A DNA stretch of 64,000 bases from Anaeromyxobacter dehalogenans 2CP-C (GTDB lineage Bacteria > Myxococcota > Myxococcia > Myxococcales > Anaeromyxobacteraceae), in assembly GCF_000013385.1 (NCBI RefSeq), contig NC_007760.1, positions 2,950,001 to 3,014,000 on the forward strand, read 5' to 3'. Below the pieces are notes generated by a model that was not told the DNA's origin, ran no database searches, and saw nothing but the letters and a program-made list of their open reading frames with translations. Shown here one piece after another: positions 1 to 64,000 of the stretch. Numbering within the stretch: the first letter of the stretch is position 1; each line of letters starts with the position of its first letter. Made by a program: the position numbers and the translations under genes.

Positions 1-325
1 CGAACAGCGCGAGCTTCCCGGCGGCGAGCGCCTCGTCCACCGTGGCGCGGAGCGTCCCGTAGCGCTGGCCGTGCACCTCGGCCCACTCCGCGAACGCGCC
101 CTGCGCCACCAGCTCGGTGAACCGCTCGGCCGTGACGAAGTGGTAGTCCACGCCCTCCCGCTCGGCGCCGCGCGGCGCGCGGGTGGTGGCCGAGATCGAG
201 AACACCGCGTCGGGCGACGCCTCGCGCAGCCGGTGCGCCAGCGTGGTCTTCCCCGCGCCCGAGGGCGCCGAGAGCACCAGCAGCAGGCCCGGGAGGCGCT
301 CCTGCGCGGCCGCGTCACTCGACAT
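1..325 (-). CDS. gmk: Guanylate kinase, N-terminal part (cut by window edge)
   Basis: Guanylate kinase phosphorylates GMP to GDP with ATP in the cytoplasm. The visible ~108 residues show the P-loop SAPSGAGKTT near residue 19, then the ISATTRAPRGAE segment and GVDYHF, which together make the GMP-binding region of the family. The ATG at 325 overlaps the end of yicC by 11 bases, and the yicC-gmk order is a common bacterial arrangement. The remainder, including the lid and C-terminal region, lies beyond the left edge. Identification is firm. Confidence 0.95.
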   Translation of the reverse strand, partial: MSSDAAAQERLPGLLLVLSAPSGAGKTTLAHRLREASPDAVFSISATTRAPRGAEREGVDYHFVTAERFTELVAQGAFAEWAEVHGQRYGTLRATVDEALAAGKLALF

Positions 326-1190
326 TCTGCACCTGCTCGCGCATGCGCTCGATCTCCGCCTTGAGCGCCACCACGATCCCCGCCACCTCGGCGCTCTGCG
401 ACTTCGAGCCGATCGTGTTCACCTCGCGGTGCATCTCCTGGACGAGGAAGTCGAGCTTGCGGCCGGCGGGCTCCGCCGACGCGAGCAGCGCGCGCACCTG
501 GGCGAGGTGGCTGTGCAGCCGCGTGATCTCCTCCGCCACGTCGGTCCGGTCGGCGAAGAGCGCCACCTCCTGCGCCAGCCGGCCCGGATCCAGCGCCATC
601 CCCTGCGTGAGCTCGGCGATGCGCTCCTGCAGGCGCGTCCGGTACTGGTCCACCACGCGGGGCGACAGCTCCGCCACGCGGGCCACCATCGCCTCGACCG
701 CGTCGAGCCGGGCGCCGAGATCGCGCGCCAGCGCGGCGCCCTCCCGCGCGCGCATCTCCACCAGCGCGTCGAGCGCGGGGACGAGCGCCGCCCGGGCCGC
801 CGTGCCGGCCGCGGCGACGTCCACGGTGCGCTCCTCCAGCCGGACCACGCCGTCCGCCGACAGCACGTCCGCGAGCGTGATCGCGCCCGGCAGCCCGAGC
901 CGCGCCTGGATCTCGCCGAACGCGCGCGCGTAGGACTCGGCCAGCGCGACGTCCACGCGCGGCGCCAGGCCGCCGCCGGCCGTGGCGCGCCGCACCGCGA
1001 CCTCCACGCCGCCGCGCGCCAGCCGCTCCTTCACCGCCTTGGCGATCTCGTGCTCGAGCGCGGCGAGCTCGCGGGGGAGGCGGACCTTCACCTCGCAGTA
1101 CTTGTGGTTGACGGAGCGGACCTCGACGTCCACCTCCTCGCCCGAGGCGGCGCCGTGGCCCGCCCCGAACCCCGTCATGCTGCGGATCAT
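315..1190 (-). CDS. yicC: YicC/YloC family endoribonuclease
   Basis: This 291-residue protein has the typical family length. It opens with the invariant family start MIRSMTGFG, followed by EVRSVNHKY, and ends with the conserved C-terminal block REVNTIGSKSQS. Family members are cytoplasmic endoribonucleases, with small-RNA-related functions reported in E. coli. The stop overlaps gmk, so the two genes are probably co-transcribed. The upstream gap of about 90 bases to the zinc-protein gene is short enough for one transcript. Family identity is certain; the in vivo RNA target cannot be read from sequence. Confidence 0.93.
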   Translation of the reverse strand: MIRSMTGFGAGHGAASGEEVDVEVRSVNHKYCEVKVRLPRELAALEHEIAKAVKERLARGGVEVAVRRATAGGGLAPRVDVALAESYARAFGEIQARLGLPGAITLADVLSADGVVRLEERTVDVAAAGTAARAALVPALDALVEMRAREGAALARDLGARLDAVEAMVARVAELSPRVVDQYRTRLQERIAELTQGMALDPGRLAQEVALFADRTDVAEEITRLHSHLAQVRALLASAEPAGRKLDFLVQEMHREVNTIGSKSQSAEVAGIVVALKAEIERMREQVQNVE

Positions 1191-1281
1191 CGGCGACTCC
1201 CGGGGGTTGGACGCATCGGCCCGGGACCGTAGTCCCCGGCCCGGGGGGCGTCAAGGCAGCCGCGGCCGGGCCGCCCCCGGC

Positions 1282-1452
1282 TCAAGGGAGCGGGCGCGCC
1301 TCGTCGAGGAGCATCACCGGGATGTCGTCCTCGATGCGGAACGCGAGGCGGCAGCGGTTGCAGCGGATCTCGTGATCCGCCTCGCGGAACTCCAGCTCGC
1401 CCTTGCACTTCGGGCAGGCCAGGATGTCCTTCAGCTCGGGCGACAGCGCCAT
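1282..1452 (-). CDS. YcaR/Trm112-like zinc-binding small protein
   Basis: This small protein (56 residues) has two CxxC pairs, ACPKCKG at residues 12-18 and RCNRCR at 30-35, spaced as in the Trm112p/UPF0434 (YcaR) fold. The C-terminal segment IEDDIPVMLLDEA is the family signature. The ATG at 1452 is preceded by a purine-rich GGAGGAA element. E. coli ycaR lies between lpxK and kdsB, so a location inside an LPS gene run is a recurring context; a role in lipopolysaccharide synthesis has not been shown. Family members either activate methyltransferases or have no known role. Confidence 0.85.
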   Translation of the reverse strand: MALSPELKDILACPKCKGELEFREADHEIRCNRCRLAFRIEDDIPVMLLDEARPLP

Positions 1453-1473
1453 GCGTGTTCCTCCGCGCGGAGC

Positions 1474-2637
1474 TTAGTCCGCGCCGCGGGCCGGCGGCAA
1501 GGCGAGCACCTGCGCGAGGAAGCGCTCCACCGCCTCGCCGCGCGCCGCCTCGGTGAACAGCGTCGCCATCCGCTCGCGCGCGGCCGCGCCGAGCGCGCGG
1601 GCCCGCGCCGGCGCCCCGAGCAGCTCGATCAGCGCGGCGGCGAGCGCGGGGACCTCGCCCTCCGGCGCGAGCAGCCCGGTGGTCCCGTCCACGATCGCCT
1701 CGGCGGGCGCGCCGAAGCGGTAGGCGACGCCGGGCCGGCCCGCGGCCATGCCCTCCAGGAGCGCGCGGCAGGTCCCGTCGTTGCCCTCCGCCAGCAGCAC
1801 GTTCGCGTCGAACGTCCGGTACGCCGCGGCCAGCTCCGGGCCGGTGCGGTAGCCCGCGAACACGACCTGGCGCTGCAGCCCGCGGTGCGCCACGCGCACC
1901 CGGATCGCCTCCTCGCCCTCCCCGCGCCCGACGATCACCAGGCGCGCCTCGGGCAGCCGGTCGGCGACGATCCGGAACGCGTCCACGAGCTCCTCGTGGC
2001 GGCGGCCCGGCTTGATGCGCGAGACGATGCCGGCCACCGGCGCGCCGGCCTCGATCCCGAGCGCCGCGCGCAGGTCCGGCCCGTCGGGCCGGAACGCCTC
2101 CGCGTCCACCGCGCCCCGCGTCGCGAGCACCCGCTGCTCGGGGACGCCGAAGCGCTCCACCAGCGCGCGCGCGTGGGCCTCGCACACCGCGACGAGCCCG
2201 TCGCTGGCCCGGTGCTGCAGCCGCTGGAGCGGGTCGGTGCGGAGCGAGCGGGACGAGTGGATGGTGCGGACCACCCGCCGCCCGCCGCGGCGGCGCACGG
2301 CCAGGAGCGCGAGCGCGTGGTCGTGGGAGAAGTTCGCGTGGAGCACGTCGAACTCGCGCGCCGCGGCGGCCAGGCGGCGCACGTCGCGCAGGTAGGCGAT
2401 CGGGCCGGACCTGGTGGAGAGCGCCAGGTCCTCGCGCGGCGGGAACCCCCGCGCGCGGAGCGCCTCGCGCAGGTTCCCCTCCCGCACCGCGTCCACGGCG
2501 ACCTCCACGCGGTGCCCGCGGGCGCGCAGCTCGCGCGCCACCGAGGCCATGGGCTCGGCGGGGCCGGTCCACCACGCGGACGAGAGCAGCTCGAGCACGC
2601 GCATCGGGGCCCCGCTCGCGCGCACCGGCGCGCTCAT
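1474..2637 (-). CDS. Glycosyltransferase family 4 (GT-B fold)
   Basis: The protein is 387 residues with a GT-B layout: an N-terminal acceptor domain starting RVLELLSSAWWTGPAEPM, then the donor-binding half with SRIKPGRRHEELVDAF, RLVIVGRGEGEE and a C-terminal loop ending EGMAAGRPGVAYRFGAPAEAI. These are hallmarks of retaining GT4 enzymes that use NDP-sugars. The start ATG at 2637 overlaps the stop of the upstream nucleotidyltransferase gene (ATGA), showing translational coupling. The setting among heptose and lipid A genes suggests it adds a core-oligosaccharide sugar. Donor and acceptor cannot be told from sequence. Confidence 0.85.
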   Translation of the reverse strand: MSAPVRASGAPMRVLELLSSAWWTGPAEPMASVARELRARGHRVEVAVDAVREGNLREALRARGFPPREDLALSTRSGPIAYLRDVRRLAAAAREFDVLHANFSHDHALALLAVRRRGGRRVVRTIHSSRSLRTDPLQRLQHRASDGLVAVCEAHARALVERFGVPEQRVLATRGAVDAEAFRPDGPDLRAALGIEAGAPVAGIVSRIKPGRRHEELVDAFRIVADRLPEARLVIVGRGEGEEAIRVRVAHRGLQRQVVFAGYRTGPELAAAYRTFDANVLLAEGNDGTCRALLEGMAAGRPGVAYRFGAPAEAIVDGTTGLLAPEGEVPALAAALIELLGAPARARALGAAARERMATLFTEAARGEAVERFLAQVLALPPARGAD

Positions 2638-3125
2638 CCCTTCCGCGTGGCGTCGAGCTTCGCGATGAGCTCGGTGGTGGAGTGGTCCTTCGGGTCGCCC
2701 GCCACCGCCACCCGGCCGCCGTAGGCGCGCACCTCGGCGGCCTCGGGGATCGTGTCGGGCGTGTAGTCGGTCCCCTTCACCTGCACGTCGGGCCGCAGCG
2801 CCCGGATGACCGGGACGACGTCCTTCGAGTCGAACAGCACCACGTGGTCCACGCACTCGAGCGCGGCCACGATCTCGGCCCGCTCGGCCTCCGGGACCAC
2901 CGGGCGGCCGTCGCCCTTGTTCGCGCGGGTGGAGGCGTCCGAGTTCACCGCCACCACCAGCAGGTCGGCCTCGGCCCGGGCGCCCTCGAGGTAGCGGAGG
3001 TGGCCGACGTGGAACAGGTCGAACACGCCGTTCGCGAGCGCCACGGTGCGCCCGGCGGCGGTGGCGCGGGCGCGCACCGCGGGCAGGTCCTCGAGCGCGA
3101 CGCGCTTGCGGGAGAGGCGGCTCAC
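2634..3125 (-). CDS. hldC: D-glycero-beta-D-manno-heptose 1-phosphate adenylyltransferase
   Basis: This 163-residue cytidylyltransferase-like protein has ANGVFDLFHVGHLRYL with the HxGH nucleotide-binding motif, VNSDASTRANKGDGRP, and the QVKGTDYTPDTIPE block typical of the RfaE C-terminal domain. It activates heptose 1-phosphate to ADP-heptose for the LPS inner core. The GTG at 3125 overlaps the kinase stop by 4 bases (GTGA). In E. coli both activities are in one HldE protein; here they are separate genes, as in several other Gram-negative bacteria. Confidence 0.92.
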   Translation of the reverse strand: MSRLSRKRVALEDLPAVRARATAAGRTVALANGVFDLFHVGHLRYLEGARAEADLLVVAVNSDASTRANKGDGRPVVPEAERAEIVAALECVDHVVLFDSKDVVPVIRALRPDVQVKGTDYTPDTIPEAAEVRAYGGRVAVAGDPKDHSTTELIAKLDATRKG

Positions 3126-4132
3126 GGCCGGAGCAGCTCCGCCTGGAGCTCCTCGCGCGAGACGGTGGCGGTGCCCGGCTTCTGCACCACCAGCGAGCCG
3201 GCCACGTTCGCGAGCCGGGCCGCCGCGACGGGGTCTCCCCCGGCGGCGAGGCCCGCGCTGAACGTCGCCGCGACGGTGTCCCCGGCGCCCGTCACGTCCA
3301 CCGCGTCCTGGCTGCCGTGCGCCGCCACGTGGACCGGCGGGGCGCCGCGGCGGAACACCGACATGCCGTTCCGGCCCCGCGTCACCAGCAGCACGTCGCA
3401 GTCCACGCGCTTCAGCAGCACCCGCGCGGCCTTCTCCAGCCCGCCGGGCTGCGCCAGCGAGACGCCGGAGGCGGCCTCCAGCTCGACCTCGTTCGGCTTC
3501 ACCATGGTGAGGCCGGTGAACGCGCGCAGGTTGTAGCGGGAGTCCACGCACACCGGGACGCCGCCGCGCTTCAGCACGCGGAGCGCCTCGATGGCGGCCG
3601 GCCCCAGCACCCCGGAGCCGTAGTCGCTCGCCAGCACGGTCCCGGCGCGGCGCCCGGCCCGCTCCAGCTCCTTGACCAGCCGCCGCTCGGCGGTGGCCGG
3701 GAGCGGCGCGCGCGGCGCGCGGTCCAGGCGAATCATCTGCTGGCGCCGGGTGGAGCGCCCGCCCGCCAGGATGCGGGTCTTGGCCTCGGTCTCGCGGCCT
3801 GGCACCCGCTGGATGCCGCTCACGTCCACGCCCAGGCCGGTGAGCTCCTGGACGAGCGCGCTGCCCACGGCGTCGTCGCCCACCACGCCGACCGCGCGCA
3901 CCTTCACGCCGAGCGCGGCCAGGTTCGCGGCGGCGTTGCCCGCCCCGCCCGCCTTCAGCTCGGAGGACTCGTAGCGGACGATGAGCACCGGCGCCTCGCG
4001 GCTGATCCGCTCGGTCTCGCCGTACACGTACTCGTCGGCCACGAAGTCGCCCACCACCACGACCTCGCGCTCCGGGAAGCGGGGCAGGAGGCTGGCGAGC
4101 GAGGGCAGCTCGGGTTCCCTGGGGCGGCGCAC
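3122..4132 (-). CDS. hldA: D-glycero-beta-D-manno-heptose-7-phosphate kinase
   Basis: This 336-residue PfkB/ribokinase-family kinase has the early glycine signature LKAGGAGNAAANLAALG and the C-terminal DVTGAGDTVAATFSAGL with the catalytic Asp. VVVGDFVADEYVYGETERIS near residue 25 matches the RfaE N-terminal domain. It phosphorylates heptose 7-phosphate at C1 before adenylylation by the downstream overlapping gene. A 114-base gap separates it from the acyltransferase gene upstream, so an internal promoter is possible. gmhA, gmhB and the epimerase are not in the window. Confidence 0.93.
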   Translation of the reverse strand: MRRPREPELPSLASLLPRFPEREVVVVGDFVADEYVYGETERISREAPVLIVRYESSELKAGGAGNAAANLAALGVKVRAVGVVGDDAVGSALVQELTGLGVDVSGIQRVPGRETEAKTRILAGGRSTRRQQMIRLDRAPRAPLPATAERRLVKELERAGRRAGTVLASDYGSGVLGPAAIEALRVLKRGGVPVCVDSRYNLRAFTGLTMVKPNEVELEAASGVSLAQPGGLEKAARVLLKRVDCDVLLVTRGRNGMSVFRRGAPPVHVAAHGSQDAVDVTGAGDTVAATFSAGLAAGGDPVAAARLANVAGSLVVQKPGTATVSREELQAELLRP

Positions 4133-4246
4133 GCGCGTTTCCTACCGCGCGCGGGTTTGGCCCGTCAATCGCGCACCTCGCGCCGCGCCCCTCCGCCCCG
4201 GGTGCCCGCGCGCCCTACACCGCGCGCCGCCCGGCGTCAGGCTGCG

Positions 4247-5134
4247 TCACGCAACCGCGCCCGCGCTCCCCGCCCCCTCGCCGTCCGGCCGCGTCTTCCA
4301 CCGTCGGTGCAGCCAGTACCAGCGATCCGGGTGCAGGCGGACGTACCGCTCCAGCCGGTCGTTCAGGTCCTGCAGGAACGTGAGCACGTCCCGGTCGCGA
4401 TCGCCGGTGTCGGGCGGGTCCACGGGGCCCTCGATGATCACCTTGTGCCGGCCGTCGCCGAGCGGCACCGAGACCGCGAACACCACCGCCGCCCCGGTGC
4501 GCATGGCCAGCACCGCCGGCGTGGGCGCGGTGGCCGCGGGCACGCCGAAGAACGTGGGGAACACGGCGCGCCGTCGCGGCTGGTTCTGGTCGATCACGTA
4601 GCCGAGCACGCGGCCCGCCTTGAGCGAGCGGGTGGCGGCCTGGAGCGTCTGCCCGCGCCGGACCACGAGGTCCTCCACCCCGGCCCGCTCGCGCGCCTTG
4701 CGCCAGGCGTCGTTCGCGCCGGACTTGCCCATGGGGCGCGTGATCATGGTGACCGGCACCCCGCGCAGCGTCATGGCGGCGGCGAGCACCTCGAAGTTGC
4801 CGAAGTGCCCGGTGCAGGCGATGACGCCCTTCCCGCGCGCGCGCGCCGCCTCGAAGCGGTCCCAGCCCTCCACCTCGAAGATCCGCTCCAGGTCCGCCGG
4901 CGCCAGCGCCGGCACGCGCAGGAACTCCGGGATCATCTGCCCCAGGTTCCGGTAGGTGGCGCGCGCGATCGCCCGGCGCTCCGCCTCGGGGCGGTCGGGG
5001 AAGGCGAGCCGCAGGTTCTCGAGCACCACGCGCCGCCGGATGCCGAGCGCCCACACCAGCGCGCCCAGGGCGGCGCCGAACGCCATGATCCAGCGGTACG
5101 GGAGGCGGGCGAAGATCCAGCCGAGCAGGCGCAT
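4247..5134 (-). CDS. LpxL/HtrB-type lipid A acyltransferase
   Basis: This 295-residue inner-membrane protein has an N-terminal hydrophobic segment (WIMAFGAALGALVWALGI) and the HX4D/E catalytic motif as GHFGNFE near residue 96. The C-terminal block LHPDRWYWLHRRWKTRP is typical of lysophospholipid/lipid A acyltransferases (LpxL, LpxM). It should transfer a secondary acyl chain to Kdo2-lipid IVA. The ATG at 5134 lies 2 bases after the lpxK stop. Which acyl chain and which position cannot be decided, so no LpxL/LpxM symbol is given. Confidence 0.9.
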   Translation of the reverse strand: MRLLGWIFARLPYRWIMAFGAALGALVWALGIRRRVVLENLRLAFPDRPEAERRAIARATYRNLGQMIPEFLRVPALAPADLERIFEVEGWDRFEAARARGKGVIACTGHFGNFEVLAAAMTLRGVPVTMITRPMGKSGANDAWRKARERAGVEDLVVRRGQTLQAATRSLKAGRVLGYVIDQNQPRRRAVFPTFFGVPAATAPTPAVLAMRTGAAVVFAVSVPLGDGRHKVIIEGPVDPPDTGDRDRDVLTFLQDLNDRLERYVRLHPDRWYWLHRRWKTRPDGEGAGSAGAVA

Positions 5135-5136
5135 GT

Positions 5137-6273
5137 TCAGGCCACCGGGGCGCGCGGCGCCGGTCGGGGTTGGGGGGCCGCGGCGAGCGCCGCGGCGAGC
5201 GCGGCCTCGAGGACGTCGGCGCCGCGCAGGAGCTCCGCGTCCACCCGGACCACGCGCAGCCGGTCCCCCGCCGCCGCGGCCAGCGCGGGATCGAGGCGGA
5301 CCGCGTCCTTCTCGGTGGTGACCACCCAGGCGCAGCCGGAGGCCGCGGCCTCGCGGAGGACCGCGTCCAGCTCGCCCGCGGTGAAGCGGTGGTGGTCCGG
5401 GAAGGCGCGGGCGAGCGCCACCTCGGCGCCGAGCGCCTCGAGCGTGCGCAGGAACCCGGCCGGCCGCGCCAGGCCGGAGAGCGCGGCGACGCGGCGGCCC
5501 CGGAGCGCCTCGAGCGCCCCCGCCTCCCGGAGCGCGCCGTCGAGCAGCGCGGTGGGGGCGTGGCGCGACTCCACCGGCGCGCGCCCGGTCGCGTCGCGGG
5601 CCAGCGCGCGCAGCGCCTCCAGCCGCTCCGGCGCGGCCCGGTCCGCGTGCGAGAGCCAGACCAGCCCCGCGCGGCGGAGCGCGCTCGGCGGCTCGCGGTT
5701 CGGGCCGCGCGGCAGCAGGTGCCCGTTGCCGAACGGGTTCGAGGCGTCGAGCACCACCACGTCGAGATCGCGCGCGAGCGCGCGGTGCTGGAAGCCGTCG
5801 TCGAGCACGAGCGCGTCGGCGCCGAGCGACTCCACCGCGGTGCGGGCCAGCTCGGCGCGCCGCGGCCCGCACAGCACCGCCACGCCGGGGAGGCGGCGCG
5901 CGAGCAGCGCCGGCTCGTCCCCGGCCTCCGCCGCGGGGAGCAGCGCGCCCGCGCCGTCGGACGCGACGCGGGCGTCGGCGCGCGCGGCGCCGTAGCCGCG
6001 CGAGAGGATCGCCACCCGGCGGCCGCGGCCGGCCAGGCGCGCCGCCACCGCCAGCGCGGCGGGCGTCTTGCCGGCCCCGCCCACCGCCAGGTTCCCGATG
6101 GAGACGACCGGCGCGCCGGCCCGGGCGGCCGGCAGGAGGCCGCGGTCGTAGAGCGCGCCCCGGAGCGCCGCCGCCGCGCGGAACGGCGCCTCGGCGAGCA
6201 GCAGCGGCGCGCCCGCCAGCGCCCCCAGGGGCCCGGGCCGCTCGCGCCACCAGATCGCCTCGAGCCCGCTCAT
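5137..6273 (-). CDS. lpxK: Tetraacyldisaccharide 4'-kinase
   Basis: This 378-residue protein has an N-terminal membrane-associated helix region and the LpxK P-loop SIGNLAVGGAGKTP near residue 58. LSRGYG, ALVLDDGFQHRALARDLDVVV and the FPDHHRFTAGELD block are all family signatures. It phosphorylates the 4' position of the lipid A precursor at the inner membrane. The start ATG overlaps the upstream heptosyltransferase stop (ATGA). Several antisense and out-of-frame open stretches cover the same DNA; these motifs select this frame. Confidence 0.95.
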   Translation of the reverse strand: MSGLEAIWWRERPGPLGALAGAPLLLAEAPFRAAAALRGALYDRGLLPAARAGAPVVSIGNLAVGGAGKTPAALAVAARLAGRGRRVAILSRGYGAARADARVASDGAGALLPAAEAGDEPALLARRLPGVAVLCGPRRAELARTAVESLGADALVLDDGFQHRALARDLDVVVLDASNPFGNGHLLPRGPNREPPSALRRAGLVWLSHADRAAPERLEALRALARDATGRAPVESRHAPTALLDGALREAGALEALRGRRVAALSGLARPAGFLRTLEALGAEVALARAFPDHHRFTAGELDAVLREAAASGCAWVVTTEKDAVRLDPALAAAAGDRLRVVRVDAELLRGADVLEAALAAALAAAPQPRPAPRAPVA

Positions 6274-7268
6274 CGCCGCAGCATCTCGCGCGCGCTGGCC
6301 AGCACCGCCTGCGGGGCCAGGTCCGCCAGGCAGCGGTGGTGGCCCTCGGGGCAGTAGTCGCCGCCGTGGTTGGAGCAGGGCGAGCAGGAGAGGCCGAGCG
6401 AGAGCGCGCGCCCGGGCGCCGGGGGCCCCCAGCGCGCCACCGAGGTCGGCCCGAACAGCGCCAGCACCGGCGTGCCCACGGCGGTCGCGAGGTGCACCGG
6501 GCCCGAGTCGCAGGCGATGAGGAGCTGCACGCGCGCGATGGCGGCGGCGAGCGCGTCGAGCGGCAGGAACGACAGGTCGGCCGCGACCTTCGCGCGGGTG
6601 GCGGCGCGGAACGCCGCGAACGCGTCGCGGTCGCCGGGGCCGCCGCACAGCACGATGCGCACGCCCTCGGCGTGCAGCGCGTCGGCGACCGCCGCGAACC
6701 GCTCGGCCGGCCACCGCTTGGTGGCCCAGCGCGCGCCCGGGGCGAGGGCCACCGCCGGCGCCTCGACGCCCTGCAGCGCGTCGGCGGCGAGCGCGCGCGC
6801 CTGCGGCGAGAGCGCGATCTTGAGCGGGCCGGGGCCGCTCACGCCGAGCGACGCCACCGCCTCGCCGTAGAGCTGCGTCTGGTGCGCGCGGACCAGCGGC
6901 GGGTCGGAGCCGAACACCGACAGCAGCGCCCGGAGCGCGGTGCGCCGCTTGAACGCGGTGCGCAGCGGGGCCGCGGCGCGGGCCACCACCGCGCTCCGCA
7001 CCTTGTTCTGGAGGTCGATCACCACGTCGAAGCGCCCGCGCAGCCGGGCCGCCAGCGGCAGCGCGGCGTTCGGGCCCTCCCGCGCCAGCCGGTGCACCGC
7101 GGCGAGCTCGGGCAGCCCCTCCAGCAGCGGCGCGTAGAGCGCGTCGGTGACCCACTCGATCCGCGCGCCGGGGAAGCGCGCGCGGAGCGGCTCCAGCAGG
7201 CTGGTCGCGAGCACCACGTCGCCCATCGCGCTGTAGCGGATGACGAGGATGCTGGACGGATCGCTCAC
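6270..7268 (-). CDS. Glycosyltransferase family 9 (LPS heptosyltransferase)
   Basis: This 332-residue GT9 protein begins ILVIRYSAMGDVVLATSLLEPLRARFP, the standard WaaC/WaaF opening. It has LAPGARWATKRWPAERFAAV and the C-terminal ACDSGPVHLATAVGTPVLALFGPT that binds ADP-heptose. A Cys-rich stretch near the end (SCSPCSNHGGDYCPEGHHRC) resembles the CxxC-containing tail seen in many GT9 proteins. It overlaps both neighbours by 4 bases, within the waaA-lpxK run. Heptosyltransferase I, II or III cannot be distinguished. Confidence 0.9.
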   Translation of the reverse strand: MSDPSSILVIRYSAMGDVVLATSLLEPLRARFPGARIEWVTDALYAPLLEGLPELAAVHRLAREGPNAALPLAARLRGRFDVVIDLQNKVRSAVVARAAAPLRTAFKRRTALRALLSVFGSDPPLVRAHQTQLYGEAVASLGVSGPGPLKIALSPQARALAADALQGVEAPAVALAPGARWATKRWPAERFAAVADALHAEGVRIVLCGGPGDRDAFAAFRAATRAKVAADLSFLPLDALAAAIARVQLLIACDSGPVHLATAVGTPVLALFGPTSVARWGPPAPGRALSLGLSCSPCSNHGGDYCPEGHHRCLADLAPQAVLASAREMLRR

Positions 7269-8554
7269 GCGGCGGCCACCTTCCCGCGCGGCAGGATCGA
7301 CAGCATGTGGTCCACGTTGCGCGCGCTCGCGCCGCGGATGGCGCCGACCGAGCGCCGCGCCAGCACGCCCAGCTCCTGGAGCTGATCGGGGCGGGAGAGC
7401 AGCTCGTCCGCCACCTTGAGCAGCTTCTCGGGCGTGGCGACCTGGATCCCTCCCCTGCCCTGCAGCACCTGGACCGAGTCCTTGAAGTTCTCCATGTGCG
7501 GCCCGAACAGCACCGGCCGGCCCTGCGCGGCCGGCTCGAGCACGTTCTGGCCGCCGCGGGTGACGAAGCTCCCGCCCACGAACACCAGCGTGGCCAGCCC
7601 GTAGGCGGCCGCCAGCTCGCCGATGGTGTCGAGCACGGTGACCTGCGCGTGCCCGGCCGCCGCGCCGCCGCTGCGCAGCCGCACCGAGAGGCCCGCCTCG
7701 GCGGCGAGCGCCATGATGCGCCCGGAGCGCTCCACGTAGCGCGGCGCGACCACGAGCTGCAGCCGCGGGTGGCGCGCCAGCAGCTTGCGGTACGCTTCCA
7801 GGATCAGCTCCTCCTCGCCCTCGTGCGTGGAGCCGGCCATGAACACCGGCGCGCCCGCGTCGAGCCCCATCTCCGCGCGCAGCGCCTCGGCCTTGCCGCC
7901 CTCGGCGGCGTCGAGCACCAGCGCGTCGAACTTGGTGTTGCCCGTCACCCAGACCCGGTCCGGCGCGGCCCCGAGCGCGAGCACGCGCTCGGCCTCCTCG
8001 TCGGACCGCATCAGGAAGCAGTCGATGCGGCGCAGCGGGTTGCCGACGGCGAGGAACAGCGCGCGGTAGCGCGAGAGGTTCTCCGGGTTGAAGCGGCCGT
8101 TCGTGAGCGCGATGCGCACGCCCGCCTTGTGGGCGGAGCGGATCAGGTTCGGCCAGATCTCGGTGTACTCGAGCACGAGCAGGTCCGGCTCGAGCGCCCG
8201 CACCGCCCGGCGGGTCGCGCCGGGGAGGTCGTACGGGGCGTACACCACCACGTCCGCCAGGCCTTCCAGCTTCTTGCGGGCCATGGCGAGGCCGCTGTTC
8301 GTCATGGTGCTGACGATCACGCAGCAGCCCGGCATCCGCGCCTTCAGCTCCGCCATCATGGGCTGGAGCGAGAGGAGGTCGCCGGCGCTCGCCCCGTGCA
8401 GCCAGATGCGCGGGCTGCCGCGGCCCCGGCCCAGCGCGCGCTTGTAGAGCCCGAGCCGCTGGGGGATCCCGTGGCGCAGCTTGGGATGCGTGAGCAGGAA
8501 CGGCAGCCCGATCACGAACAGCAGGTAGGTGGCGATGGCGTAGACGAGGTGCAC
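7265..8554 (-). CDS. waaA: 3-deoxy-D-manno-octulosonic acid (Kdo) transferase
   Basis: This 429-residue GT30 enzyme has an N-terminal membrane anchor (LVYAIATYLLFVIGLPFLL), RIWLHGASAGD near residue 50-59, VTGNTKFDAL, AGSTHEGEEELIL and GGSFVTRGGQNVLEPAAQG. It transfers CMP-Kdo to lipid IVA. In the family the WxHxxSxGE motif ends in a Glu proposed as catalytic base; here the codon reads Asp (D59). Length and all other motifs are standard. It is preceded by the PHP-domain gene with a 13-base gap and overlaps the next gene by 4 bases. Confidence 0.93.
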   Translation of the reverse strand: MHLVYAIATYLLFVIGLPFLLTHPKLRHGIPQRLGLYKRALGRGRGSPRIWLHGASAGDLLSLQPMMAELKARMPGCCVIVSTMTNSGLAMARKKLEGLADVVVYAPYDLPGATRRAVRALEPDLLVLEYTEIWPNLIRSAHKAGVRIALTNGRFNPENLSRYRALFLAVGNPLRRIDCFLMRSDEEAERVLALGAAPDRVWVTGNTKFDALVLDAAEGGKAEALRAEMGLDAGAPVFMAGSTHEGEEELILEAYRKLLARHPRLQLVVAPRYVERSGRIMALAAEAGLSVRLRSGGAAAGHAQVTVLDTIGELAAAYGLATLVFVGGSFVTRGGQNVLEPAAQGRPVLFGPHMENFKDSVQVLQGRGGIQVATPEKLLKVADELLSRPDQLQELGVLARRSVGAIRGASARNVDHMLSILPRGKVAAA

Positions 8555-8567
8555 GGCTGGCCGCTTC

Positions 8568-9683
8568 TTACTCGATGCGGACCGGGTTCGTGAAGATCCA
8601 GCGACGCCCGTCGAGCGCGACCTCGGCGCGGTAGTCGCCCGGCGGGCACCGGCCGCCGCAGCGGAAGGTGCCGCCGGCGCTGCCGTCGCGCGCGGCCTCG
8701 AAGCGCCCGGTCGGCGCCCCGTCGTGGAGGAGGGTGTACGTCCGGGTCCCCGCCGCGGCGCCGTGGAGCGACAGCGAGAGCGCTCCCTCGGCCGTGGGGG
8801 TCAGGCGCACCCCGGCGGCCGGCGCGAGCCCGTCGAGGACGCACGCGGCGCGCCCGTCCAGCAGGGCGGCGCGGACCGCGGCCGCGTCGCGCGCGGCGTC
8901 GCCGCCCAGCGTCACCGGCACGTGCATGGAGAACGCGCCGAACGCGGCCGCGTACCCCGGGTAGCCGTGCGCGTCGGCGGAGCAGAGCAGCACGTGCGCC
9001 GGCGCGCGGCCTGCCCCGGCCGCGGCCCGCCCGCGGCGCAGCTCGGCGTCGAGCCGGCGCAGCTCGTCGGCGGGGTCGCCGAGCAGGGTCAGCACGGCGC
9101 GCGGCGGGTCCCAGGGCAGCACCGCCACCGCCGCGAGCACGCGGCGGAGGTCGCGATCGGCGAGCGCGCGGTACCAGGCGGTGTCGTTGGAGAGCACCTC
9201 CAGCCCGCGCCAGGCCCCGCCGCCCCACCCCGTGAACGCGCGCCGCGGGTGGAGGGGGTGCGCGATCACGGCCTGGCCGCCCAGCGCGCGGATCGCGGCC
9301 AGCGCGTCGCCGTCGCGCTCGGCGCGGGTGAGCGCGCGCGAGACGCCCAGCGCCACCACGTGCCCCTGGCGCGTGGACGCCTCGGTCGCGGGCACGAGCA
9401 GGACGCCGTCCTGGTAGCGGGGCTCGGCCGGCGCCAGGACGTCGTGGTCCGAGATCACCACGAAGCGGAGCCCGGCGGCCCGGGCCGCCCGGGCCACCTC
9501 GTCGAGCGTCCCGCGCCCGTCGCTCGCGGTGGTGTGCACGTGCCAGGCGCCGCGCGCCTCGGCCGCGGCCAGCGCCGGGCTGGCCTGCGCCTCCCGCAGC
9601 CCGCGGCGCTGCCAGGCCACCGCGCCGAACGCGAGGTAGCCGACCACCGCCGCGGCCAGCGCGAGCGCGAGGAGCCGCCGCAT
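8568..9683 (-). CDS. Membrane-anchored PHP-domain phosphoesterase-like protein
   Basis: This 371-residue protein has a signal anchor at residues 3-24, so the enzyme domain is probably periplasmic. The PHP metal-binding pattern is visible as GAWHVHTTASDGRG, ISDHD and HPLHPRR, plus a late DAHG motif, matching CehA/McbA-type metallohydrolases. The C-terminal ~90 residues are beta-rich and end with an Arg-Trp-rich segment. It lies 3 bases after msbA and before waaA. The substrate is unknown; a phosphate-ester target in envelope biogenesis is only an inference from location. Confidence 0.8.
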   Translation of the reverse strand: MRRLLALALAAAVVGYLAFGAVAWQRRGLREAQASPALAAAEARGAWHVHTTASDGRGTLDEVARAARAAGLRFVVISDHDVLAPAEPRYQDGVLLVPATEASTRQGHVVALGVSRALTRAERDGDALAAIRALGGQAVIAHPLHPRRAFTGWGGGAWRGLEVLSNDTAWYRALADRDLRRVLAAVAVLPWDPPRAVLTLLGDPADELRRLDAELRRGRAAAGAGRAPAHVLLCSADAHGYPGYAAAFGAFSMHVPVTLGGDAARDAAAVRAALLDGRAACVLDGLAPAAGVRLTPTAEGALSLSLHGAAAGTRTYTLLHDGAPTGRFEAARDGSAGGTFRCGGRCPPGDYRAEVALDGRRWIFTNPVRIE

Positions 9684-9686
9684 CCG

Positions 9687-11522
9687 CTAGACCGCGCCGG
9701 CGCGGGCCCCCTGCCGCTCCGCGCCCTCCGCGATGCGGTGGAGGCGCGCGTACTCGCCGCCGCGCGCGACCAGGGTGGCGTGGTCCCCGGCCTCCACCAC
9801 CCTGCCGCCGGAGATCACCACGATCCGATCGGCGTTGCGGATGGTCGAGAGCCGGTGCGCGATCACCAGCGTGGTCCGGCGGCTCGCGCCCTCGATGGCC
9901 ATGAGCGAGTCGAGGGCGCGCTGCACCTCGCGCTCGCTCTCGGCGTCGAGCGCGCTCGTCGCCTCGTCGAGGATGAGGATGGGCGCGTCCTTCAGGAACG
10001 CGCGCGCGATGGCGATGCGCTGGCGCTGGCCGCCCGACAGCAGCACGCCCTTCTCGCCCACCACCGTGTCGTACCCCTGGGGCAGCGCGCGGATGAACTC
10101 GTGCGCCTGGGCCATGCGGGCCGCGTGCTCCACGTCGGCCTGCGACACCTCGGGCCGGCCGTACGCGATGTTGGCGCGGATGCTGTCGTTGAACAGCACC
10201 GTCTCCTGCGTCACCAGCGCCAGCTGCGCGCGCAGGCTCGCGAGCGTCACCTCGCGCAGGTCCACGCCGTCCACGGTGATCCGCCCGCCGGTCGGGTCCC
10301 AGAAGCGCGGCAGCAGGTTCGCGACCGTGGTCTTGCCGCCGCCGGAGGCGCCCACCAGCGCCACCACCTCGCCCCTGCGGACCTCCAGCGAGAAGCCGGT
10401 CAGCACGAGCCGATCGCCGTAGGAGAAGGAGACGTCCTCGTAGCGGATCGCCTCGCGGAACGGGGCCAGCACGGCGCGGCCCGCGTCCGGCACCGCGCTG
10501 GGCGTGTCGAGGATCTCGAAGATGCGATCGCCCGCCGCGGCGCCCTGCATCGCGATCTGCCCCATGCGCCCGAGCTGCTTCACCGGCGTGTAGAGCAGCA
10601 GCACCGCCGCGACGAACGAGAAGAACTTCGCCGCCTCCAGCTCCCCCGCCAGGATGCGGCCGCCCACCCACCAGATGGCCGCGGCGAGGCCGGCCGCGCC
10701 CATGATCTCCATGAGCGGCGAGGAGAACGCGCGGACGAGGTAGCTGCGCCGCAGGATGCGGACCAGCTTCGCGTTCGCCTCGGCGAAGCGGCGGGACTCC
10801 CACCGCTCCATCCCGTAGGCCTGCACCACCCGCATCCCGCTCACCGCCTCCTGCACCATCTCGGAGAGCTCGCCGCCGGTCTTCTGCGCGTGGCCGGTGA
10901 CCCGCTTCAGCCGCTTCGCCAGCCGGATCACCGGGAACAGCGTGGCCGGCACCGCCCCGAACGCGATGAGCGACATGCGCCAGTCGAGCACGAAGCAGTT
11001 CACCAGCATCACCACCACGGTGAGCCCGTCCCGCACGTAGCTGGGCACCGCGTTCGACACCGCCACGTCCACCGCCAGCACGTCGGCGGAGAAGCGCTGC
11101 AGGATGTCGCCGGAGTGGCGCCGCGTGTAGAAGCCGGGGGAGAGCTTCAGCAGGTGATCGAACAGCGCCTTGCGGATGTCGGCGATGACCCGCTGGCCCA
11201 CCATGCCGATGAGGTAGAACTGGCCGAAGTAGGCGAAGCCCTTCACCACCGAGACCGCCACGATCACCAGGGGCAGCGCCGCCAGGATCGAGCCGCGATC
11301 GGCGTGGGCCAGCAGCCCCGCGAGGTCCACCGAGTCGGGGAGGAACTTGCCCAGCGTGGCCACCGCGCCCGTGTCCCCGGTGAACAGGAACTGGAGCGCG
11401 GGGCCCAGCAGGTTGACGTAGATCGCGGTCGTGATGGACAGCACCGCCATGCAGGCGATGGCCGCCACGAGCCGTCCCTTGTACGGCAGGACGAAGCGGA
11501 AGAGGCGAAGGTAGGCGCGCAA
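9687..11522 (-). CDS. msbA: Lipid A export ABC transporter, permease-ATPase half-transporter
   Basis: This 611-residue half-transporter has six membrane segments in the first ~330 residues and an ATPase domain with Walker A (GASGGGKTT), Q-loop (LVTQETVLFNDSI), signature LLSGGQRQRIAIARA, Walker B (ILILDEATSALD) and H-loop (VIAHRLST). All catalytic residues are intact. The position next to waaA and lpxK supports MsbA, the flippase of lipid A-core at the inner membrane, over a generic multidrug exporter. The start is the ATG at 11522. Confidence 0.9.
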   Translation of the reverse strand: MRAYLRLFRFVLPYKGRLVAAIACMAVLSITTAIYVNLLGPALQFLFTGDTGAVATLGKFLPDSVDLAGLLAHADRGSILAALPLVIVAVSVVKGFAYFGQFYLIGMVGQRVIADIRKALFDHLLKLSPGFYTRRHSGDILQRFSADVLAVDVAVSNAVPSYVRDGLTVVVMLVNCFVLDWRMSLIAFGAVPATLFPVIRLAKRLKRVTGHAQKTGGELSEMVQEAVSGMRVVQAYGMERWESRRFAEANAKLVRILRRSYLVRAFSSPLMEIMGAAGLAAAIWWVGGRILAGELEAAKFFSFVAAVLLLYTPVKQLGRMGQIAMQGAAAGDRIFEILDTPSAVPDAGRAVLAPFREAIRYEDVSFSYGDRLVLTGFSLEVRRGEVVALVGASGGGKTTVANLLPRFWDPTGGRITVDGVDLREVTLASLRAQLALVTQETVLFNDSIRANIAYGRPEVSQADVEHAARMAQAHEFIRALPQGYDTVVGEKGVLLSGGQRQRIAIARAFLKDAPILILDEATSALDAESEREVQRALDSLMAIEGASRRTTLVIAHRLSTIRNADRIVVISGGRVVEAGDHATLVARGGEYARLHRIAEGAERQGARAGAV

Positions 11523-11589
11523 GGAGGGGCCATCCTAGTCCAGATCGCCCCCCGGCGCAGCGCTGCGCACCGGCCCGGCCGGCCGGCCG

Positions 11590-13671
11590 CTACTTCTCCT
11601 CCTCCACGCCCTTCACCTTCCCGTCGGCGCGCCGCTTCTCGATGATCTTCTGCGCGATGTGCGGCGGCACCGGGTCGTAGTGCGAGGCCTCCATAGTGAA
11701 GTAGCCCACGCCCTGCGTGAGCGAGCGCAGGTCGGCGTCGTAGGTCATGGCCTCGGCGTGCGGGCAGGTGGCGCGGATGAGCACCCCGCGCGCCAGCGGC
11801 TCCATGCCCTGGACCTTGGCGCGCCGGCTGTTCAGGTCGCCCATCACGGCGCCCACGTACTCCTCGGGGACGCGCACCTCGAGCTTCATGATGGGCTCGA
11901 GCAGGATGGGCCGGGCCTCCAGCACCGCCTTCTTGAACGCCATCGAGCCGGCCACCTGGAACGCCATGTCGGAGCTGTCCACGTCGTGGTAGCTGCCGAA
12001 CACCAGCCGGGCCCGGAAGTCCACCACCGGGTAGCCGGCCAGCGGGCCCGAGGAGAGCGCGCCGCGGATGCCCTTCTCCACCGACGGGATGAACTGGCGG
12101 GGGATGACGCCGCCCACGATCGCGTCCTCGAACTCGAACCCCTCGCCGCGGGGCTTGGGCTGCAGCTCGACGTGGGCGTCGCCGTACTGCCCGTGGCCGC
12201 CGGTCTGCCGCTTGAACTTGCCCTGCGCCTTGGCGGCCGCCGTGATCGTCTCCAGGTAGGCCGGGCTGGGCGGCGTGAGCGTGATCTCCACCCCGTGCTT
12301 GCGCTTGGCGCGCTCCACCGTGACGTCCAGGTGCGCCTGGCCCATGCCCTGGAGCAGCATCTCGCCGGTCTCGGTCGAGCGCGTCAGCTCCAGCGACGGG
12401 TCCTCCTCGATGATCTTCTGGAGCGCCGCGGCCGCCTTGTCGTCGCCGGCCTTGGCGTGCACCGCGTACGAGACCGGCCGCACGTGCTGCGCGAACGGCG
12501 GCAGCGCGATGGGCACGTCGCGATCGCAGAGCGTGTCGCCGGTGTGCGCGTCCTTCAGCTTCACGAGCACCACGAAGTCGCCCGGCCCCGCCTCGTTCAC
12601 CTCGACGGTCTGCGCGCCGTCGGTCCGGTACAGGTGCCCGATGCGCTCCTCGGTGCGGGTCCGCGGGTTCACCACGGTGGCGTCGGCCCGCAGCGTGCCG
12701 GAGAACACCCGCAGGTAGTCGATGCGCCCGGCGAAGTGGTCGATGGTGGTCTTGAACACCTGGCCCGAGAACGGCGCGTCCGGCGCGGCGCTGCGCACCG
12801 TCTCCTTGCCGTGGAGGTCCGTGCCCTTGACCACCCGCGCCTCGGGCGCCGGCAGGATCCGCACGGCGAGGTCGAGCAGCTCGCGCACGCCCACGCCGGA
12901 CTTCGCGCCGGCGCAGGCCACCGGCAGGAAGCGCTGCGCCGCCGCGCCCGCGGCCAGGCCGCGCAGGATCTCCTCCTCCGCGAGCACCGCGCCGTCCAGG
13001 TACTTCCCGAGCAGCTCGTCGTCCGACTCGGCCGCCGCCTCCACCAGCGCGGTGCGCAGGCGCTCCGCCTCCTCCCGCGCCTCGGCCGGGATGTCCGCCT
13101 CGGTCCACTGGCCGAAGCTCTTCCCGTCCCAGGCGTGGAGCTTCATCGAGACGAGGTCGGCGAGCCCCTTGACCCGGTCCGGCCCGAACACCGGCAGCTG
13201 CAGCGGGATGGCCTTCACCTTCAGCGAGCTCTCGATGTCCTCGAGCGCCTCGTGGAAGTCGGCCTGCTCGTGGTCGAGCCGGGTGATCACCGCGAACGCG
13301 GGGCGCCCGGACTCGGCGAGCACGTCGTAGGTCCGCTCGGAGCGGTTGTGCGCGCCGTCCGCCGCCGAGATGGCCAGGATGGCGCCGTCGGTGACCTGCA
13401 GCGCCCACTCCACCTCGGTGAGGAACGCGGCGAAGCCGGGGCAGTCGAGCACGTGGAACGACCGGCCGTTCTCCTCGAAGCTCTCCGGGTGCAGCGACAG
13501 CGTGAAGTTGCGCTTCTTCTCCTCGGGCTCGGCGTCCAGTCGGGCCGTCGAGCCGTCGGGCGCCGCGCGCTTCGCGTCGGCGACGCGCAGCAGCGCCTCG
13601 ACGAGCGCGGTCTTCCCGGCGCCGTCGGCGCCGAGCATCGAGAAGGTGCGGATCACGCGGGTGTTCGCCAT
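11590..13671 (-). CDS. Elongation factor G-like protein with altered GTPase motifs
   Basis: This is about 693 residues with all EF-G domains recognisable, including domain II, domain IV (GGHGQYGDAHVELQPKP) and a C-terminal LTQGVGYFTMEASHYD. The GTPase motifs deviate. G1 reads GADGAGKT, the switch I RGITI is absent (NFTLS in its place), G3 is DCPGF rather than DTPGH, and G4 is TRLD rather than NKxD. These changes place it with EF-G2-like paralogues, not the canonical translocase. The ATG at 13671 has a GGAG 9 bases upstream; an in-frame ATG at 13686 is the alternative. Cellular role unknown. Confidence 0.85.
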   Translation of the reverse strand: MANTRVIRTFSMLGADGAGKTALVEALLRVADAKRAAPDGSTARLDAEPEEKKRNFTLSLHPESFEENGRSFHVLDCPGFAAFLTEVEWALQVTDGAILAISAADGAHNRSERTYDVLAESGRPAFAVITRLDHEQADFHEALEDIESSLKVKAIPLQLPVFGPDRVKGLADLVSMKLHAWDGKSFGQWTEADIPAEAREEAERLRTALVEAAAESDDELLGKYLDGAVLAEEEILRGLAAGAAAQRFLPVACAGAKSGVGVRELLDLAVRILPAPEARVVKGTDLHGKETVRSAAPDAPFSGQVFKTTIDHFAGRIDYLRVFSGTLRADATVVNPRTRTEERIGHLYRTDGAQTVEVNEAGPGDFVVLVKLKDAHTGDTLCDRDVPIALPPFAQHVRPVSYAVHAKAGDDKAAAALQKIIEEDPSLELTRSTETGEMLLQGMGQAHLDVTVERAKRKHGVEITLTPPSPAYLETITAAAKAQGKFKRQTGGHGQYGDAHVELQPKPRGEGFEFEDAIVGGVIPRQFIPSVEKGIRGALSSGPLAGYPVVDFRARLVFGSYHDVDSSDMAFQVAGSMAFKKAVLEARPILLEPIMKLEVRVPEEYVGAVMGDLNSRRAKVQGMEPLARGVLIRATCPHAEAMTYDADLRSLTQGVGYFTMEASHYDPVPPHIAQKIIEKRRADGKVKGVEEEK

Positions 13672-13900
13672 GGCGTCGGTCTCCATCAGCCCGTCGCGCC
13701 GGAGCGTGCGGGGCGTGAGGTTCGCTGCCCGGAAGCCGGCGCCTGGAGACGCCGGCGGCGTCGGCCTAGCATGCTACGGGTCCCCCCGCCCGCGCCACGG
13801 CTTCTTTCGCAGCGCGCGGGCGCGCGCGGCCGACCCGCCCCGCGCGGCCCCGGGCATCCCGCCCCGCCCGCGGCCGGACGCCGCAGCGCGGCGCCGCCGG

Positions 13901-15607
13901 TCAGCGCGCCTCGCCCGCGGTCAGCTCCGGGAAGTCCTCCTGCCAGAACTCCAGCGGGCCCCGGGGCGCCGAGGGCGCGCGCGCCTGCTCGCGGCGCCGC
14001 AGCTCCACCCGCCGGATCTTCCCCGACACCGTCTTGGGCAGCTCGGAGAACTCGAGGCGGCGGATGCGCTTGTAGGGGGCCAGGCGGCGGCGCAGGAAGC
14101 GGAAGATCTCCAGGGCCAGCTCGCGGTCCGGGGCGCGCCCGGGCTTCAGGATGATGAACGCCTTGGGCAGGAGCCCGCGCAGCTCGTCCGGGCTCGGCAC
14201 CACCGCCGCCTCGGCCACCGCGTCGTGCTCGATGAGCGCGCTCTCCAGCTCGAACGGGCTGATCCGGTAGTCCGAGCTCTTGAACACGTCGTCGGAGCGC
14301 CCGACGTAGGTGATGTAGCCGTCCTCGTCGCGGGTGGCGACGTCGCCGGTGTGGTAGTGCCCGTGCCGGGTGACGAAGTCGTTCAGGTTCGCGTCGCCCT
14401 CGTAGCCGGCCATGAGCGAGGCCGGCCGGGCCTCGAGGTCGATGCAGATCTCGCCCTCCTCCGGCGCGGGGCGCCCCTCCTCGTCGAGCAGCGCGATCTT
14501 GTAGCCGGGGAGCGGCCGCCCCATGGAGCCGGGCTTGAGCTGCTGGCCGGGCGAGTTGCCGATCTGGCAGGTGGTCTCGGTCTGGCCGTAGCCGTCGCGG
14601 ATGGTGATGCCCCAGGCCTGCCGCACCTTCTCGATCACCTCCGGGTTGAGCGGCTCGCCGGCGCTGAGCAGCTCGCGGAGCTTCACCCGGTGCTTCGCCA
14701 GGTCCTCCAGGATCAGCATGCGCCACACGGTGGGCGGCGCGCACAGGGTGGTGATCTCGTGGCGCGCCAGCACCTCCAGCGTGCGGGCGGCGCTGAAGCG
14801 GGCGTAGTTGTAGACGCAGACGGTGGCGCCCGCGTTGAACGGCGCGAAGAAGCTCGACCAGGCGTGCTTCGCCCAGCCCGGGGACGAGACGTTGAGGTGC
14901 TTGTCGCCCTCGCGCAGGCCGATCCAGTACATCGTGGAGAGGTGGCCGACCGGGTAGCTCTTGTGCGTGTGCACCACCAGCTTCGGCTTCGCGGTGGTGC
15001 CGCTGGTGAAGTAGAGCAGCACCGGGTCGGAGGCCAGCGTCTCGCCGTGGGGCAGGAAGAACGAGCCCTCGTCGTAGGCGTCCTCGTACTGCATCCAGCC
15101 CGGCACCGCCTCGCCGACCACGTGGCGGGTGAAGTCCCCGTTCAGCACGCGGAACTTCTCGGTGCCGGCGGCGTCGGTGATGACGTGGCCCACCCGCCCC
15201 CGCTCGATGCGGTCCTGGAGGTCCTCCGGCGTGAGCAGGGAGGTGGCCGGGATCACGCACGCGCCCAGCTTCATCGAGGCGAGCATCACCTCCCAGATCT
15301 GCACGCAGTTCGGCAGCATCATCAGCACGCGGTGGCCGCGCTCCACGCCGTGGCGGCGCAGGTACGTCGCCACGCGGTTGGAGCGCTCGGCCAGCTCGAC
15401 GTAGGAGAGCCGGAGCTCGGCGCCGTAGTCCTCGATGATGTGCAGCGCGGTGCGGCCGTTGCCGTCCGCGATCATGTCGAACCAGTCGAGGGCCCAGTTG
15501 AACCGGTCGAGCACCGGCCAGCGGAAGTCGCGGTACGCGGTGTCGTAGTCCTCGCGGTGGCTGACCAGGAAGTCGCGTGCGCGGCGGAAGACGTCGGTCG
15601 ACGACAT
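13901..15607 (-). CDS. AMP-dependent acyl-CoA synthetase
   Basis: This 568-residue adenylate-forming enzyme has the P-loop YFTSGTTAKPK, GYGQTETT, the hinge region HTGDVATRDEDGYITYVGRSDD and the catalytic-lysine motif KTVSGKIRR near the end. It activates a carboxylic acid to its acyl-CoA. The overall pattern (N-terminal FNWALDWFDMIADGNGRTAL, SSPGWAKHAWSSFFAPFNAG) resembles acetyl/propionyl or medium-chain acyl-CoA synthetases of the acs/MACS type; substrate not assignable. Start ATG at 15607, transcribed away from the beta-helix gene across a 190-base gap. Confidence 0.9.
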   Translation of the reverse strand: MSSTDVFRRARDFLVSHREDYDTAYRDFRWPVLDRFNWALDWFDMIADGNGRTALHIIEDYGAELRLSYVELAERSNRVATYLRRHGVERGHRVLMMLPNCVQIWEVMLASMKLGACVIPATSLLTPEDLQDRIERGRVGHVITDAAGTEKFRVLNGDFTRHVVGEAVPGWMQYEDAYDEGSFFLPHGETLASDPVLLYFTSGTTAKPKLVVHTHKSYPVGHLSTMYWIGLREGDKHLNVSSPGWAKHAWSSFFAPFNAGATVCVYNYARFSAARTLEVLARHEITTLCAPPTVWRMLILEDLAKHRVKLRELLSAGEPLNPEVIEKVRQAWGITIRDGYGQTETTCQIGNSPGQQLKPGSMGRPLPGYKIALLDEEGRPAPEEGEICIDLEARPASLMAGYEGDANLNDFVTRHGHYHTGDVATRDEDGYITYVGRSDDVFKSSDYRISPFELESALIEHDAVAEAAVVPSPDELRGLLPKAFIILKPGRAPDRELALEIFRFLRRRLAPYKRIRRLEFSELPKTVSGKIRRVELRRREQARAPSAPRGPLEFWQEDFPELTAGEAR

Positions 15608-15797
15608 GCGGGCTCCTCGCTCGTGGGGTGGATCGAGTGTGCCAGCGACCCGGGCGGTGCGCGCGCGGGCGCAGCGGCGTCGCCCCCTCCGGGATCCCTG
15701 CCGCGGCGCGGCACGGCTCACTCCTTGGGGTTGACCTTCAGGACCCTCTCCCGTGGATCTTGCGGACGGCGCGGGCCGCTTCTTACGGAGCGTGACC

Positions 15798-17039
15798 ATG
15801 ACCGCTCGCCCGCTCGCCGTGTCCCTGGCCGCCGCGCTGCTCCTCGCCTGCGGCTCCGACTCCAAGCCGAAGCCCGCCGATCCCTGCGCCGGGGTCGCCG
15901 CCCCGTGCACCGCGTTCCCGGCGGGCACGACCGAGGACCGGATCCAGGGCGCCGTGGCGCTCGCCGCGGACGGCTCGACGTTCGTGTTCGGCCCGGGCAC
16001 GTTCCGCTTCGCGAACGCGCTCGAGGTGGCCGCGAACGGCGTCACGATCCGCGGCGCCGGGCGCGACGCCACCGTGCTCGACTTCGCGGGCCAGGTGGGC
16101 GCGGAGGGGGTGGGCGCGAGCGGCGACGCGTTCACGCTCAGCGACCTCTCCATCCGCGACACCGCCGGCAACGGCGTGAAGGTGGTGGGCGCGGCCGGGG
16201 TGACCATCCGCAACGTGGGCGTGTCCTGGACCCGCCCCGATCTCTCGACCCACGGCGGCTACGGCATCTACCCGGTGCAGTCCACCGACGTGCTGGTGGA
16301 GGGCTGCTTCACCTCGGGGGCCACCGACACCGGCATCTACGTGGGCCAGTCGCAGAACATCGTGGTGCGGAACAACGAGGCCACCGGCAACGTCGCCGGC
16401 GTCGAGATCGAGAACAGCTACGACGCCGACGTCCACGGCAACCACCTGCACGGCAACACCGCCGGCGTGCTGGTGTTCGACCTCCCCGGCCTGCCGCAGC
16501 AGGGCGGGCACCACGTGCGCGTGTTCGACAACCGCATCCTCGACAACGACCACCCGAACTTCGCGCCCGCGGGCGGCATCGTGGCGATCGTGCCGGCCGG
16601 CTCCGGCGTGGTGGTGATGGCGAACCACGACGTCGAGGTCTTCGGGAACACGATCCAGGGCAACCAGACCGCCGCGGTGGGCGTGATCAGCTACCTGCTC
16701 ACCGGCCAGGCGCCGCCCGACGGCTACGACCCGTTCCCGCGCCGCGTGCACGTCCACGGCAACACCATCTCCGGGAACGGCACCGCGCCCGACGACGCCA
16801 CCCCGCTCGGCGCCGCGCTCGGGCAGGTGCGTGCGGCCCTCGGCAGCGATCTGCCGGACGTGCTGTGGGACGGCATCCCCGATCCCTCCGGCTCCGGGGA
16901 CAACCCGCAGGAGCTCTGCGTGGCCGCCGGCGCGTCCTGGCTCAGCCTGGGCGCGGCGAGCGATCCGTGGGCACCGGACCCGGACGACACCGCGTTCCGC
17001 TGCGCGCTCGACCCGCTCCCGGCGGTCGTCCTGCCGTGA
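15798..17039 (+). CDS. Parallel beta-helix repeat lipoprotein (TIGR03805-like)
   Basis: This 413-residue protein has a lipoprotein signal (SLAAALLLACGSDS). A long run of short repeats with N/G-rich turns (VEVFGNTIQGN, VHVHGNTISGN, IVVRNNEATGN) predicts a right-handed beta-helix. A GGAG lies 8 bases before the ATG at 15798. It overlaps by 3 bases the start of a di-heme lipoprotein gene. Paired families TIGR03805 and TIGR03806 are known to occur in this order, with unknown function. Location is probably the periplasmic face of a membrane. A sugar- or polymer-binding role would fit the fold but is not shown. Confidence 0.85.
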   Translation: MTARPLAVSLAAALLLACGSDSKPKPADPCAGVAAPCTAFPAGTTEDRIQGAVALAADGSTFVFGPGTFRFANALEVAANGVTIRGAGRDATVLDFAGQVGAEGVGASGDAFTLSDLSIRDTAGNGVKVVGAAGVTIRNVGVSWTRPDLSTHGGYGIYPVQSTDVLVEGCFTSGATDTGIYVGQSQNIVVRNNEATGNVAGVEIENSYDADVHGNHLHGNTAGVLVFDLPGLPQQGGHHVRVFDNRILDNDHPNFAPAGGIVAIVPAGSGVVVMANHDVEVFGNTIQGNQTAAVGVISYLLTGQAPPDGYDPFPRRVHVHGNTISGNGTAPDDATPLGAALGQVRAALGSDLPDVLWDGIPDPSGSGDNPQELCVAAGASWLSLGAASDPWAPDPDDTAFRCALDPLPAVVLP

Positions 17040-18136
17040 GGCGCTCCGCGGCGCTGGCGCTCGCGGCCGCGGTCGCCGCGTGCGGCGGCGGCTCCTCCGG
17101 CGCGCCCGCCGGCCCGTGCAGCCCGCCCGGCGCCGGCTTCGATCCGGATCGGCCGGCGCAGCGGCTCTCGGACCTCTGCCTGGTGGAGGCCGCGGGCGGC
17201 GGGACGGTCGCGCCGCGGGCCGGCGTCGTCCCGTACGACCTCAACACGCCGCTGTTCTCGGACTACGCGCTCAAGACCCGCACGGTGTGGCTGCCGCCCG
17301 GCACGCGCGCGGCGTACACGGCGGACGCGCCGCTCGACCTGCCCGTCGGCGCGATCGTCACCAAGACCTTCGCGCTCCCGCCCGACCTCCGGTCGCCGAC
17401 GGTCGGGGTCCGGCTGCTGGAGACGCGGCTGCTCGTCCGCACCGCGCAGGGCTGGCGCGGGTACCCGTACCTGTGGAACGCGGCCCAGACCGACGCGACG
17501 TTCCAGCCCGGCGGCGCGGTGCTGCAGCTCCCGCTGGTCACGCCCTCGGGCGCGGCGGTCACCGCCAGCTACCTCGTCCCGAGCGTCACCCAGTGCGCCC
17601 GCTGCCACGCCGACACGCCCGACGGCGCGCTGCACCTGCTCGGCCCCACCGCGCGGAACCTGAACCGGAGCCACGACTACCCGGGCGGCGCGGAGAACCA
17701 GCTCGCGCACTGGACCGCGGCCGGGATCCTGGAGGGCGCGCCCCCGCCGGCGGAGGCGCCGCGCCTGCCGGTCTGGAACGATCCGGCCACCGGCACCGTC
17801 GTGGAGCGCGCGCGCGCCTGGCTCGAGGTGAACTGCGCGTTCTGTCACTCGCCGGGCGGCCTCGCCCGGACCACCGGCCTGTACCTCGGGACCGGCGTGA
17901 CCGACCCGTACCAGCTCGGCGTCTGCAAGCCGCCGGTGGCCGCCGGCCCCGGCTCGGGCGGCCTCGCCTACGACGTGGTGCCGGGCGATCCGGACGCGTC
18001 CATCCTCGCGTACCGCGTGGCCGCGACCGACCCGGTCGCCGTGATGCCGCAGCTCGGCCGCAGCGTGGTGAGCGAGGAGGGGCTGGCGCTGGTCCGGCAG
18101 TGGATCGCCGAGCTGCCCGCGCAGCCCTGCCCCTGA
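17036..18136 (+). CDS. Di-heme c-type cytochrome lipoprotein (SO2930/TIGR03806-like)
   Basis: This 366-residue protein has a lipoprotein signal (ALAAAVAACGGG) and two CxxCH heme c sites, CARCH near residue 187 and CAFCH near 270. The block PYDLNTPLFSDYALKTRTVWLPPG is characteristic of the SO2930/TIGR03806 family. It starts with GTG inside the stop of the beta-helix gene (GTGA), so the two products are made together. An exported electron-transfer partner or redox enzyme is likely; no acceptor is known. A GC-rich hairpin after the stop may terminate the transcript. Confidence 0.85.
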   Translation: MRRSAALALAAAVAACGGGSSGAPAGPCSPPGAGFDPDRPAQRLSDLCLVEAAGGGTVAPRAGVVPYDLNTPLFSDYALKTRTVWLPPGTRAAYTADAPLDLPVGAIVTKTFALPPDLRSPTVGVRLLETRLLVRTAQGWRGYPYLWNAAQTDATFQPGGAVLQLPLVTPSGAAVTASYLVPSVTQCARCHADTPDGALHLLGPTARNLNRSHDYPGGAENQLAHWTAAGILEGAPPPAEAPRLPVWNDPATGTVVERARAWLEVNCAFCHSPGGLARTTGLYLGTGVTDPYQLGVCKPPVAAGPGSGGLAYDVVPGDPDASILAYRVAATDPVAVMPQLGRSVVSEEGLALVRQWIAELPAQPCP

Positions 18137-18143
18137 ACGGCGG

Positions 18144-18177
18144 CGGGCCCGGCCCTCGCGCGGAGGAGCCGGGCCCG
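18144..18177. terminator. Candidate bidirectional terminator hairpin
   Basis: A perfect 10-base inverted repeat (CGGGCCCGGC / GCCGGGCCCG) with a 14-base loop lies in the 63-base gap between the convergent di-heme lipoprotein gene and serC. There is no T-run on either strand, so intrinsic termination is not certain. Confidence 0.45.
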
Positions 18178-18199
18178 GGGGCGCTGCGCGGCCGCGGCG

Positions 18200-19327
18200 C
18201 TACCCGCGCTTCGCGAAGTCCTGCATGAACGCGCAGAGCTCGTCGAGCCAGGCCGGCTCGACCGCGTTGTAGGTGGACACGCGGATGCCGCCCACCGAGC
18301 GGTGGCCCTTCAGCCCCACCATGCCCTTCGCCTTCGCCTCCTTCACGAAGCGCTCCTCGTCGGCCTCGGTCGGCAGCCGGAACACGACGTTCATGACGGA
18401 GCGGCTCTCCTGCTCGACCGGGCAGCGGTAGTAGCCGGCGTTCGCGTCGATCACGCCGTACAGCTTCCCGGCCTTGGCGCGGTTCCGCTGCTCCATGGCG
18501 CCGAGGCCGCCGAGCCCCTTCAGCCACGCGAGCACGTTGCGGATCATGTAGATGCCGAACGTGGGCGGCGTGTTGTAGAGCGACTTGTTCTCGGCCGGCG
18601 TGCGGAGCTGGAAGATCTTGGGGATGTCCTTGCGGCCGGCGGCCACCAGGTCCTTGCGGACGATCACGACCACCACGCCCGAGGGCCCGATGTTCTTCTG
18701 CGCGCCCGCGTAGACGAGCCCGAAGCGCGACACGTCCACCGGCTTCCACAGGAAGTCGGACGACATGTCCGCGACCAGCGGGACCTTGCCCGCGTCGGGG
18801 AACGGCCGGGCCGGGTCCACCGCGAACTGCACGCCGTGGATGGTCTCGTTGGAGGTGAGGTGCAGGTAGGCCGCGTCGGGCGAGACCTGGAGGTCGGCGG
18901 CGGTGGCGGCGCGGACGTAGCGCTTCTCCTTGCCCTCGCCCTCGCCGGTGGTGCCGGCCAGGCGCGCCGAGGCGCCCAGCATGGCGGTCGCGACCTTCGC
19001 CTCGGAGAACGCCTTCTCGCCCCAGGCGCCCGTCACCAGGTAGTCGGCGCCGCGGCCCTTCTCGACGAGGTTCATCGGGATCTGCGCGAAGAGCTGCGAC
19101 GCGCCGCCCTGCACGAACAGCACGTCGTACGTGTCGGGCACGCCCAGCAGCTCGCGGAGCAGCGCCAGCGCCTCGTCGTGGACCGCCTCGTACTCCTTGC
19201 CGCGGTGGGAGTGCTCCATCACCGACATGCCGCTGCCGGCGAAGTCGAGGAACTCGTCGCGGGCGCGCTCCAGCGCGGGCAACGGGAGGGCGGCGGGGCC
19301 GGCATTGAAGTTCTTCACGCGGGACAT
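18200..19327 (-). CDS. serC: Phosphoserine aminotransferase
   Basis: This 375-residue class V PLP aminotransferase starts [19 protein letters not shown], has [14 protein letters not shown] and [17 protein letters not shown], and the PLP-lysine site [13 protein letters not shown]. It converts 3-phosphohydroxypyruvate to phosphoserine with glutamate, in serine and pyridoxine synthesis. A GAGGAG ribosome site lies just before the ATG. It follows marC by 34 bases on the same strand. Confidence 0.96.
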
Positions 19328-19361
19328 GGTCTCCTCGGGGGAAGGATGGGGGACCCGGGAT

Positions 19362-20015
19362 TTATCGGAGCGGGAAGGCCCGCGGCAACCCTTCCGCGAG
19401 CCCGTCCATCATGAACTGGACGGCGATGGCCACCAGCAGCAGGCCGGCGACGCGCTCGAGGATGGCGAGGCCGGTGCGCCCGAGCACCTTCTCGGTCCGG
19501 GCCGCACCCGCAAGGATGAGGTAGCTGGCCAGGCAGGTGAGCGCGATGGCGAGCAGGACCGGCAGCGGGTGCCACCAGTCCTCGCCGCGCGCGCGCACCA
19601 TCAGCACGATGGCGGTGGCGATGGAGCCGGGGCCGGCGAGCAGCGGCATGGCCAGCGGCACGATGGCCACGTCCTCCTTGTCGGCGCTGGCGTCCACTTC
19701 ACCCTGGGTGATTCGGGTCCGCGACGGCTGGGTGCGCACCATGTCCAGCGCGAGCAGCAGCAGCACCACCCCGCCCGCCACCTTGAACGCGGGCAGGCCG
19801 ATGCCGAGGAGGCGGAAGATCCACTCGCCGGTCAGCGCGAACGCGGCGAGCACGGCGAACGCGGTCACCGAGGCGCGCAGCGCGATCTCGCGGCGCCGGC
19901 GCGGGTCGTCGTTCCGGGTCAGCGCCAGGAAGAACGGCACCGCCGAGAACGGATCGACCACGAAGAACAGGGCCGAGAAGGAGACGAAGCAGAGGGTCGC
20001 GAGCTGCAGGGCCAT
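19362..20015 (-). CDS. MarC family (UPF0056) inner-membrane protein
   Basis: This 217-residue protein has six predicted membrane segments. Family signatures are [17 protein letters not shown] near the N-terminus and [20 protein letters not shown] in the middle. MarC was once linked to multiple antibiotic resistance, a link later withdrawn; the function is unknown. It lies between serC and the GT2 gene, all on the minus strand. Identity secure, role open. Confidence 0.9.
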
Positions 20016-20072
20016 CGGGCGCGCAGCCTACCGCGCCGGCGTGGGACGGGAAAGCGCGGAGCGGCGCCCGGC

Positions 20073-20105
20073 GCGGGGATCAGACCGCGGGGATCAGACC
20101 GCGGG
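20073..20105. repeat. 14-base direct tandem duplication covering a stop codon
   Basis: The unit gcggggatcagacc occurs twice in direct succession, followed by five bases of a third copy. On the minus strand each unit contributes a TGA; the stop of the GT2 gene lies in one copy. It looks like a replication-slippage duplication. Confidence 0.8.
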
Positions 20106-20843
20106 CGGCAGGCCGGGCCGCGGCTCGGAGCGCGCGAACGCGGAGAAGCGGATCGCCCACACCTTGCGGATGGCCTCGAGCACGATGCGCCGGGACATCT
20201 TGGACTGCCCCACCCGCCGGTCGGCGAACACGATGGGGATCTCGGCCACCCGGAACCCGCGCCGGAGGGCCCGGTACGTCAGCTCGATCTGGAACGCGTA
20301 GCCGGAGCACTCCACCGAGGGCAGGTCGATGGCCTCCAGCACCTCGCGGCGGAAGCACTTGAAGCCGCCGGTGAGGTCGCGGACGCGCACGCCCAGGATG
20401 GTGCGGGCGTAGAGGCTGCCGCCGCGCGAGATGATCTTCCGCCCCAGCCCCCAGTTCACGGTGCCGCCGCCCGGCACGTAGCGCGAGCCGAGCACCAGGT
20501 CGGCGTCCGCGGCGCGGGCCAGCAGCGCGGGCAGGTACCTCGGGTCGTGCGAGAAGTCGGCGTCCATCTCCAGCACGAGGTCGTAGCCGCGCTCCAGCGC
20601 CCAGGCGAAGCCGGCCAGGTACGCCCTGCCCAGCCCCTCCTTGCCGGCGCGGTGGAGCACGTGCACGCGCGGATCGCGCGCCGCGAACGCGTCGGCCAGC
20701 GCGCCGGTCCCGTCGGGCGAGTTGTCGTCGATGACCAGCACCTCGACCGACGGCGCGGCCTCCAGGATCGCGCGGAGGATCGGCTCGAGGTTGTCCCGCT
20801 CCTCGTACGTCGGGAGGCAGACCAGCGCGCGCCCTTGCGTCAT
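20094..20843 (-). CDS. Dolichol-phosphate mannosyltransferase-like GT2
   Basis: This 249-residue GT2 enzyme has LPTYEERDNLEPIL, VIDDNSPDGTGALAD, the DxD region EMDADFSHDP and the C-terminal ADRRVGQSKMSRRI, which match polyprenol monophosphomannose synthases. It lacks the C-terminal membrane domain of the longer DPMS class. It probably transfers a sugar from an NDP donor to undecaprenyl phosphate. The ATG overlaps the lpxB stop. The 14-base tandem repeat at its 3' end includes the stop codon. Confidence 0.88.
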   Translation of the reverse strand: MTQGRALVCLPTYEERDNLEPILRAILEAAPSVEVLVIDDNSPDGTGALADAFAARDPRVHVLHRAGKEGLGRAYLAGFAWALERGYDLVLEMDADFSHDPRYLPALLARAADADLVLGSRYVPGGGTVNWGLGRKIISRGGSLYARTILGVRVRDLTGGFKCFRREVLEAIDLPSVECSGYAFQIELTYRALRRGFRVAEIPIVFADRRVGQSKMSRRIVLEAIRKVWAIRFSAFARSEPRPGLPPAV

Positions 20844-21991
20844 CGCATCACCCCCAGCACCTCTTCCGCGACCCGGAGCGGCGCGCCCGGCTCGCCCAGC
20901 GACGCCCGCACCTCGCGCAGCGCCGCGATCTGCGCCTCGCGCGCGGCGCGATCGCCGAGCAGGCGCTCCACCTCCGCCGCCATCCGCTCGGGGCTCGCGT
21001 CCCGCTGGAGCAGCTCCGGGACGATCCCCCTCCCTGCCAGGATGTTCACCAGCGCCACGTGCGCAATCTTCACCAGCATCCGCGCGACCGCGTAGGAGAG
21101 CCAGGACAGCTTGTAGACCACCACCATGGGCCGGAGCATCAGCCCCGCCTCCAGGGTGGAGGTCCCGCTCTTCACCAGCGCCGCGTCGCTCGCGCCGACC
21201 ACCTCCTCGGTGCGGCCGTCCACCAGGCGGACCTCCAGCGTGCGGTGGGCCGCGAGGTACGGCTCGAGCGCGGCGCGGTCCAGGGTGGGCGCCACCGGGA
21301 CCACGAACTGGGCGTCGGGGTGCGCGGCGCGCAGCCGCTCGGCGGCCTCCAGCATGGGGGGGAGCAGCCGCTTCAGCTCCGAGGGCCGGCTGCCGGGCAC
21401 CATCGCGATGGTGGTCCGGGCGGCGGGGAGGCCGAGCGCCGAGCGGTAGGACTCGGGCGTCCCGGGCGGCGGCCGCTCGGCGAACGGGTGGCCGACGAAG
21501 CGCGCGGAAACCCCGGTGCCCTCGTAGAAGCGCTCCTCGAACGGGAGGATGCAGAGCATCCGGTCCACCACGCGGGCGATCTGCTTCGCCCGGCCCTGGC
21601 GCCACGCCCAGATGGTCGGCGACACGTAGTAGACCACCGGGATCCCGAGCTTCTTGAGGCGCGCGGCGAGCCGCAGGTTGAAGTCGGGCAGGTCCACCAG
21701 GAGCGCGGCCTTCGGGCGGCGCTCGGCGGCGGCGCGGCCGAGCATCCGCAGGATCCCGAGGATCCGCGGGATGCGGGGCAGCACCTCGGCCAGGCCCATC
21801 ACCGAGATGTCCTCGGCCGGCGCGAGCGCCTCGAGCCCCGCCTCGCGCAGCCGCGGGCCGCCCACGCCGAACGCGGTGAGCCCGGGGCGCAGCCGCTGCA
21901 GCTCGTGGAGGGTCCGGGCCGCGTGAAGGTCCGCGCTGGCCTCGCCCGCCACGATCAGGATCTGGTCCGTCAAGCGCGGGCTATATAGCAC
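20840..21991 (-). CDS. lpxB: Lipid-A-disaccharide synthase
   Basis: This GT19 enzyme of about 383 residues has ILIVAGEASADLHAA, SPTIWAWRQGRAKQIA and MVPGSRPSELKRLLP, all LpxB signatures. It condenses UDP-diacylglucosamine with lipid X at the inner membrane. The GTG at 21991 has an AGGGG upstream and is annotated. A TTG at 21973 would give the N-terminus MTDQILIVAGEAS, closer to family length, and the sequence TATATA between the two could be a -10 element. lpxACD are not in the window. Confidence 0.93.
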   Translation of the reverse strand: MLYSPRLTDQILIVAGEASADLHAARTLHELQRLRPGLTAFGVGGPRLREAGLEALAPAEDISVMGLAEVLPRIPRILGILRMLGRAAAERRPKAALLVDLPDFNLRLAARLKKLGIPVVYYVSPTIWAWRQGRAKQIARVVDRMLCILPFEERFYEGTGVSARFVGHPFAERPPPGTPESYRSALGLPAARTTIAMVPGSRPSELKRLLPPMLEAAERLRAAHPDAQFVVPVAPTLDRAALEPYLAAHRTLEVRLVDGRTEEVVGASDAALVKSGTSTLEAGLMLRPMVVVYKLSWLSYAVARMLVKIAHVALVNILAGRGIVPELLQRDASPERMAAEVERLLGDRAAREAQIAALREVRASLGEPGAPLRVAEEVLGVMR

Positions 21992-22032
21992 GCTGCCCCT
22001 GGACGGTCTGGCCCCAGAGGCGGATCCGTGAT

Positions 22033-22497
22033 GTGCTGTCGCACATGGATGGGGGAACCGCGGGCGCGCGGGTGCGCGAGGTGGGCTGGCTCGCCGCCAC
22101 GCTGACGGCGCTGCTGCTCGCGCTCCTGCTCGAGCACTACGTCATCCACGAGCAGATGATCCTGCCGTGGATCGCGGTGTCGCCCGAGGTCCCGCCCTGG
22201 ATGCTCGGCGCCCAGGTGGTCCCGGAGATCATCGTCTGCTTCCTGTTCGGCTGGCGCCTGCGCGGCCTGGGCTGGATCGTGATCTACGGGGCCGCCGCGG
22301 CGGCGCTCCGCCAGTCGTTCTACGCGCTCCTCACCCGCATCGGCGCGAGCGGCCACCCCGAGACGCTGTTCGGCCCCCCCTCCGAGTTCGCGCGCACCGC
22401 GCCGCTGGTGGCGGTGATGTACTTCATGGCGTTCGGGCTCGCCTCGATGGGCGCCCGCGAGCCCGGCCCCCTCCCCGGCGCGCGCTCGCGACCCTAG
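22033..22497 (+). CDS. Small integral membrane protein, function unknown
   Basis: This is about 150 residues with three or four hydrophobic segments (LAATLTALLLALLLEHYVI, MLGAQVVPEIIVCFLFGW, GWIVIYGAAAAAL, APLVAVMYFMAFGLASM). No family was recognised. It is divergent from lpxB. The N-terminus is uncertain: a GTG at 22033 and an ATG at 22045 are both possible, and neither has a clear ribosome site. An ATGTGC/GCACAT inverted repeat overlaps the start. Coding is supported by the amino acid composition and lack of a better frame. Confidence 0.6.
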   Translation: MLSHMDGGTAGARVREVGWLAATLTALLLALLLEHYVIHEQMILPWIAVSPEVPPWMLGAQVVPEIIVCFLFGWRLRGLGWIVIYGAAAAALRQSFYALLTRIGASGHPETLFGPPSEFARTAPLVAVMYFMAFGLASMGAREPGPLPGARSRP

Positions 22498-22515
22498 GCG
22501 GCGCGCCTGGCCGCC
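22497..22515. terminator. Possible hairpin between convergent genes
   Basis: GGCGGC/GCCGCC arms with a 7-base loop fill the 24-base gap between the membrane protein gene and the ArsR gene. There is no T-run; weak support. Confidence 0.3.
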
Positions 22516-22521
22516 GGCCGC

Positions 22522-22830
22522 TCACCGCCGGCAGCGCTCCATGCAGTGCAGCAGGCCGCGCAGGTTCTCCTCGGCGAGCCGGTAGCGGGCGAAGCCCGCC
22601 TCGCGCGCGGCGGCCACCAGCCCGTGGTCGCGCAGGACGCGGAGCTGCTGCGACACGATCTCCGGATCGGCGCCGAGCCGCTCGGCCAGCGCCCCCACCG
22701 TCTCGTCCCCCTGGCAGAGCAGGGCGACGAGCCGCAGGCGGAGCGGGTGGGCGACGGCCTTCAGCACCGCCGCGACGCGCTCGGCGCGCTCGGGGTCGGC
22801 GTACACGGGCAACGGCGGGGGTGCGGACAC
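22522..22830 (-). CDS. ArsR-family regulator with a SqrR/BigR-like cysteine pattern
   Basis: This 102-residue winged-helix regulator aligns with ArsR proteins: LKAVAHPLRLRLVALLCQGDETVGALAERLG, then recognition helix SQQLRVLRDHGLV and wing REAGFARYRLA. It has no metal-site CxC; instead Cys39 (RLVALLCQG) and Cys96/Cys100 near the C-terminus (LLHCMERC) occupy places like the sulfide-sensing dithiol of SqrR/BigR. It is the last gene of the molybdoenzyme/YeeE run, 74 bases after the rhodanese gene start direction-wise upstream. It probably represses the cluster and is released by persulfides. Sensing is inference. Confidence 0.8.
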   Translation of the reverse strand: MSAPPPLPVYADPERAERVAAVLKAVAHPLRLRLVALLCQGDETVGALAERLGADPEIVSQQLRVLRDHGLVAAAREAGFARYRLAEENLRGLLHCMERCRR

Positions 22831-22904
22831 GGCCGGACTGTAGCCGCAGCCCGCCCCGCGACCGGCGCGGCGAGGTGCCGCGCCGGCGGCCCGCCAGCCC
22901 CTCG

Positions 22905-23561
22905 CTACCCGCAGCCGCCGGAGATCTTCTTCTTCGCGCCCCCCGCCTTCGGCTTACCGCCGGCCTTCAGCAGGTCCGGCCGGAAGTCGAGCCGCGCCAG
23001 CGTCTGGAGCGCCTCGAGGCCGGGCGCCACGCGGTCGGAGGAGGGCGACGCCAGCGCCGCCTGCGCCGCCGCCAGCGCCTCGGCGTAGCCCGCGGGCGGC
23101 GCGGCCTCTGCGAACAGCGGCACCGGCAGCGCCAGCGCCAGGTACCAGGCGCGCGCGCCGTCCACGAGGTAGTGGACCCGCGCGCCCGGGTCGGCGCGCC
23201 GCGCCTCCTGCACCAGGCGCAGCGCGACCTCGTCCTTGCCGGCGTAGACGAGCGTGAACGGCCGGCCGCGGGCGCGGGCCAGGACGTCCTCGGCGGACGC
23301 GCCCGGCAGGCTCTCCGCGCCGGGCAGGTGGTAGCGGGCGTACGCGTCGGCGGGCCGCACGTCCAGCACCGCCGCCCGGCCCGCCGCCTGGACCACGCCG
23401 GCGGCGGCCTTCCACACGTCGAGCGCGGCGTCGGCCGGCGGCGGCGTGAGGTCGGGCGGGAGCTCGGCGCGGGCCGAGTGCCCGGTGGCGAGCGCCAGGA
23501 CGAGGTAGGCGGCGGCCGCGCCCACGAGCGCGGCGGCCCCGGTCCGGTTCGTGATCCTCAC
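22905..23561 (-). CDS. Periplasmic rhodanese-fold protein without catalytic Cys, with C-terminal GGCG
   Basis: This 218-residue protein has a signal sequence or anchor (residues 8-33, AALVGAAAAYLVLALATG then ARAE). The rhodanese fold is visible as AAVLDVRPADAYARYHLPGAESLPG and HYLVDGARAWY. The active-site loop is LVYAGKDEV, with Ala107 where the catalytic Cys normally sits. The only Cys in the protein is Cys217 in the last four residues GGCG, after a flexible Gly/Lys tail. SoxY sulfur carriers end in GGCGG, so a swinging-arm sulfur carrier is a reasonable inference. The GTG at 23561 overlaps the YeeE-type gene stop. Confidence 0.8.
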   Translation of the reverse strand: MRITNRTGAAALVGAAAAYLVLALATGHSARAELPPDLTPPPADAALDVWKAAAGVVQAAGRAAVLDVRPADAYARYHLPGAESLPGASAEDVLARARGRPFTLVYAGKDEVALRLVQEARRADPGARVHYLVDGARAWYLALALPVPLFAEAAPPAGYAEALAAAQAALASPSSDRVAPGLEALQTLARLDFRPDLLKAGGKPKAGGAKKKISGGCG

Positions 23562-24214
23562 GGCGCCCTCCTCTCCGCGGCGGCGGCGCCGGCCGGCACG
23601 CCCTGCGGCCCCTGCCCCGCCGGCGCGGCGCGGCGGTTCACCCACCGCTCGATGCGGCCCACCGCCCAGAACGCGCCCACCGCGAGCAGCGCCACGGCGA
23701 ACACCACCACGCCGGACGGGAGGCGCAGCCACTCGTGCAGCAGCACCCGGCCGCGCCCGCCGGCGTCGGCGAGCGGCGCGAACGTGTCGGCGCCGAGCGT
23801 GTAGACCAGCGTGCCGACGAGCAGGCCGCCGATGAACAGCAGCGCGTCGAGCTTGCCCGAGACCGCCCCGACCAGCGAGGTGCCCGGGCAGTAGCCGCCC
23901 ACGATGAAGCCGGCGCCGACCAGGAACCCGCCCACCGCCTGGGCGGCGGGGAAGGTGTCGAGGATGCCGAGCGTGGAGAGCGGCACGGGGCCGGCGAGGT
24001 CGAGGAAGTACACGCCGACCATCGCGGTGACGATGGCGGTGAACATCACCCGCAGCACGCGGAAGTCGCGGCCGTAGAAGACGGCGGCGAGGTTGCGGGC
24101 GGTGCCGAAGCCGGCGCGCTCCAGCGCGAAGCCGAAGCCCATGCCCACCAGCACCGAGGCGATCATCTCGACCGGGTGCGAGAACCGAAGGACGACGGAG
24201 AGAGGGCCTTCCAC
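23558..24214 (-). CDS. YeeE/YedE family membrane protein (sulfur transport domain), larger partner
   Basis: This 218-residue protein has five or six membrane segments with the DUF395/YeeE-YedE motifs GFGFALERAGFGTARNL and GGYCPGTSLVGAVSGKLDAL. Homologous YeeE proteins import thiosulfate through a path of conserved cysteines; here Cys in GGYCPGT is kept. A perfect AGGAGG lies just before the GTG start, formed from the end of the upstream YeeE gene. The two short YeeE-type genes together would make a full-length transporter. Thiosulfate as substrate is inference. Confidence 0.88.
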   Translation of the reverse strand: MEGPLSVVLRFSHPVEMIASVLVGMGFGFALERAGFGTARNLAAVFYGRDFRVLRVMFTAIVTAMVGVYFLDLAGPVPLSTLGILDTFPAAQAVGGFLVGAGFIVGGYCPGTSLVGAVSGKLDALLFIGGLLVGTLVYTLGADTFAPLADAGGRGRVLLHEWLRLPSGVVVFAVALLAVGAFWAVGRIERWVNRRAAPAGQGPQGVPAGAAAAERRAP

Positions 24215-24224
24215 GGCGTGCCTC

Positions 24225-24740
24225 CTAGATCCACTGCCGGCGGACGAACCACGCGAGGGCGTAGGCGCCGCCGAAGACGCAGAGCATGAACAGCCAGCTG
24301 CCGAGCGCGAGCTGCGCGCCGCCGGTGAGCGCCTGGCCGCTGGTGCAGCCGCGGGCGAGCTGCGCCCCGAAGCCGGCGAGCGCGCCGCCCGCCCCGGCGA
24401 GCACCCACCGCCAGCGCCGGTCGGCCCGCGGGCCCATCACCGTCTCGGCCTTGAAGCGCCGCGCGGTGACCACCGCGACCGCGCCGCCGAGCAGCGTGCC
24501 GGCGGTGAGCCAGACGATCCAGTCGTCCATCGAGGCGCGCGACGGGTCGGCGAAGAACCGCCCCACGCTGACGTTCTCCTCGGTCCAGGTGGGCGACACC
24601 GCGTGCAGCCCCGCCGCCACCACGTGCTTGAACGACCCGCTCGCGCCCAGGCCGCGGCCGGTCAGCACGAAGCTGCCGAGGAGCACCAGGCCCAGCAGGA
24701 AGCCGGCCTTGTACGGGTTCCAGTACGGTCGCTGCTCCAC
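24225..24740 (-). CDS. YeeE/YedE family membrane protein, smaller partner
   Basis: This 171-residue protein has about four membrane segments. The signature FGAQLARGCTSGQALTGGAQLALGS holds the conserved Cys of the family. The N-terminus reads PYWNPYKAGFLLGLVLLGSFVLTGRGLG. It starts with GTG one base after the upstream cytochrome-fusion stop and is followed 10 bases later by the larger YeeE gene, so co-transcription is nearly certain. It probably acts with the larger partner in the inner membrane to move a sulfur anion. Confidence 0.88.
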   Translation of the reverse strand: MEQRPYWNPYKAGFLLGLVLLGSFVLTGRGLGASGSFKHVVAAGLHAVSPTWTEENVSVGRFFADPSRASMDDWIVWLTAGTLLGGAVAVVTARRFKAETVMGPRADRRWRWVLAGAGGALAGFGAQLARGCTSGQALTGGAQLALGSWLFMLCVFGGAYALAWFVRRQWI

Positions 24741-24741
24741 G

Positions 24742-26217
24742 TCACTCCTCCTTCGCGTCCGGGGCGGCGGGCGCCCCGGGGTGCGGCTCGTTCGCGGCCC
24801 TCGCCACCCACTTCGCGCTGTGGCGGGCCGCGTGGGCGAGGTCGATCCGGCCCGTGATCATGGAGCGCAGCGCGGGGCGCTCGTCGGCGATGACCACCGC
24901 CATGGTGAGGTGCACCGCCAGGCCGGCGGCCACGAGCGCGATGGCGAGCCCGTGCACCACGACCGCGGCGGCGACCACCTGCGCCGGCCCGAGGTGGAAC
25001 GTCATCACCAGGCCGCTCGCGACGATGGTCGCGGTGGCGATCAGCACGAGCACCGCGAACAGCTTCTGGCCGGCGTTGTACTTGTCCTGCGGCGGCAGCG
25101 GGCCGCGCCACGCGCCCGCCATGGCGAGCGGCTTCCGGACGAGCCAGGCGAGGTCGTCGCGGGACACCCGCACGTCCTCCCAGACGTGGCGGAGGCCGCC
25201 CTTGAACAGCAGGAACAGCGGGATGACGACGGCGGCCCACGCCAGCCCCCACGCCACGTGCAGCCGGAGGAGCGCGGCCCGTCCGCCCAGCGCCCCGGCG
25301 ATGGCGTCGGCGGCCGCGGGCCCGAGCAGCGCGAAGCGCGCCGCGGAGAGCAGGCCGACGCCGCTGAGGAGCAGCGCGATCCAGGAGAGCGCGTTCAGCC
25401 AGTGGAGCGCGCGCAGGCCGGCCGGGTGGCGGTGCAGCGTGCGCGGCCGGGAGGCCGGCAGCGCGCAGGCGCCCTCGGCCTCCTCGCGGCGCACCCGGTC
25501 CACGCGCGCCTTCAGGTTCACGAGCAGGCCGCCGCCGATCGAGAGCGCGCCCAGGCCGGGGACCACCGCGCGCGTCAGCGGCCGGGCCGCGCCGTCCCAG
25601 GCCGAGGTCAGCCAGCCGGTCCGCGGCGGGCGGGCGATCCCCTGGGCGAGCACGAGGTCGCGGGCGCGGTCGCCGGCGTAGAGCGTGCGCGGCCGCACGT
25701 CGATGCCCGGCACCGCCAGCGGGCGCGCGCCCCGCGCCGCGGCGGCGACGGACACGGCCGAGCCGGGGTCGTCGAGGTCGCCGAAGACGCGGCACTCGGC
25801 CGGGCAGGTCACGACGCAGGCCGGCTGCTCGCCGCGCGCCACGAACGGCGCGCACAGGTTGCACTTCTCGACCACGTTCTTCACCGGGTCCACGTGCCGG
25901 GCGCCGTACGGGCAGGCGGCGACGCAGTTGCCGCAGCCGATGCACACGCCGGCGTCCACCCCCACCACGCCGTTCGCGTCCACGGACGTCGCGCCGGTCG
26001 GGCAGTCCACCGTGCACGGGTGCGCCTCGCACTGCATGCACAGGCCCGGGTAGAACGTGACGGCGAGGTCGCCGCCGGCGCGCGTGCCGGTCTCGAAGGT
26101 GTGGACCCAGTCGCGCGCCGCGCCAGGGCCGGAGTCCCACTGCTCCTTGCAGGCCGAGACGCAGGCCTTGCAGCCGACGCACCGGTCGAGGTCGATCAGC
26201 ATCGCGTGGCGCGCCAT
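24742..26217 (-). CDS. Iron-sulfur/cytochrome b fusion subunit of a molybdopterin oxidoreductase
   Basis: This is 491 residues. Residues 1-145 hold sixteen cysteines in the four-cluster pattern of PhsB/PsrB/FdnH (CVGCKACVSAC, CMQCEAHPCTVDC, CIGCGNCVAAC, CNLC and CVVTC). A membrane helix follows near 218-236. From about 262 to 470 comes a formate-dehydrogenase-gamma/PhsC-like cytochrome b with HW at 272, KYNAGQKL and four more helices. It would pass electrons between the quinone pool and the catalytic subunit. The ATG overlaps the catalytic gene stop by one base. Fusion of B and C subunits in one protein is unusual. Confidence 0.88.
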   Translation of the reverse strand: MARHAMLIDLDRCVGCKACVSACKEQWDSGPGAARDWVHTFETGTRAGGDLAVTFYPGLCMQCEAHPCTVDCPTGATSVDANGVVGVDAGVCIGCGNCVAACPYGARHVDPVKNVVEKCNLCAPFVARGEQPACVVTCPAECRVFGDLDDPGSAVSVAAAARGARPLAVPGIDVRPRTLYAGDRARDLVLAQGIARPPRTGWLTSAWDGAARPLTRAVVPGLGALSIGGGLLVNLKARVDRVRREEAEGACALPASRPRTLHRHPAGLRALHWLNALSWIALLLSGVGLLSAARFALLGPAAADAIAGALGGRAALLRLHVAWGLAWAAVVIPLFLLFKGGLRHVWEDVRVSRDDLAWLVRKPLAMAGAWRGPLPPQDKYNAGQKLFAVLVLIATATIVASGLVMTFHLGPAQVVAAAVVVHGLAIALVAAGLAVHLTMAVVIADERPALRSMITGRIDLAHAARHSAKWVARAANEPHPGAPAAPDAKEE

Positions 26218-28436
26218 CACGCCACCTCCGCCGCGCGGCGCACGGTGACGAGCTGCGTGCGCATGCCGGTCGAGCCGCTGATCGGGTCCACGACGTAGTC
26301 GTCGATCACGGCCGTGTCGTCGCCGCCCCGCCCGCGCGCGCGGTGGAGCCGGTGCGCCCAGTGGCCGAAGCCGTGCACCATGTACACGGCGCCGTCCGGC
26401 ATCCGCTCGGTCACGTGCAGCGGGAGCGGCCCGGTCTCGCCGCCGTGGGCGTTCCCGACCATCACCCGCTCCCCGGCCGCGAGCCCCAGCGCGGCCGCGT
26501 CCGCCGGGCTCATCCAGAGCGTGTTCTCCGGCTCGAGGTCGAACAGGATGGGGTTGTTCTGCGTCCGGCCGAACGTGTGCAGCGGGCTGCGGCCGTACAG
26601 CAGCCGGAAGCGCCCGGGCGGCGGCGGCGGCGGGCCCTTCCAGACCGGCAGCGGATCGAACCCCGCGTCGGCGAGCCGCTGCGACCAGAGCTCGATCCTC
26701 CCGGACGGCGTGTGGAACCGGTACTCCTCGCCGTCCGCGAGGTAGAGCGGCGTCTTGCGGGGGACGAGCGCGATCCCGTCGCGCCTCAGCGCGTCGAGCG
26801 ACAGCCCCGCGGACGCGAGCCGGACCTCGAGGTAGTCCTCGAACGTCGCCCAGGGGAAGAAGTCTCCCACGCCGAGCGCGGTCCCGAGCTCCTTCGCGAT
26901 GCGCCACGCCGGGCGCGTGTCGTGCGGCGAGGCCACCGCCGGCTGGCGCAGGCCCACGTACGGCGTGCGGGTGAAGCCGAGCGAGAGGTCGTCGTAGCGC
27001 TCGAGGTAGGTGTCCTCCGGGAGCAGCACGTCGGCGTACTGCGTGATCTCGGTGGGCGCGACGTCGCAGACCACCAGCAGGTCGAGGTTCGCGATGGCCT
27101 CGCGCGTCTCGCGCACGTTCGGCATCGCCTGCACGAGGTTCGTGCCGTGCACGAACCAGCCCTTCACCGGGTACGGCGTGCCGGTGCGGGTGGCGTCGCG
27201 GATGCCGTTCGTGGTGACCTCCTCCGCGAACGGGAAGCGCCCGGCGGCCTGGTCCACGTTCCGCGGCAGGTCCGGGAAGTCCGGCGTGGGGTAGTCGCCG
27301 ACCGCGGCGCGCTCGGTCCGGTAGGTGGAGCCGGGCCGCCACCACGCGCCGAGCAGCGCGGAGAGAATGGCCTGGGCGCGGGCGCGCTGCGTGTCCTCCT
27401 CGCCGTACCAGGCGGTGTGCCGGCCCGGGTGGACGACCACCGCCGGCATCGCCTTCACCACCAGGCGATACGCGTCCACGATCCGCTCCGCCGGCACGCC
27501 GGCGCGCTCGGCCGCCCAGGCCGGGTCGAACGGCGCCACGTGCGCCGCCAGCCGGTCGAAGCCGGTGGTGCGCGCCTCCACGAACGCGCGGTCGTACGTG
27601 CGCTCCGCGACGAGCAGGTGCAGCCAGGCCAGGATCACCGCGGTGTCGCCGCCCGGGCGGATGGGCAGCCACACGTCGGCCTTCGAGGCGACGGTGGAGA
27701 GGCGCGGATCCAGCACCACCAGCGACGCGCCGCGGGCGCGCGCCTTCGCCAGCTCCTGCACCTGGCCGTTGTGCGCGTTCTCGCCGAGGTGCGAGCCGAA
27801 CAGCACGACGGCGCGCGCGTTCTCGAGGTCGATGGGCTCGGGCGAGACCAGCTTCTCGCCGAACGTGAGCTGGTAGCCGACGTTGCGCGCGCCCTTGCAC
27901 TGCGCGTACGACGGGCCCGCGTAGTTCGGCGAGCCGTACGCCACCAGCAGCTGGCGCAGCAGGGGCCCGCCGCTGCCGTGGTAGAACAGCGCGAGCGCCT
28001 CGGCGCCGTGGCGTGCCTTGATGGCGCGGAAGCCCTGCGCGATCACCTGGTACGCCTCGTTCCAGCCGGCGCGCCGGAACTTCCCCTCGCCCCGCGCGCC
28101 GGTCCGGATCATCGGGTGCGTCAGCCGGTCCCCGTCCACCACCGAGGCCGCGCCTGCCTGCCCGCGCCCGCAGAGCTTCCCGTTCGCGTTGGGGTAGCGC
28201 GGGTGGCCGCGCAGCGAGAGCACGCGGTTCTTCCGCACGCGGGCCACCGCGCCGCAGTTCCAGAAGCACAGCTCGCAGAACGTCGGGACCTCGCGCTCCG
28301 GCGGCAGGGCGTCGTCGGCCTGCGCGAGGCCGAACGCCTCGGCGCGGCCCGGCGCCGCCGCGGCGCCCGCGGCCGCGCCCGCCGCCGCCAGCTCCAGGAA
28401 CGTCCTCCGCCCGATGCGCACGCCGTGCTCCGCCAT
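26217..28436 (-). CDS. Tat-exported molybdopterin oxidoreductase, thiosulfate/polysulfide reductase-like catalytic subunit
   Basis: This 739-residue protein has a twin-arginine signal (GRRTFLELAAAG, residues 9-20). The [4Fe-4S] site uses C54, C57, C61 and C89. YAQCKGARNVG near residue 177 puts Cys180 at the Mo-ligand position, as in PhsA/PsrA. The C-terminal MopB domain contains the LLYGRSPLHTFGRTQNNP segment. It acts in the periplasm on a sulfur oxyanion, polysulfide or similar anion; direction and substrate cannot be fixed. The start ATG at 28436 has GGGAG upstream. It is the first gene of the six-gene run down to the ArsR regulator. Confidence 0.9.
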   Translation of the reverse strand: MAEHGVRIGRRTFLELAAAGAAAGAAAAPGRAEAFGLAQADDALPPEREVPTFCELCFWNCGAVARVRKNRVLSLRGHPRYPNANGKLCGRGQAGAASVVDGDRLTHPMIRTGARGEGKFRRAGWNEAYQVIAQGFRAIKARHGAEALALFYHGSGGPLLRQLLVAYGSPNYAGPSYAQCKGARNVGYQLTFGEKLVSPEPIDLENARAVVLFGSHLGENAHNGQVQELAKARARGASLVVLDPRLSTVASKADVWLPIRPGGDTAVILAWLHLLVAERTYDRAFVEARTTGFDRLAAHVAPFDPAWAAERAGVPAERIVDAYRLVVKAMPAVVVHPGRHTAWYGEEDTQRARAQAILSALLGAWWRPGSTYRTERAAVGDYPTPDFPDLPRNVDQAAGRFPFAEEVTTNGIRDATRTGTPYPVKGWFVHGTNLVQAMPNVRETREAIANLDLLVVCDVAPTEITQYADVLLPEDTYLERYDDLSLGFTRTPYVGLRQPAVASPHDTRPAWRIAKELGTALGVGDFFPWATFEDYLEVRLASAGLSLDALRRDGIALVPRKTPLYLADGEEYRFHTPSGRIELWSQRLADAGFDPLPVWKGPPPPPPGRFRLLYGRSPLHTFGRTQNNPILFDLEPENTLWMSPADAAALGLAAGERVMVGNAHGGETGPLPLHVTERMPDGAVYMVHGFGHWAHRLHRARGRGGDDTAVIDDYVVDPISGSTGMRTQLVTVRRAAEVA

Positions 28437-28523
28437 CTCGCGCTCCCCGCCGGCGGCACCGCCGGCCAACGCGATGGAGCCGCGAACGGCCCGCGCCGAT
28501 TCTCGCCCGTGTTCGATTTTCTC

Positions 28524-28539
28524 GTGTGATTCCGCACAC
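28524..28539. promoter_or_regulatory. CRP/FNR-like inverted repeat upstream of the molybdoenzyme operon
   Basis: GTGTG-N6-CACAC lies 88 bases upstream of the molybdoenzyme start in the divergent gap. It resembles the TGTGA-N6-TCACA site of the CRP/FNR family, with one half imperfect. Operator role is inference. Confidence 0.4.
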
Positions 28540-28540
28540 A

Positions 28541-28584
28541 CGCAGCGCTTGCGCGGGCGGGCGCCGCGCCGCAGCGCTTGCGCG
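28541..28584. repeat. Two direct copies of CGCAGCGCTTGCGCG, 29 bases apart
   Basis: Copies sit at 28541-28555 and 28570-28584 in the 216-base divergent gap between the molybdoenzyme and radical SAM genes. Each is itself nearly palindromic around AGCGCT, as expected for a dimeric regulator site. Confidence 0.55.
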
Positions 28585-28652
28585 CGCCCCCGCGAAAACC
28601 TCGCGCCCGCCCGGGCCTTGATGCTGAACGTCCGTTCCGGTACGCCTCCGGG

Positions 28653-29684
28653 ATGAAGCCTCGCGCCGCCTGGAACCCGCCGAACCCGTGGGCCGCCGCC
28701 GAGATCGAGTGGGACGACGGCCCGCCGCCCGCCCGGATCACGCTGCTCGAGGACGCCACCCGCGACGTCCTCTCCCGCAACGACAGCCCGGACATCCCGT
28801 TCCGCTGGAGCGTGAACCCGTACCGCGGGTGCATGCACGCGTGCGCGTACTGCTACGCGCGGCCGACGCACGAGTACCTGGGCATGGGCGCGGGCACCGA
28901 CTTCGACACGCGCATCGTGGTGAAGCGGCGCGCGCCGGAGCTGCTCCGCGCCGCGTTCGACCGGCCCGGCTGGAAGGGCGAGGAGGTGGCGTTCTCCGGC
29001 GGGACCGACGCCTGGCAGCCGATCGAGGCGGAGCTGCGGCTCACGCGCGGCTGCCTCGAGGTGTGCGCCGCGTACCGGAACCCGGTCCGCGTGGTCACCA
29101 AGTCGGCGCTGCTGGAGCGCGATCTGGACCTGCTCCTGGAGCTGGCGCGGTCCGCCCGCGTGCTGGTCTCGGTGAGCCTGCCGTTCCTGGACCCGGCGCT
29201 GGCGCGCGCGCTGGAGCCGTGGGCGCCCTCCCCCGCGCGGCGGCTGCGCCTCATCGAGCGGCTCGCGCGCGCGGGGCTCTCGCCCGGCGTCCTCGTGGCG
29301 CCGGCGATCCCCGGGCTCGACGACGAGGTCCCGAGGGTCCTGGCGGCGGCGCGCGACGCCGGCGCCGCGCGCGCGGCGTGGGTCCTGCTGCGCCTGCCCG
29401 GGTCGGTGGCCCCGGTGTTCGAGCAGCGGCTGCGCGCGGCGCTCCCCGACGCAGCCGCGCGCGTGATGCACCTCGTGCGCGAGACGCGCGAGGGCCGGGC
29501 CTACGACGGGGCGTTCTCCACCCGCCGCCGCGGCACCGGGGCGTACGCCGCGATGGTCGCCCAGGTGTTCGCGCGCCACGCCTCCCGCCTCGGGCTGGAC
29601 CTGCCCGAGCCGGGGCTCGACGGGCCGTCCCCATTCCGGCGTCCCGGCAGCGGGGGACAGCTGGGGCTCTTTGACCCATCGTGA
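28653..29684 (+). CDS. PA0069-family radical SAM protein
   Basis: This 343-residue protein has the radical SAM cluster motif CMHACAYC near residue 69 within SVNPYRGCMHACAYCYARPTHEYLG, and VAFSGGTDAWQPIEAELRLTR. These match the Rv2578c/PA0069 family related to spore photoproduct lyases. The [4Fe-4S] cluster cleaves S-adenosylmethionine; the substrate is unknown. The start ATG at 28653 is preceded by a GGG run. It is divergent from the molybdoenzyme operon and followed 57 bases later by the histidine kinase gene. Confidence 0.88.
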   Translation: MKPRAAWNPPNPWAAAEIEWDDGPPPARITLLEDATRDVLSRNDSPDIPFRWSVNPYRGCMHACAYCYARPTHEYLGMGAGTDFDTRIVVKRRAPELLRAAFDRPGWKGEEVAFSGGTDAWQPIEAELRLTRGCLEVCAAYRNPVRVVTKSALLERDLDLLLELARSARVLVSVSLPFLDPALARALEPWAPSPARRLRLIERLARAGLSPGVLVAPAIPGLDDEVPRVLAAARDAGAARAAWVLLRLPGSVAPVFEQRLRAALPDAAARVMHLVRETREGRAYDGAFSTRRRGTGAYAAMVAQVFARHASRLGLDLPEPGLDGPSPFRRPGSGGQLGLFDPS

Positions 29685-29741
29685 AGACGCGAACCCTCCC
29701 AGGCGGGTGACATTCTCGGGATCTCCCGCTAGACAGGGCTC

Positions 29742-31097
29742 GTGCGGATCGGGACCCAGGCCGGTGGGGAGAGGCCCCTCGCCTCCCTGGCGGGCAGGGC
29801 GCCGGCGCAGGTCTCGCGGTGGTGGCGCGGCCGGACCGCCTGGTCGCCGGGCCGCATCGTGGCGGCCTACGCCCTCGTCAGCCTGCTCTGGATCGCGTTC
29901 TCCGACGCGGTGCTGGTGCGGCTCGTGCCGGATCCGGCGCTGCGCGCCCGCGCGCAGACGGTGAAGGGCGCGTTCTTCGTGGTGGTCACCTCGGCGCTGC
30001 TGCTCGAGCTGATCCGGCGCGGCGACCTGGGGCTGCGCACGCTCGGCGCCGAGGTGCGCGCGACCGTGGACAGCATGGCGGACGCGGTCCTCCTGGTGGA
30101 CGAGGAGGGCCGCATCGTGGAGACCAACCGCGCGGCCGTCGAGCTGCTCGGGGTCGCCTCCAAGGAGGACCTGCTCGTCCCGCTCCGCGACTGGGGGCGG
30201 CGCTTCGACCTCCGGTACCTCGACGGCTCCCCGGTGCCCTACGACCGCTACGCGGCGGTGCGGGCGCTCGCCGGCGAGCGCATCAAGGCCTACGACGCGA
30301 TGGCGCGGCGGGCCGACGGCTCGGAGGTGTACTTCAGCGTCTCGGCCGCGCCGGTGAAGGGCGCCGGGCACCGCCTGCTGGCGGTGGCGGTGCTGCGCGA
30401 CGTCACCGCCGCCCGGCGGCTCGACGAGATGCGCGAGGAGTTCCTCGCCACCGCCGCGCACGAGTTCAAGACGCCGCTCGCGGTGGTGAAGGCCTACGCG
30501 CAGCTCATGCAGAAGCGCGCGCCGGGCGATCCGGGGCTGACGGTGATCCAGCGCCAGGTGGACCGCCTCAACCGCCTCGTGCAGCACCTGCTCGACACCT
30601 CGCGCCTGCGGCTCCAGCCCGGCGAGGGTCGCCGCGACACCTTCGACGTGTCCTCGCTGGTCGCGGAGGCCATCGAGGAGGCGCGCCCCTCGACGCCGGG
30701 GCACGCGCTCGAGGCGGAGGCGCCCGCGCCGGCGGTGGTCCACGCCGACCGCGAGCGGATCCTGCGCGTGCTCACCAGCCTGCTCGACAACGCCATCCGG
30801 TTCTCGCCCGCGGGCGGGCCGGTGCAGGTGCGGGTGGAGACGCACGAGGGCGAGGTGGTGGTCTCGGTGGCCGACCACGGCCTGGGGATCCCGCCGGAGC
30901 GCCAGCCGCGCATCTTCGAGCGCTACTACCGCGCGCACGCCGGCACCGACCAGGACTACGGCGGCCTGGGCCTCGGGCTCGACATGAGCCGCGAGATCGT
31001 GACCCGCCACGGCGGCCGGATGTGGTTCGAGAGCGTTCCCGGCCAGGGCTCCACGTTCCACTTCAGCCTGCCGCTCGCGGCGCAGGAGGCCTCGTGA
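29742..31097 (+). CDS. PAS-domain membrane histidine kinase
   Basis: This 451-residue kinase has two membrane helices around residues 37-58 and 74-92 with almost no periplasmic loop. A PAS domain follows near 105-225 (VDSMADAVLLVDEEGRIVETN). The phosphoacceptor is His240 in ATAAHEFKTPLAVV, and the ATPase domain has N box DNAIRFSPAGG, ADHGLGIPPE and GGLGLGLDMS. The short loop suggests it senses a membrane or cytoplasmic signal through PAS. It overlaps the receiver gene by 4 bases, so the pair works together. The signal is unknown. Confidence 0.92.
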   Translation: MRIGTQAGGERPLASLAGRAPAQVSRWWRGRTAWSPGRIVAAYALVSLLWIAFSDAVLVRLVPDPALRARAQTVKGAFFVVVTSALLLELIRRGDLGLRTLGAEVRATVDSMADAVLLVDEEGRIVETNRAAVELLGVASKEDLLVPLRDWGRRFDLRYLDGSPVPYDRYAAVRALAGERIKAYDAMARRADGSEVYFSVSAAPVKGAGHRLLAVAVLRDVTAARRLDEMREEFLATAAHEFKTPLAVVKAYAQLMQKRAPGDPGLTVIQRQVDRLNRLVQHLLDTSRLRLQPGEGRRDTFDVSSLVAEAIEEARPSTPGHALEAEAPAPAVVHADRERILRVLTSLLDNAIRFSPAGGPVQVRVETHEGEVVVSVADHGLGIPPERQPRIFERYYRAHAGTDQDYGGLGLGLDMSREIVTRHGGRMWFESVPGQGSTFHFSLPLAAQEAS

Positions 31098-31489
31098 GGC
31101 GCAGCGTGCTGGTGGTGGAGGACGATCAGGACCTGTCGTCGCTCCTCGAGATGGTCCTCGCCGACGCGGGCCACCGGGTGCGCACCGCCCCCGACGGCCG
31201 GGCCGCGCTGGGCGCGGTGGCCGAGGAGATGCCCGGCGTCATCCTGCTCGACATGCGCATGCCGGTCATGAACGGGTGGGAGTTCGCCCGCGAGTTCCGC
31301 GCCCGCTACGGCCGCGCCTGCCCGATCGTGGTGGTCACCGCCGCGGAGAACGCCCGGCTGCGCGCGGAGGAGATCGGCGCCGAGGACTGGCTCGCCAAGC
31401 CGTTCGACCTCGACGACGTGCTCTACACCGTCGAGCGCCAGCTCGCCGGCGGGGACGAGGGCGGCGCGCCCACGCGCTCGCTGCACTGA
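31094..31489 (+). CDS. Single-domain response regulator (CheY-like)
   Basis: This 131-residue receiver-only protein has acidic pocket VVEDDQD, phosphoacceptor Asp53 in LLDMRMPVMNG and Lys102 in LAKPFD. There is no output domain, so it must act through protein contacts or a phosphorelay. The GTG start lies in the kinase stop (GTGA). Domain structure and partner kinase are clear; the downstream target is not in the window. Confidence 0.92.
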   Translation: MRRSVLVVEDDQDLSSLLEMVLADAGHRVRTAPDGRAALGAVAEEMPGVILLDMRMPVMNGWEFAREFRARYGRACPIVVVTAAENARLRAEEIGAEDWLAKPFDLDDVLYTVERQLAGGDEGGAPTRSLH

Positions 31490-31584
31490 CGCCCGTCCCC
31501 CCGCACGCCGCGCGCCTGCGCCCGGCCGCGGCCATCCCGTTGGGTGGTCGCCGCCCCGCGCACCCGGTCCCACCGTCTGAGCGC

Positions 31585-32283
31585 GTGGCCCCGGAGACCA
31601 GACCCATCGCCCGCCCGGTGCCCCGACCCTCGCGCGCCGCGGCGCTGTGGAGCTCCACCATCGGCAAGAAGGCGCTGATGGCGGTGACCGGCGTGGTGCT
31701 GTTCGCGTACGTCGTCGGGCACCTGCTCGGGAACCTGCAGGTGTTCGCGGGGGCGGCCAGGCTCGATCGCTACGCGGAGCTGCTCCGGATCTCGCCCGCG
31801 CTGCTCTGGTCGGTCCGCGCCGTGCTGCTCGTCGCGTTCCTGGTGCACGTCGCGGCGGGCCTCCAGCTCTCGGTGCTGCGGCGCGAGGCCCGGCCGGTGG
31901 CCTACGCCACCTACCGGCCGGTGGCCTCCACCCCCGCGGCGCGCGGGATGATCTGGAGCGGCCTGCTCATCCTCGGCTTCGTCGTGTACCACCTGCTCGA
32001 TCTCACGATCGGCGTGGTGAACCCGGACTTCCGCCCGGGGCAGGTCTACCACAACGTCCTCGCCACCTTCGGGCGCGGGCTGGGCGTCGCGATCTACGTC
32101 GTCGCGATGATCGCGCTCGGCTTCCACCTCTGGCACGGCATGTGGTCGCTGTTCCAGTCGCTCGGCCTCGCCACCCGCCGGAGCCTGCCCGGCCTGCAGC
32201 GCTTCGCGGTGACGGTGGCGTGGATCCTGGCGCTCGGCTTCACCGCCATCCCGCTCGCCGTCGTCGTGGGCGTGGTGAGGTAG
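31585..32283 (+). CDS. sdhC: Succinate dehydrogenase/fumarate reductase cytochrome b subunit
   Basis: This 232-residue protein has five membrane segments and conserved heme-ligand His positions (VVGHLLGN, HVAAGLQL, VYHLLDLT, GFHLWHG). It resembles the B-type di-heme SdhC of deltaproteobacteria and Bacteroidetes. It anchors the flavoprotein and iron-sulfur subunits and exchanges electrons with menaquinone. Start GTG at 31585 is chosen for family-like length, though start sites between 31585 and about 31640 cannot be excluded. sdhA begins 6 bases after the stop. Confidence 0.9.
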   Translation: MAPETRPIARPVPRPSRAAALWSSTIGKKALMAVTGVVLFAYVVGHLLGNLQVFAGAARLDRYAELLRISPALLWSVRAVLLVAFLVHVAAGLQLSVLRREARPVAYATYRPVASTPAARGMIWSGLLILGFVVYHLLDLTIGVVNPDFRPGQVYHNVLATFGRGLGVAIYVVAMIALGFHLWHGMWSLFQSLGLATRRSLPGLQRFAVTVAWILALGFTAIPLAVVVGVVR

Positions 32284-32289
32284 GCGCGC

Positions 32290-34200
32290 ATGCCGCTCGA
32301 CGCGAGGATCCCGGCGGGGCCGATCGAGCAGAAGTGGGACCGCCGCAGGTACGAGCTGAAGCTGGTCAACCCCGCCAACAAGCGCCGGCACCGGATCCTG
32401 GTGGTCGGCACCGGCCTGGCGGGCGCGTCCGCGGCGGCCTCGCTCGCCGAGCTGGGCTACGAGGTCGAGACGTTCTGCTACCAGGACAGCCCGCGGCGGG
32501 CGCACTCGATCGCGGCGCAGGGCGGCATCAACGCGGCGAAGAACTACCAGAACGACGGCGACTCCGTGGCGCGGCTGTTCTACGACACCGTGAAGGGCGG
32601 CGACTTCCGTTCGCGCGAGGCGAACGTCTACCGGCTGGCCGAGCTGTCGGTGAACATCATCGACCAGTGCGCGGCGCAGGGCGTGCCGTTCGCGCGGGAG
32701 TACGGCGGCCTGCTCGCGAACCGCTCCTTCGGCGGCGCGCTGGTCTCGCGGACGTTCTACGCGCGGGGCCAGACCGGCCAGCAGCTGCTGCTCGGGGCCT
32801 ACCAGGCGCTGCAGCGCCAGGTGGCCGCCGGCAAGGTGGTGAGCCACCCGCGCTGCGAGATGCTGGAGCTGGTGCTGGTGGACGGCCGGGCGCGCGGCGT
32901 CGTCACCCGCGACCTCGTCACCGGCGCGGTGCGCTCGCACGCCGGCGACGCGGTGGTGCTCGCGACGGGCGGGTACGGCAACGTCTTCTACCTCTCCACC
33001 AACGCGCGCGGCTGCAACGCGACCGCGGTCTGGCGCGCGCATCGCAAGGGCGCGCTGTTCGCGAACCCCTGCTACACGCAGATCCACCCGACCTGCATCC
33101 CGCGCTCCGGCGAGTACCAGTCGAAGCTCACGCTCATGAGCGAGTCGCTCCGCAACGACGGGCGGGTCTGGGTGCCCGCCCGGCGCGGCGACGGGCGCCC
33201 CCCCGGCCAGATCCCCGACGCCGAGCGCGACTACTACCTGGAGCGGATGTACCCGACCTACGGCAACCTCGCCCCGCGCGACATCGCCTCGCGCGCGGCC
33301 AAGACGGTCTGCGACGAGGGGCGCGGGGTCGGGCCCGGCGGGCTGGGCGTCTACCTCGACTTCCGCGACGCGTTCGCGCGGCTGGGCCGGCGCGTGCTCG
33401 ACGAGCGCTACGGCAACCTGTTCGAGATGTACGAGCGCATCACCGGCGACGATCCGCACGAGGTGCCGATGCGGATCTACCCGGCGGTGCACTACACGAT
33501 GGGCGGCCTGTGGGTGGACTACGACCTGCAGAGCACCATCCCCGGCCTGTTCGTGCTGGGCGAGGCGAACTTCTCCGACCACGGGGCGAACCGGCTGGGC
33601 GCGAGCGCGCTCATGCAGGGGCTCGCGGACGGCTACTTCGTCGTCCCGTACACGGTGGGTGACCACGTGGCGCGCGCGCAGGCGAAGGTGGACACCGGGC
33701 ACCCGGCGTTCCGCGACGCGGAGCGCGAGGTGGCGGCGCGCACCGCGCGGCTGCTGTCCATCGGCGGCCGGCGCACCGCCGACGACCTGCACCGCGAGCT
33801 GGGCACGCTGCTGTGGACCGACGCGGGGATGGCGCGCTCGCGCGCCTCGCTGGAGCACGCGCTCGCCGGGATCCCGCGCATCCGGGAGGCGTTCTGGAGC
33901 GACCTCCGGGTCCCGGGCACCGGCGAGGAGCTGAACCAGGAGCTGGAGCGCGCCGGCCGGGTGGCGGACTTCCTGGAGCTGGCGGAGCTGCTGTGCCGGG
34001 ACGCGCTGCATCGCGAGGAGTCGTGCGGCGGGCACTTCCGGGTCGAGCACCAGACGCCCGACGGGGAGGCGCTCCGCGACGACGCGCGGTTCGCCTACGT
34101 CGCGGCCTGGGAGTGGAAGGGGCCGGGCGAGGCCCCGGTGCTGCACCAGGAGCCGCTCGCGTTCGAGCACGTGCCGCTCCAGCAGCGCAGCTACAAGTGA
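32290..34200 (+). CDS. sdhA: Succinate dehydrogenase/fumarate reductase flavoprotein subunit
   Basis: This 636-residue FAD protein has [20 protein letters not shown] for FAD binding, covalent-FAD His in [18 protein letters not shown], and [22 protein letters not shown] near residue 420. It catalyses succinate/fumarate interconversion at the cytoplasmic face with sdhB and sdhC. Length and motifs are standard for this deltaproteobacterial-type complex. The direction of physiological flow cannot be told from sequence. Confidence 0.96.
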
Positions 34201-34207
34201 GGGGCGC

Positions 34208-35065
34208 GTGCGCATCGTCCTCGAGATCTGGCGGCAGCGGGACCCCCGGGCGGACGGCCGCTTCGTCCGGTACGAGGTCACGGACGTCAGCGAGCACATG
34301 TCGTTCCTGGAGATGCTCGACGTGCTCAACCAGTCGCTGGTGCGGCGCGGCGAGATGCCGGTGGCCTTCGACTCGGACTGCCGGGAGGGGATCTGCGGGA
34401 CCTGCGGGTTCCTGGTGAACGGCGAGGCGCACGGGCCGCTCCGGAACGCGACCATCTGCCAGACGCACATGCGCCACTTCCACGACGGCGACGTCCTGCG
34501 GCTCGAGCCCTGGCGCGCCGCCGCGTTCCCGGTGGTCCGCGACCTGGTGGTGGACCGCGGCGCGCTCGACCGGATCGTCGCGGCGGGCGGCTACGTGTCG
34601 GTGCGGACCGGCGGCGCCCCCGACGCGAACGCCCTGCCCGTCCCGAAGACCGACGCCGACCGCGCCATGGAGGCCGCCGCGTGCATCGGCTGCGGCGCCT
34701 GCGTCGCGGCCTGCCCGAACGCCTCGGCCGCGCTGTTCACCGGCGCCAAGATCACGCACCTGTCGCTGCTGCCGCAGGGCCAGCCCGAGCGCCCGCTGCG
34801 CGTGCGCTCCATGGCCGAGCAGGCGCGCGCGGAGGGCTTCGGCCACTGCACCTCGATCGGCGAGTGCGCGGCCGTGTGCCCCGCGGGGATCCAGCTCGAG
34901 GTGATCGCGCGGATGAACCGCGACTTCCTGCGCGCGGCGTTCTCGCGCGCCGCCGGCGAGCCGCTCACCGTGCTCCCGGTCACGTCGCCGATGCGCCGCT
35001 ACGAGTCGCAGCCGCCCGGCGCGCGAGAGACCGCCGAGCCCGCCGAGGAGCCCGCGAAGCCCTGA
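34208..35065 (+). CDS. sdhB: Succinate dehydrogenase/fumarate reductase iron-sulfur subunit
   Basis: This 285-residue protein has the [2Fe-2S] region [15 protein letters not shown] near residue 60, then 4Fe-4S-type sites [13 protein letters not shown] and [15 protein letters not shown]. The C-terminal Pro/Glu-rich tail of about 20 residues is extra. It relays electrons between sdhA and cytochrome b. It follows sdhA by 7 bases and ends 18 bases before a convergent glycosyltransferase gene. Confidence 0.95.
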
Positions 35066-35083
35066 GCGGACCGGCGCGGGCGG

Positions 35084-36226
35084 TCACCCCAGCCCGGCCA
35101 CGATCCGCGGCGACGGGTCCTCGGTCAGGTCGTGGTACAGCGCGTCGTAGGAGAGGCGCATCTGCGCGAGCCCGAACTCCTCCTCGACGATGCGCCGGCC
35201 CCGCTCGCCCATGCGGCGCCGCAGCGCCGGATCGCGCAGCAGGTCGAGGAGCCGGCGCGCCAGCGCGGCCGGCGCGCCGGGCGGCACCAGGAAGCCGTTC
35301 TGCCCCTCGCGCACCACCTCCGGCGTGCCGCCGACGCGCGTCGCCACCACCGGGAGCCGCATGGCCATGCTCTCGAGGATCGCGTTGGAGATCCCCTCGG
35401 CGTGGCTCGCCGACACGCCGGCGGCGGCCCGCGCGAGCAGCGCCGGCGCGTCCAGCCGGTGGCCCAGGAAGTGGCACCGGTCCGAGATGCCGAGCCGGCG
35501 CGCCAGGCGCTCCAGGAGCGGCCGCCGCAGGCCCTCGCCCACCAGCACCAGGCGCGCGTCCGGCCGGGTGCGCAGCACCTCGCGCATCGCCATCAGCAGG
35601 TCGGACTGCCCCTTCACCGGGTGGTGCATGTTCGCGATGCACACCACCGCCCCCGGCTCGGGCACCGGGTGCTCCGGCGCGCGGCGCGCCTCGCGGTCCA
35701 GCGCCTCCAGGTCCACCCCGTTGCGCACCACCGCGACCCGGTCGGCCTCCACGCCCTCGCGCACCGCGAGGTCGCGGATGCAGAGCGCGTTCACCAGCAC
35801 CCGGTCGGCGACGCGGGAGGCCGCCTGCAGCAGCGGGCGCCGGTAGCCCTCCAGGTGGTGACCCAGGTCCACCCGCGTGACGATCACGGGGACCCGGGCC
35901 AGGCGCGCCGCCAGCGTCCCGAGCACGTTGGTGTAGACGTCCTGCGCGTGGATCACCGCGATCCGCTCGGCGCGCACGAAGCGGACGATCCGCGCGAGCT
36001 GCCAGGCGGTGTTCGGGCGGATCATGCGGCCGCCGACGTCGAAGACCACCGGCCGCACGCCGGCGTCCTCCAGGTCCTGGAGGTGGTCGCCGTCGAGGTG
36101 CAGCACCGCGACGACCGGGTCGAAGCGCGCGCGGTCCATCGAGCGGACGTTCAGGACGGTCTGCCGCTCCTGGCCGCCGATGCGGAAGCGGTTCTGGAAG
36201 ATCAGGATCCGACGCGGCCCGGGCAC
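35084..36226 (-). CDS. Glycosyltransferase family 4
   Basis: This 380-residue GT-B protein opens RRILIFQNRFRIGGQERQTVLN and has RLVLVGEGLRRPLLERLARRLG in the donor-binding half. The EX7E region is HAEGISNAILESMAMRLPVVATRVGGTPEVV. It uses an NDP-sugar for exopolysaccharide assembly. It is the last gene of the exopolysaccharide run and starts 4 bases after the O-antigen-ligase-like gene. Specific sugar unknown. Confidence 0.88.
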   Translation of the reverse strand: MPGPRRILIFQNRFRIGGQERQTVLNVRSMDRARFDPVVAVLHLDGDHLQDLEDAGVRPVVFDVGGRMIRPNTAWQLARIVRFVRAERIAVIHAQDVYTNVLGTLAARLARVPVIVTRVDLGHHLEGYRRPLLQAASRVADRVLVNALCIRDLAVREGVEADRVAVVRNGVDLEALDREARRAPEHPVPEPGAVVCIANMHHPVKGQSDLLMAMREVLRTRPDARLVLVGEGLRRPLLERLARRLGISDRCHFLGHRLDAPALLARAAAGVSASHAEGISNAILESMAMRLPVVATRVGGTPEVVREGQNGFLVPPGAPAALARRLLDLLRDPALRRRMGERGRRIVEEEFGLAQMRLSYDALYHDLTEDPSPRIVAGLG

Positions 36227-36230
36227 GCCG

Positions 36231-37535
36231 TCACCAGCCCGGCGCCGGCGCCGGCGCCGCCCGCTCCCCGGCCGCCGCGCGCACGCGGGCCAGGCGGACG
36301 GCCGCGACCGCGCAGGCGAACAGGAAGTAGAGGAACCAGGAGAGCGAGTAGCCGTTCGCCATCTCGCACACCAGGTACCCGGCGAGCCCGGCGAACACGG
36401 CCCGCGCCTCGGGCCCGACCAGCGGGTCGTCGCCGGCGCGCCAGGTCTGCCAGAGCAGCCAGGCCACGAACGTCGCGAACAGGGCGAACGCGACGATCCC
36501 GAGGTCGCCCACGATCTCGAGCAGGAGGTTGTGGGCCACGTAGCGCCGGCCCCCCGCCTCGAGCGGCGCGTACCGCGCCCAGCTCGCCAGGAACGCGCCC
36601 GCGCCGACGCCGGACAGCGGCCGCTCGTCCACGATGTTCCCGAGCACCTTCCAGGCGTGCTCGCGGCCGGCCACCGACGCGTCGTCGCGGTAGTCGGCGA
36701 TGGTGCGCGACCGCTCCCAGAACGACTGCGGCGCGAGCGCGACCACGCCCGCGAGCAGGGCCGCGGCCGCGAGCGGCCCGCGGAGCGCCGCGCCGCGGCC
36801 GCGCAGGAGGAACAGCAGCGCCGCCAGCGCCGCGGCCACCGCGCCCGAGCGCGAGTGGGTGAGCACGATGGCCGCGACCTGCGCCGCCACCACCCCCGCG
36901 AACAGCACCCTCGCGGCCGGCCGGCGGGCGCGCATGGCCCCGAGCAGCGCGAACGGCAGCACCGCCACCAGGCTCATCGCCAGCCGGTTCGGGTCGCCGT
37001 ACAGGCCGCGCCAGTGCGTGCGGAAGCCCTCCACCAGGTGGTCGTCGTTGGCCCAGACCCAGACGCCGCCCAGCGCCGGGCCCAGCGAGGCGAGCGCCGC
37101 CACCCGCAGGAAGCGCGCCAGGCGCGACGGCGCGTCGAGCGCGTTCTGGATCGCCACGAACACGACCGCCATCTTGGCGCCGTCCACGATCGCGTGGAGC
37201 GTGTCCGGGCGCGACAGGGTCCAGGTGAGCGAGAGCGGGATGAACGCGAGGTAGGCGAGCAGCAGCAGGCTGCCTCCGCCGCCCAGCCGTATGCGCTCGC
37301 CCGAGGAGAGCCGGTGCGCCACCACCGCCGCCGCGCACAGCGCCATGGTGACGAACCCGAGCCGCAGCCGCTCGAGCTCCGGCCACCAGTACATCGGGCT
37401 CGCGTACAGCATCGCCACGAACCCGAGCGCCGCGGCGTGCGCGGTCCGGCTCCACCGCGCCGCGGAGCGCTCCAGCCCCGCCTCCCGCGCCAGGAGCGCC
37501 GCGTCCAGCGCCGCCGCGTCCGCCCGTGCCCGCAT
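36231..37535 (-). CDS. O-antigen ligase/Wzy-like polymerase membrane protein
   Basis: This 434-residue protein has about ten membrane segments and a large loop carrying HSRSGAVAA and the Wzy_C-type stretch AGREHAWKVLGNIVDERPLSGVG. Family members ligate or polymerise lipid-linked glycans on the periplasmic side. As the only such protein in the run, a polymerase role is more likely than WaaL, but this is inference. The ATG at 37535 is just after the end of the upstream glycosyltransferase gene. Confidence 0.85.
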   Translation of the reverse strand: MRARADAAALDAALLAREAGLERSAARWSRTAHAAALGFVAMLYASPMYWWPELERLRLGFVTMALCAAAVVAHRLSSGERIRLGGGGSLLLLAYLAFIPLSLTWTLSRPDTLHAIVDGAKMAVVFVAIQNALDAPSRLARFLRVAALASLGPALGGVWVWANDDHLVEGFRTHWRGLYGDPNRLAMSLVAVLPFALLGAMRARRPAARVLFAGVVAAQVAAIVLTHSRSGAVAAALAALLFLLRGRGAALRGPLAAAALLAGVVALAPQSFWERSRTIADYRDDASVAGREHAWKVLGNIVDERPLSGVGAGAFLASWARYAPLEAGGRRYVAHNLLLEIVGDLGIVAFALFATFVAWLLWQTWRAGDDPLVGPEARAVFAGLAGYLVCEMANGYSLSWFLYFLFACAVAAVRLARVRAAAGERAAPAPAPGW

Positions 37536-37543
37536 GCCGCCCC

Positions 37544-38722
37544 CTAGCCCGGAACCGCCTGGATGCGCGCGGGCACCGCGCCGCGCTCGGCCGCCTCGAC
37601 GTGCGCCCGCAGCTCGTCCACCTTCGCCTCCCAGCCCTCCGCCCGGACCAGCGCCGAGCGCGCCGGGTCCGGCCCGCCCGCGCGCAGCGCGCGGCCCACC
37701 GCCTCCACGAACTCCTCCGGCGTGCGGGTCACCGTGCAGCCCGGGACCTGCCGCAGCTCGGGCAGGTCGGTGCAGACGTTGGGCAGGCCCGCCGCCACGT
37801 ACTCGCGCGCCTTGAGCGGGTTCGCCGCCAGCGCCAGCTCGTTGCGGCGGAACGGGGTGATGGCGACGTCGAACCCGCGGCACCAGGCCGGCAGCTCCTG
37901 GTACGGCCGGCGGCCGAGGAGGTGGACGTTGCGGGCGCCGTCCAGCGGCGCGGTGGAGGTGACCACCTTGCCGAGCAGCACCACCGACGCCTGCGGGTAC
38001 GCGTCCGCCACCTGGCGCACCAGCGGCAGGTCGATCCAGTCCGCCACCAGCCCAAAGAACCCGATCACCGGCCGCGGCAGCGCGGCGAGCGGCGCCGGCA
38101 CCGCCAGCGACGGGTCGAGCGCGCGGGCGAAGTGCGCGTGGTCCACGCCGTGGCGGACCAGCACCGCCCGCGGGTTCACCAGCCGCTTCGCCGCCAGCAG
38201 CCGCTCCGACGACGCGATCACCAGGTCGGCCCGCCGGAGCAGCCGCGCCTCCAGCTCGGCCACGTGCGCGCTCGCGTCGCTGAACGCCGAGAACTCGTCC
38301 ACCACGTGGTAGACCACCAGCGCCTCGCCCAGCGTGCCCGCCACCGCGGCGGCGCTGGGCAGGAAGCTCCACGAGATGGGCCGGCCGAACGCCAGCCGCT
38401 GCATCGCGGCGCGCACCTGGAGCCGCAGCAGCGCGCGGTTCAGGCGGCGCACCGCGGTGAGCCCGTAGGCCGGGACGTACAGCGGCGCGAGCACGTGCAG
38501 GTTCCGCTCCGGCTCGGTGAGCCCGCGGGACGCGTCGCGCAGCTTCTTCCAGATGCGCGCGGCGTCGGCGGCGGTCGCGCGCGGGGCGCGGTTGCCGAGC
38601 GAGTTGACCCAGAGCACCCGGTTGTCCCGGGCCAGGATCCGCATGATGTGCGTCTTGGAGAGCGGATCCCCATCCCAGTCGTTCGAGAAGCAGACGATGT
38701 CCCGGCCCGTGAGCGCCGCCAC
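37544..38722 (-). CDS. Glycosyltransferase (GT-B), exopolysaccharide type
   Basis: This 392-residue protein has a DIVCFSNDWDGDPLSKTHIM start and PVIGFFGLVADWIDLPLVRQ at the domain junction. GFDVAITPFRRNELALAANPLKAREYVAAGLP corresponds to the GT4 donor loop. Its start pattern is like glycosyltransferases in XrtA-associated polysaccharide loci. A 78-base gap separates it from the deacetylase gene. Sugar specificity is unknown. Confidence 0.85.
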   Translation of the reverse strand: MAALTGRDIVCFSNDWDGDPLSKTHIMRILARDNRVLWVNSLGNRAPRATAADAARIWKKLRDASRGLTEPERNLHVLAPLYVPAYGLTAVRRLNRALLRLQVRAAMQRLAFGRPISWSFLPSAAAVAGTLGEALVVYHVVDEFSAFSDASAHVAELEARLLRRADLVIASSERLLAAKRLVNPRAVLVRHGVDHAHFARALDPSLAVPAPLAALPRPVIGFFGLVADWIDLPLVRQVADAYPQASVVLLGKVVTSTAPLDGARNVHLLGRRPYQELPAWCRGFDVAITPFRRNELALAANPLKAREYVAAGLPNVCTDLPELRQVPGCTVTRTPEEFVEAVGRALRAGGPDPARSALVRAEGWEAKVDELRAHVEAAERGAVPARIQAVPG

Positions 38723-38800
38723 GCAGACAAGCTGGGTGCGCGGGGCCCCCGGCGGCGAGCATTTGAACGGGGCGGCGCCCCGTGCGACGCGCGCGACGCC

Positions 38801-39994
38801 TCACCCTGCCGCGATGCGCGCGCCGCGGGAGCGGCCGGACGGGCGGGCGCGCTCCTCCTCGGCGTCGGCGAGGGCGCGCCACTCGCCCGGCACGGGGCGC
38901 ACCAGCCCGAGCGCGGTGAACACGCCCTCGAGGTTGCAGGTCGCCAGGGCGGGGCTGTAGCCGGCCGGGCCGAGCGTCGTGTTCTCCCAGACCATCTTGC
39001 GCCGGAGCGCGAGCGGGTCCCCGCCCCGCACGTTCTCCGCGTCCTCGGTGGTCACCGCCACCTCGAACCCGAGCTCGGCCACCAGCCGCCGCACCGCGGG
39101 CGTGTGGTAGCCGTTCGGGTAGGCGAACGCGCGCGGCGGCCGGCCCAGCCGCTCCGCCAGCGCGTCCCGGCACCCCGCGATCTCGCGGCGCGCCCGGGCC
39201 GCGGGCAGGTGCGGCAGCACCGCGTGCGTGACCGTGTGGCCCCCCACCTCCACGCCGCCCGCCTGGAGCGCCCGGATCTCGTCCCAGTCCAGCACCCGGG
39301 TGCCCGCGGGCAGGTCGGCGTCGGCGAGCCCCACGCGCGCGGCGAGCGCGTCCGCCACCTCGAGCAGGCGCGGGTGCGGCAGGCGCGCGATGAGCCGGTC
39401 CAGCGTGGCCGCCGGCCCGGCGCGGGCGCACGCGTCCAGCAGCGCCTGCGGCCCGCGCGGCAGGCCGGCGCGCTCGGGCGGGATCCCGCGCGTGGCCAGC
39501 TCGGCGAGCGCCGCGTAGATCCGGTCGTGCGGCAGCCGCCGCGAGGTGCCCACCAGGCCGGTGACCACGAACGCGGTCGCCGGCGCGCCCAGCGCGCGCA
39601 GGATGGGCAGCGCCACCCCGTGGACGTCGGCGTAGCCGTCGTCGAACGTGACGGTGACGACGTCGCGCGCGCGCGCCGTCCCGGGCGGCTCGGCGAGGAT
39701 GCGGCGCGCGTCGGCGAGGCTGACGAGCTCGCGGGTCCGCCCGAGCTGCTCGAGCTGGCGGCGGAGGGTGTCGGCGGACACGAGCAGCGACGCGAGCCCC
39801 TCGCGCGCGCTGGCCCGGTAGTCGTGCGTGACGCGGTGGTACGAGACCACCAGCACCCGCGCGCCCCCCGCCTGCCGGCGGCGCAGGGTCCCCACCGCGC
39901 GGTGGGCGCCCGCCGCGTGGAGGGCGCGCGCCACCGCCACCTTCAGGGCGCGGCGGACGATCCAGCGCGGGCTCCCGTCGGCTCGCTCGGGCAT
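38801..39994 (-). CDS. Polysaccharide deacetylase (carbohydrate esterase 4)
   Basis: This 397-residue protein has the NodB-homology motifs VTVTFDDGYADVHG and GGHTVTHAVLPHL for the metal site, and AFAYPNGYH later. It removes acetyl groups from N-acetylated sugars in the growing polymer or its export intermediate. There is no clear signal peptide, so the enzyme may act in the cytoplasm or remain membrane-associated through the Arg-rich N-terminus. It sits between the acetyltransferase and glycosyltransferase genes. Confidence 0.9.
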   Translation of the reverse strand: MPERADGSPRWIVRRALKVAVARALHAAGAHRAVGTLRRRQAGGARVLVVSYHRVTHDYRASAREGLASLLVSADTLRRQLEQLGRTRELVSLADARRILAEPPGTARARDVVTVTFDDGYADVHGVALPILRALGAPATAFVVTGLVGTSRRLPHDRIYAALAELATRGIPPERAGLPRGPQALLDACARAGPAATLDRLIARLPHPRLLEVADALAARVGLADADLPAGTRVLDWDEIRALQAGGVEVGGHTVTHAVLPHLPAARARREIAGCRDALAERLGRPPRAFAYPNGYHTPAVRRLVAELGFEVAVTTEDAENVRGGDPLALRRKMVWENTTLGPAGYSPALATCNLEGVFTALGLVRPVPGEWRALADAEEERARPSGRSRGARIAAG

Positions 39995-40012
39995 CGGGCT
40001 CCCCGGGCGCGG

Positions 40013-41191
40013 CTACGGCGCCACCCCCGCGTTCACCTCTCTCGCGCGCCGCGCGCGCGAGAGCGCGCCCCACACGCGGTCCGGCGCCACCCGGCGCGCG
40101 AGCTTCCTGGCGGTGCGCCAGGCCTCCTCGGCGGCGGCGGCGGTCCCCGCCCGCAGCGAGGGCGCGCGCAGGCGGAGCGCGCAGGTCTCGCGCCGGTCCG
40201 CCGCCCAGTCGAGCTTGTACGGCTCCTCGCCGCGCAGGAAGTCGTAGTCGGCGAGCCCGCGCGCGTACGCGTCCTCGACGGTCCGCCCGACCAGCACCAT
40301 GCCCGGGCTGCGCGAGGCCCACCGCGGATCGTAGCCGGACTGGTAGTAGAGGAAGCGCCGCCCGGCCTCCAGGCCGTAGACCGCGGCGATGGCCTCGCCG
40401 TCCACGAACAGCCGGTAGAGCCGCAGCCACCCGCGCGCCGCCAGCAGCGGCGCCACCTCGAGGTGGAACGCCTCCGGGGCGCCGGGCGGGATCCCGTAGG
40501 AGCCGCCCTCCCCGGCCCAGCGCAGGCGGTGCAGGCGCAGGAAGTCCGCCATCGCGCCGGCCGCCTCGTCCGGGCGCGTGGCGATCTCGATCCGGAAGCC
40601 CGGCTGCCGCGCCAGCCACCGCACCCGCCGGCCGAAGGTCTCGCGCCGCCGGATGCCGCGCAGGTGCGCGTCCCAGGTCCCGGCCACCGCGAACCCGGGG
40701 CAGGCGAAGCGCCGCTCCACCCGCGCCCGCACGCCGCGCGCCGCCGCGGCGGCCCGGAGCGCGGCGACGGTGGGCGAGCCGCAGGGGAGGTCCTCGAGCT
40801 CGAGCGCGTCCCAGCCGTCCAGGTCGAGCAGGGCGGCCGCGATCGCCGCCCGCGCCGCGGGCGCATCGGCGGGCCGCGCCAGCACGTCGAGCCCGTCCGC
40901 GCCGGTGACGCCGTTCCCGAGCAGCTGCCAGCGGCGTCCGCCGAGCCCCGGCCGGCCGGACAGGACCAGCAGCCCGGCCAGCGCGCCGGCGGCGTCGCGC
41001 GCCTCCAGGATCCGGAGCGGCCGCCGCGCGCCGAAGTGCCGCCGCCAGGTGGCGAGCCACTCCCACGAGAGGAACGGCGTCGGCAGCCCGGCCTCGTCGA
41101 GCAGCGCCGACCACTCGGGCCGCAGCGCGTCGAGCCGCGCCGGGTCGGTCGAGCAGCGGACCGCGAGGGAGGACCGCGCGGGCGCCGTCAC
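40013..41191 (-). CDS. CelD/BcsL-type GNAT acetyltransferase
   Basis: This 392-residue protein is from the BioF2-like/CelD family with two GNAT-like halves: FLSWEWLATWRRHFGARRPLRIL early, and LYRLFVDGEAIAAVYGLEAGRRFLYYQSGYDPRW late. Members modify polysaccharide precursors or related amino sugars. The GTG start overlaps the stop of the aminotransferase gene by 4 bases. A similar but distinct protein is encoded two genes upstream. Acyl donor and substrate are unknown. Confidence 0.82.
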   Translation of the reverse strand: MTAPARSSLAVRCSTDPARLDALRPEWSALLDEAGLPTPFLSWEWLATWRRHFGARRPLRILEARDAAGALAGLLVLSGRPGLGGRRWQLLGNGVTGADGLDVLARPADAPAARAAIAAALLDLDGWDALELEDLPCGSPTVAALRAAAAARGVRARVERRFACPGFAVAGTWDAHLRGIRRRETFGRRVRWLARQPGFRIEIATRPDEAAGAMADFLRLHRLRWAGEGGSYGIPPGAPEAFHLEVAPLLAARGWLRLYRLFVDGEAIAAVYGLEAGRRFLYYQSGYDPRWASRSPGMVLVGRTVEDAYARGLADYDFLRGEEPYKLDWAADRRETCALRLRAPSLRAGTAAAAEEAWRTARKLARRVAPDRVWGALSRARRAREVNAGVAP

Positions 41192-42381
41192 TCGAGCGCC
41201 TCGCGCACGCAGGCCGCCAGGTAGGCCATGTCCTCCGGCTCGAGGTCCTGGTGGACCGGCAGCTCCAGCACGCGGCGCCGCAGCGTCGCGACCTCCGGGA
41301 ACGCCTCGGGCGGGCAGAGCGGGTGGCCGGTGCGCCAGAAGTCCACCGTCTCGATGCCGCGCGCCGCCAGGCGGGAGCGCACCGCCGCCTTGTCGTCGCA
41401 CGGCAGCGGGTAGAACAGCGGCGCCACGCCGGCGGGCACCTCGGTGAACGGCGGCGGCGCGAGGTCGCGGAGGCGCCCCAGCAGCAGGAAGTAGTTCCGC
41501 CGGCGGGCGTCCACGATGGCGCGCGCGTCGAGCCGCCGGGCGATCGCGGCGGAGAGCCCGCTCATCCCCAGCCCCACCGCGCCCGGGTCGAACGTGCTCG
41601 TGCCGGTGGAGACCGGGCGGAGGCGGCCCGACGCGCCGCGCGCCGTGCGCACCACGCCGCGCGCCGCGGCCCGGAGCGCCACGCCCGTGTCGCCCAGCCT
41701 GAACGCCGCGTTCGCGAGCAGCGCGCTCGCCGCGTGGGACAGCGTCGAGGCGAGCGGCGCGCCGCCGGGCGCGGGCAGCTCGGCCGCGATCCCCGGCGCG
41801 TTCACCACCAGCGCGCCGCCGTTCGGCACCGGGAGCGCCTTGTAGAAGCAGAAGATGGAGAGGTCGCCGGTCGAGCCGAGCGGCCGGGTGCCCTCCGCCG
41901 AGAGCAGCGAGAGCGCGCAGTCCTCGATCACCGGCAGCCCCGCCCGCCGCGCCAGCGCCCGGATCTCGTCCATGGGCTGCGGGAAGCCGGCGTAGTGGAT
42001 GACGTAGATCGCGCCGGTGCGCGATCCGCGGCGCGCCTCCAGGTCCTCGAGGTCGAGCCGCATGCGGCCGTCCACGCGCACGAACACCGGGACGGCGCCG
42101 GCGGCGGCCAGCGCCGACACCTCCACGCCGTGGTGGTACGCGGGCACCAGCACCTCGCGCCCCGCCAGCCCGAGCAGCCGCACCGCGTGGAACACCGCGT
42201 TCCGGGCGAAGTAGAACCGCACCATGCGCGGGGCGCCGAACGGGAAGGGAGGCGGCCGGTCGGCCGCCAGCGGCGAGAGCATGCCCGGCCAGAGCGTGGG
42301 CAGGGCCGGGATGTAGCGCCGCCGCGCGGCCCCGGCCGCCGTCCCGCCGCGCAACGCGATCGCTCGGCTCACCGCCACCAC
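41188..42381 (-). CDS. DegT/DnrJ/EryC1-type sugar aminotransferase
   Basis: This 397-residue PLP protein has VLVPAYHHGVEVSALAAAG, the PLP Asp region VIEDCALSLLSAEG and a Lys in FCFYKALPVPNGGAL that would form the Schiff base. These enzymes make amino sugars from keto-sugars. The N-terminal ~50 residues are unusual in being proline-rich (PLAADRPPPFPFGAP). The C-terminus is typical (ELPVHQDLEPEDM). It overlaps the upstream FemAB gene by 13 bases. Confidence 0.85.
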   Translation of the reverse strand: MVAVSRAIALRGGTAAGAARRRYIPALPTLWPGMLSPLAADRPPPFPFGAPRMVRFYFARNAVFHAVRLLGLAGREVLVPAYHHGVEVSALAAAGAVPVFVRVDGRMRLDLEDLEARRGSRTGAIYVIHYAGFPQPMDEIRALARRAGLPVIEDCALSLLSAEGTRPLGSTGDLSIFCFYKALPVPNGGALVVNAPGIAAELPAPGGAPLASTLSHAASALLANAAFRLGDTGVALRAAARGVVRTARGASGRLRPVSTGTSTFDPGAVGLGMSGLSAAIARRLDARAIVDARRRNYFLLLGRLRDLAPPPFTEVPAGVAPLFYPLPCDDKAAVRSRLAARGIETVDFWRTGHPLCPPEAFPEVATLRRRVLELPVHQDLEPEDMAYLAACVREALE

Positions 42382-43499
42382 GAGAGGGCCTCCTTCACGG
42401 CCGGGCGGACCCGGTGCTTCAACGTGTGCATGGCCCGCCCGGCGATCGACGGCCGGTACACGTACAGCCAGTCATGGGGCCTGTGCCGGGGCTCCCAGTC
42501 GCGCTTCCAGGGCATGTCCGGCCCGAGGAAGTCGAGCTCCTCGAGGCCCCGCGCCTCGCACTCCGCCACCACCTCGCGGTGGAGGAGCTGGCCGGGCGAG
42601 ACCTGCGCGAGCGCCTCGTCGTAGGCGATCTTGGGCAGCGCGTAGACGCCGCGGTGGACCAGCCCGAGCTGCGCCGCCACCGCGCGGCCGTCGAGCGTGA
42701 GCGCGCGCAGCGCGAGCGCGCCGCGGCGGGCCGCGTCCCCGGCCACCCGGCGGTAGAACGCGAGCGTGCGCGGGTCGGCGGCCATGGCCGTGCCGCGCGC
42801 GCCCTTCCACCCGGCGGCCTCCAGCGCGAACAGCTCGCGCAGCGCGCCCTCCAGGTCGCCGCGGCCGTCCTCGCGCCGCACCGCCACCGCGCCCAGCTCG
42901 CCGAGGCGCCGCGCCCGGCGCCGCAGGTTCGCGCGGAACTTCGACGAGGTGCGCGCCTCCGCGCCCTCCCCGCCCAGCACGAGGTACGGCGTGCGCAGCG
43001 ACTCCCAGCGCCCGGTGAGGTGGCCGTCCGCGCGCGCGAGCGGCTCGAGCAGCGTCGAGGTCGGCCCGTCGCGGGGCAGGTCGCGCAGCAGCAGCGCGTC
43101 CCAGCGCAGCCGGTCGCGCAGGTGGCCCCACAGCGCCGCTGCCGCGCCGGACGCGTCCGGGCCGAGCGCCCACTCCACGCGGCAGGAGTGGTCGTTCGCG
43201 GGCGCCACGAGCCAGGTCGCGCCGCCGCGCCGCTGCTCCAGGAGCGGCGCGAAGCCGGCCGCGGCGCCGGCCGGGTCGCGCGCCACCAGCACCCGGAGCC
43301 GCGCGCCCGGCGCGAACGCGTCCAGCCAGGCGGCGAGCCACTCGTGGCGCACGTACGGGAGGTCCACCGGCCCGCGCGCGAGCAGCGCGTTCCACTCGGC
43401 CGCGAGCGCGTCGAAGGCGGCGCGCCCCTCCAGCGCCTCGACGCGGTAGGGGAGGCGGCGGAGGGCGGGGGCGAGGGACAGGGTGGCGGTGCCGGGCAT
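42369..43499 (-). CDS. FemAB/GNAT acetyltransferase, XrtA-locus type
   Basis: This 376-residue protein has a GNAT fold split in two lobes, including LPYVRHEWLAAWLDAFAPGARL and VAAQLGLVHRGVYALPKIAYDE, with a final EELDFLGPDMPWKRDW. This is the Acetyltransf_6/FemAB arrangement found in exopolysaccharide loci. It probably acylates an amino sugar or lipid-linked intermediate. It follows the YvcK gene by 15 bases and overlaps the aminotransferase by 13. Confidence 0.85.
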   Translation of the reverse strand: MPGTATLSLAPALRRLPYRVEALEGRAAFDALAAEWNALLARGPVDLPYVRHEWLAAWLDAFAPGARLRVLVARDPAGAAAGFAPLLEQRRGGATWLVAPANDHSCRVEWALGPDASGAAAALWGHLRDRLRWDALLLRDLPRDGPTSTLLEPLARADGHLTGRWESLRTPYLVLGGEGAEARTSSKFRANLRRRARRLGELGAVAVRREDGRGDLEGALRELFALEAAGWKGARGTAMAADPRTLAFYRRVAGDAARRGALALRALTLDGRAVAAQLGLVHRGVYALPKIAYDEALAQVSPGQLLHREVVAECEARGLEELDFLGPDMPWKRDWEPRHRPHDWLYVYRPSIAGRAMHTLKHRVRPAVKEALSWWR

Positions 43500-43514
43500 G
43501 GGATCCAGGGTCCT

Positions 43515-44525
43515 CTAGCGGGCGCGCGCCAGCGCGAGCAGCGCGGCCGCGAGCTTCTGCGGATCGTGGCGGCCGGGCTCGGACGCCGAGGCCAGGTCCG
43601 CCGCCACCGGCACCGCCCCGAGCGCCTCGAGCGCGGCGCGGTCCACCTCCACCGGGCGGGCGCCGCGGGCCTCGAGCGCCGCGCGGTGCGCCGCGGGCTG
43701 CGGCCCCCGGTGCACCAGCGCCACGTCCACCACGTCGCCCGCCTGCCGCCGGACCGCCCGCAGGTGCGCGGCGGCGTCGAGCCCGTCGGTCTCGCCCGGC
43801 TCGGTCACCAGGTTGACGCACAGCACCCGGGTGGCGGCGGTCGCGCGGAGCGCCTGCGCGACGCCGTCGGGGAGCAGGCTGGCGAGCACGCTCGAGTACA
43901 GGCTGCCCGGCCCGAGCACCACCAGGTCCGCCTCGAGGATGGCCTGGAGCGCCTCGCGCGGCGCCGGCGCCGGGCGCGCCAGCCGGAGGCCGGCGATCCG
44001 CCCGCCCGCGGCGGCGATGGCCGACTCGCCCACCACCTCGCGCCCGTCCTCCAGCGACGCGACCAGCTCCACCGGCCCGTCCGCGGCGGGCACCACCCGT
44101 CCCCGGGCGCCCAGCATCGCGGCGGCCGCCTCCACCGCGCTCGCGAAGTCGCCGTGGCGCTGCGCCAGCGCGGTGAGGACCACGTTCCCGACGGTGTGGC
44201 CTGCCAGGGCGCCGGCGCCCTCGAAGCGGTGCTGGAACAGCGCCGCGAGCGGGCTGAGTCCGCCCGCCAGCGCCACCAGGCAGCGGCGCACGTCGCCGGT
44301 CGCGGGCACGCCGTAGCGGCGCCGCAGCTCGCCGGAGCTCCCGCCGTCGTCGGCGGTGGTCACGAGCGCGGTCACCGCCACCCGCCCGCCGTCCTCGTCC
44401 ACCCCGCCGGCCAGCCCCGCGAGCACCCGCGGCAGGCCGGTGCCGCCCCCCGCCGCCACGACGCGCAGCGGCCGCGCCGGCGGCGCCTCCACCGACCGTT
44501 CCAGCGTCTCCTCGAGCATCCGCAT
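43515..44525 (-). CDS. yvcK: YvcK/CofD-like protein (gluconeogenesis factor family)
   Basis: This 336-residue protein has RVVAAGGGTGLPRVL, the LVTTADDGGSSGELRRRYGVPATGD block and a late VLGPGSLYSSVLASLLPDG, all diagnostic of YvcK. B. subtilis YvcK binds UDP-GlcNAc and is required for morphology in gluconeogenic growth. In this locus it is inside an exopolysaccharide operon, overlapping the sugar transferase stop (ATGA). It may tune UDP-sugar supply; this is inference. Confidence 0.9.
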   Translation of the reverse strand: MRMLEETLERSVEAPPARPLRVVAAGGGTGLPRVLAGLAGGVDEDGGRVAVTALVTTADDGGSSGELRRRYGVPATGDVRRCLVALAGGLSPLAALFQHRFEGAGALAGHTVGNVVLTALAQRHGDFASAVEAAAAMLGARGRVVPAADGPVELVASLEDGREVVGESAIAAAGGRIAGLRLARPAPAPREALQAILEADLVVLGPGSLYSSVLASLLPDGVAQALRATAATRVLCVNLVTEPGETDGLDAAAHLRAVRRQAGDVVDVALVHRGPQPAAHRAALEARGARPVEVDRAALEALGAVPVAADLASASEPGRHDPQKLAAALLALARAR

Positions 44526-45916
44526 CACCGCGCCCCCCGTCCCAGCAGCACCACCTTCGCCGTGGCGAGCAGGCACACCAGGTCGAGGAACAGGGTGGTG
44601 TTCTTGATGTAGTACAGGTCGTACTCGAGCTTCTTCGCCTGCTCCTCCATGGTGGAGCCGTAGCCGTAGCGGAGCTGCGCCCAGCCGGTCAGCCCCGGCT
44701 TCACCAGCTCGCGCAGCGCGAACAGCGGCCACCGCGCCTTCAGCTCGGACAGGAACACCGCGCGCTCGGGCCGCGGGCCGACCAGGCTCATGTGCCCGCC
44801 CAGCACGTTCCAGAGCTGCGGGAGCTCGTCGAGCCGGGCGCGCCGGAGGAAGCGGCCCACCGGCAGGACGCGCGGGTCGTCGTCGGTCGCCCAGGCGGCG
44901 CCGAGCTTCTCGGCGTCGCGGCGCATGGTGCGGAACTTCCAGATCCGGTACGGCCGGCCGCCGCGGCCGGTGCGCTCCTGCGAGTACAGCAGCGGGCGGC
45001 CGTCGGAGAGCCAGATCGCGGCGGCCACCGCGGCCATCACCGGCGCGCCCAGCAGCAGGCCCACCGCGGACACGCCCAGGTCCAGCGCCCGCTTCACCGT
45101 GCGGGTCAGGCGCGAGACCCGGAAGCCCTCGTCGAAGATGAGCGCGCTCGGCCGGACCAGGGCCAGCGGGATGCGCTGCAGGGTGGCCTCCGCGAAGCCC
45201 ACGTCGTCCACCACCCGCAGGCCGCGGGTGCGCAGCGCGAGCAGCGCGTCCACCGGCAGCCCCTCGCGCCGGTCCTCCATCGCCACCACCACCACCTGCG
45301 CCCGCGCCTGCCGGACCACGTCCAGCACCGGCCCCTGGCGCAGCGCCTCCGGCGGCACCACCGCCGGCGCGCGGCTGCCCTCCGGCACCACGAACCCGGC
45401 CACCGCCCACAGGCCGTCCGCCTCGCGCTCCACCGCCCGCGCCAGGTCGCGCGCGCGGGGCCCCGCGCCCAGGAACAGCACGCGGGTGGGCGCCCCCACC
45501 ACCGCCGGCATGAGCGCGCGGGCGCCGATGACGCCGAGCGCGCCGCCCGCCGCGGCGAGCACCACCGAGCGGTGCAGCATCCAGCCCGGGAGCACCAGGT
45601 CGAGCGAGAGGTCGGCGATCGCCAGCGCGATGGTCGCGACGCCCAGCGCGCGGAGCAGCCGCCGCCCGTCGGCGCGGTCGCGCACCGCCGCGTGCAGGTC
45701 GTACAGGTCGCCGAGGTACAGCGCGCCCGCGAAGAACAGCGAGGCGAGGCCGGCGCGCAGCACCGCCGGCGCGATCGGCGCGGCGGCGCCGGTGGCCTGC
45801 GCCGCGACCGGCCCGAGCGACGCGCCCGCGAGCAGCGCCACCACGAGGACGGTCTCCTCCGCGAAGAAGTAGAACGCCTTCCGCGGCGAGAACCAATGGT
45901 TGAAGACCCGGACCAC
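44525..45916 (-). CDS. Undecaprenyl-phosphate sugar phosphotransferase (TIGR03013-like)
   Basis: This initiating polyprenyl-phosphate transferase is about 463 residues. The first ~240 residues hold four membrane helices and a CoA-binding-like domain (VLFLGAGPRARDLARAVE). The C-terminal bacterial sugar transferase domain has the membrane hairpin KRALDLGVSAVGLLLGAPV, WKFRTMRRDAEKLG and RRARLDELPQLWNVLGGHM. It starts the repeat unit by linking a sugar-phosphate to the lipid carrier. The GTG at 45916 is preceded by GGAGGG; an ATG at 45979 is possible but gives a longer low-complexity start. Similar proteins open with VIRVF in XrtA loci. Confidence 0.9.
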   Translation of the reverse strand: MVRVFNHWFSPRKAFYFFAEETVLVVALLAGASLGPVAAQATGAAAPIAPAVLRAGLASLFFAGALYLGDLYDLHAAVRDRADGRRLLRALGVATIALAIADLSLDLVLPGWMLHRSVVLAAAGGALGVIGARALMPAVVGAPTRVLFLGAGPRARDLARAVEREADGLWAVAGFVVPEGSRAPAVVPPEALRQGPVLDVVRQARAQVVVVAMEDRREGLPVDALLALRTRGLRVVDDVGFAEATLQRIPLALVRPSALIFDEGFRVSRLTRTVKRALDLGVSAVGLLLGAPVMAAVAAAIWLSDGRPLLYSQERTGRGGRPYRIWKFRTMRRDAEKLGAAWATDDDPRVLPVGRFLRRARLDELPQLWNVLGGHMSLVGPRPERAVFLSELKARWPLFALRELVKPGLTGWAQLRYGYGSTMEEQAKKLEYDLYYIKNTTLFLDLVCLLATAKVVLLGRGAR

Positions 45917-45980
45917 CCACCCTCCCCCCGACCGCCCCCGCGGCCCCACGGAAAGCTGGGATCTGCCCGCGTTCCGCACA

Positions 45981-46163
45981 TCACCCGCGAGAAGCCCTCC
46001 TCATCGCCGCGCCGCCCCGGTGCGTTCGCCGGCGCGCGAGCAGGCGCGCCACGGCGACGGCGGCGGCCGCCAGCGCGAGCGCGAGCGCGAAGCCGCCCGC
46101 GAACGCCGGCCCGGCGCCGCCCCCCACCTCGCGATCGACCGCGACGAGCGCGACGGCGCTCAC
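45981..46163 (-). CDS. Tiny single-pass membrane protein in the exopolysaccharide operon
   Basis: This 60-residue open frame starts with GTG inside the upstream stop (GTGA), the same coupling as nearby genes. It has one hydrophobic helix (residues 22-40, AGGFALALALAAAAVAVARLL) followed by a basic stretch (ARRRTHRG). No family recognised. It resembles a C-terminal sorting tail by shape but carries no PEP motif. Its reality rests on the coupling, the length and the membrane profile, so confidence is moderate. Confidence 0.5.
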   Translation of the reverse strand: MSAVALVAVDREVGGGAGPAFAGGFALALALAAAAVAVARLLARRRTHRGGAAMRRASRG

Positions 46164-46918
46164 AGCGGCTCTGCGCGCCTGACCTCGGGCACCGCGGGCA
46201 GCGGCGCCTGCGGCGCCACGCCGGCCGGGTCCCCGTAGATCCAGCGCCCGTGCGCCACCGTCGCGGCGTCCACCCCGTTCAGCACCACGCCGGCCGCCCG
46301 CTCGCCCAGCGCGTCCAGCGCGAGCCGCACCACCTGGCGCGGGGTGATCCCCGAGCGCACCACCAGCAGCGCCGCGTCCGCCGCCTGCGCGAGCCGGTCG
46401 CCGTCCGCGCCCGCCAGCGCCGGCGGCGCGTCGAGCACGACGTGCTCGTAGGCGGCGCGGAGCTGGTCCATGAGCGCCAGGGCGCGCGGGCTGCGGAGCG
46501 CCTGGGCCGGGTCGCGCGCGTCGCCGGCGCACAGCACCGCCAGCGGGCCGACGCGCACCACCGCCTGCGCCAGCTCTGCCGTGCCCTCCAGCACCTCCGC
46601 CAGGCCGGCCCGCGGGGCGAGCCCGAAGCGCGCCGCCAGCACCGGGCGGCGCAGGTCGGCCTCGACCAGCACGGTCGCGCGCCCCTCCTGCGCCGCGGTC
46701 AGCGCCAGGTTGGCGGCGGTGGTGGTGCGCCCCTCGCCGCGGCCGGCGGAGGTGATGGCCAGCACGCGCATGGGCCGGCGGGCCGCCAGGCGGAGCACGC
46801 GCTGGTACAGGACGCGGTACTGCTCCGCGGCCGGCGAGTCCGGCGCGTCGAGCGCCACCAGGCGGCTCTCCGGCGCCAGCGTCGGGAAGGCGGCGTTCAG
46901 CGTCTCGGCGGGGATCAT
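46160..46918 (-). CDS. CpsD/CapB-type ATPase (BY-kinase-like) with altered Walker A
   Basis: This 252-residue P-loop protein has ITSAGRGEGRTTTAANLAL near residue 55, VEADLRRPVLAARFG as the A' motif and HVVLDAPPALAGADG as Walker B. The family normally has GEGKS/T; here the lysine of Walker A is Arg64. There is no tyrosine cluster at the C-terminus. It lies next to the Wzz-type gene, the usual partner. Possible roles are a scaffold for chain-length control or an atypical ATPase; kinase activity is doubtful. Confidence 0.85.
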   Translation of the reverse strand: MIPAETLNAAFPTLAPESRLVALDAPDSPAAEQYRVLYQRVLRLAARRPMRVLAITSAGRGEGRTTTAANLALTAAQEGRATVLVEADLRRPVLAARFGLAPRAGLAEVLEGTAELAQAVVRVGPLAVLCAGDARDPAQALRSPRALALMDQLRAAYEHVVLDAPPALAGADGDRLAQAADAALLVVRSGITPRQVVRLALDALGERAAGVVLNGVDAATVAHGRWIYGDPAGVAPQAPLPAVPEVRRAEPL

Positions 46919-46941
46919 GGCGTTCGCTCCAGTGGACGGGT

Positions 46942-48312
46942 TCACGACGCGTGGCTGCGGGGCCCGATGCGCGGGATGGCGGCGAGGACCGGCACGCCCA
47001 GCGCGGCCGCGTCCTCCGGACCGCGCATGGAGCCGTCGAGCCACTCCGCCAGGCCGGCCGCGGCCAGGCCGGCGGCGACGCTGGCGAGCAGCGCGAGCAG
47101 CAGCATCCGCCCGCGATCCGGCGCCGACGGGCGGGTGGGCGCGAGCGCCGGCTCGATCACGCGGAACAGCGCCTGGCCGTCGGCCGCGAGGAGCTGCTCG
47201 GCGGCGGCCGCGTCGGCGCGCCGGGAGACGGTCGAGACGTACTTCGCGCGGAGCACCTCGTAGTCGCGCGAGCGCGCCGCCAGCTCCTGGCCCCAGCGCG
47301 GCGCGGCCTCGACGCGCTTCTGGTAGGAGGCGAGCTCGGCCTGGAGCCCCGCCAGCGCCTGCTGGTGCTCCGAGACCTCCTCGTCGAGGCGCGCCAGCTG
47401 CTCCGAGACCCGGCCCTTGCGGTACCCCTCGAGCTCCTCGTCTCGCCGCCCCTGCGCCTCCTGCAGCTCGCGCCGCGCGCGGCGCACGTCGGGGTGCTGC
47501 GGCCCGTAGGCCGCCTCGGCCGCCTGCACCCGCCGCGTCGCGGCGTCGAGCGCGGCCTCGCTCATGCCGGGCGCGCTCGGGCCCTCCGGGATCGACGCCA
47601 GGACCGTGTTGCGGCGGCGGCGGGCGTCGGCGATCGCGGAGAGGTGCATCTCCACCAGCGCCTGGGCCCGCGCGGCGGCGCGCGCGTTCGTGTCGATCAT
47701 CTCCGGCAGCTCGGCGGCGTGCTCCAGCTTGAAGCCGAGGATCTTGCGCTCGTGCTCGGCGAGCGCCTTCGACATCTCGGTCGCCTGCGCGTCGAGCGTC
47801 TCGCGCAGCGCGCGCGCCTGGCTGGCCAGCACCTCGCGGGTCATCTCCTCGTACGAGCGCGGGAGCAGCTCCGCCGCGGCCTTCACCTTGCGTGGATCGG
47901 CGCCGCGCACCTCCACCACGAAGAGCAGCGCGGGCGGGCCGCCGGGCACCTCGCCCTCGAGCCGGACCTCGACCTGCCGCCGCAGCTTCTCGACCGCCTG
48001 GTCGAGGTCGCCGCGCAGGTCGGGGAAGAAGTCGGTCTCCTTCACGACCTTCTCCAGGACCGGCCGCGCCAGGATGCCGTGCTTGATGGTCCGCATCCGG
48101 TCCTCGAAGGGCGCGACGCCCTGGGCCGGGAAGAAGTCCACCGGGAGCCGCCGAGGCTCGATCTGCACGGTGGAGGAGGCCGTGTACTCGGCCGGCGTGA
48201 GCAGCGCGAGCGCCGCCCCCGTCGCGAGCACGATGACCGACACCACCAGCGCGATCACCTTCCGCCGCCGGAGCGCCGCGAACAGGTCGTGAATCGTGTA
48301 GGTCCGCTCCAT
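46942..48312 (-). CDS. Wzz/GNVR-type chain-length determinant
   Basis: This 456-residue protein has an N-terminal membrane helix (VIALVVSVIVLATGAALALL) with the Wzz domain, and a second helix near the C-terminus (LLLALLASVAAGLAAAGLAEWL). Between them is a long coiled-coil region with many Glu/Arg/Ala repeats (residues ~160-370). It is typical of polysaccharide co-polymerases. The C-terminal cytoplasmic tail is short and lacks a kinase domain; the CpsD-type protein is supplied by the next gene. Confidence 0.9.
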   Translation of the reverse strand: MERTYTIHDLFAALRRRKVIALVVSVIVLATGAALALLTPAEYTASSTVQIEPRRLPVDFFPAQGVAPFEDRMRTIKHGILARPVLEKVVKETDFFPDLRGDLDQAVEKLRRQVEVRLEGEVPGGPPALLFVVEVRGADPRKVKAAAELLPRSYEEMTREVLASQARALRETLDAQATEMSKALAEHERKILGFKLEHAAELPEMIDTNARAAARAQALVEMHLSAIADARRRRNTVLASIPEGPSAPGMSEAALDAATRRVQAAEAAYGPQHPDVRRARRELQEAQGRRDEELEGYRKGRVSEQLARLDEEVSEHQQALAGLQAELASYQKRVEAAPRWGQELAARSRDYEVLRAKYVSTVSRRADAAAAEQLLAADGQALFRVIEPALAPTRPSAPDRGRMLLLALLASVAAGLAAAGLAEWLDGSMRGPEDAAALGVPVLAAIPRIGPRSHAS

Positions 48313-48325
48313 GTCCCGTATCCCC

Positions 48326-49450
48326 TCACCGCGCCGGCAGCGTCCACCCGAGCCGGATGCCCACGGTGGTCCTTCGCAGGTCCGCCGACGGATCGTCGAT
48401 CCGCGCGAAGTGCGTCACGCCGAGGGCGACGCGGACCCCGCCCCCCAGCATCATCCCGGCCTCACCCGCGGCCGCGTACCCGAGCGTCGAGTTCCTCCCG
48501 CTCGGGACCTCCCCGGAGTGCCAGAGCCCGCCGTCGCCCCGCACGTCGAAGCGCAGACCGAACCTGCGCACCACGCCGACCTCCGCCGAGTCCACCAGGC
48601 CGGGGCGCGCGGTGGACCCGATCCCCAGGCCGTGTGCCACCGCCACGCGCAGGTCCAGCTCGCGGCGCGCCAGCCGGAGCTCCGCCCCGGCCTCGGGCAC
48701 CAGCGCCTGATCGTGCGTCCCGATCCACATGGCCGGCCCCGCGTACCCGTCCACCTCCAGCATCCGGGTGATCCGGTAGCGGGCCCTGGCGCGGAGCCCC
48801 TGCGACCACGCCAGCGAGTCGCCGGCCGGGTCGAAGCCCTGGAACAGCCCCGCGGCGTACGCCGCGCCCACCGCGAGCCGCTCGCTCGCGTGCCACAGCG
48901 CCTCCGCGCCGGGGGCGTGCATCGCGCCGCCGCTCCGGTCGGAGAACACCACCGTCCGCTCCGTCGCGGTGAGCGCGAGCTCGATCCGCCGCGAGGCGTC
49001 CCACTCGGCGCGTCCCCGGCCCTGCACCGTCCACGCGGAGCGCTGGCCCGTGCGGAAGATGCCCATCTGCGCCAGGCCGACCGGGTCGAAGGCGTAGCCA
49101 CCGCGCGCCGACGCGGTCACCCGCGTCCGGTGCGTGGGGGCCGCCTCCAGGTCGAGCGCGCCGCGGTGGTTCCAGATCCCGTGCGACGCGAGGCGCTCGT
49201 ACACCAGCCAGTCCCCGCCGTAGGTCGCGGTGAGCTTGAACAGGTGGTCGAGGAGCCGGAAGCCCACGTCGGGCGAGATGCGCCCGGTGCGATCCCCGCC
49301 CTGCCCCAGGTAGAGCGCGTTCGAGTCGTAGCCGCCCTCCAGGGAGAGACGGGCGATGGGCTCCGCCACCGTCACCGCCGCCACCCGTGCGGCCGGCGCC
49401 AGGAGCGCGGCCCACAGCACCGCGATCCCGAGCCCCCGCCGCGCACCCAT
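48326..49450 (-). CDS. Outer-membrane beta-barrel protein of the exopolysaccharide locus
   Basis: This 374-residue protein has a signal peptide (GIAVLWAALLAPAARVAAV) and then alternating hydrophobic/polar strands rich in Gly/Tyr/Arg (GGYDSNALYLGQGG, RVTASARGGYAFDP), with the last residues WTLPAR. Similar barrel proteins occur in XrtA-linked exopolysaccharide loci, where they may form the outer-membrane step. The ATG at 49450 is chosen because a signal peptide directly follows; an ATG at 49534 would put a low-complexity Arg-rich extension in front. Confidence 0.82.
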   Translation of the reverse strand: MGARRGLGIAVLWAALLAPAARVAAVTVAEPIARLSLEGGYDSNALYLGQGGDRTGRISPDVGFRLLDHLFKLTATYGGDWLVYERLASHGIWNHRGALDLEAAPTHRTRVTASARGGYAFDPVGLAQMGIFRTGQRSAWTVQGRGRAEWDASRRIELALTATERTVVFSDRSGGAMHAPGAEALWHASERLAVGAAYAAGLFQGFDPAGDSLAWSQGLRARARYRITRMLEVDGYAGPAMWIGTHDQALVPEAGAELRLARRELDLRVAVAHGLGIGSTARPGLVDSAEVGVVRRFGLRFDVRGDGGLWHSGEVPSGRNSTLGYAAAGEAGMMLGGGVRVALGVTHFARIDDPSADLRRTTVGIRLGWTLPAR

Positions 49451-49490
49451 CGCCCGCCCTCGCCCGCGCTCCGCCGGAGACCGCGCCGCC

Positions 49491-50069
49491 CTACGGCACG
49501 TACAGGACGTCACCGCCCTTGAGCCAGAGCGCACCCGCCGCCTCCCCCTTCACCAGGTCGTCGAAGGACAGCCGCACGCGATCGGCGCCGCCGTCCGGCT
49601 TCTGCCGGAGCCACACCACCTCGTCGCCGCCGTAGGGCGTGCGGCCCCCGGCCAGCGCGATGGCCTGGACCACCGACACCGGGCCGCGCAGCGGGAAGCC
49701 GCCCGGCCGCGTCACCTCGCCCAGCACGAACACGCGGGAGGCGTTGATCTCGCGCACCAGCACCGCGACCGCCGGATCCTTGATGTACGTCGCGAGCGCC
49801 TTGCTGAGGCCGGTCTGGAGCTCGGCGGGCGTCTTGCCCGCCGCCTCCACCTCGCCGGCGAGCGGGAGCGAGATGCGCCCGTCGGGGCGCACCGGCACCA
49901 CGCGGGTCAGCTCCGGCTCGTGCCAGACCACCACCTCGAGCACGTCCTCGCGCCCGATGCGGTACTCGCCCGCATCGGGACGCGTGCCGGCCCGCTCGGA
50001 CGCGCCCTTGCCCGCGCACGCCGCCGACAGGAGCAGGACCGCCGTCATCGCCACGTTGCCACGCGCCAT
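49491..50069 (-). CDS. Polysaccharide export lipoprotein (Wza/Poly_export family)
   Basis: This 192-residue protein has a lipoprotein signal (AVLLLSAACAGKG). The Poly_export domain follows from about residue 37 (YRIGREDVLEVVVWHEPELTRVVPVRPDGRISLPLAGEV) and one SLBB domain near 110-185 (VFVLGEVTRPGGFPL). It is shorter than E. coli Wza and lacks its C-terminal barrel helix, as usual for this group. It is the first gene of the 14-gene run, with a sigma-54-type promoter candidate about 50 bases upstream. Confidence 0.9.
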   Translation of the reverse strand: MARGNVAMTAVLLLSAACAGKGASERAGTRPDAGEYRIGREDVLEVVVWHEPELTRVVPVRPDGRISLPLAGEVEAAGKTPAELQTGLSKALATYIKDPAVAVLVREINASRVFVLGEVTRPGGFPLRGPVSVVQAIALAGGRTPYGGDEVVWLRQKPDGGADRVRLSFDDLVKGEAAGALWLKGGDVLYVP

Positions 50070-50116
50070 TCCGTTCCCCCGGTGCGGCTCTCCGCCAATC
50101 GGACGCGCTCGCACCG

Positions 50117-50132
50117 AGCACGGCGCATGCCA
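50117..50132 (-). promoter_or_regulatory. Candidate sigma-54 promoter of the exopolysaccharide operon
   Basis: The minus strand reads TGGCATG-N4-GTGCT. The invariant GG and GC are correctly spaced, and 10 of 12 scored positions match the consensus TGGCACG-N4-TTGCW. The -12 element is about 50 bases from the export lipoprotein start. A sigma-54-dependent regulator is encoded next to it. Confidence 0.6.
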
Positions 50133-50300
50133 CCGTCCCGGCCGCGGCGCGGCGGCCCGCGAGAACGCCGCTCGGCGGGCGGTCCGGGCCTGGCCGCGCG
50201 GCCGGGCGCACGGCGTCGCGGAACGGCGCGGGCGGCGCAGGCGAATGTTTTTCCTCGCGCGCGGAACCGCAGTGCCCGCGTTGCCGCGCGCGCCAGGGCG

Positions 50301-50314
50301 CCCGAACGTTCGGG
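50301..50314. promoter_or_regulatory. Perfect 14-base palindrome, possible operator
   Basis: cccgaacgttcggg is its own reverse complement. It lies 46 bases upstream of the small membrane protein gene at 50360 and about 170 bases upstream of the sigma-54 promoter candidate, inside the divergent gap. Confidence 0.45.
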
Positions 50315-50359
50315 AGGACGCGGCGGCTGCGGTCGGCCAGCGCGCGCCGGAGGGGACCG

Positions 50360-50551
50360 ATGCTGAGGGCGGCGGCGTGGACGATCGGCCTGTTCGGGGC
50401 CGGGATGATGATCTGCAGGCTGTTCCCGCTGCCCTGGATCGAGCCGGCGGTGCTGATCGGGCTGGGCTTCGGGTTCCTGGCGGTGAGCGCGCGGACGGGG
50501 CCTCGGCCACGGCGCACCCGCACGATCGCGACCAAGGAGGCGGCCGCGTAG
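50360..50551 (+). CDS. Small membrane protein of unknown function
   Basis: This 63-residue protein has two hydrophobic helices (AAAWTIGLFGAGMMICRLF and AVLIGLGFGFLAVSA) and a basic Arg/Thr tail. The ATG has an AGGGG ribosome site 5 bases upstream. It is divergent from the exopolysaccharide operon and convergent with the sigma-54 regulator gene. No family recognised. Coding is likely but not certain because of its length. Confidence 0.6.
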   Translation: MLRAAAWTIGLFGAGMMICRLFPLPWIEPAVLIGLGFGFLAVSARTGPRPRRTRTIATKEAAA

Positions 50552-50568
50552 CGTCACCGGTAGGTGCG

Positions 50569-50595
50569 GCCGCGGCGCCCGCGAGGGGCCGCGGC
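50569..50595. terminator. Possible hairpin between convergent genes
   Basis: Two GCCGCGGC arms (8 bases, 11-base loop) lie in the 64-base gap between the small membrane protein gene and the sigma-54 regulator gene. There is no T-run. Confidence 0.3.
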
Positions 50596-50615
50596 GGCGC
50601 CGCCGGCGTCTCGCG

Positions 50616-52067
<1,452 letters not shown>

Positions 52068-52200
52068 CCGGTTTCCGTTCAGGGGCGGCGGAGTGCCGTC
52101 GAGGAGAAGCTGGCGCCACCTCCGACGGCCGGCACCGGCCCGATCGCGGCGGCGGCCGAGCGAGCGTGCGCGCGCGCGGCTTCCGTGCGATACCTCGCGC

Positions 52201-52458
52201 GTGCGACTGTCGCGACCGAGGGTCCTGCTCCGCGCGGTGCTGCTCCTCGTGGGCGGGGCGTTCATGCTGGTGAGGGCGTGGCAGGCCTGGGACGGCGCCC
52301 GCACGCCGGGCGGCGATCCCGTGCTGCTGCAGCGGATCGCGCTGGTGGAGGCCCTGGTGGGCGTGCTCGCCCTGGTGGCGGCGGGCGTCGCGCTCCTGTC
52401 GCTCCGCCGCCGCCGCCGCACCCACACGCTTCGCCTCGACGACCTCGATCGCCGCTGA
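52201..52458 (+). CDS. Small two-helix membrane protein
   Basis: This 85-residue protein has two hydrophobic segments ([19 protein letters not shown] and [18 protein letters not shown]) followed by a very basic tail ([17 protein letters not shown]). It is divergent from the sigma-54 regulator. The GTG start at 52201 has no clear ribosome site. No family recognised. Composition and absence of a competing frame support coding. Confidence 0.5.
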
Positions 52459-52543
52459 GCGGTCCCCTGGGGTGGCGCGGCGAACCTCCGCGCCCCCGCC
52501 GCGGCTCTCGCCCGACAGCCACGCCATCCTCGGAGCCCCACCC

Positions 52544-52936
52544 ATGTCCGGATCCCGCCCCGCCGTCGCCGCCGCCCTCGCCCTCGCCGCCCTGACCGCC
52601 TGCAGCCGCGCGCCCGCCGGCCCGCCCGCCGCCCCGGTGGTGGACGGCCCCGACGCGAAGGCGCTGGTGGAGGCCGGCGCCCGGCTGGTGGACGTGCGCA
52701 CGCCGCAGGAGTTCGCGGCCGGCCACGCGCCCGGGGCGATCAACGTCCCGTACGACGAGATCGCGCGCCGCGCGCCCGGCGAGCTCCCGGACCGCGACGC
52801 CGCCATCGTGCTCTACTGCCGGACGGGCCGCCGGAGCGCGATCGCGGCGAAGGCGCTCCGCGAGCTCGGCTACACGCGGCTCCACGACCTCCGGCGCGCC
52901 GACGCGTGGCCGGGGCCGCTCGAGTCCACCCGGTAG
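52544..52936 (+). CDS. Rhodanese-domain lipoprotein
   Basis: This 130-residue protein has a lipoprotein signal ([14 protein letters not shown]) and a single rhodanese domain: [22 protein letters not shown], then the active-site loop YCRTGRRS with the catalytic Cys present. It would transfer sulfur from thiosulfate or a persulfide in the periplasm. Unlike the rhodanese-fold protein at 22.9 kb it is catalytically complete. It is convergent with the SpoIID-domain gene, with a 7-base gap. Confidence 0.88.
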
Positions 52937-52943
52937 ATTACAG

Positions 52944-54782
52944 TCAGTAGATGCGGGAGACCTCGGCGCCCGAGTAGTAGGCGCGGAGGATCTCGCGGTG
53001 GTCCTGCCCGGCCTCGGCGCGTCCCACCGCGCCCCACTGGCACATCCCGGCGCCGTGCCCCCAGCCGCCTCCGCGCAGCCCCAGCGCGCCGTCCGGCTCC
53101 GGCTCGACCAGGAACATCGCGGACGGGAGGCCGCCGAGCAGCCGGCGGATGCGCAGCTCGCCCCGGACCTCGGCCCGGCCCGCCGCCCCGGTCACCTCCA
53201 GCTCGCGCGCGCGGCCGGACACGCCCCGCGCCGTCACGCGCAGCGCGGTCGCCGGGCCGATCCCGAGCTCGGCGCCCACCCGCGCCAGCGCCGCCGCGTC
53301 CAGCCGGCGCGTCCAGCGGAAGCGGCTGCGGCTCGCGCCCGCGGCGCGCGCGCAGTACGCCTCGGAGCCCGCCACCAGGAACCGGCGCAGCAGCGCGTCG
53401 GTGCCCAGGCCCACCGGCCAGCGCGCCGCCGCGGCGGGCGGGAGGTCGGGCCGCCCGCGCAGGCTCGGGTCGGGCGTGCCGTCCCACACCGCGTCGTTGT
53501 GCTCGCCGTGGCCGCCGCACATCGCCGAGTAGACCGCGTTCACCAGGGTGCGGTCGGCGCGGCCGAACAGCGCCTCGCCGCGCGTCGCGAGCACCGCCGC
53601 GTCGGTGCGGCCGGTGCGGGCCGCGTCGCCGCGGTACGCCTGGCAGTGCACCTCGGCGCAGAGCATGAAGGGATCGGTCAGGTGGCGCGTGCCGATCTGC
53701 GCGAGCACGTTCGAGCGGGCGGTCACCGCCTGCGCCTCCAGCGCCGCGCGCGGCGACGAGGCCGGCATCTCGCTCGGCACCAGCCCCCGCAGCAGCTCCT
53801 CGAGCGGCACGCCGTGCACGGCCGCGAGCGCGCCGCCCGCGTCGAGCGTCAGGTACAGCCGGCCGCGGTAGGTGCGATCCTCGCGCGCCCGGCCGCCGCG
53901 CCCGTGCTCGTGCTCGACGCCCTCCACCAGGAACCCCGCCTCGCCCTCCACGGTGAGCGTGAGCGCGGCGTCCGCCTCGCCCAGCGGCGCCCCCCCCTCC
54001 CCGCGCAGCTCGAGGCGCCCGGACGGCCGGCCCACCAGCGTGGCGTGCAGCGTGGCCCGCGCGCCGTGCGCGGCGCGGAGCGTCTCCACGACGACCCGCG
54101 CCCCCGCCTCCGTGCCGTCGCCGTCCACCAGCAGCAGCGCCCGGCGGTTGTCCACCACCCGCCCGGCGATGCCGTACACCGCGCCCACCACGCGCGTCTC
54201 GGCGCGCACGCCGCGTACCCGCCAGGCCTGCGCCTGCGCCTCGAGGCGCGCGCGATCGGCGAGCGGCGCCTCCTCGAGCAGGGCGCGCCACGCCAGCACC
54301 GCCGGGACGGCCTCGCGCGCGACGACCCGCAGGCGCGCGCCGGCCCCGACCCGGAGCTCGCCGCCTCCGCGCAGGAGCACGCGCGCCGGCGCGAGCGGGC
54401 GGAACGCGATCTCGCGCTGGCCCTCCATGAGCCGGATGGTGACGAGCGGCTCGCCGCCCGGCGCGAACTCCAGCCGGTGACCCCAGAGCAGGTCGAGCGG
54501 GTCGGTGAGGTCGGCGGCCGGCGGCGGCGCGAGCACGGCGGCGTCGGGCGGCGGGAGCGGGAGCGGCAGGGCCGGCTCCGGCTGCGGCGCGGCCACGGCC
54601 GTCGCGGACGAGGGCTCCGCGGCCGGCGCGGGCGTCCCCGCCGCCGCGGGCTCCGCCGGCTCCTGCGCCGCCGTCGCGCTGGGCTCCGCCAGCGCGGGCG
54701 GCTCGGGCATCGTCCCCGGGGCCGTCGGGGCCGCGTCGGCGGCGAGCGCGACGGCGAGGAGCACGGCGAGGAGTCGGCCCAT
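52944..54782 (-). CDS. SpoIID/LytB-domain protein
   Basis: This 612-residue protein has a signal peptide and a proline/alanine-rich linker to about residue 90. The SpoIID domain lies at about 330-470 (VPLEELLRGLVPSEMPASSPRAALEAQAVTARS, then MCGGHGEHND) and includes the conserved Glu of the family. SpoIID proteins are lytic transglycosylases acting on denuded peptidoglycan in spore formers; members in Gram-negative bacteria are less understood. The C-terminal GGGWGHGAGMCQWGAVG is also family-typical. Confidence 0.88.
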   Translation of the reverse strand: MGRLLAVLLAVALAADAAPTAPGTMPEPPALAEPSATAAQEPAEPAAAGTPAPAAEPSSATAVAAPQPEPALPLPLPPPDAAVLAPPPAADLTDPLDLLWGHRLEFAPGGEPLVTIRLMEGQREIAFRPLAPARVLLRGGGELRVGAGARLRVVAREAVPAVLAWRALLEEAPLADRARLEAQAQAWRVRGVRAETRVVGAVYGIAGRVVDNRRALLLVDGDGTEAGARVVVETLRAAHGARATLHATLVGRPSGRLELRGEGGAPLGEADAALTLTVEGEAGFLVEGVEHEHGRGGRAREDRTYRGRLYLTLDAGGALAAVHGVPLEELLRGLVPSEMPASSPRAALEAQAVTARSNVLAQIGTRHLTDPFMLCAEVHCQAYRGDAARTGRTDAAVLATRGEALFGRADRTLVNAVYSAMCGGHGEHNDAVWDGTPDPSLRGRPDLPPAAAARWPVGLGTDALLRRFLVAGSEAYCARAAGASRSRFRWTRRLDAAALARVGAELGIGPATALRVTARGVSGRARELEVTGAAGRAEVRGELRIRRLLGGLPSAMFLVEPEPDGALGLRGGGWGHGAGMCQWGAVGRAEAGQDHREILRAYYSGAEVSRIY

Positions 54783-54841
54783 GAGCGGGCCAGCTTACGA
54801 CGAGCCGGCCGCCGCGCGCGAACCCCTCGGCGACGGGACGT

Positions 54842-55765
54842 TCACGGCAGGCCGAGCCCGGGCGGCCCGCCCGCGAGCCGGCGGAACGCCCGGTGCAGCC
54901 GCTCCGTGACCGGACCCGGGCGCGCGCTCCCGATCGGCCGCGATCCCACCCGCACCACCGGCAGGATCTCGCGCATCGTCGAGGTGAGGAACGCCTCGTC
55001 CGCCGCCTCCAGCGCGTCCACGCGGAGCGGCGCCTCGTCCACCGGCACGCCCGTCTCTCGCGCGAGCCGGAGCACCACCCCGCGCGTCACGCCCTCCAGG
55101 ATCCCGGCCGCGAGCGGCGGCGTCCGGAGCCGGCCACCCGAGATCGCGAACACGTTCGACGACGAGCCTTCCGTCACCATCCCCGCGTCGTCGAGCAGGA
55201 GCGCCTCGTGCGCGCCCGCGGCGCGCGCCTCGCGCACCGCGAGCACGTGGGAGAGGTGCGCGCCGGTCTTCGCGGCCGGGTCCACCGCGGCGGGCGAGGC
55301 CCGGCGCACGGTCGCGATCGCCACCGCCACGCCGTCGGCGTACGCGGCTGCGGGCGGCGCGGAGAGCGGCGCGACGATGACGACGGCCTGCGGGTCCACC
55401 GCGAGCGCGGGGTCGAGCCCGATCTCCCCCGCGCCGCGCGTCATCACCACGCGCACGTACCACTCGCCCGCGTTCCACGGCGCCGCGTCGGGCGGCGCCG
55501 GGGGCGCGCCCATCGCCTGCGCCGCCTCCAGGGTGCGCGCGATCTCGCGCGCGGTGCGCGGCCCGTCCCAGCGCGGCGCGAGCCCGGTGCGCTCCGCCGA
55601 GCGCGCCAGGCGCGCGAGGTGCGCGTCGAGCTCGAACGGCCGTCCACCGTACGTGCGCACCACCTCGTACACGCTGTCGCCGTACAGGAACCCGCGGTCG
55701 AGCACCGACACCTTCGCGTCCGCCGGCGCGACCAGCGCGCCGTCCAGGTTCACGAGCGTCGCCAT
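54842..55765 (-). CDS. Class IV aminotransferase (branched-chain/D-amino acid type)
   Basis: This 307-residue PLP protein has SVLDRGFLYGDSVYEVVRTYGGRPFELDAHLARL, GEWYVRVVMTRG, and the PLP lysine most likely in AAKTGAHLSH. EALLLDDAGMVTEGSSSNVF follows, with FLTSTMREILPV near the end. The family includes branched-chain aminotransferase, D-alanine aminotransferase and aminodeoxychorismate lyase; the exact reaction cannot be decided. It starts with ATG at 55765 and is divergent from the zinc-ribbon gene. Confidence 0.88.
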   Translation of the reverse strand: MATLVNLDGALVAPADAKVSVLDRGFLYGDSVYEVVRTYGGRPFELDAHLARLARSAERTGLAPRWDGPRTAREIARTLEAAQAMGAPPAPPDAAPWNAGEWYVRVVMTRGAGEIGLDPALAVDPQAVVIVAPLSAPPAAAYADGVAVAIATVRRASPAAVDPAAKTGAHLSHVLAVREARAAGAHEALLLDDAGMVTEGSSSNVFAISGGRLRTPPLAAGILEGVTRGVVLRLARETGVPVDEAPLRVDALEAADEAFLTSTMREILPVVRVGSRPIGSARPGPVTERLHRAFRRLAGGPPGLGLP

Positions 55766-55865
55766 GCCCTCACCATAGCGCCAGGACCGCCCCGCGCGCG
55801 CGGCGACGCGCCGCGTCCGGGGCGCGGACGGACCGTGAAAACCCCGCGGGATCGTGGGCGTTTTC

Positions 55866-55893
55866 TTGACCGCGGGATCGGGGATGATATCTC
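55866..55893 (+). promoter_or_regulatory. Candidate sigma-70-type promoter for the zinc-ribbon gene
   Basis: TTGACC (55866) and TATCTC (55888) are separated by 16 bases. Transcription would start within a few bases of the ATG at 55903, leaving no Shine-Dalgarno and implying a leaderless message. The -10 match is weak. Confidence 0.35.
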
Positions 55894-55902
55894 CCGACAT
55901 CG

Positions 55903-56301
55903 ATGGAAACCGCGGTCGAGTGCACGCACTGCAAGGTGGTGATGACGAGCTGGTCGGCCCCCGGGAGCCCGATCCGCTACTACCAGTGCCCGTTCTGCGC
56001 GCGGACGCACTCCTCGCTGTACGGCGAGGTGTTCCAGCGCCGCGCGGGCGCGCGCCTGGTCGGCGCCCCGGCGCCGACCACCGCCGGCATCCCCATGGCC
56101 AGCCCCGAGGACGTGCGCTGGGCGCGCGTGAAGGCCACGGCCGCGCGCTGGTTCGCGCGGCTCGAGGCCGAGCAGCGCCCGCCTCCGCCCGCCGCGGCGT
56201 TCGCCCGGCGCGCCCGGACGGCGGGTCGGTCCGACGACGTGCCCGAGGCGGATCCCGCCGACGTGGTCGAGGTCGGCGCCCGCCGCCACGGGCGGCCCTG
56301 A
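55903..56301 (+). CDS. Small zinc-ribbon protein, function unknown
   Basis: This 132-residue protein has two CxxC knuckles, CTHCK at 7-11 and CPFCA at 29-33, spaced like a zinc ribbon, followed by an aromatic-rich SSLYGEVFQRR. The rest is low-complexity, Ala/Arg/Pro-rich. No family recognised beyond the ribbon. A hairpin after the stop could end transcription. There is no clear ribosome site before the ATG. Confidence 0.7.
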   Translation: METAVECTHCKVVMTSWSAPGSPIRYYQCPFCARTHSSLYGEVFQRRAGARLVGAPAPTTAGIPMASPEDVRWARVKATAARWFARLEAEQRPPPPAAAFARRARTAGRSDDVPEADPADVVEVGARRHGRP

Positions 56302-56326
56302 GCGCCCCCGGGAGGTTCCTGGGCGC
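56302..56326 (+). terminator. Possible terminator hairpin after the zinc-ribbon gene
   Basis: GCGCCC and GGGCGC arms enclose 13 bases directly after the stop codon. There is no T-run. Confidence 0.3.
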
Positions 56327-56398
56327 GGCGGCGAGCGCGGGCCGCGGTCGTCACGGCGAGGCCGGCGCAGGCCGCCGCTGACGGCCGCCCGGCGAGCT

Positions 56399-56423
56399 GC
56401 GGACGCGGAGCGCACGCGTCCGC
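56399..56423. repeat. Perfect 9-base inverted repeat upstream of the ABC transporter operon
   Basis: GCGGACGCG and CGCGTCCGC flank a 7-base loop, 103 bases before the ABC ATPase start. It could be an operator or a terminator hairpin. Confidence 0.5.
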
Positions 56424-56525
56424 GGCACCCCGCATTCGTCTCCCCCGCCGGAGCGCGGAGGCGAGACGCTGTGCACCGGGCGTGCGCGGGCGCGGTCAGC
56501 CCGCGCGCCCGCCGTGCGGGGGAAC

Positions 56526-57260
56526 ATGGCGAGCGCGGCGCGAGCGGACGGCGAGCGGATCCCCGCCTTCGAGGCGCGCGGCCTGGAGAAGGTCTACCGG
56601 ATGGGCGAGGTGGACGTCCCGGCGCTCCGCGGCGTGGACCTCGAGCTGTACGACGGCGAGCTGGTGGTGATCCTCGGCCCGTCCGGCAGCGGCAAGTCCA
56701 CGCTCCTCAACATCCTGGGCGGCCTGGACGTGCCCACCGCCGGCCGGGTGCGCTACCGCGAGCACGACCTCGTCGGCGCCTCGGCGCGGGCGCTCACCCG
56801 CTACCGCCGCGAGCACGTGGGCTTCGTGTTCCAGCTCTACAACCTGGTCCCGAGCCTCACCGCCCGGGAGAACGTGGCGCTCGCCTGCGAGATCGCGCCC
56901 GACCCGATGCCCGCCGACGAGGCGCTGCGCCGGGTCGGGCTCGGCGAGCGGCTCGACCACTTCCCCTCGCAGCTCTCCGGCGGCGAGCAGCAGCGGGTCG
57001 CGATCGCCCGCGCGGTGGCGAAGCGGCCGGACGTGCTGCTCTGCGACGAGCCCACCGGCGCGCTCGACGCGGCCACCGGCCGCGTGGTGCTGGAGGTGCT
57101 CGAGCAGGTGAACCGGGAGCTGGGCACGACCGTGGTGGTCATCACCCACAACGCGGCCATCGCCGCGCTGGCCGACCGGGTGGTGCACGTGAGCGACGGC
57201 CGCATCGCGCGCGTCGATCGGAACGCGCGGCGCGCGACGGCCGCGGAGATCGCCTGGTGA
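56526..57260 (+). CDS. ABC transporter ATPase (LolD/MacB type)
   Basis: This 244-residue ATPase has Walker [10 protein letters not shown], the Q-loop region [20 protein letters not shown], signature [14 protein letters not shown] and Walker [15 protein letters not shown], all of the MacB/LolD group. The ATG at 56526 is chosen because the protein then begins [19 protein letters not shown]; an upstream ATG at 56514 is also possible. The next gene overlaps by 4 bases. It powers the FtsX-type permease. Confidence 0.92.
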
Positions 57261-59617
57261 GCGCGCTCGACCACAAGGCCTGGCACGACCTCGGGCGCAT
57301 GCGCGGCCAGGCGGTGGCCGTGGGCGCGCTCATCGCCAGCGCCATGGCGGTGTGGGTGACCACCGTGCTCACCGAGCGCGCCATGCTGCGGACCCGCGAC
57401 GCGTACTACGCGCGGCAGCGGTTCGCCGACGCGTTCGCCTCGGTCCGGCGCGCGCCCGAGCCGGTGGGCGCGCGGCTCGCCGCGATCCCCGGCGTGGCCG
57501 AGGTGGAGACCCGGGTGATCTGGCCCGGGCGCCTCGACCTGCCCGGCGGCCGCCGCGCGCGGGCGACGTTCGTCTCCCTGCCCGACCGCGCGCCGCCGCG
57601 GCTGAACGTGCTCGCCGTGCGGGACGGCCGCCTCCCGCTCCCCGGCGAGCGCGGCGTGGCGGTCCTCACCGAGGGCTTCGCCGTCGCGAACCGGCTCGGG
57701 CCGGGCGACGACCTCGGCGCGGTCGTGAACGGCCGCCGCACGCGCCTCCGCGTCGTCGGGGTGGCGCTCTCGCCCGAGTACGTCTACGCGGTCGGGCCCG
57801 GCATGCTGTTCCCGGACGACCGGAGCTACGGGGTGGTCTGGGCGCCGCGCACCGACCTGGCGGAGGCGGCGGGGCTCGACGGCGCGTTCGACGCGGTGGC
57901 GCTGCGCCTCGGCCCGGGCGCGGCCGAGCCCGACGTCCTCGCCGCGGTGGACCGGGTGCTCGAGCCCTGGGGCGGCGCCGGCGCCCACGGCCGCCGGGAC
58001 CAGACCTCGCACCGCTACCTCTCCGACGAGCTGACGCAGCTCCGGGCGCTGGCGCTGGTGATGCCGGCCATCTTCCTCGGCATCGCCGCGTTCCTGCTGT
58101 CGGTGATCGTGTCGCGCCTCGTCGCGCAGCAGCGGCCGCAGGTCGGAATGCTGAAGGCGCTCGGCTACTCCGACCTCGCGCTGGCGGTCCACTACGCGAA
58201 GCTGGTGGGCGCGGTGGTGGCGGCCGGCGCCGCCGCGGGCGCCGTCGGTGGCGCGCTGCTCGGCCGCGGGCTCGCCCGCATGTACGCGGAGTTCTACCGC
58301 TTCCCGTTCCTCGTCTACGCGGACGCGCCGGCGGTGGTCGCCTCTGGCGCGGCGCTCTGCGCGCTCGCGGCGCTGGTGGGCGTCGCCGGCGCGGTGGCGC
58401 GGGCCGCGCGCCTCCCGCCCGCCGAGGCGATGCGGCCCGAACCGCCCGCCGCGTTCCGCGCCACCGGCCTGGACCGCCTGCTGGCCCGGCCGGGCGTCCC
58501 GCCGGCGTGGCGGATGGTGCTCCGCAACCTGTCCCGCCGGCCGGTGCGGGCCGCCCTGTCGGCGCTCGGCATCGCCTCCGGGATCGCGGTGATCGTCCTC
58601 GCCGGCGCCATGCAGGACGCGCTCCACCACCTGCTCGGCGTGTACTTCCGCGACGCCCGCCGCGAGGACGCGATCGTGGTGTTCTCGGAGGCCTCCGGCG
58701 CGGACGCGCTCGCGGAGCTGCGCGCGTTGCCGGGCGTGCGCGCGGTGGAGCCGTTCCGCGGCGTGCCCGCCACGCTGCGCAGCGGCCCGCGCCGCCACCG
58801 CACCGAGCTCGCCGGCCTCGAGCCGGGCGCGCGCCTGTGGCGCCTGGTGGACGCGCGCGGCCGCGAGGTGCCGGTGCCGCCGGCCGGGGTGGTGCTCTCC
58901 TCGCAGCTCGCGCGCATGCTCGGCGTCGCCCCCGGCGACACCGTCCTCGCCGAGGTCCACGAGGGCCGGCGCCCGGTGCTGGCGCTCCCGGTGGCCGCGC
59001 TGGTGGACGACTTCGTGGGCGTGAGCGCGACGGTGAGCCGGGCGCGCCTCGACGCGGCGCTCGGCGACGGACCGCGCGCCAGCGGCGCCCTGCTCGCGCT
59101 CGCGCCCGGCGCGGGCCCGGAGGTGGAGGCCCGGCTGGCGGAGCGGCCGCGGGTGGCGGCGGTCGCGCTGGGCGACGAGCTGCGGCGATCGATGGAGGCG
59201 GTGATCGGGCGGTTCATGGGCGGGGTGGTCGCGGTGCTGGCCGGCTTCGCGCTCGTGCTCGCCGGCGGCGTCGTCTACAACGCGGCGCGGGTCGCGCACG
59301 CCGAGCGCCAGCGCGAGCTCGCCACGCTGCAGGTGCTCGGGTTCACGCCGGGCGAGGCGTGGCGCATCCTGGCCGGCGAGCTGGCGGTGCTGGTGCTCCT
59401 CGCCATCCCGGCCGGCTGCGCCCTGGGCCTCGCGCTCGCCACGCTCTCCTCGCGCCTGGTCTCGTCCGACCTGTTCCGCCTGCCGGTGGTGATCTCGCCC
59501 GGCACCTGGGCGCGGGCGGTGGGCGTCGTCTGCGCCGCGAGCGCGCTGCTGGTGGCGCTGGCGCGACGGTGGGTCGCGAACGTCGATCTGGTGGAGGTGC
59601 TGAAGGCGCGGGAGTGA
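57257..59617 (+). CDS. FtsX/MacB-type ABC permease, double length
   Basis: This 786-residue protein has an N-terminal helix ([16 protein letters not shown]), a large periplasmic domain, then two FtsX membrane blocks: one near 255-375 and one near the C-terminus. The second unit starts at about 405 ([34 protein letters not shown]). It is a duplicated permease working with the ATPase encoded before it and the adaptor encoded after it. The GTG overlaps the ATPase stop (GTGA). Substrate unknown. Confidence 0.9.
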
Positions 59618-59620
59618 GCG

Positions 59621-60802
59621 ATGCGGCGCTGGATCGTGCTCGGGGCGGTGGTGGCGCTCGCGCTGGCGGGCGCGGCGGCGATCGTCGGCCGGGGAGCGGC
59701 CGAGGTGGAGGTCCGGCGCGCGGCGCGCGGCCCCATCGCCGAGTGGGTGGAGGGCACCGGGAAGGCCCGGGTCCGCGAGCGGCACGCCGTGTCCGCCCCG
59801 GTGGCCGGGGCGCTCGAGCGGGTCGAGGTCCACGCCGGCGACGCGGTGCGCGCCGGCGAGGTGGTGGCGCGCGTGCTGCCGCTCACGCCGACGCCGCTCG
59901 ACGCTCGCACGCGCGCGGAGGCCCGGGCGCGCGCGGCCGCGGCGAAGGCCGCCGAGGCGCAGGCGGACGCGGCGCTGCGCCGGGCCCGGGTGGTGGAGGC
60001 CGACGCGGCGCGGACGCTCGAGCGCGCCCGGGCCCTGCTGGCCGCCTCGGCCATGGCGCCGAGCGACCACGACGCCGCCGAGGCCGGCGCGCGCGCCGCG
60101 CGCGAGGAGGTGGACGCCGCGCGGGCCGCCGTGGGCCGGGCGCGGGCGGAGCGCGCCGCCGCGGAGGCGGTCCTCGCCGCGCCGCGCGGCGCGGCCGGTG
60201 GCGCGTTCCCGGTCACGTCGCCCGTGGGCGGCGTGGTGCTGCGCGTGCTGCAGGAGAGCCCGGGCCCGGTGCTGGCGGGCACGCCCGTGCTCGAGCTGGG
60301 CGATCCTGGCGACCTCGAGGTCGCGCTCGAGCTCCTCACCGAGCAGGCCTCGCGGGTGCGCGCCGGGGCGGAGGTCGAGCTGACGGCCTGGGGCGGCGAC
60401 GCGCCGCTGGCCGGTCGCGTGCGCCGGGTGGAGCCGTCGGCGTTCACCAAGGTGAGCGCGCTCGGCGTGGAGGAGCAGCGGGTGAACGTGCTGGTGGACC
60501 CCGCGGGCGCGGCGGGCGCGTGGTCGGCCCTCGGCGACGGCTGGCGCGTGGAGGGGCGCGTGGCGGTGGCGCGGCGCGCGGACGCGCTCCGCGTGCCGGC
60601 GAGCAGCGTGTTCCGGGGCGACGGCGGCTGGGCGGTGTACGCGGTCGAGGGCGGGCGGGCGCGGCTGCGGACCGTGCGGCTCGGCGCGCTGGCGGCCACC
60701 GAGGTGGAGATCGCCGAAGGGCTGGCCGACGGGACGCCGGTGGTGCTCCGGCCCACCGGCGCGCTGCGCGACGGCGCGCGCGTGCGGGCGCGGGAGCCGT
60801 GA
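59621..60802 (+). CDS. HlyD/MacA-type periplasmic adaptor protein
   Basis: This 393-residue protein has an N-terminal helix (WIVLGAVVALALAGAAAIVG), a barrel-sandwich/lipoyl domain (HAVSAPVAGALERVEVHAGDAVRAGEVVARV), an Ala/Glu-rich coiled coil from about 98 to 185 and a beta-barrel C-terminus. It bridges the inner-membrane permease to an outer-membrane channel. It begins 3 bases after the permease gene. No outer-membrane channel is encoded here, so it must be encoded elsewhere. Confidence 0.9.
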   Translation: MRRWIVLGAVVALALAGAAAIVGRGAAEVEVRRAARGPIAEWVEGTGKARVRERHAVSAPVAGALERVEVHAGDAVRAGEVVARVLPLTPTPLDARTRAEARARAAAAKAAEAQADAALRRARVVEADAARTLERARALLAASAMAPSDHDAAEAGARAAREEVDAARAAVGRARAERAAAEAVLAAPRGAAGGAFPVTSPVGGVVLRVLQESPGPVLAGTPVLELGDPGDLEVALELLTEQASRVRAGAEVELTAWGGDAPLAGRVRRVEPSAFTKVSALGVEEQRVNVLVDPAGAAGAWSALGDGWRVEGRVAVARRADALRVPASSVFRGDGGWAVYAVEGGRARLRTVRLGALAATEVEIAEGLADGTPVVLRPTGALRDGARVRAREP

Positions 60803-60812
60803 GGCCGGGCGA

Positions 60813-61109
60813 CTACGCGGGAACGTTCGCCGCGTCGTCGGGCGGCCCGGCCACGCCGAGGTAGCGCAGGAGGCGCCGGTGGTGCTGCCGCAGGCCGCGA
60901 ACCGACACGCGGGCCGGGCAGCCGGCCAGCGCGCGGGCCAGCACCGCCACGCCGAAGTCGTGGAACTCGCGAACGTGCGTGAGATCGACGCGGACCTGCG
61001 TGCCGGGCCGGGCGGAGGCGAGGCTCCGGGCCACGTCCTCGGCCGCCGGCACGTCGAACACGCCGTCGCGGCGGATGGTGTGGGTCTCCCCCGGCTCCTG
61101 CGACGTCAT
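60813..61109 (-). CDS. Stand-alone STAS-domain protein
   Basis: This 98-residue protein has the STAS fold (VFDVPAAEDVARSLASARPGTQVRVDLTHVREFHDFGVAVLARALAG) with no other domain. It could be an anti-anti-sigma-like or MlaB-like factor; the usual phosphorylatable Ser in the D-S/T-x-G loop is not obvious (DFGV). The ATG at 61109 has a GGGGG ribosome site. It is convergent with the adaptor gene and downstream of the tRNA. Confidence 0.7.
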   Translation of the reverse strand: MTSQEPGETHTIRRDGVFDVPAAEDVARSLASARPGTQVRVDLTHVREFHDFGVAVLARALAGCPARVSVRGLRQHHRRLLRYLGVAGPPDDAANVPA

Positions 61110-61269
61110 CTGTGCATCCCCCCGGCGAGCCCTGCGATCGCCGCCCAGGTCCAAAATACCCGGCGCTGATATCGGACCCAAACCGACGGTCCGAGGCATG
61201 TGGCCGCGGGCGGACGGCGTAGGGCGGAGGGTGCACGCGCGCGCCGCGGGACGGGGCGCGCGTGGAGAT

Positions 61270-61341
61270 TGGGGCGCCAGGGACTCGAACCCTGAGCCAA
61301 CGGCTTAAAAGGCCGCTGCTCTACCATTGAGCTAGCGCCCC
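61270..61341 (-). tRNA. tRNA-Lys (anticodon TTT)
   Basis: On the minus strand the 72-base sequence folds as a cloverleaf: 7-base acceptor stem GGGGCGC/GCGCCCC, D arm GCTC-AATGGTA-GAGC, anticodon stem GCGGC/GCCGT with loop CTTTTAA (anticodon TTT), and T arm CAGGG-TTCGAGT-CCCTG. Discriminator base is A; CCA is not encoded. Stems are complete apart from a G-T pair in the anticodon stem. Confidence 0.97.
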
Positions 61342-61457
61342 GTTCGGCGGAGCCGACCGGCGCTTCATACCACGCAGACCGCCCGCGGGCTGCACGGACC
61401 CGAGCGCTCCGCCCGCCTCTCGCCGGCGGCTCCCGGCCGCGCAGCCCCGAGAAACGG

Positions 61458-61489
61458 CCGCGCCAGCATGCAGGTGCATGCTGGCGCGG
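61458..61489. repeat. 15-base perfect inverted repeat, 2-base spacer
   Basis: Arms at 61458-61472 and 61475-61489 (core GCGCCAGCATGCA) are exact complements around a GG centre. There is no T-run, so it is not a standard terminator. Confidence 0.8.
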
Positions 61490-61511
61490 GTGCTGCTCCC
61501 CCCTGGAGCTT

Positions 61512-61565
61512 GGCTGAGGAGCGGGAACCCCCCCGTCCCGGACGTTCCGCTCCCGCTCCTCAGCC
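61512..61565. repeat. 15-base perfect inverted repeat with a 24-base loop
   Basis: Arms GGCTGAGGAGCGGGA (61512-61526) and TCCCGCTCCTCAGCC (61551-61565) are exact complements. Downstream of the SDR stop on the minus strand, the hairpin could protect or end that transcript. Confidence 0.8.
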
Positions 61566-61692
61566 TCGCCGCGGAACATACCGTTGGATCCGGCGCGCAG
61601 GTATCGCGTGACCCGGCGACCCACGGCCATGAGACGGGGCCGCACCGTGCGTGCGCACGTGCGCCCCGTCCGAGTACCGGAGACTCCCCGGT

Positions 61693-62703
61693 TCAGGTGG
61701 CGAACCGCACGTTGCGTGACACCCATGCCGCCCCGACGGCCAGGAGCACCGCCCCCGCGGCCAGGCTCCTGCGGTGGAGCGTGAACCAGAGCGACGCGCT
61801 GCGAGGGCGGGCCTCCGCCGAGAACTCCCCGCGCGCGCCGTGATCGCCCGGCACCGGCCGGTCGAGATCGTCCGGCCGGCCCGGCTCCGGTGGCCGATCC
61901 GCCTGCTGCGCCCGGTAGCCGATGCGGCCCAGGTAGCGATCGAGCAGGCCCGGGATGGTCCGCTGGCCGAGGATGGCGCGCGTCGTGCTCCAGGTGACCC
62001 ACAGCTCGCGCCGCGGGCGCCGCAGCACCGCCAGCACCGCGCGCGCGATCACCTCGGGCTGGTAGATGGGCGGCACCGGCTTCGGGTGGCCGGGCAGGCG
62101 CGTGCGGACCAGCTCGAACTGCGGCGTGTTCACGGCGGGCAGGTGCACCATCGAGAGGCGCACCCGGCTGCGGTCGTGCGCGAGCTCGCAGCGGAGCGCG
62201 TCGGTGAAGCCGCGGACCGCCGCCTTCGCGGCGCAGTACGCGCTCTGCAGCGGGATCGAGCGGTAGCAGAGCGCGGACCCGACCTGGACGACGTGACCGC
62301 GGTCGTGGGGCAGCATGTGGCGGAGCGCGGCGCGCGTCCCGTGCACGTAGCCCAGGTACGTCACCTCGGTCACGCGCCGATACTCCTCTGCGGTCGTCTC
62401 CATCACCGGGGCGAACACGCTCACCATCGCGTCGTTCACCCACACGTCGATGCCGCCCCACGCGCGCGCCACCGCGTCCGCGGCCGCCTCCACCGCGGCG
62501 GCGTCCGAGACGTCGGCGACGACCGCGATGGCCTCGCCGCCCGCGGCGCGGATCTCGCGCGCGGCGTTCTCGAGCGCCTCGCCGTTCCGCGCGACCAGCG
62601 CCACCCGCATCCGCGCCCGCCCCAGCTCGCGCGCCACCGCGCGCCCCACGCCCGCCGACGCGCCCGTCACCACCGCCACCTTCCCCGCCAGGTCCCTCCT
62701 CAC
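61693..62703 (-). CDS. Short-chain dehydrogenase with a C-terminal membrane helix
   Basis: This 336-residue SDR has the NAD(P)-binding TGASAGVGRAVARELG near residue 13. The SDR Asn motif reads VNDAM in place of the usual NNAG, and the catalytic Tyr/Lys are in SAYCAAKAA with the Ser shortly before. The last ~30 residues form a membrane anchor (LAAGAVLLAVGAAWVSRNV). The substrate is unknown. The GTG start overlaps the stop of the next gene by 4 bases. Confidence 0.88.
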   Translation of the reverse strand: MRRDLAGKVAVVTGASAGVGRAVARELGRARMRVALVARNGEALENAAREIRAAGGEAIAVVADVSDAAAVEAAADAVARAWGGIDVWVNDAMVSVFAPVMETTAEEYRRVTEVTYLGYVHGTRAALRHMLPHDRGHVVQVGSALCYRSIPLQSAYCAAKAAVRGFTDALRCELAHDRSRVRLSMVHLPAVNTPQFELVRTRLPGHPKPVPPIYQPEVIARAVLAVLRRPRRELWVTWSTTRAILGQRTIPGLLDRYLGRIGYRAQQADRPPEPGRPDDLDRPVPGDHGARGEFSAEARPRSASLWFTLHRRSLAAGAVLLAVGAAWVSRNVRFAT

Positions 62704-63065
62704 CGCCGCGTCCCTCCCCCACCCTCTCGCTCCCCGGCGCCTCGCGGCGCGGGGGGCTCGTGCACCGGCTCGCCGGCCTCGCCCGTCTCGCCCGTCTCGC
62801 CCTCGCCCGCCTGCCGCCCGCCGCGCGCCGGGTGGGCGCGGCGGGCCTCGTCCACGTGCGCCTTCCGCGTGCCGGCGCTCCGCTCCGCGGCGTCGGCCGC
62901 GCGGCGCTGCGCGTCCGCCTCGGGCGCCTGCCCCGGCGGCTCGGCGCCCGGGTGTGGCGTCCCGTCGTCCACGCCGGGCGGCGCGGGGCCCGGGCCGCCG
63001 GCGAGCCCCTGCACCTTCGGCACCATCGACTCGTCACTGGGATGATCCGGCCGGTCGCTCGCCAT
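62700..63065 (-). CDS. Low-complexity, probably disordered protein
   Basis: This 121-residue protein is rich in Gly, Pro, Glu, Ala and Arg with no predicted domain. It has a short repeated stretch GEGETGETGEAGEP. The ATG at 63065 has a GGAGG ribosome site. It is upstream of and coupled to the SDR gene. No family recognised; coding is supported by the ribosome site and the coupled start. Confidence 0.55.
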   Translation of the reverse strand: MASDRPDHPSDESMVPKVQGLAGGPGPAPPGVDDGTPHPGAEPPGQAPEADAQRRAADAAERSAGTRKAHVDEARRAHPARGGRQAGEGETGETGEAGEPVHEPPAPRGAGEREGGGGTRR

Positions 63066-63130
63066 GCGCCACCTCCGGCCGAAATGTCTGGACCCGGACG
63101 GCACGGCGGAACCCCTGCCGTCGCGCGCCG

Positions 63131-64000
63131 CTAGCGCAGCCACAGGTCCAGCACCACCGGCCGGTGATCCGAGGCCGCCTCCACGTCCGTCCCCCCGGCG
63201 ACCGCGGCCTGCACGACCGAGGCCGCGTCCGCCCGAGGGACGGCCAGGTGGTCGAGCGCCGCCCGGTCGCCGCCGCCGGACCAGGTCCAGGCCGCGTCCG
63301 GCGGCAGCGCCGCGGCGGGATCGACCCAGGCGCCGTCGCCGAAGAGCGGCCCGAGCGCGAACGACCCGGCCTCGTCGTTCAGGTCGCCGCCCGCCACGAC
63401 CCGGGCCCCGTCGCGGAGGAGCCGGTCGGCGATCTCGCGCATGCGCGCCGCCTGCGCGGCCCGGCGCGTCCCGTCGTCGGACAGCGCCGAGCTGAGGTGG
63501 CTGCCCACCAGCGCCAGCGTCCGGCCGCCGGGGAGCGCCGCGTGCGCCTCCACGCAGTCGCGCGGGAACAGCGGCCGGCCCGCGGCGTCGCGCTCGTCGC
63601 GGTGGCTGACGTAGGCGCGGAGCGGCAGCCGCGAGAGGACCGCCACGTCGATGCCGCGGGGGTCGTTCCCCTCCACCAGGCGCGCCTGCGCGTAGCCCGC
63701 CCGCGCCGCCAGGGCCTCCGCGAGCGCGGCGGTCTCCACCTCCTGCAGGAGCACCAGGTCGCCGTCGAGCCGCCCCAGCACCGCCGCGACGCGCGCCAGC
63801 CTCGCGTCCACCTCGCCGGCGGTGGCGACCGTGTCGAGCGCGCCGGGCGGCTCGGTCCGGTCGAGGTCGTCGAACAGGTCGTGGACGTTCCAGCTGACGA
63901 CGCGCACCAGCGCGGCGGGCGGCCCCGGCGGCGCGTCGAGGGGAGGCGGCGCGCAGGCGGCGGCGAGCGCGAGGACTGCGAGCGCGGCGGGGCGGGTGCG
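63131..64000 (-). CDS. Endonuclease/exonuclease/phosphatase family lipoprotein (start beyond window)
   Basis: The visible ~289 residues hold the EEP fold: VRVVSWNVHDLFDDLD, the LLQEVET metal-binding Glu, the GGDLNDEAG Asp/Asn pair and a C-terminal SDHRPVV His. In-frame DNA upstream of the internal GTG at 63907 stays open to the right edge and reads ALAVLALAAACAPPP, a lipoprotein signal. So the gene begins outside the window, and 63907 is not the true start. Such exported nuclease/phosphatase-like enzymes act on nucleic acids or phosphodiesters outside the cytoplasm; the substrate is unknown. Confidence 0.85.
   Translation of the reverse strand, partial: RTRPAALAVLALAAACAPPPLDAPPGPPAALVRVVSWNVHDLFDDLDRTEPPGALDTVATAGEVDARLARVAAVLGRLDGDLVLLQEVETAALAEALAARAGYAQARLVEGNDPRGIDVAVLSRLPLRAYVSHRDERDAAGRPLFPRDCVEAHAALPGGRTLALVGSHLSSALSDDGTRRAAQAARMREIADRLLRDGARVVAGGDLNDEAGSFALGPLFGDGAWVDPAAALPPDAAWTWSGGGDRAALDHLAVPRADAASVVQAAVAGGTDVEAASDHRPVVLDLWLR

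Follow-up and report, generated by a model that had tools for sequence, protein, structure and literature searches.

Background

The published ArsR-family persulfide sensors carry one cysteine in helix alpha2 and one in helix alpha5 (PMC10509353, PMC8960804), and those treated in PMC10509353, PMC10451225 and PMC7315123 share a single cysteine layout. The two cysteines are residues 50 and 116 in SoxR of Hyphomicrobium (PMC10451225), 34 and 100 in Acinetobacter BigR (PMC7315123) and 38 (alpha2) and 104 in HlyU (PMC10509353, where Cys101 is printed elsewhere in the same paper), a spacing of 66 in each case. Sulfur import has also been described: YedE1E2 of Cupriavidus imports zero-valent sulfur and speeds formation of GSSH (PMC10812762), and the YeeE-like protein SoxT1B is a signal unit for the ArsR repressor SoxR (PMC11582611).

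The protein described here is encoded in a 64-kb stretch of the Anaeromyxobacter dehalogenans 2CP-C genome (the window). It has a cysteine pair in alpha5, Cys96-x3-Cys100, and a third cysteine in alpha2, and no description of an ArsR protein with this pattern was recognised in the literature searched, which lay mostly outside subscription journals.

The regulator and its operon

The open reading frame that the earlier note had read as an ArsR regulator (Table 1) is one. It matches Pfam HTH_5 (1.9e-10) and NCBIfam HTH_metalloreg (69.6 bits, cut-off 55), and its AlphaFold model (pLDDT 92.9, 46 aligned sequences) has the helix order of ArsR, with alpha2 at residues 29-40 and alpha5 at 89-98. Domain profiles, model and structural alignment together confirm the ArsR winged-helix fold. 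The two closest relatives match it at 91-93%; the nearest named relative in the genome collection, from Anaeromyxobacter sp. PSR-1, does so at 90%. There are three cysteines in the whole protein. As the note had stated, Cys39 belongs to the segment RLVALLC and Cys96 and Cys100 belong to the last helix, at its end. Its remark that no typical ArsR/SmtB metal site is visible was borne out for alpha3, where the CVC motif is missing and T44-V45-G46 stands instead.

Upstream of arsR, on the same strand, are five genes (psrA to the rhodanese-like gene) that, with the starts as chosen, overlap or are separated by no more than 10 bp. For the psrA product the best solved structure is 2vpw, annotated as thiosulfate reductase (E 5.3e-187). 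The second gene is a ferredoxin-cytochrome b fusion; in several relatives (for example, in L032 and L041) only the ferredoxin part matches and there is a separate NrfD-type gene.

By eye, the rhodanese-like protein seems to begin with an export signal; its C-terminus is KKKISGGCG. GGCG ends all six proteins compared, that of distant L054 included, and resembles the GGCGG end of the sulfur carrier SoxY. The loop VYAGKDE, which we take to be the place of the rhodanese active-site cysteine, has no cysteine; L033 is the one of the six that has it. In another Myxococcota genome (L148, 1513-1725, minus strand, onward) an ArsR domain continues, by eye, into a rhodanese-like stretch within one open reading frame.

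A 74-bp gap separates the rhodanese-like gene from arsR and holds a perfect hairpin without a T tract (Table 1), which is shorter in the related loci L025 and L090. A scan for sigma-70 promoters and terminators called none.

Table 1 Features of the arsR locus (positions are those of the window)
Feature	Position	Strand	Remarks
ArsR-family regulator	22522..22830	-	GTG start, 102 aa; alpha5 C96-x3-C100 and C39 in alpha2
Codon of Cys39 (alpha2)	22714..22716	-	one helical turn beyond SqrR/BigR position (Ala36 here)
Codon of Cys96 (alpha5)	22543..22545	-	
Codon of Cys100 (end of alpha5)	22531..22533	-	
psrA/phsA-like molybdopterin polysulfide/thiosulfate reductase	26217..28436	-	twin-arginine-like N-terminus (by eye)
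PsrB/PhsB-like ferredoxin fused to b-type cytochrome membrane subunit	24742..26217	-	Pfam scan; single ORF
YedE1-type sulfur transporter half (Sulf_transp)	24225..24740	-	
YedE2-type sulfur transporter half (Sulf_transp)	23558..24214	-	
Rhodanese-like protein	22905..23561	-	Pfam Rhodanese 3.5e-5; start codon by eye
Perfect 10-bp hairpin, loop 5	22862..22886	-	in rhodanese-arsR gap
Direct repeat CGCAAGCGCTGCG, copy closer to psrA	28541..28553	-	candidate clade-specific operator
Direct repeat CGCAAGCGCTGCG, second copy	28570..28582	-	29 bp away

Position of the cysteines relative to SqrR and BigR

The earlier note placed the three cysteines close to the bridging pair of SqrR and BigR and read them as the dithiol layout of those sensors. 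Alignment, the check set in advance, contradicts this for the alpha2 cysteine and for the pair spacing. BigR (3pqj) and SqrR (6o8k) align with the window ArsR gap-free through alpha2 (HMMER), and their alpha2 cysteines, presumably Cys42 and Cys41, fall on Ala36, while Cys39 lies opposite a valine of BigR and an alanine of SqrR. YgaV of Escherichia coli K-12 has the same register, its canonical cysteine again on Ala36. Cys39 is at +3, one helical turn past the canonical alpha2 cysteine, both in the sequence alignments and in the structural registers of BigR, SqrR and HlyU (3pqj 13-109 on model residues 7-102, 6o8k 16-108 on 11-102 and 4ooi 10-105 on 8-102).

At the other end of the protein the answer depends on the aligner. 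HMMER puts the canonical alpha5 cysteine at residue 102, by extension of the register past the end of the alignment at 96/97. Structural alignments, which give end positions only, put it at 102 (YgaV 3cuo), 101 (BigR 3pqj, SqrR 6o8k/6o8l, HlyU 4ooi/4k2e), 100 (SqrR 6o8m and 6o8n) or, if there is no gap near the end, 98 (6o8o). MAFFT places Cys100 on it by means of a two-residue gap. In these alignments Cys100 is thus no more than two residues from the canonical alpha5 cysteine; it may coincide with it or precede it by one or two residues. Cys96 is clearly elsewhere. Nearness to the SqrR/BigR sites holds only loosely: the displacement is one turn for Cys39, four to six residues for Cys96 and none to two for Cys100.

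The canonical pair is 66 residues apart in five of seven fetched proteins and 67, with an inserted residue, in the other two; the pairs of the window ArsR are 57 and 61 apart. The NCBIfam BigR model (NF040642) gives the protein 58.4 bits against a cut-off of 155. Over 146 Myxococcota genomes this model found no match, but it was equally silent in 14 control genomes, so its silence carries no information.

Conservation of the cysteines in a separate clade

The cysteines are conserved beyond chance. All 20 family-level orthologues have both Cys96 and Cys100, and 17 have Cys39; the recognition-helix residues S60, Q61, Q62 and R64 are nearly invariant. In a wide alignment of 64 rows, from which L080-L088 were excluded as short or different ArsR matches, Cys96 is present in 63, and position 100 is a cysteine in 33 and a histidine in 25. 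The window ArsR belongs to a clade marked by Cys-x3-Cys in alpha5, and 33 rows have cysteine at both 96 and 100. Cys39 is found in 25 of these rows; of the eight that lack it, L048 and L043 have an alpha2 cysteine at 36 and 37, respectively, and six have none. Cys96 is also present in outer groups (Planctomycetota, Armatimonadota and others), which mostly have His100, often then Cys101; 24 of the 25 His100 rows are theirs and the remaining one is L054.

A tree was built from 78 rows and 80 columns, with column 39 and everything past 94 omitted and without L025 (near-identical) and L157 (which lacks the cysteine pair). In this tree, for which few columns, an unsettled bootstrap and sampling steered by the search patterns used have to be borne in mind, a 100/99 branch splits the CxxxC rows (37) from the canonical rows (7). 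Two non-member Myxococcota ArsR proteins group with the canonical rows. Judged from these aligned sequences, the window ArsR lies outside the BigR branch. The dithiol layout of SqrR/BigR fails on the alpha2 position and pair spacing. Orthology with SqrR/BigR was rejected on these two grounds and on family score and tree.

A sister ArsR group (L049-L075, Planctomycetota and Armatimonadota) has Cys96 and mostly His100, some members adding Cys101 and an alpha3 cysteine. Its neighbours vary by locus and include MMPL transporter, LolA-like, OsmC, DUF302, thioredoxin, redoxin and HlyD-type genes; many of its loci have a similar operator.

Linkage to sulfur genes

Neighbouring genes were found by tblastn with the window operon, clustering of open reading frames and Pfam scans of cluster representatives. 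A sulfur gene, counted as PsrA (polysulfide/thiosulfate reductase), YedE, PF11783-type multihaem cytochrome or DsrE_2, was found no more than 8 kb away at 27 of the 31 CxxxC loci (short flanks at some of them), compared with two of 31 other loci (L045 and L054). The Fisher p (7e-11) should be taken as nominal because the loci are related. Gene context thus gives good support to the proposal of sulfur or persulfide sensing made in the earlier note, whereas the argument it drew from SqrR/BigR cysteine positions does not stand.

Three kinds of neighbourhood recur. The first is psrA-psrB-(NrfD)-yedE1-yedE2. The second has PF11783-type multihaem cytochromes, mostly with yedE1/yedE2. The third, in Spirochaetota (L038, L039, L042 and L044), combines DsrE_2 with a NarI-like protein, and in three of these loci with an HdrD/DsrK-like protein. 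The CxxxC loci without a sulfur gene are L027, which has a psrA fragment at the contig end, L104 and L105, in which a FadL-type porin adjoins arsR, and L095. In A. oryzae (L026, 2149-12831) two psr-yedE clusters are adjacent, and both have a CxxxC arsR and an operator of their own.

A predicted operator and a repeat pair upstream of psrA

Training on 21 arsR upstream regions predicted a palindromic operator with the consensus ATATAGCGATATCGCTATAT. In leave-one-out scans 19 of the 21 regions scored better than all 300 shuffles; the weaker ones were L042, equalled by 2 of the 300 shuffles, and L045, equalled by 7. Across the 33 clade loci, which span 439 kb, there are 36 sites with a score of at least 14, spread over 26 of the loci; each lies before an arsR or, where arsR is last, before the first gene of the cluster. 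Sites outside the training set precede yedE1 (L028-L031, L096), cytochrome genes (L097) and psrA (A. oryzae L026).

A held-out test covered members with a new locus (thus not, for example, G192:C930) and left aside L140 and L142 as duplicates of L037 and L043. The operator was found in six of six Myxococcota members (scores 16.7-26.4) and in none of five non-member ArsR loci (scores ≤ 6.2). Among six canonical loci of BigR type and a YgaV locus of 501 bases, no score exceeded 9.3, compared with ≥ 14 in the clade. Similar sites occur in 18 of 29 outer-group loci, mostly just before their own arsR. As outer groups without nearby sulfur genes carry it, the operator marks a wider subfamily and not a sulfur signal.

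Clade loci without the operator are those of the window species, L025, L090, L045, L095, L104 and L105. No site scoring 10 or more was found in the window, and no match to the 20-mer with up to three mismatches in the whole genome. The 14-mer with at most three mismatches occurs at 20 places in the genome compared with 65 for the reversed control, so the operator is not enriched there; two of the three two-mismatch places were scored and gave 5.2 (between TonB-type genes) and < 2. As the family operator is missing in the window species, L025 and L090, control of this operon by the window ArsR is only a proposal, as is any DNA site that it would use.

Of the two gaps named in the earlier note as DNA targets, before psrA (28.4-28.65 kb) and before arsR, neither holds the family operator, but the former holds a direct repeat pair, CGCAAGCGCTGCG, that is unique in the genome. 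The repeat occurs twice upstream of psrA in each of the window species, L025 and L090, and the bases between the copies differ. In the 5.01-Mb genome the 13-mer is found only at these two places, and its reversed control six times; within the window alone two matches are not unusual, since 38 of 100 shuffles reach that number with one mismatch allowed. As the motif was picked after looking, it is only a lead.

That the window ArsR no longer controls its own operon, the operator having been lost and the gene being a remnant or acting elsewhere, is compatible with any of the readings of its signal and is unlikely. Such a loss would agree with the scans of window and genome above, and L025 and L090 show the same loss. 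However, the protein is well kept relative to its two closest relatives, the recognition-helix residues have hardly changed, and the only copies of the repeat in the genome stand before psrA.

An operator-like site (17.9) in A. oryzae (L110, about 1498-1517) precedes a FadL/OMPP1-type porin gene (Pfam Toluene_X 2.7e-33) whose product shares 51% identity with the porin in cluster L034. FadL-type porins are also found in clusters L033-L035 and, as mentioned, next to arsR in L104/L105, a linkage hinting at outer-membrane uptake of hydrophobic sulfur. No paper was found that joins FadL with zero-valent or elemental sulfur at the outer membrane.

Probable sensing of sulfane sulfur and its alternatives

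On balance, it is somewhat likely that the window ArsR is a sulfane-sulfur-responsive repressor that uses the alpha5 cysteine pair, helped by Cys39. It would act as a homodimeric winged-helix repressor of a sulfur-respiration operon made up of psrA, psrB-cytochrome b, yedE1, yedE2, the rhodanese-like gene and arsR itself. The sulfur-gene neighbours, a YedE1E2 pair of the type that imports zero-valent sulfur in Cupriavidus and the role of SoxT1B make sulfane sulfur the most likely signal, presumably as cytoplasmic persulfide or polysulfide. Zero-valent sulfur admitted by YedE1E2 may give rise to a low-molecular-weight persulfide that loads the thiols. The sensor core would be the alpha5 dithiol Cys96-x3-Cys100, with Cys39 at the end of alpha2 assisting in most members, and a tri- or tetrasulfide bridge might form from Cys96 to Cys100 along the helix, or from Cys39 to the end of alpha5. 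In ideal helix geometry the beta-carbons of residues i and i+4 are about 6.4 Å apart, which would favour a tri- or tetrasulfide over a disulfide. By distorting alpha5 in the dimer interface, the bridge would release the repressor from the DNA.

Several observations count against sulfur sensing. Position 100 is a histidine in 25 rows of the wide alignment, a residue that is unable to take part in a sulfur bridge and points to a metal-ligand ancestry. Cys39 is absent from 8 of the 33 CxxxC rows, outer groups with no sulfur genes close by share the operator, and the window species, L025 and L090 do not have it. L054 has a psr cluster and the operator and neither Cys96 nor Cys100. L045, beside DsrE_2, and the held-out L145, beside psrA, lack Cys100.

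The main rival is a metal or metalloid thiolate sensor in which Cys96, Cys100 and Cys39 bind As(III), methylarsenite, Cd(II) or Cu(I), like AfArsR; it is unlikely. The exchange of Cys and His at position 100 in the outer groups is the strongest sign of metal binding, past or present, and several outer-group members have a cysteine at the alpha3 metal position 44, two of them as C-x-C at 44/46. An ArsP-type permease adjoins L076. At the end of the HMMER alignments Cys100 falls on chain position 95 of AfArsR (6j05), which is the ligand Cys95 if chain and protein numbering agree (PMC11868830). AfArsR has three ligands in alpha5, and two cysteines are enough for methylarsenite in SpArsR (PMC11868830). 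However, Cys96 and Cys102 of AfArsR have no counterpart in the window ArsR, no arsenic or metal-transport domain was found in the window operon proteins scanned, 27 of the 31 CxxxC loci have sulfur genes as neighbours, and Cys39 is missing in 8 of the 33 CxxxC rows.

It is very doubtful that the protein is an SqrR/BigR-type sensor whose pair has slid, with the alpha2-alpha5 tetrasulfide bridge of those sensors formed by Cys39 and Cys100 about a turn further along. In favour of this, Cys39 shares the face of alpha2 with the canonical cysteine, one turn past it, and Cys100 may occupy the canonical alpha5 place (structural end registers 100-102). By sequence the best match among solved structures is BigR, the two best plasmid matches among the matches listed bear the name BigR, and L048 and L043 replace Cys39 by a cysteine at 36 or 37. 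Set against this are the 100/99 split from the canonical rows in a tree made without the cysteines, the BigR model score far below its cut-off, the six CxxxC rows (of eight without Cys39) that have no alpha2 cysteine at all, and the different operator, which scores ≤ 9.3 at canonical loci and ≥ 14 in the clade.

A general redox switch, with a disulfide between Cys39 and Cys100 or between alpha5 cysteines across the dimer under H2O2 or disulfide stress, is hardly probable: ArsR thiol pairs can sense H2O2 (RexT, PMC8960804) and oxidant entry would presumably matter for sulfur-reducing operons, but the window operon has no peroxidase or thioredoxin domain, the vicinal alpha3 pair of RexT is missing and i,i+4 spacing makes a plain disulfide inside a single helix unfavourable.

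Sulfane-sulfur sensing by the alpha5 pair thus remains the preferred reading. More tentatively, the clade may represent a second, separately evolved form of ArsR sulfane-sulfur sensing, in which an i,i+4 pair in alpha5 closes a tri- or tetrasulfide 'staple', selective for polysulfide over oxidants, to regulate sulfur-reducing and sulfur-importing operons in Myxococcota, Bdellovibrionota, Spirochaetota and at least one planctomycete. If so, this conserved, sulfur-linked clade would mean that sulfur sensing arose on the ArsR fold by more than one thiol arrangement, and it would offer a compact test case for a thiol switch that tells polysulfide from peroxide. The operator also provides a regulon motif for regulators otherwise recognised only by the general 'metalloregulator' family model.

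Comparison with known ArsR systems

The window ArsR shares its fold with the metal sensors CzrA (6cdb, Z 15.3) and SmtB (1r22, Z 14.2). Taking the SmtB ligands to be His106, His117 and Glu120, Cys100 is at the place of His117 when the HMMER register is extended past its end. Unlike SmtB and CzrA, with their Asp/His/His/Glu(His) site in alpha5, the window ArsR has in this extended register E87, N89, C100 and none: His106 is replaced by Asn89, and Glu120 has no counterpart as the protein ends at residue 102. Type 1 ArsR proteins and other alpha3 metal sensors differ in having a C-x-C motif in alpha3, where the window ArsR has T44-V45-G46. The As(III) repressor AfArsR (Type 2) also has cysteines at the end of alpha5, and Cys100 falls on its chain position 95 (6j05). 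However, AfArsR has three (Cys95, Cys96 and Cys102) compared with two at i and i+4 here, and there are no ars genes in the window operon. RexT is likewise an ArsR fold with a cysteine-based switch, but its vicinal Cys40-Cys41 pair in alpha3 (PMC8960804) is missing in the window ArsR.

BigR, SqrR, SoxR and YgaV are like the window ArsR in three respects: the ArsR fold (3pqj Z 14.6, 6o8k Z 13.8, 3cuo Z 15.2), thiols in both alpha2 and alpha5, and an adjacent yeeE/yedE pair (see also PMC7315123). Unlike the BigR/SqrR group, it has spacings of 57 and 61 instead of 66 or 67, its alpha2 cysteine one turn away, an extra cysteine in alpha5, a separate branch in the tree and a different operator. The partner gene differs as well, being a sulfur-reducing enzyme here and a Blh sulfur transferase/dioxygenase at two bigR loci fetched. 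The window ArsR therefore looks like a separate branch with a similar job and a different cysteine arrangement.
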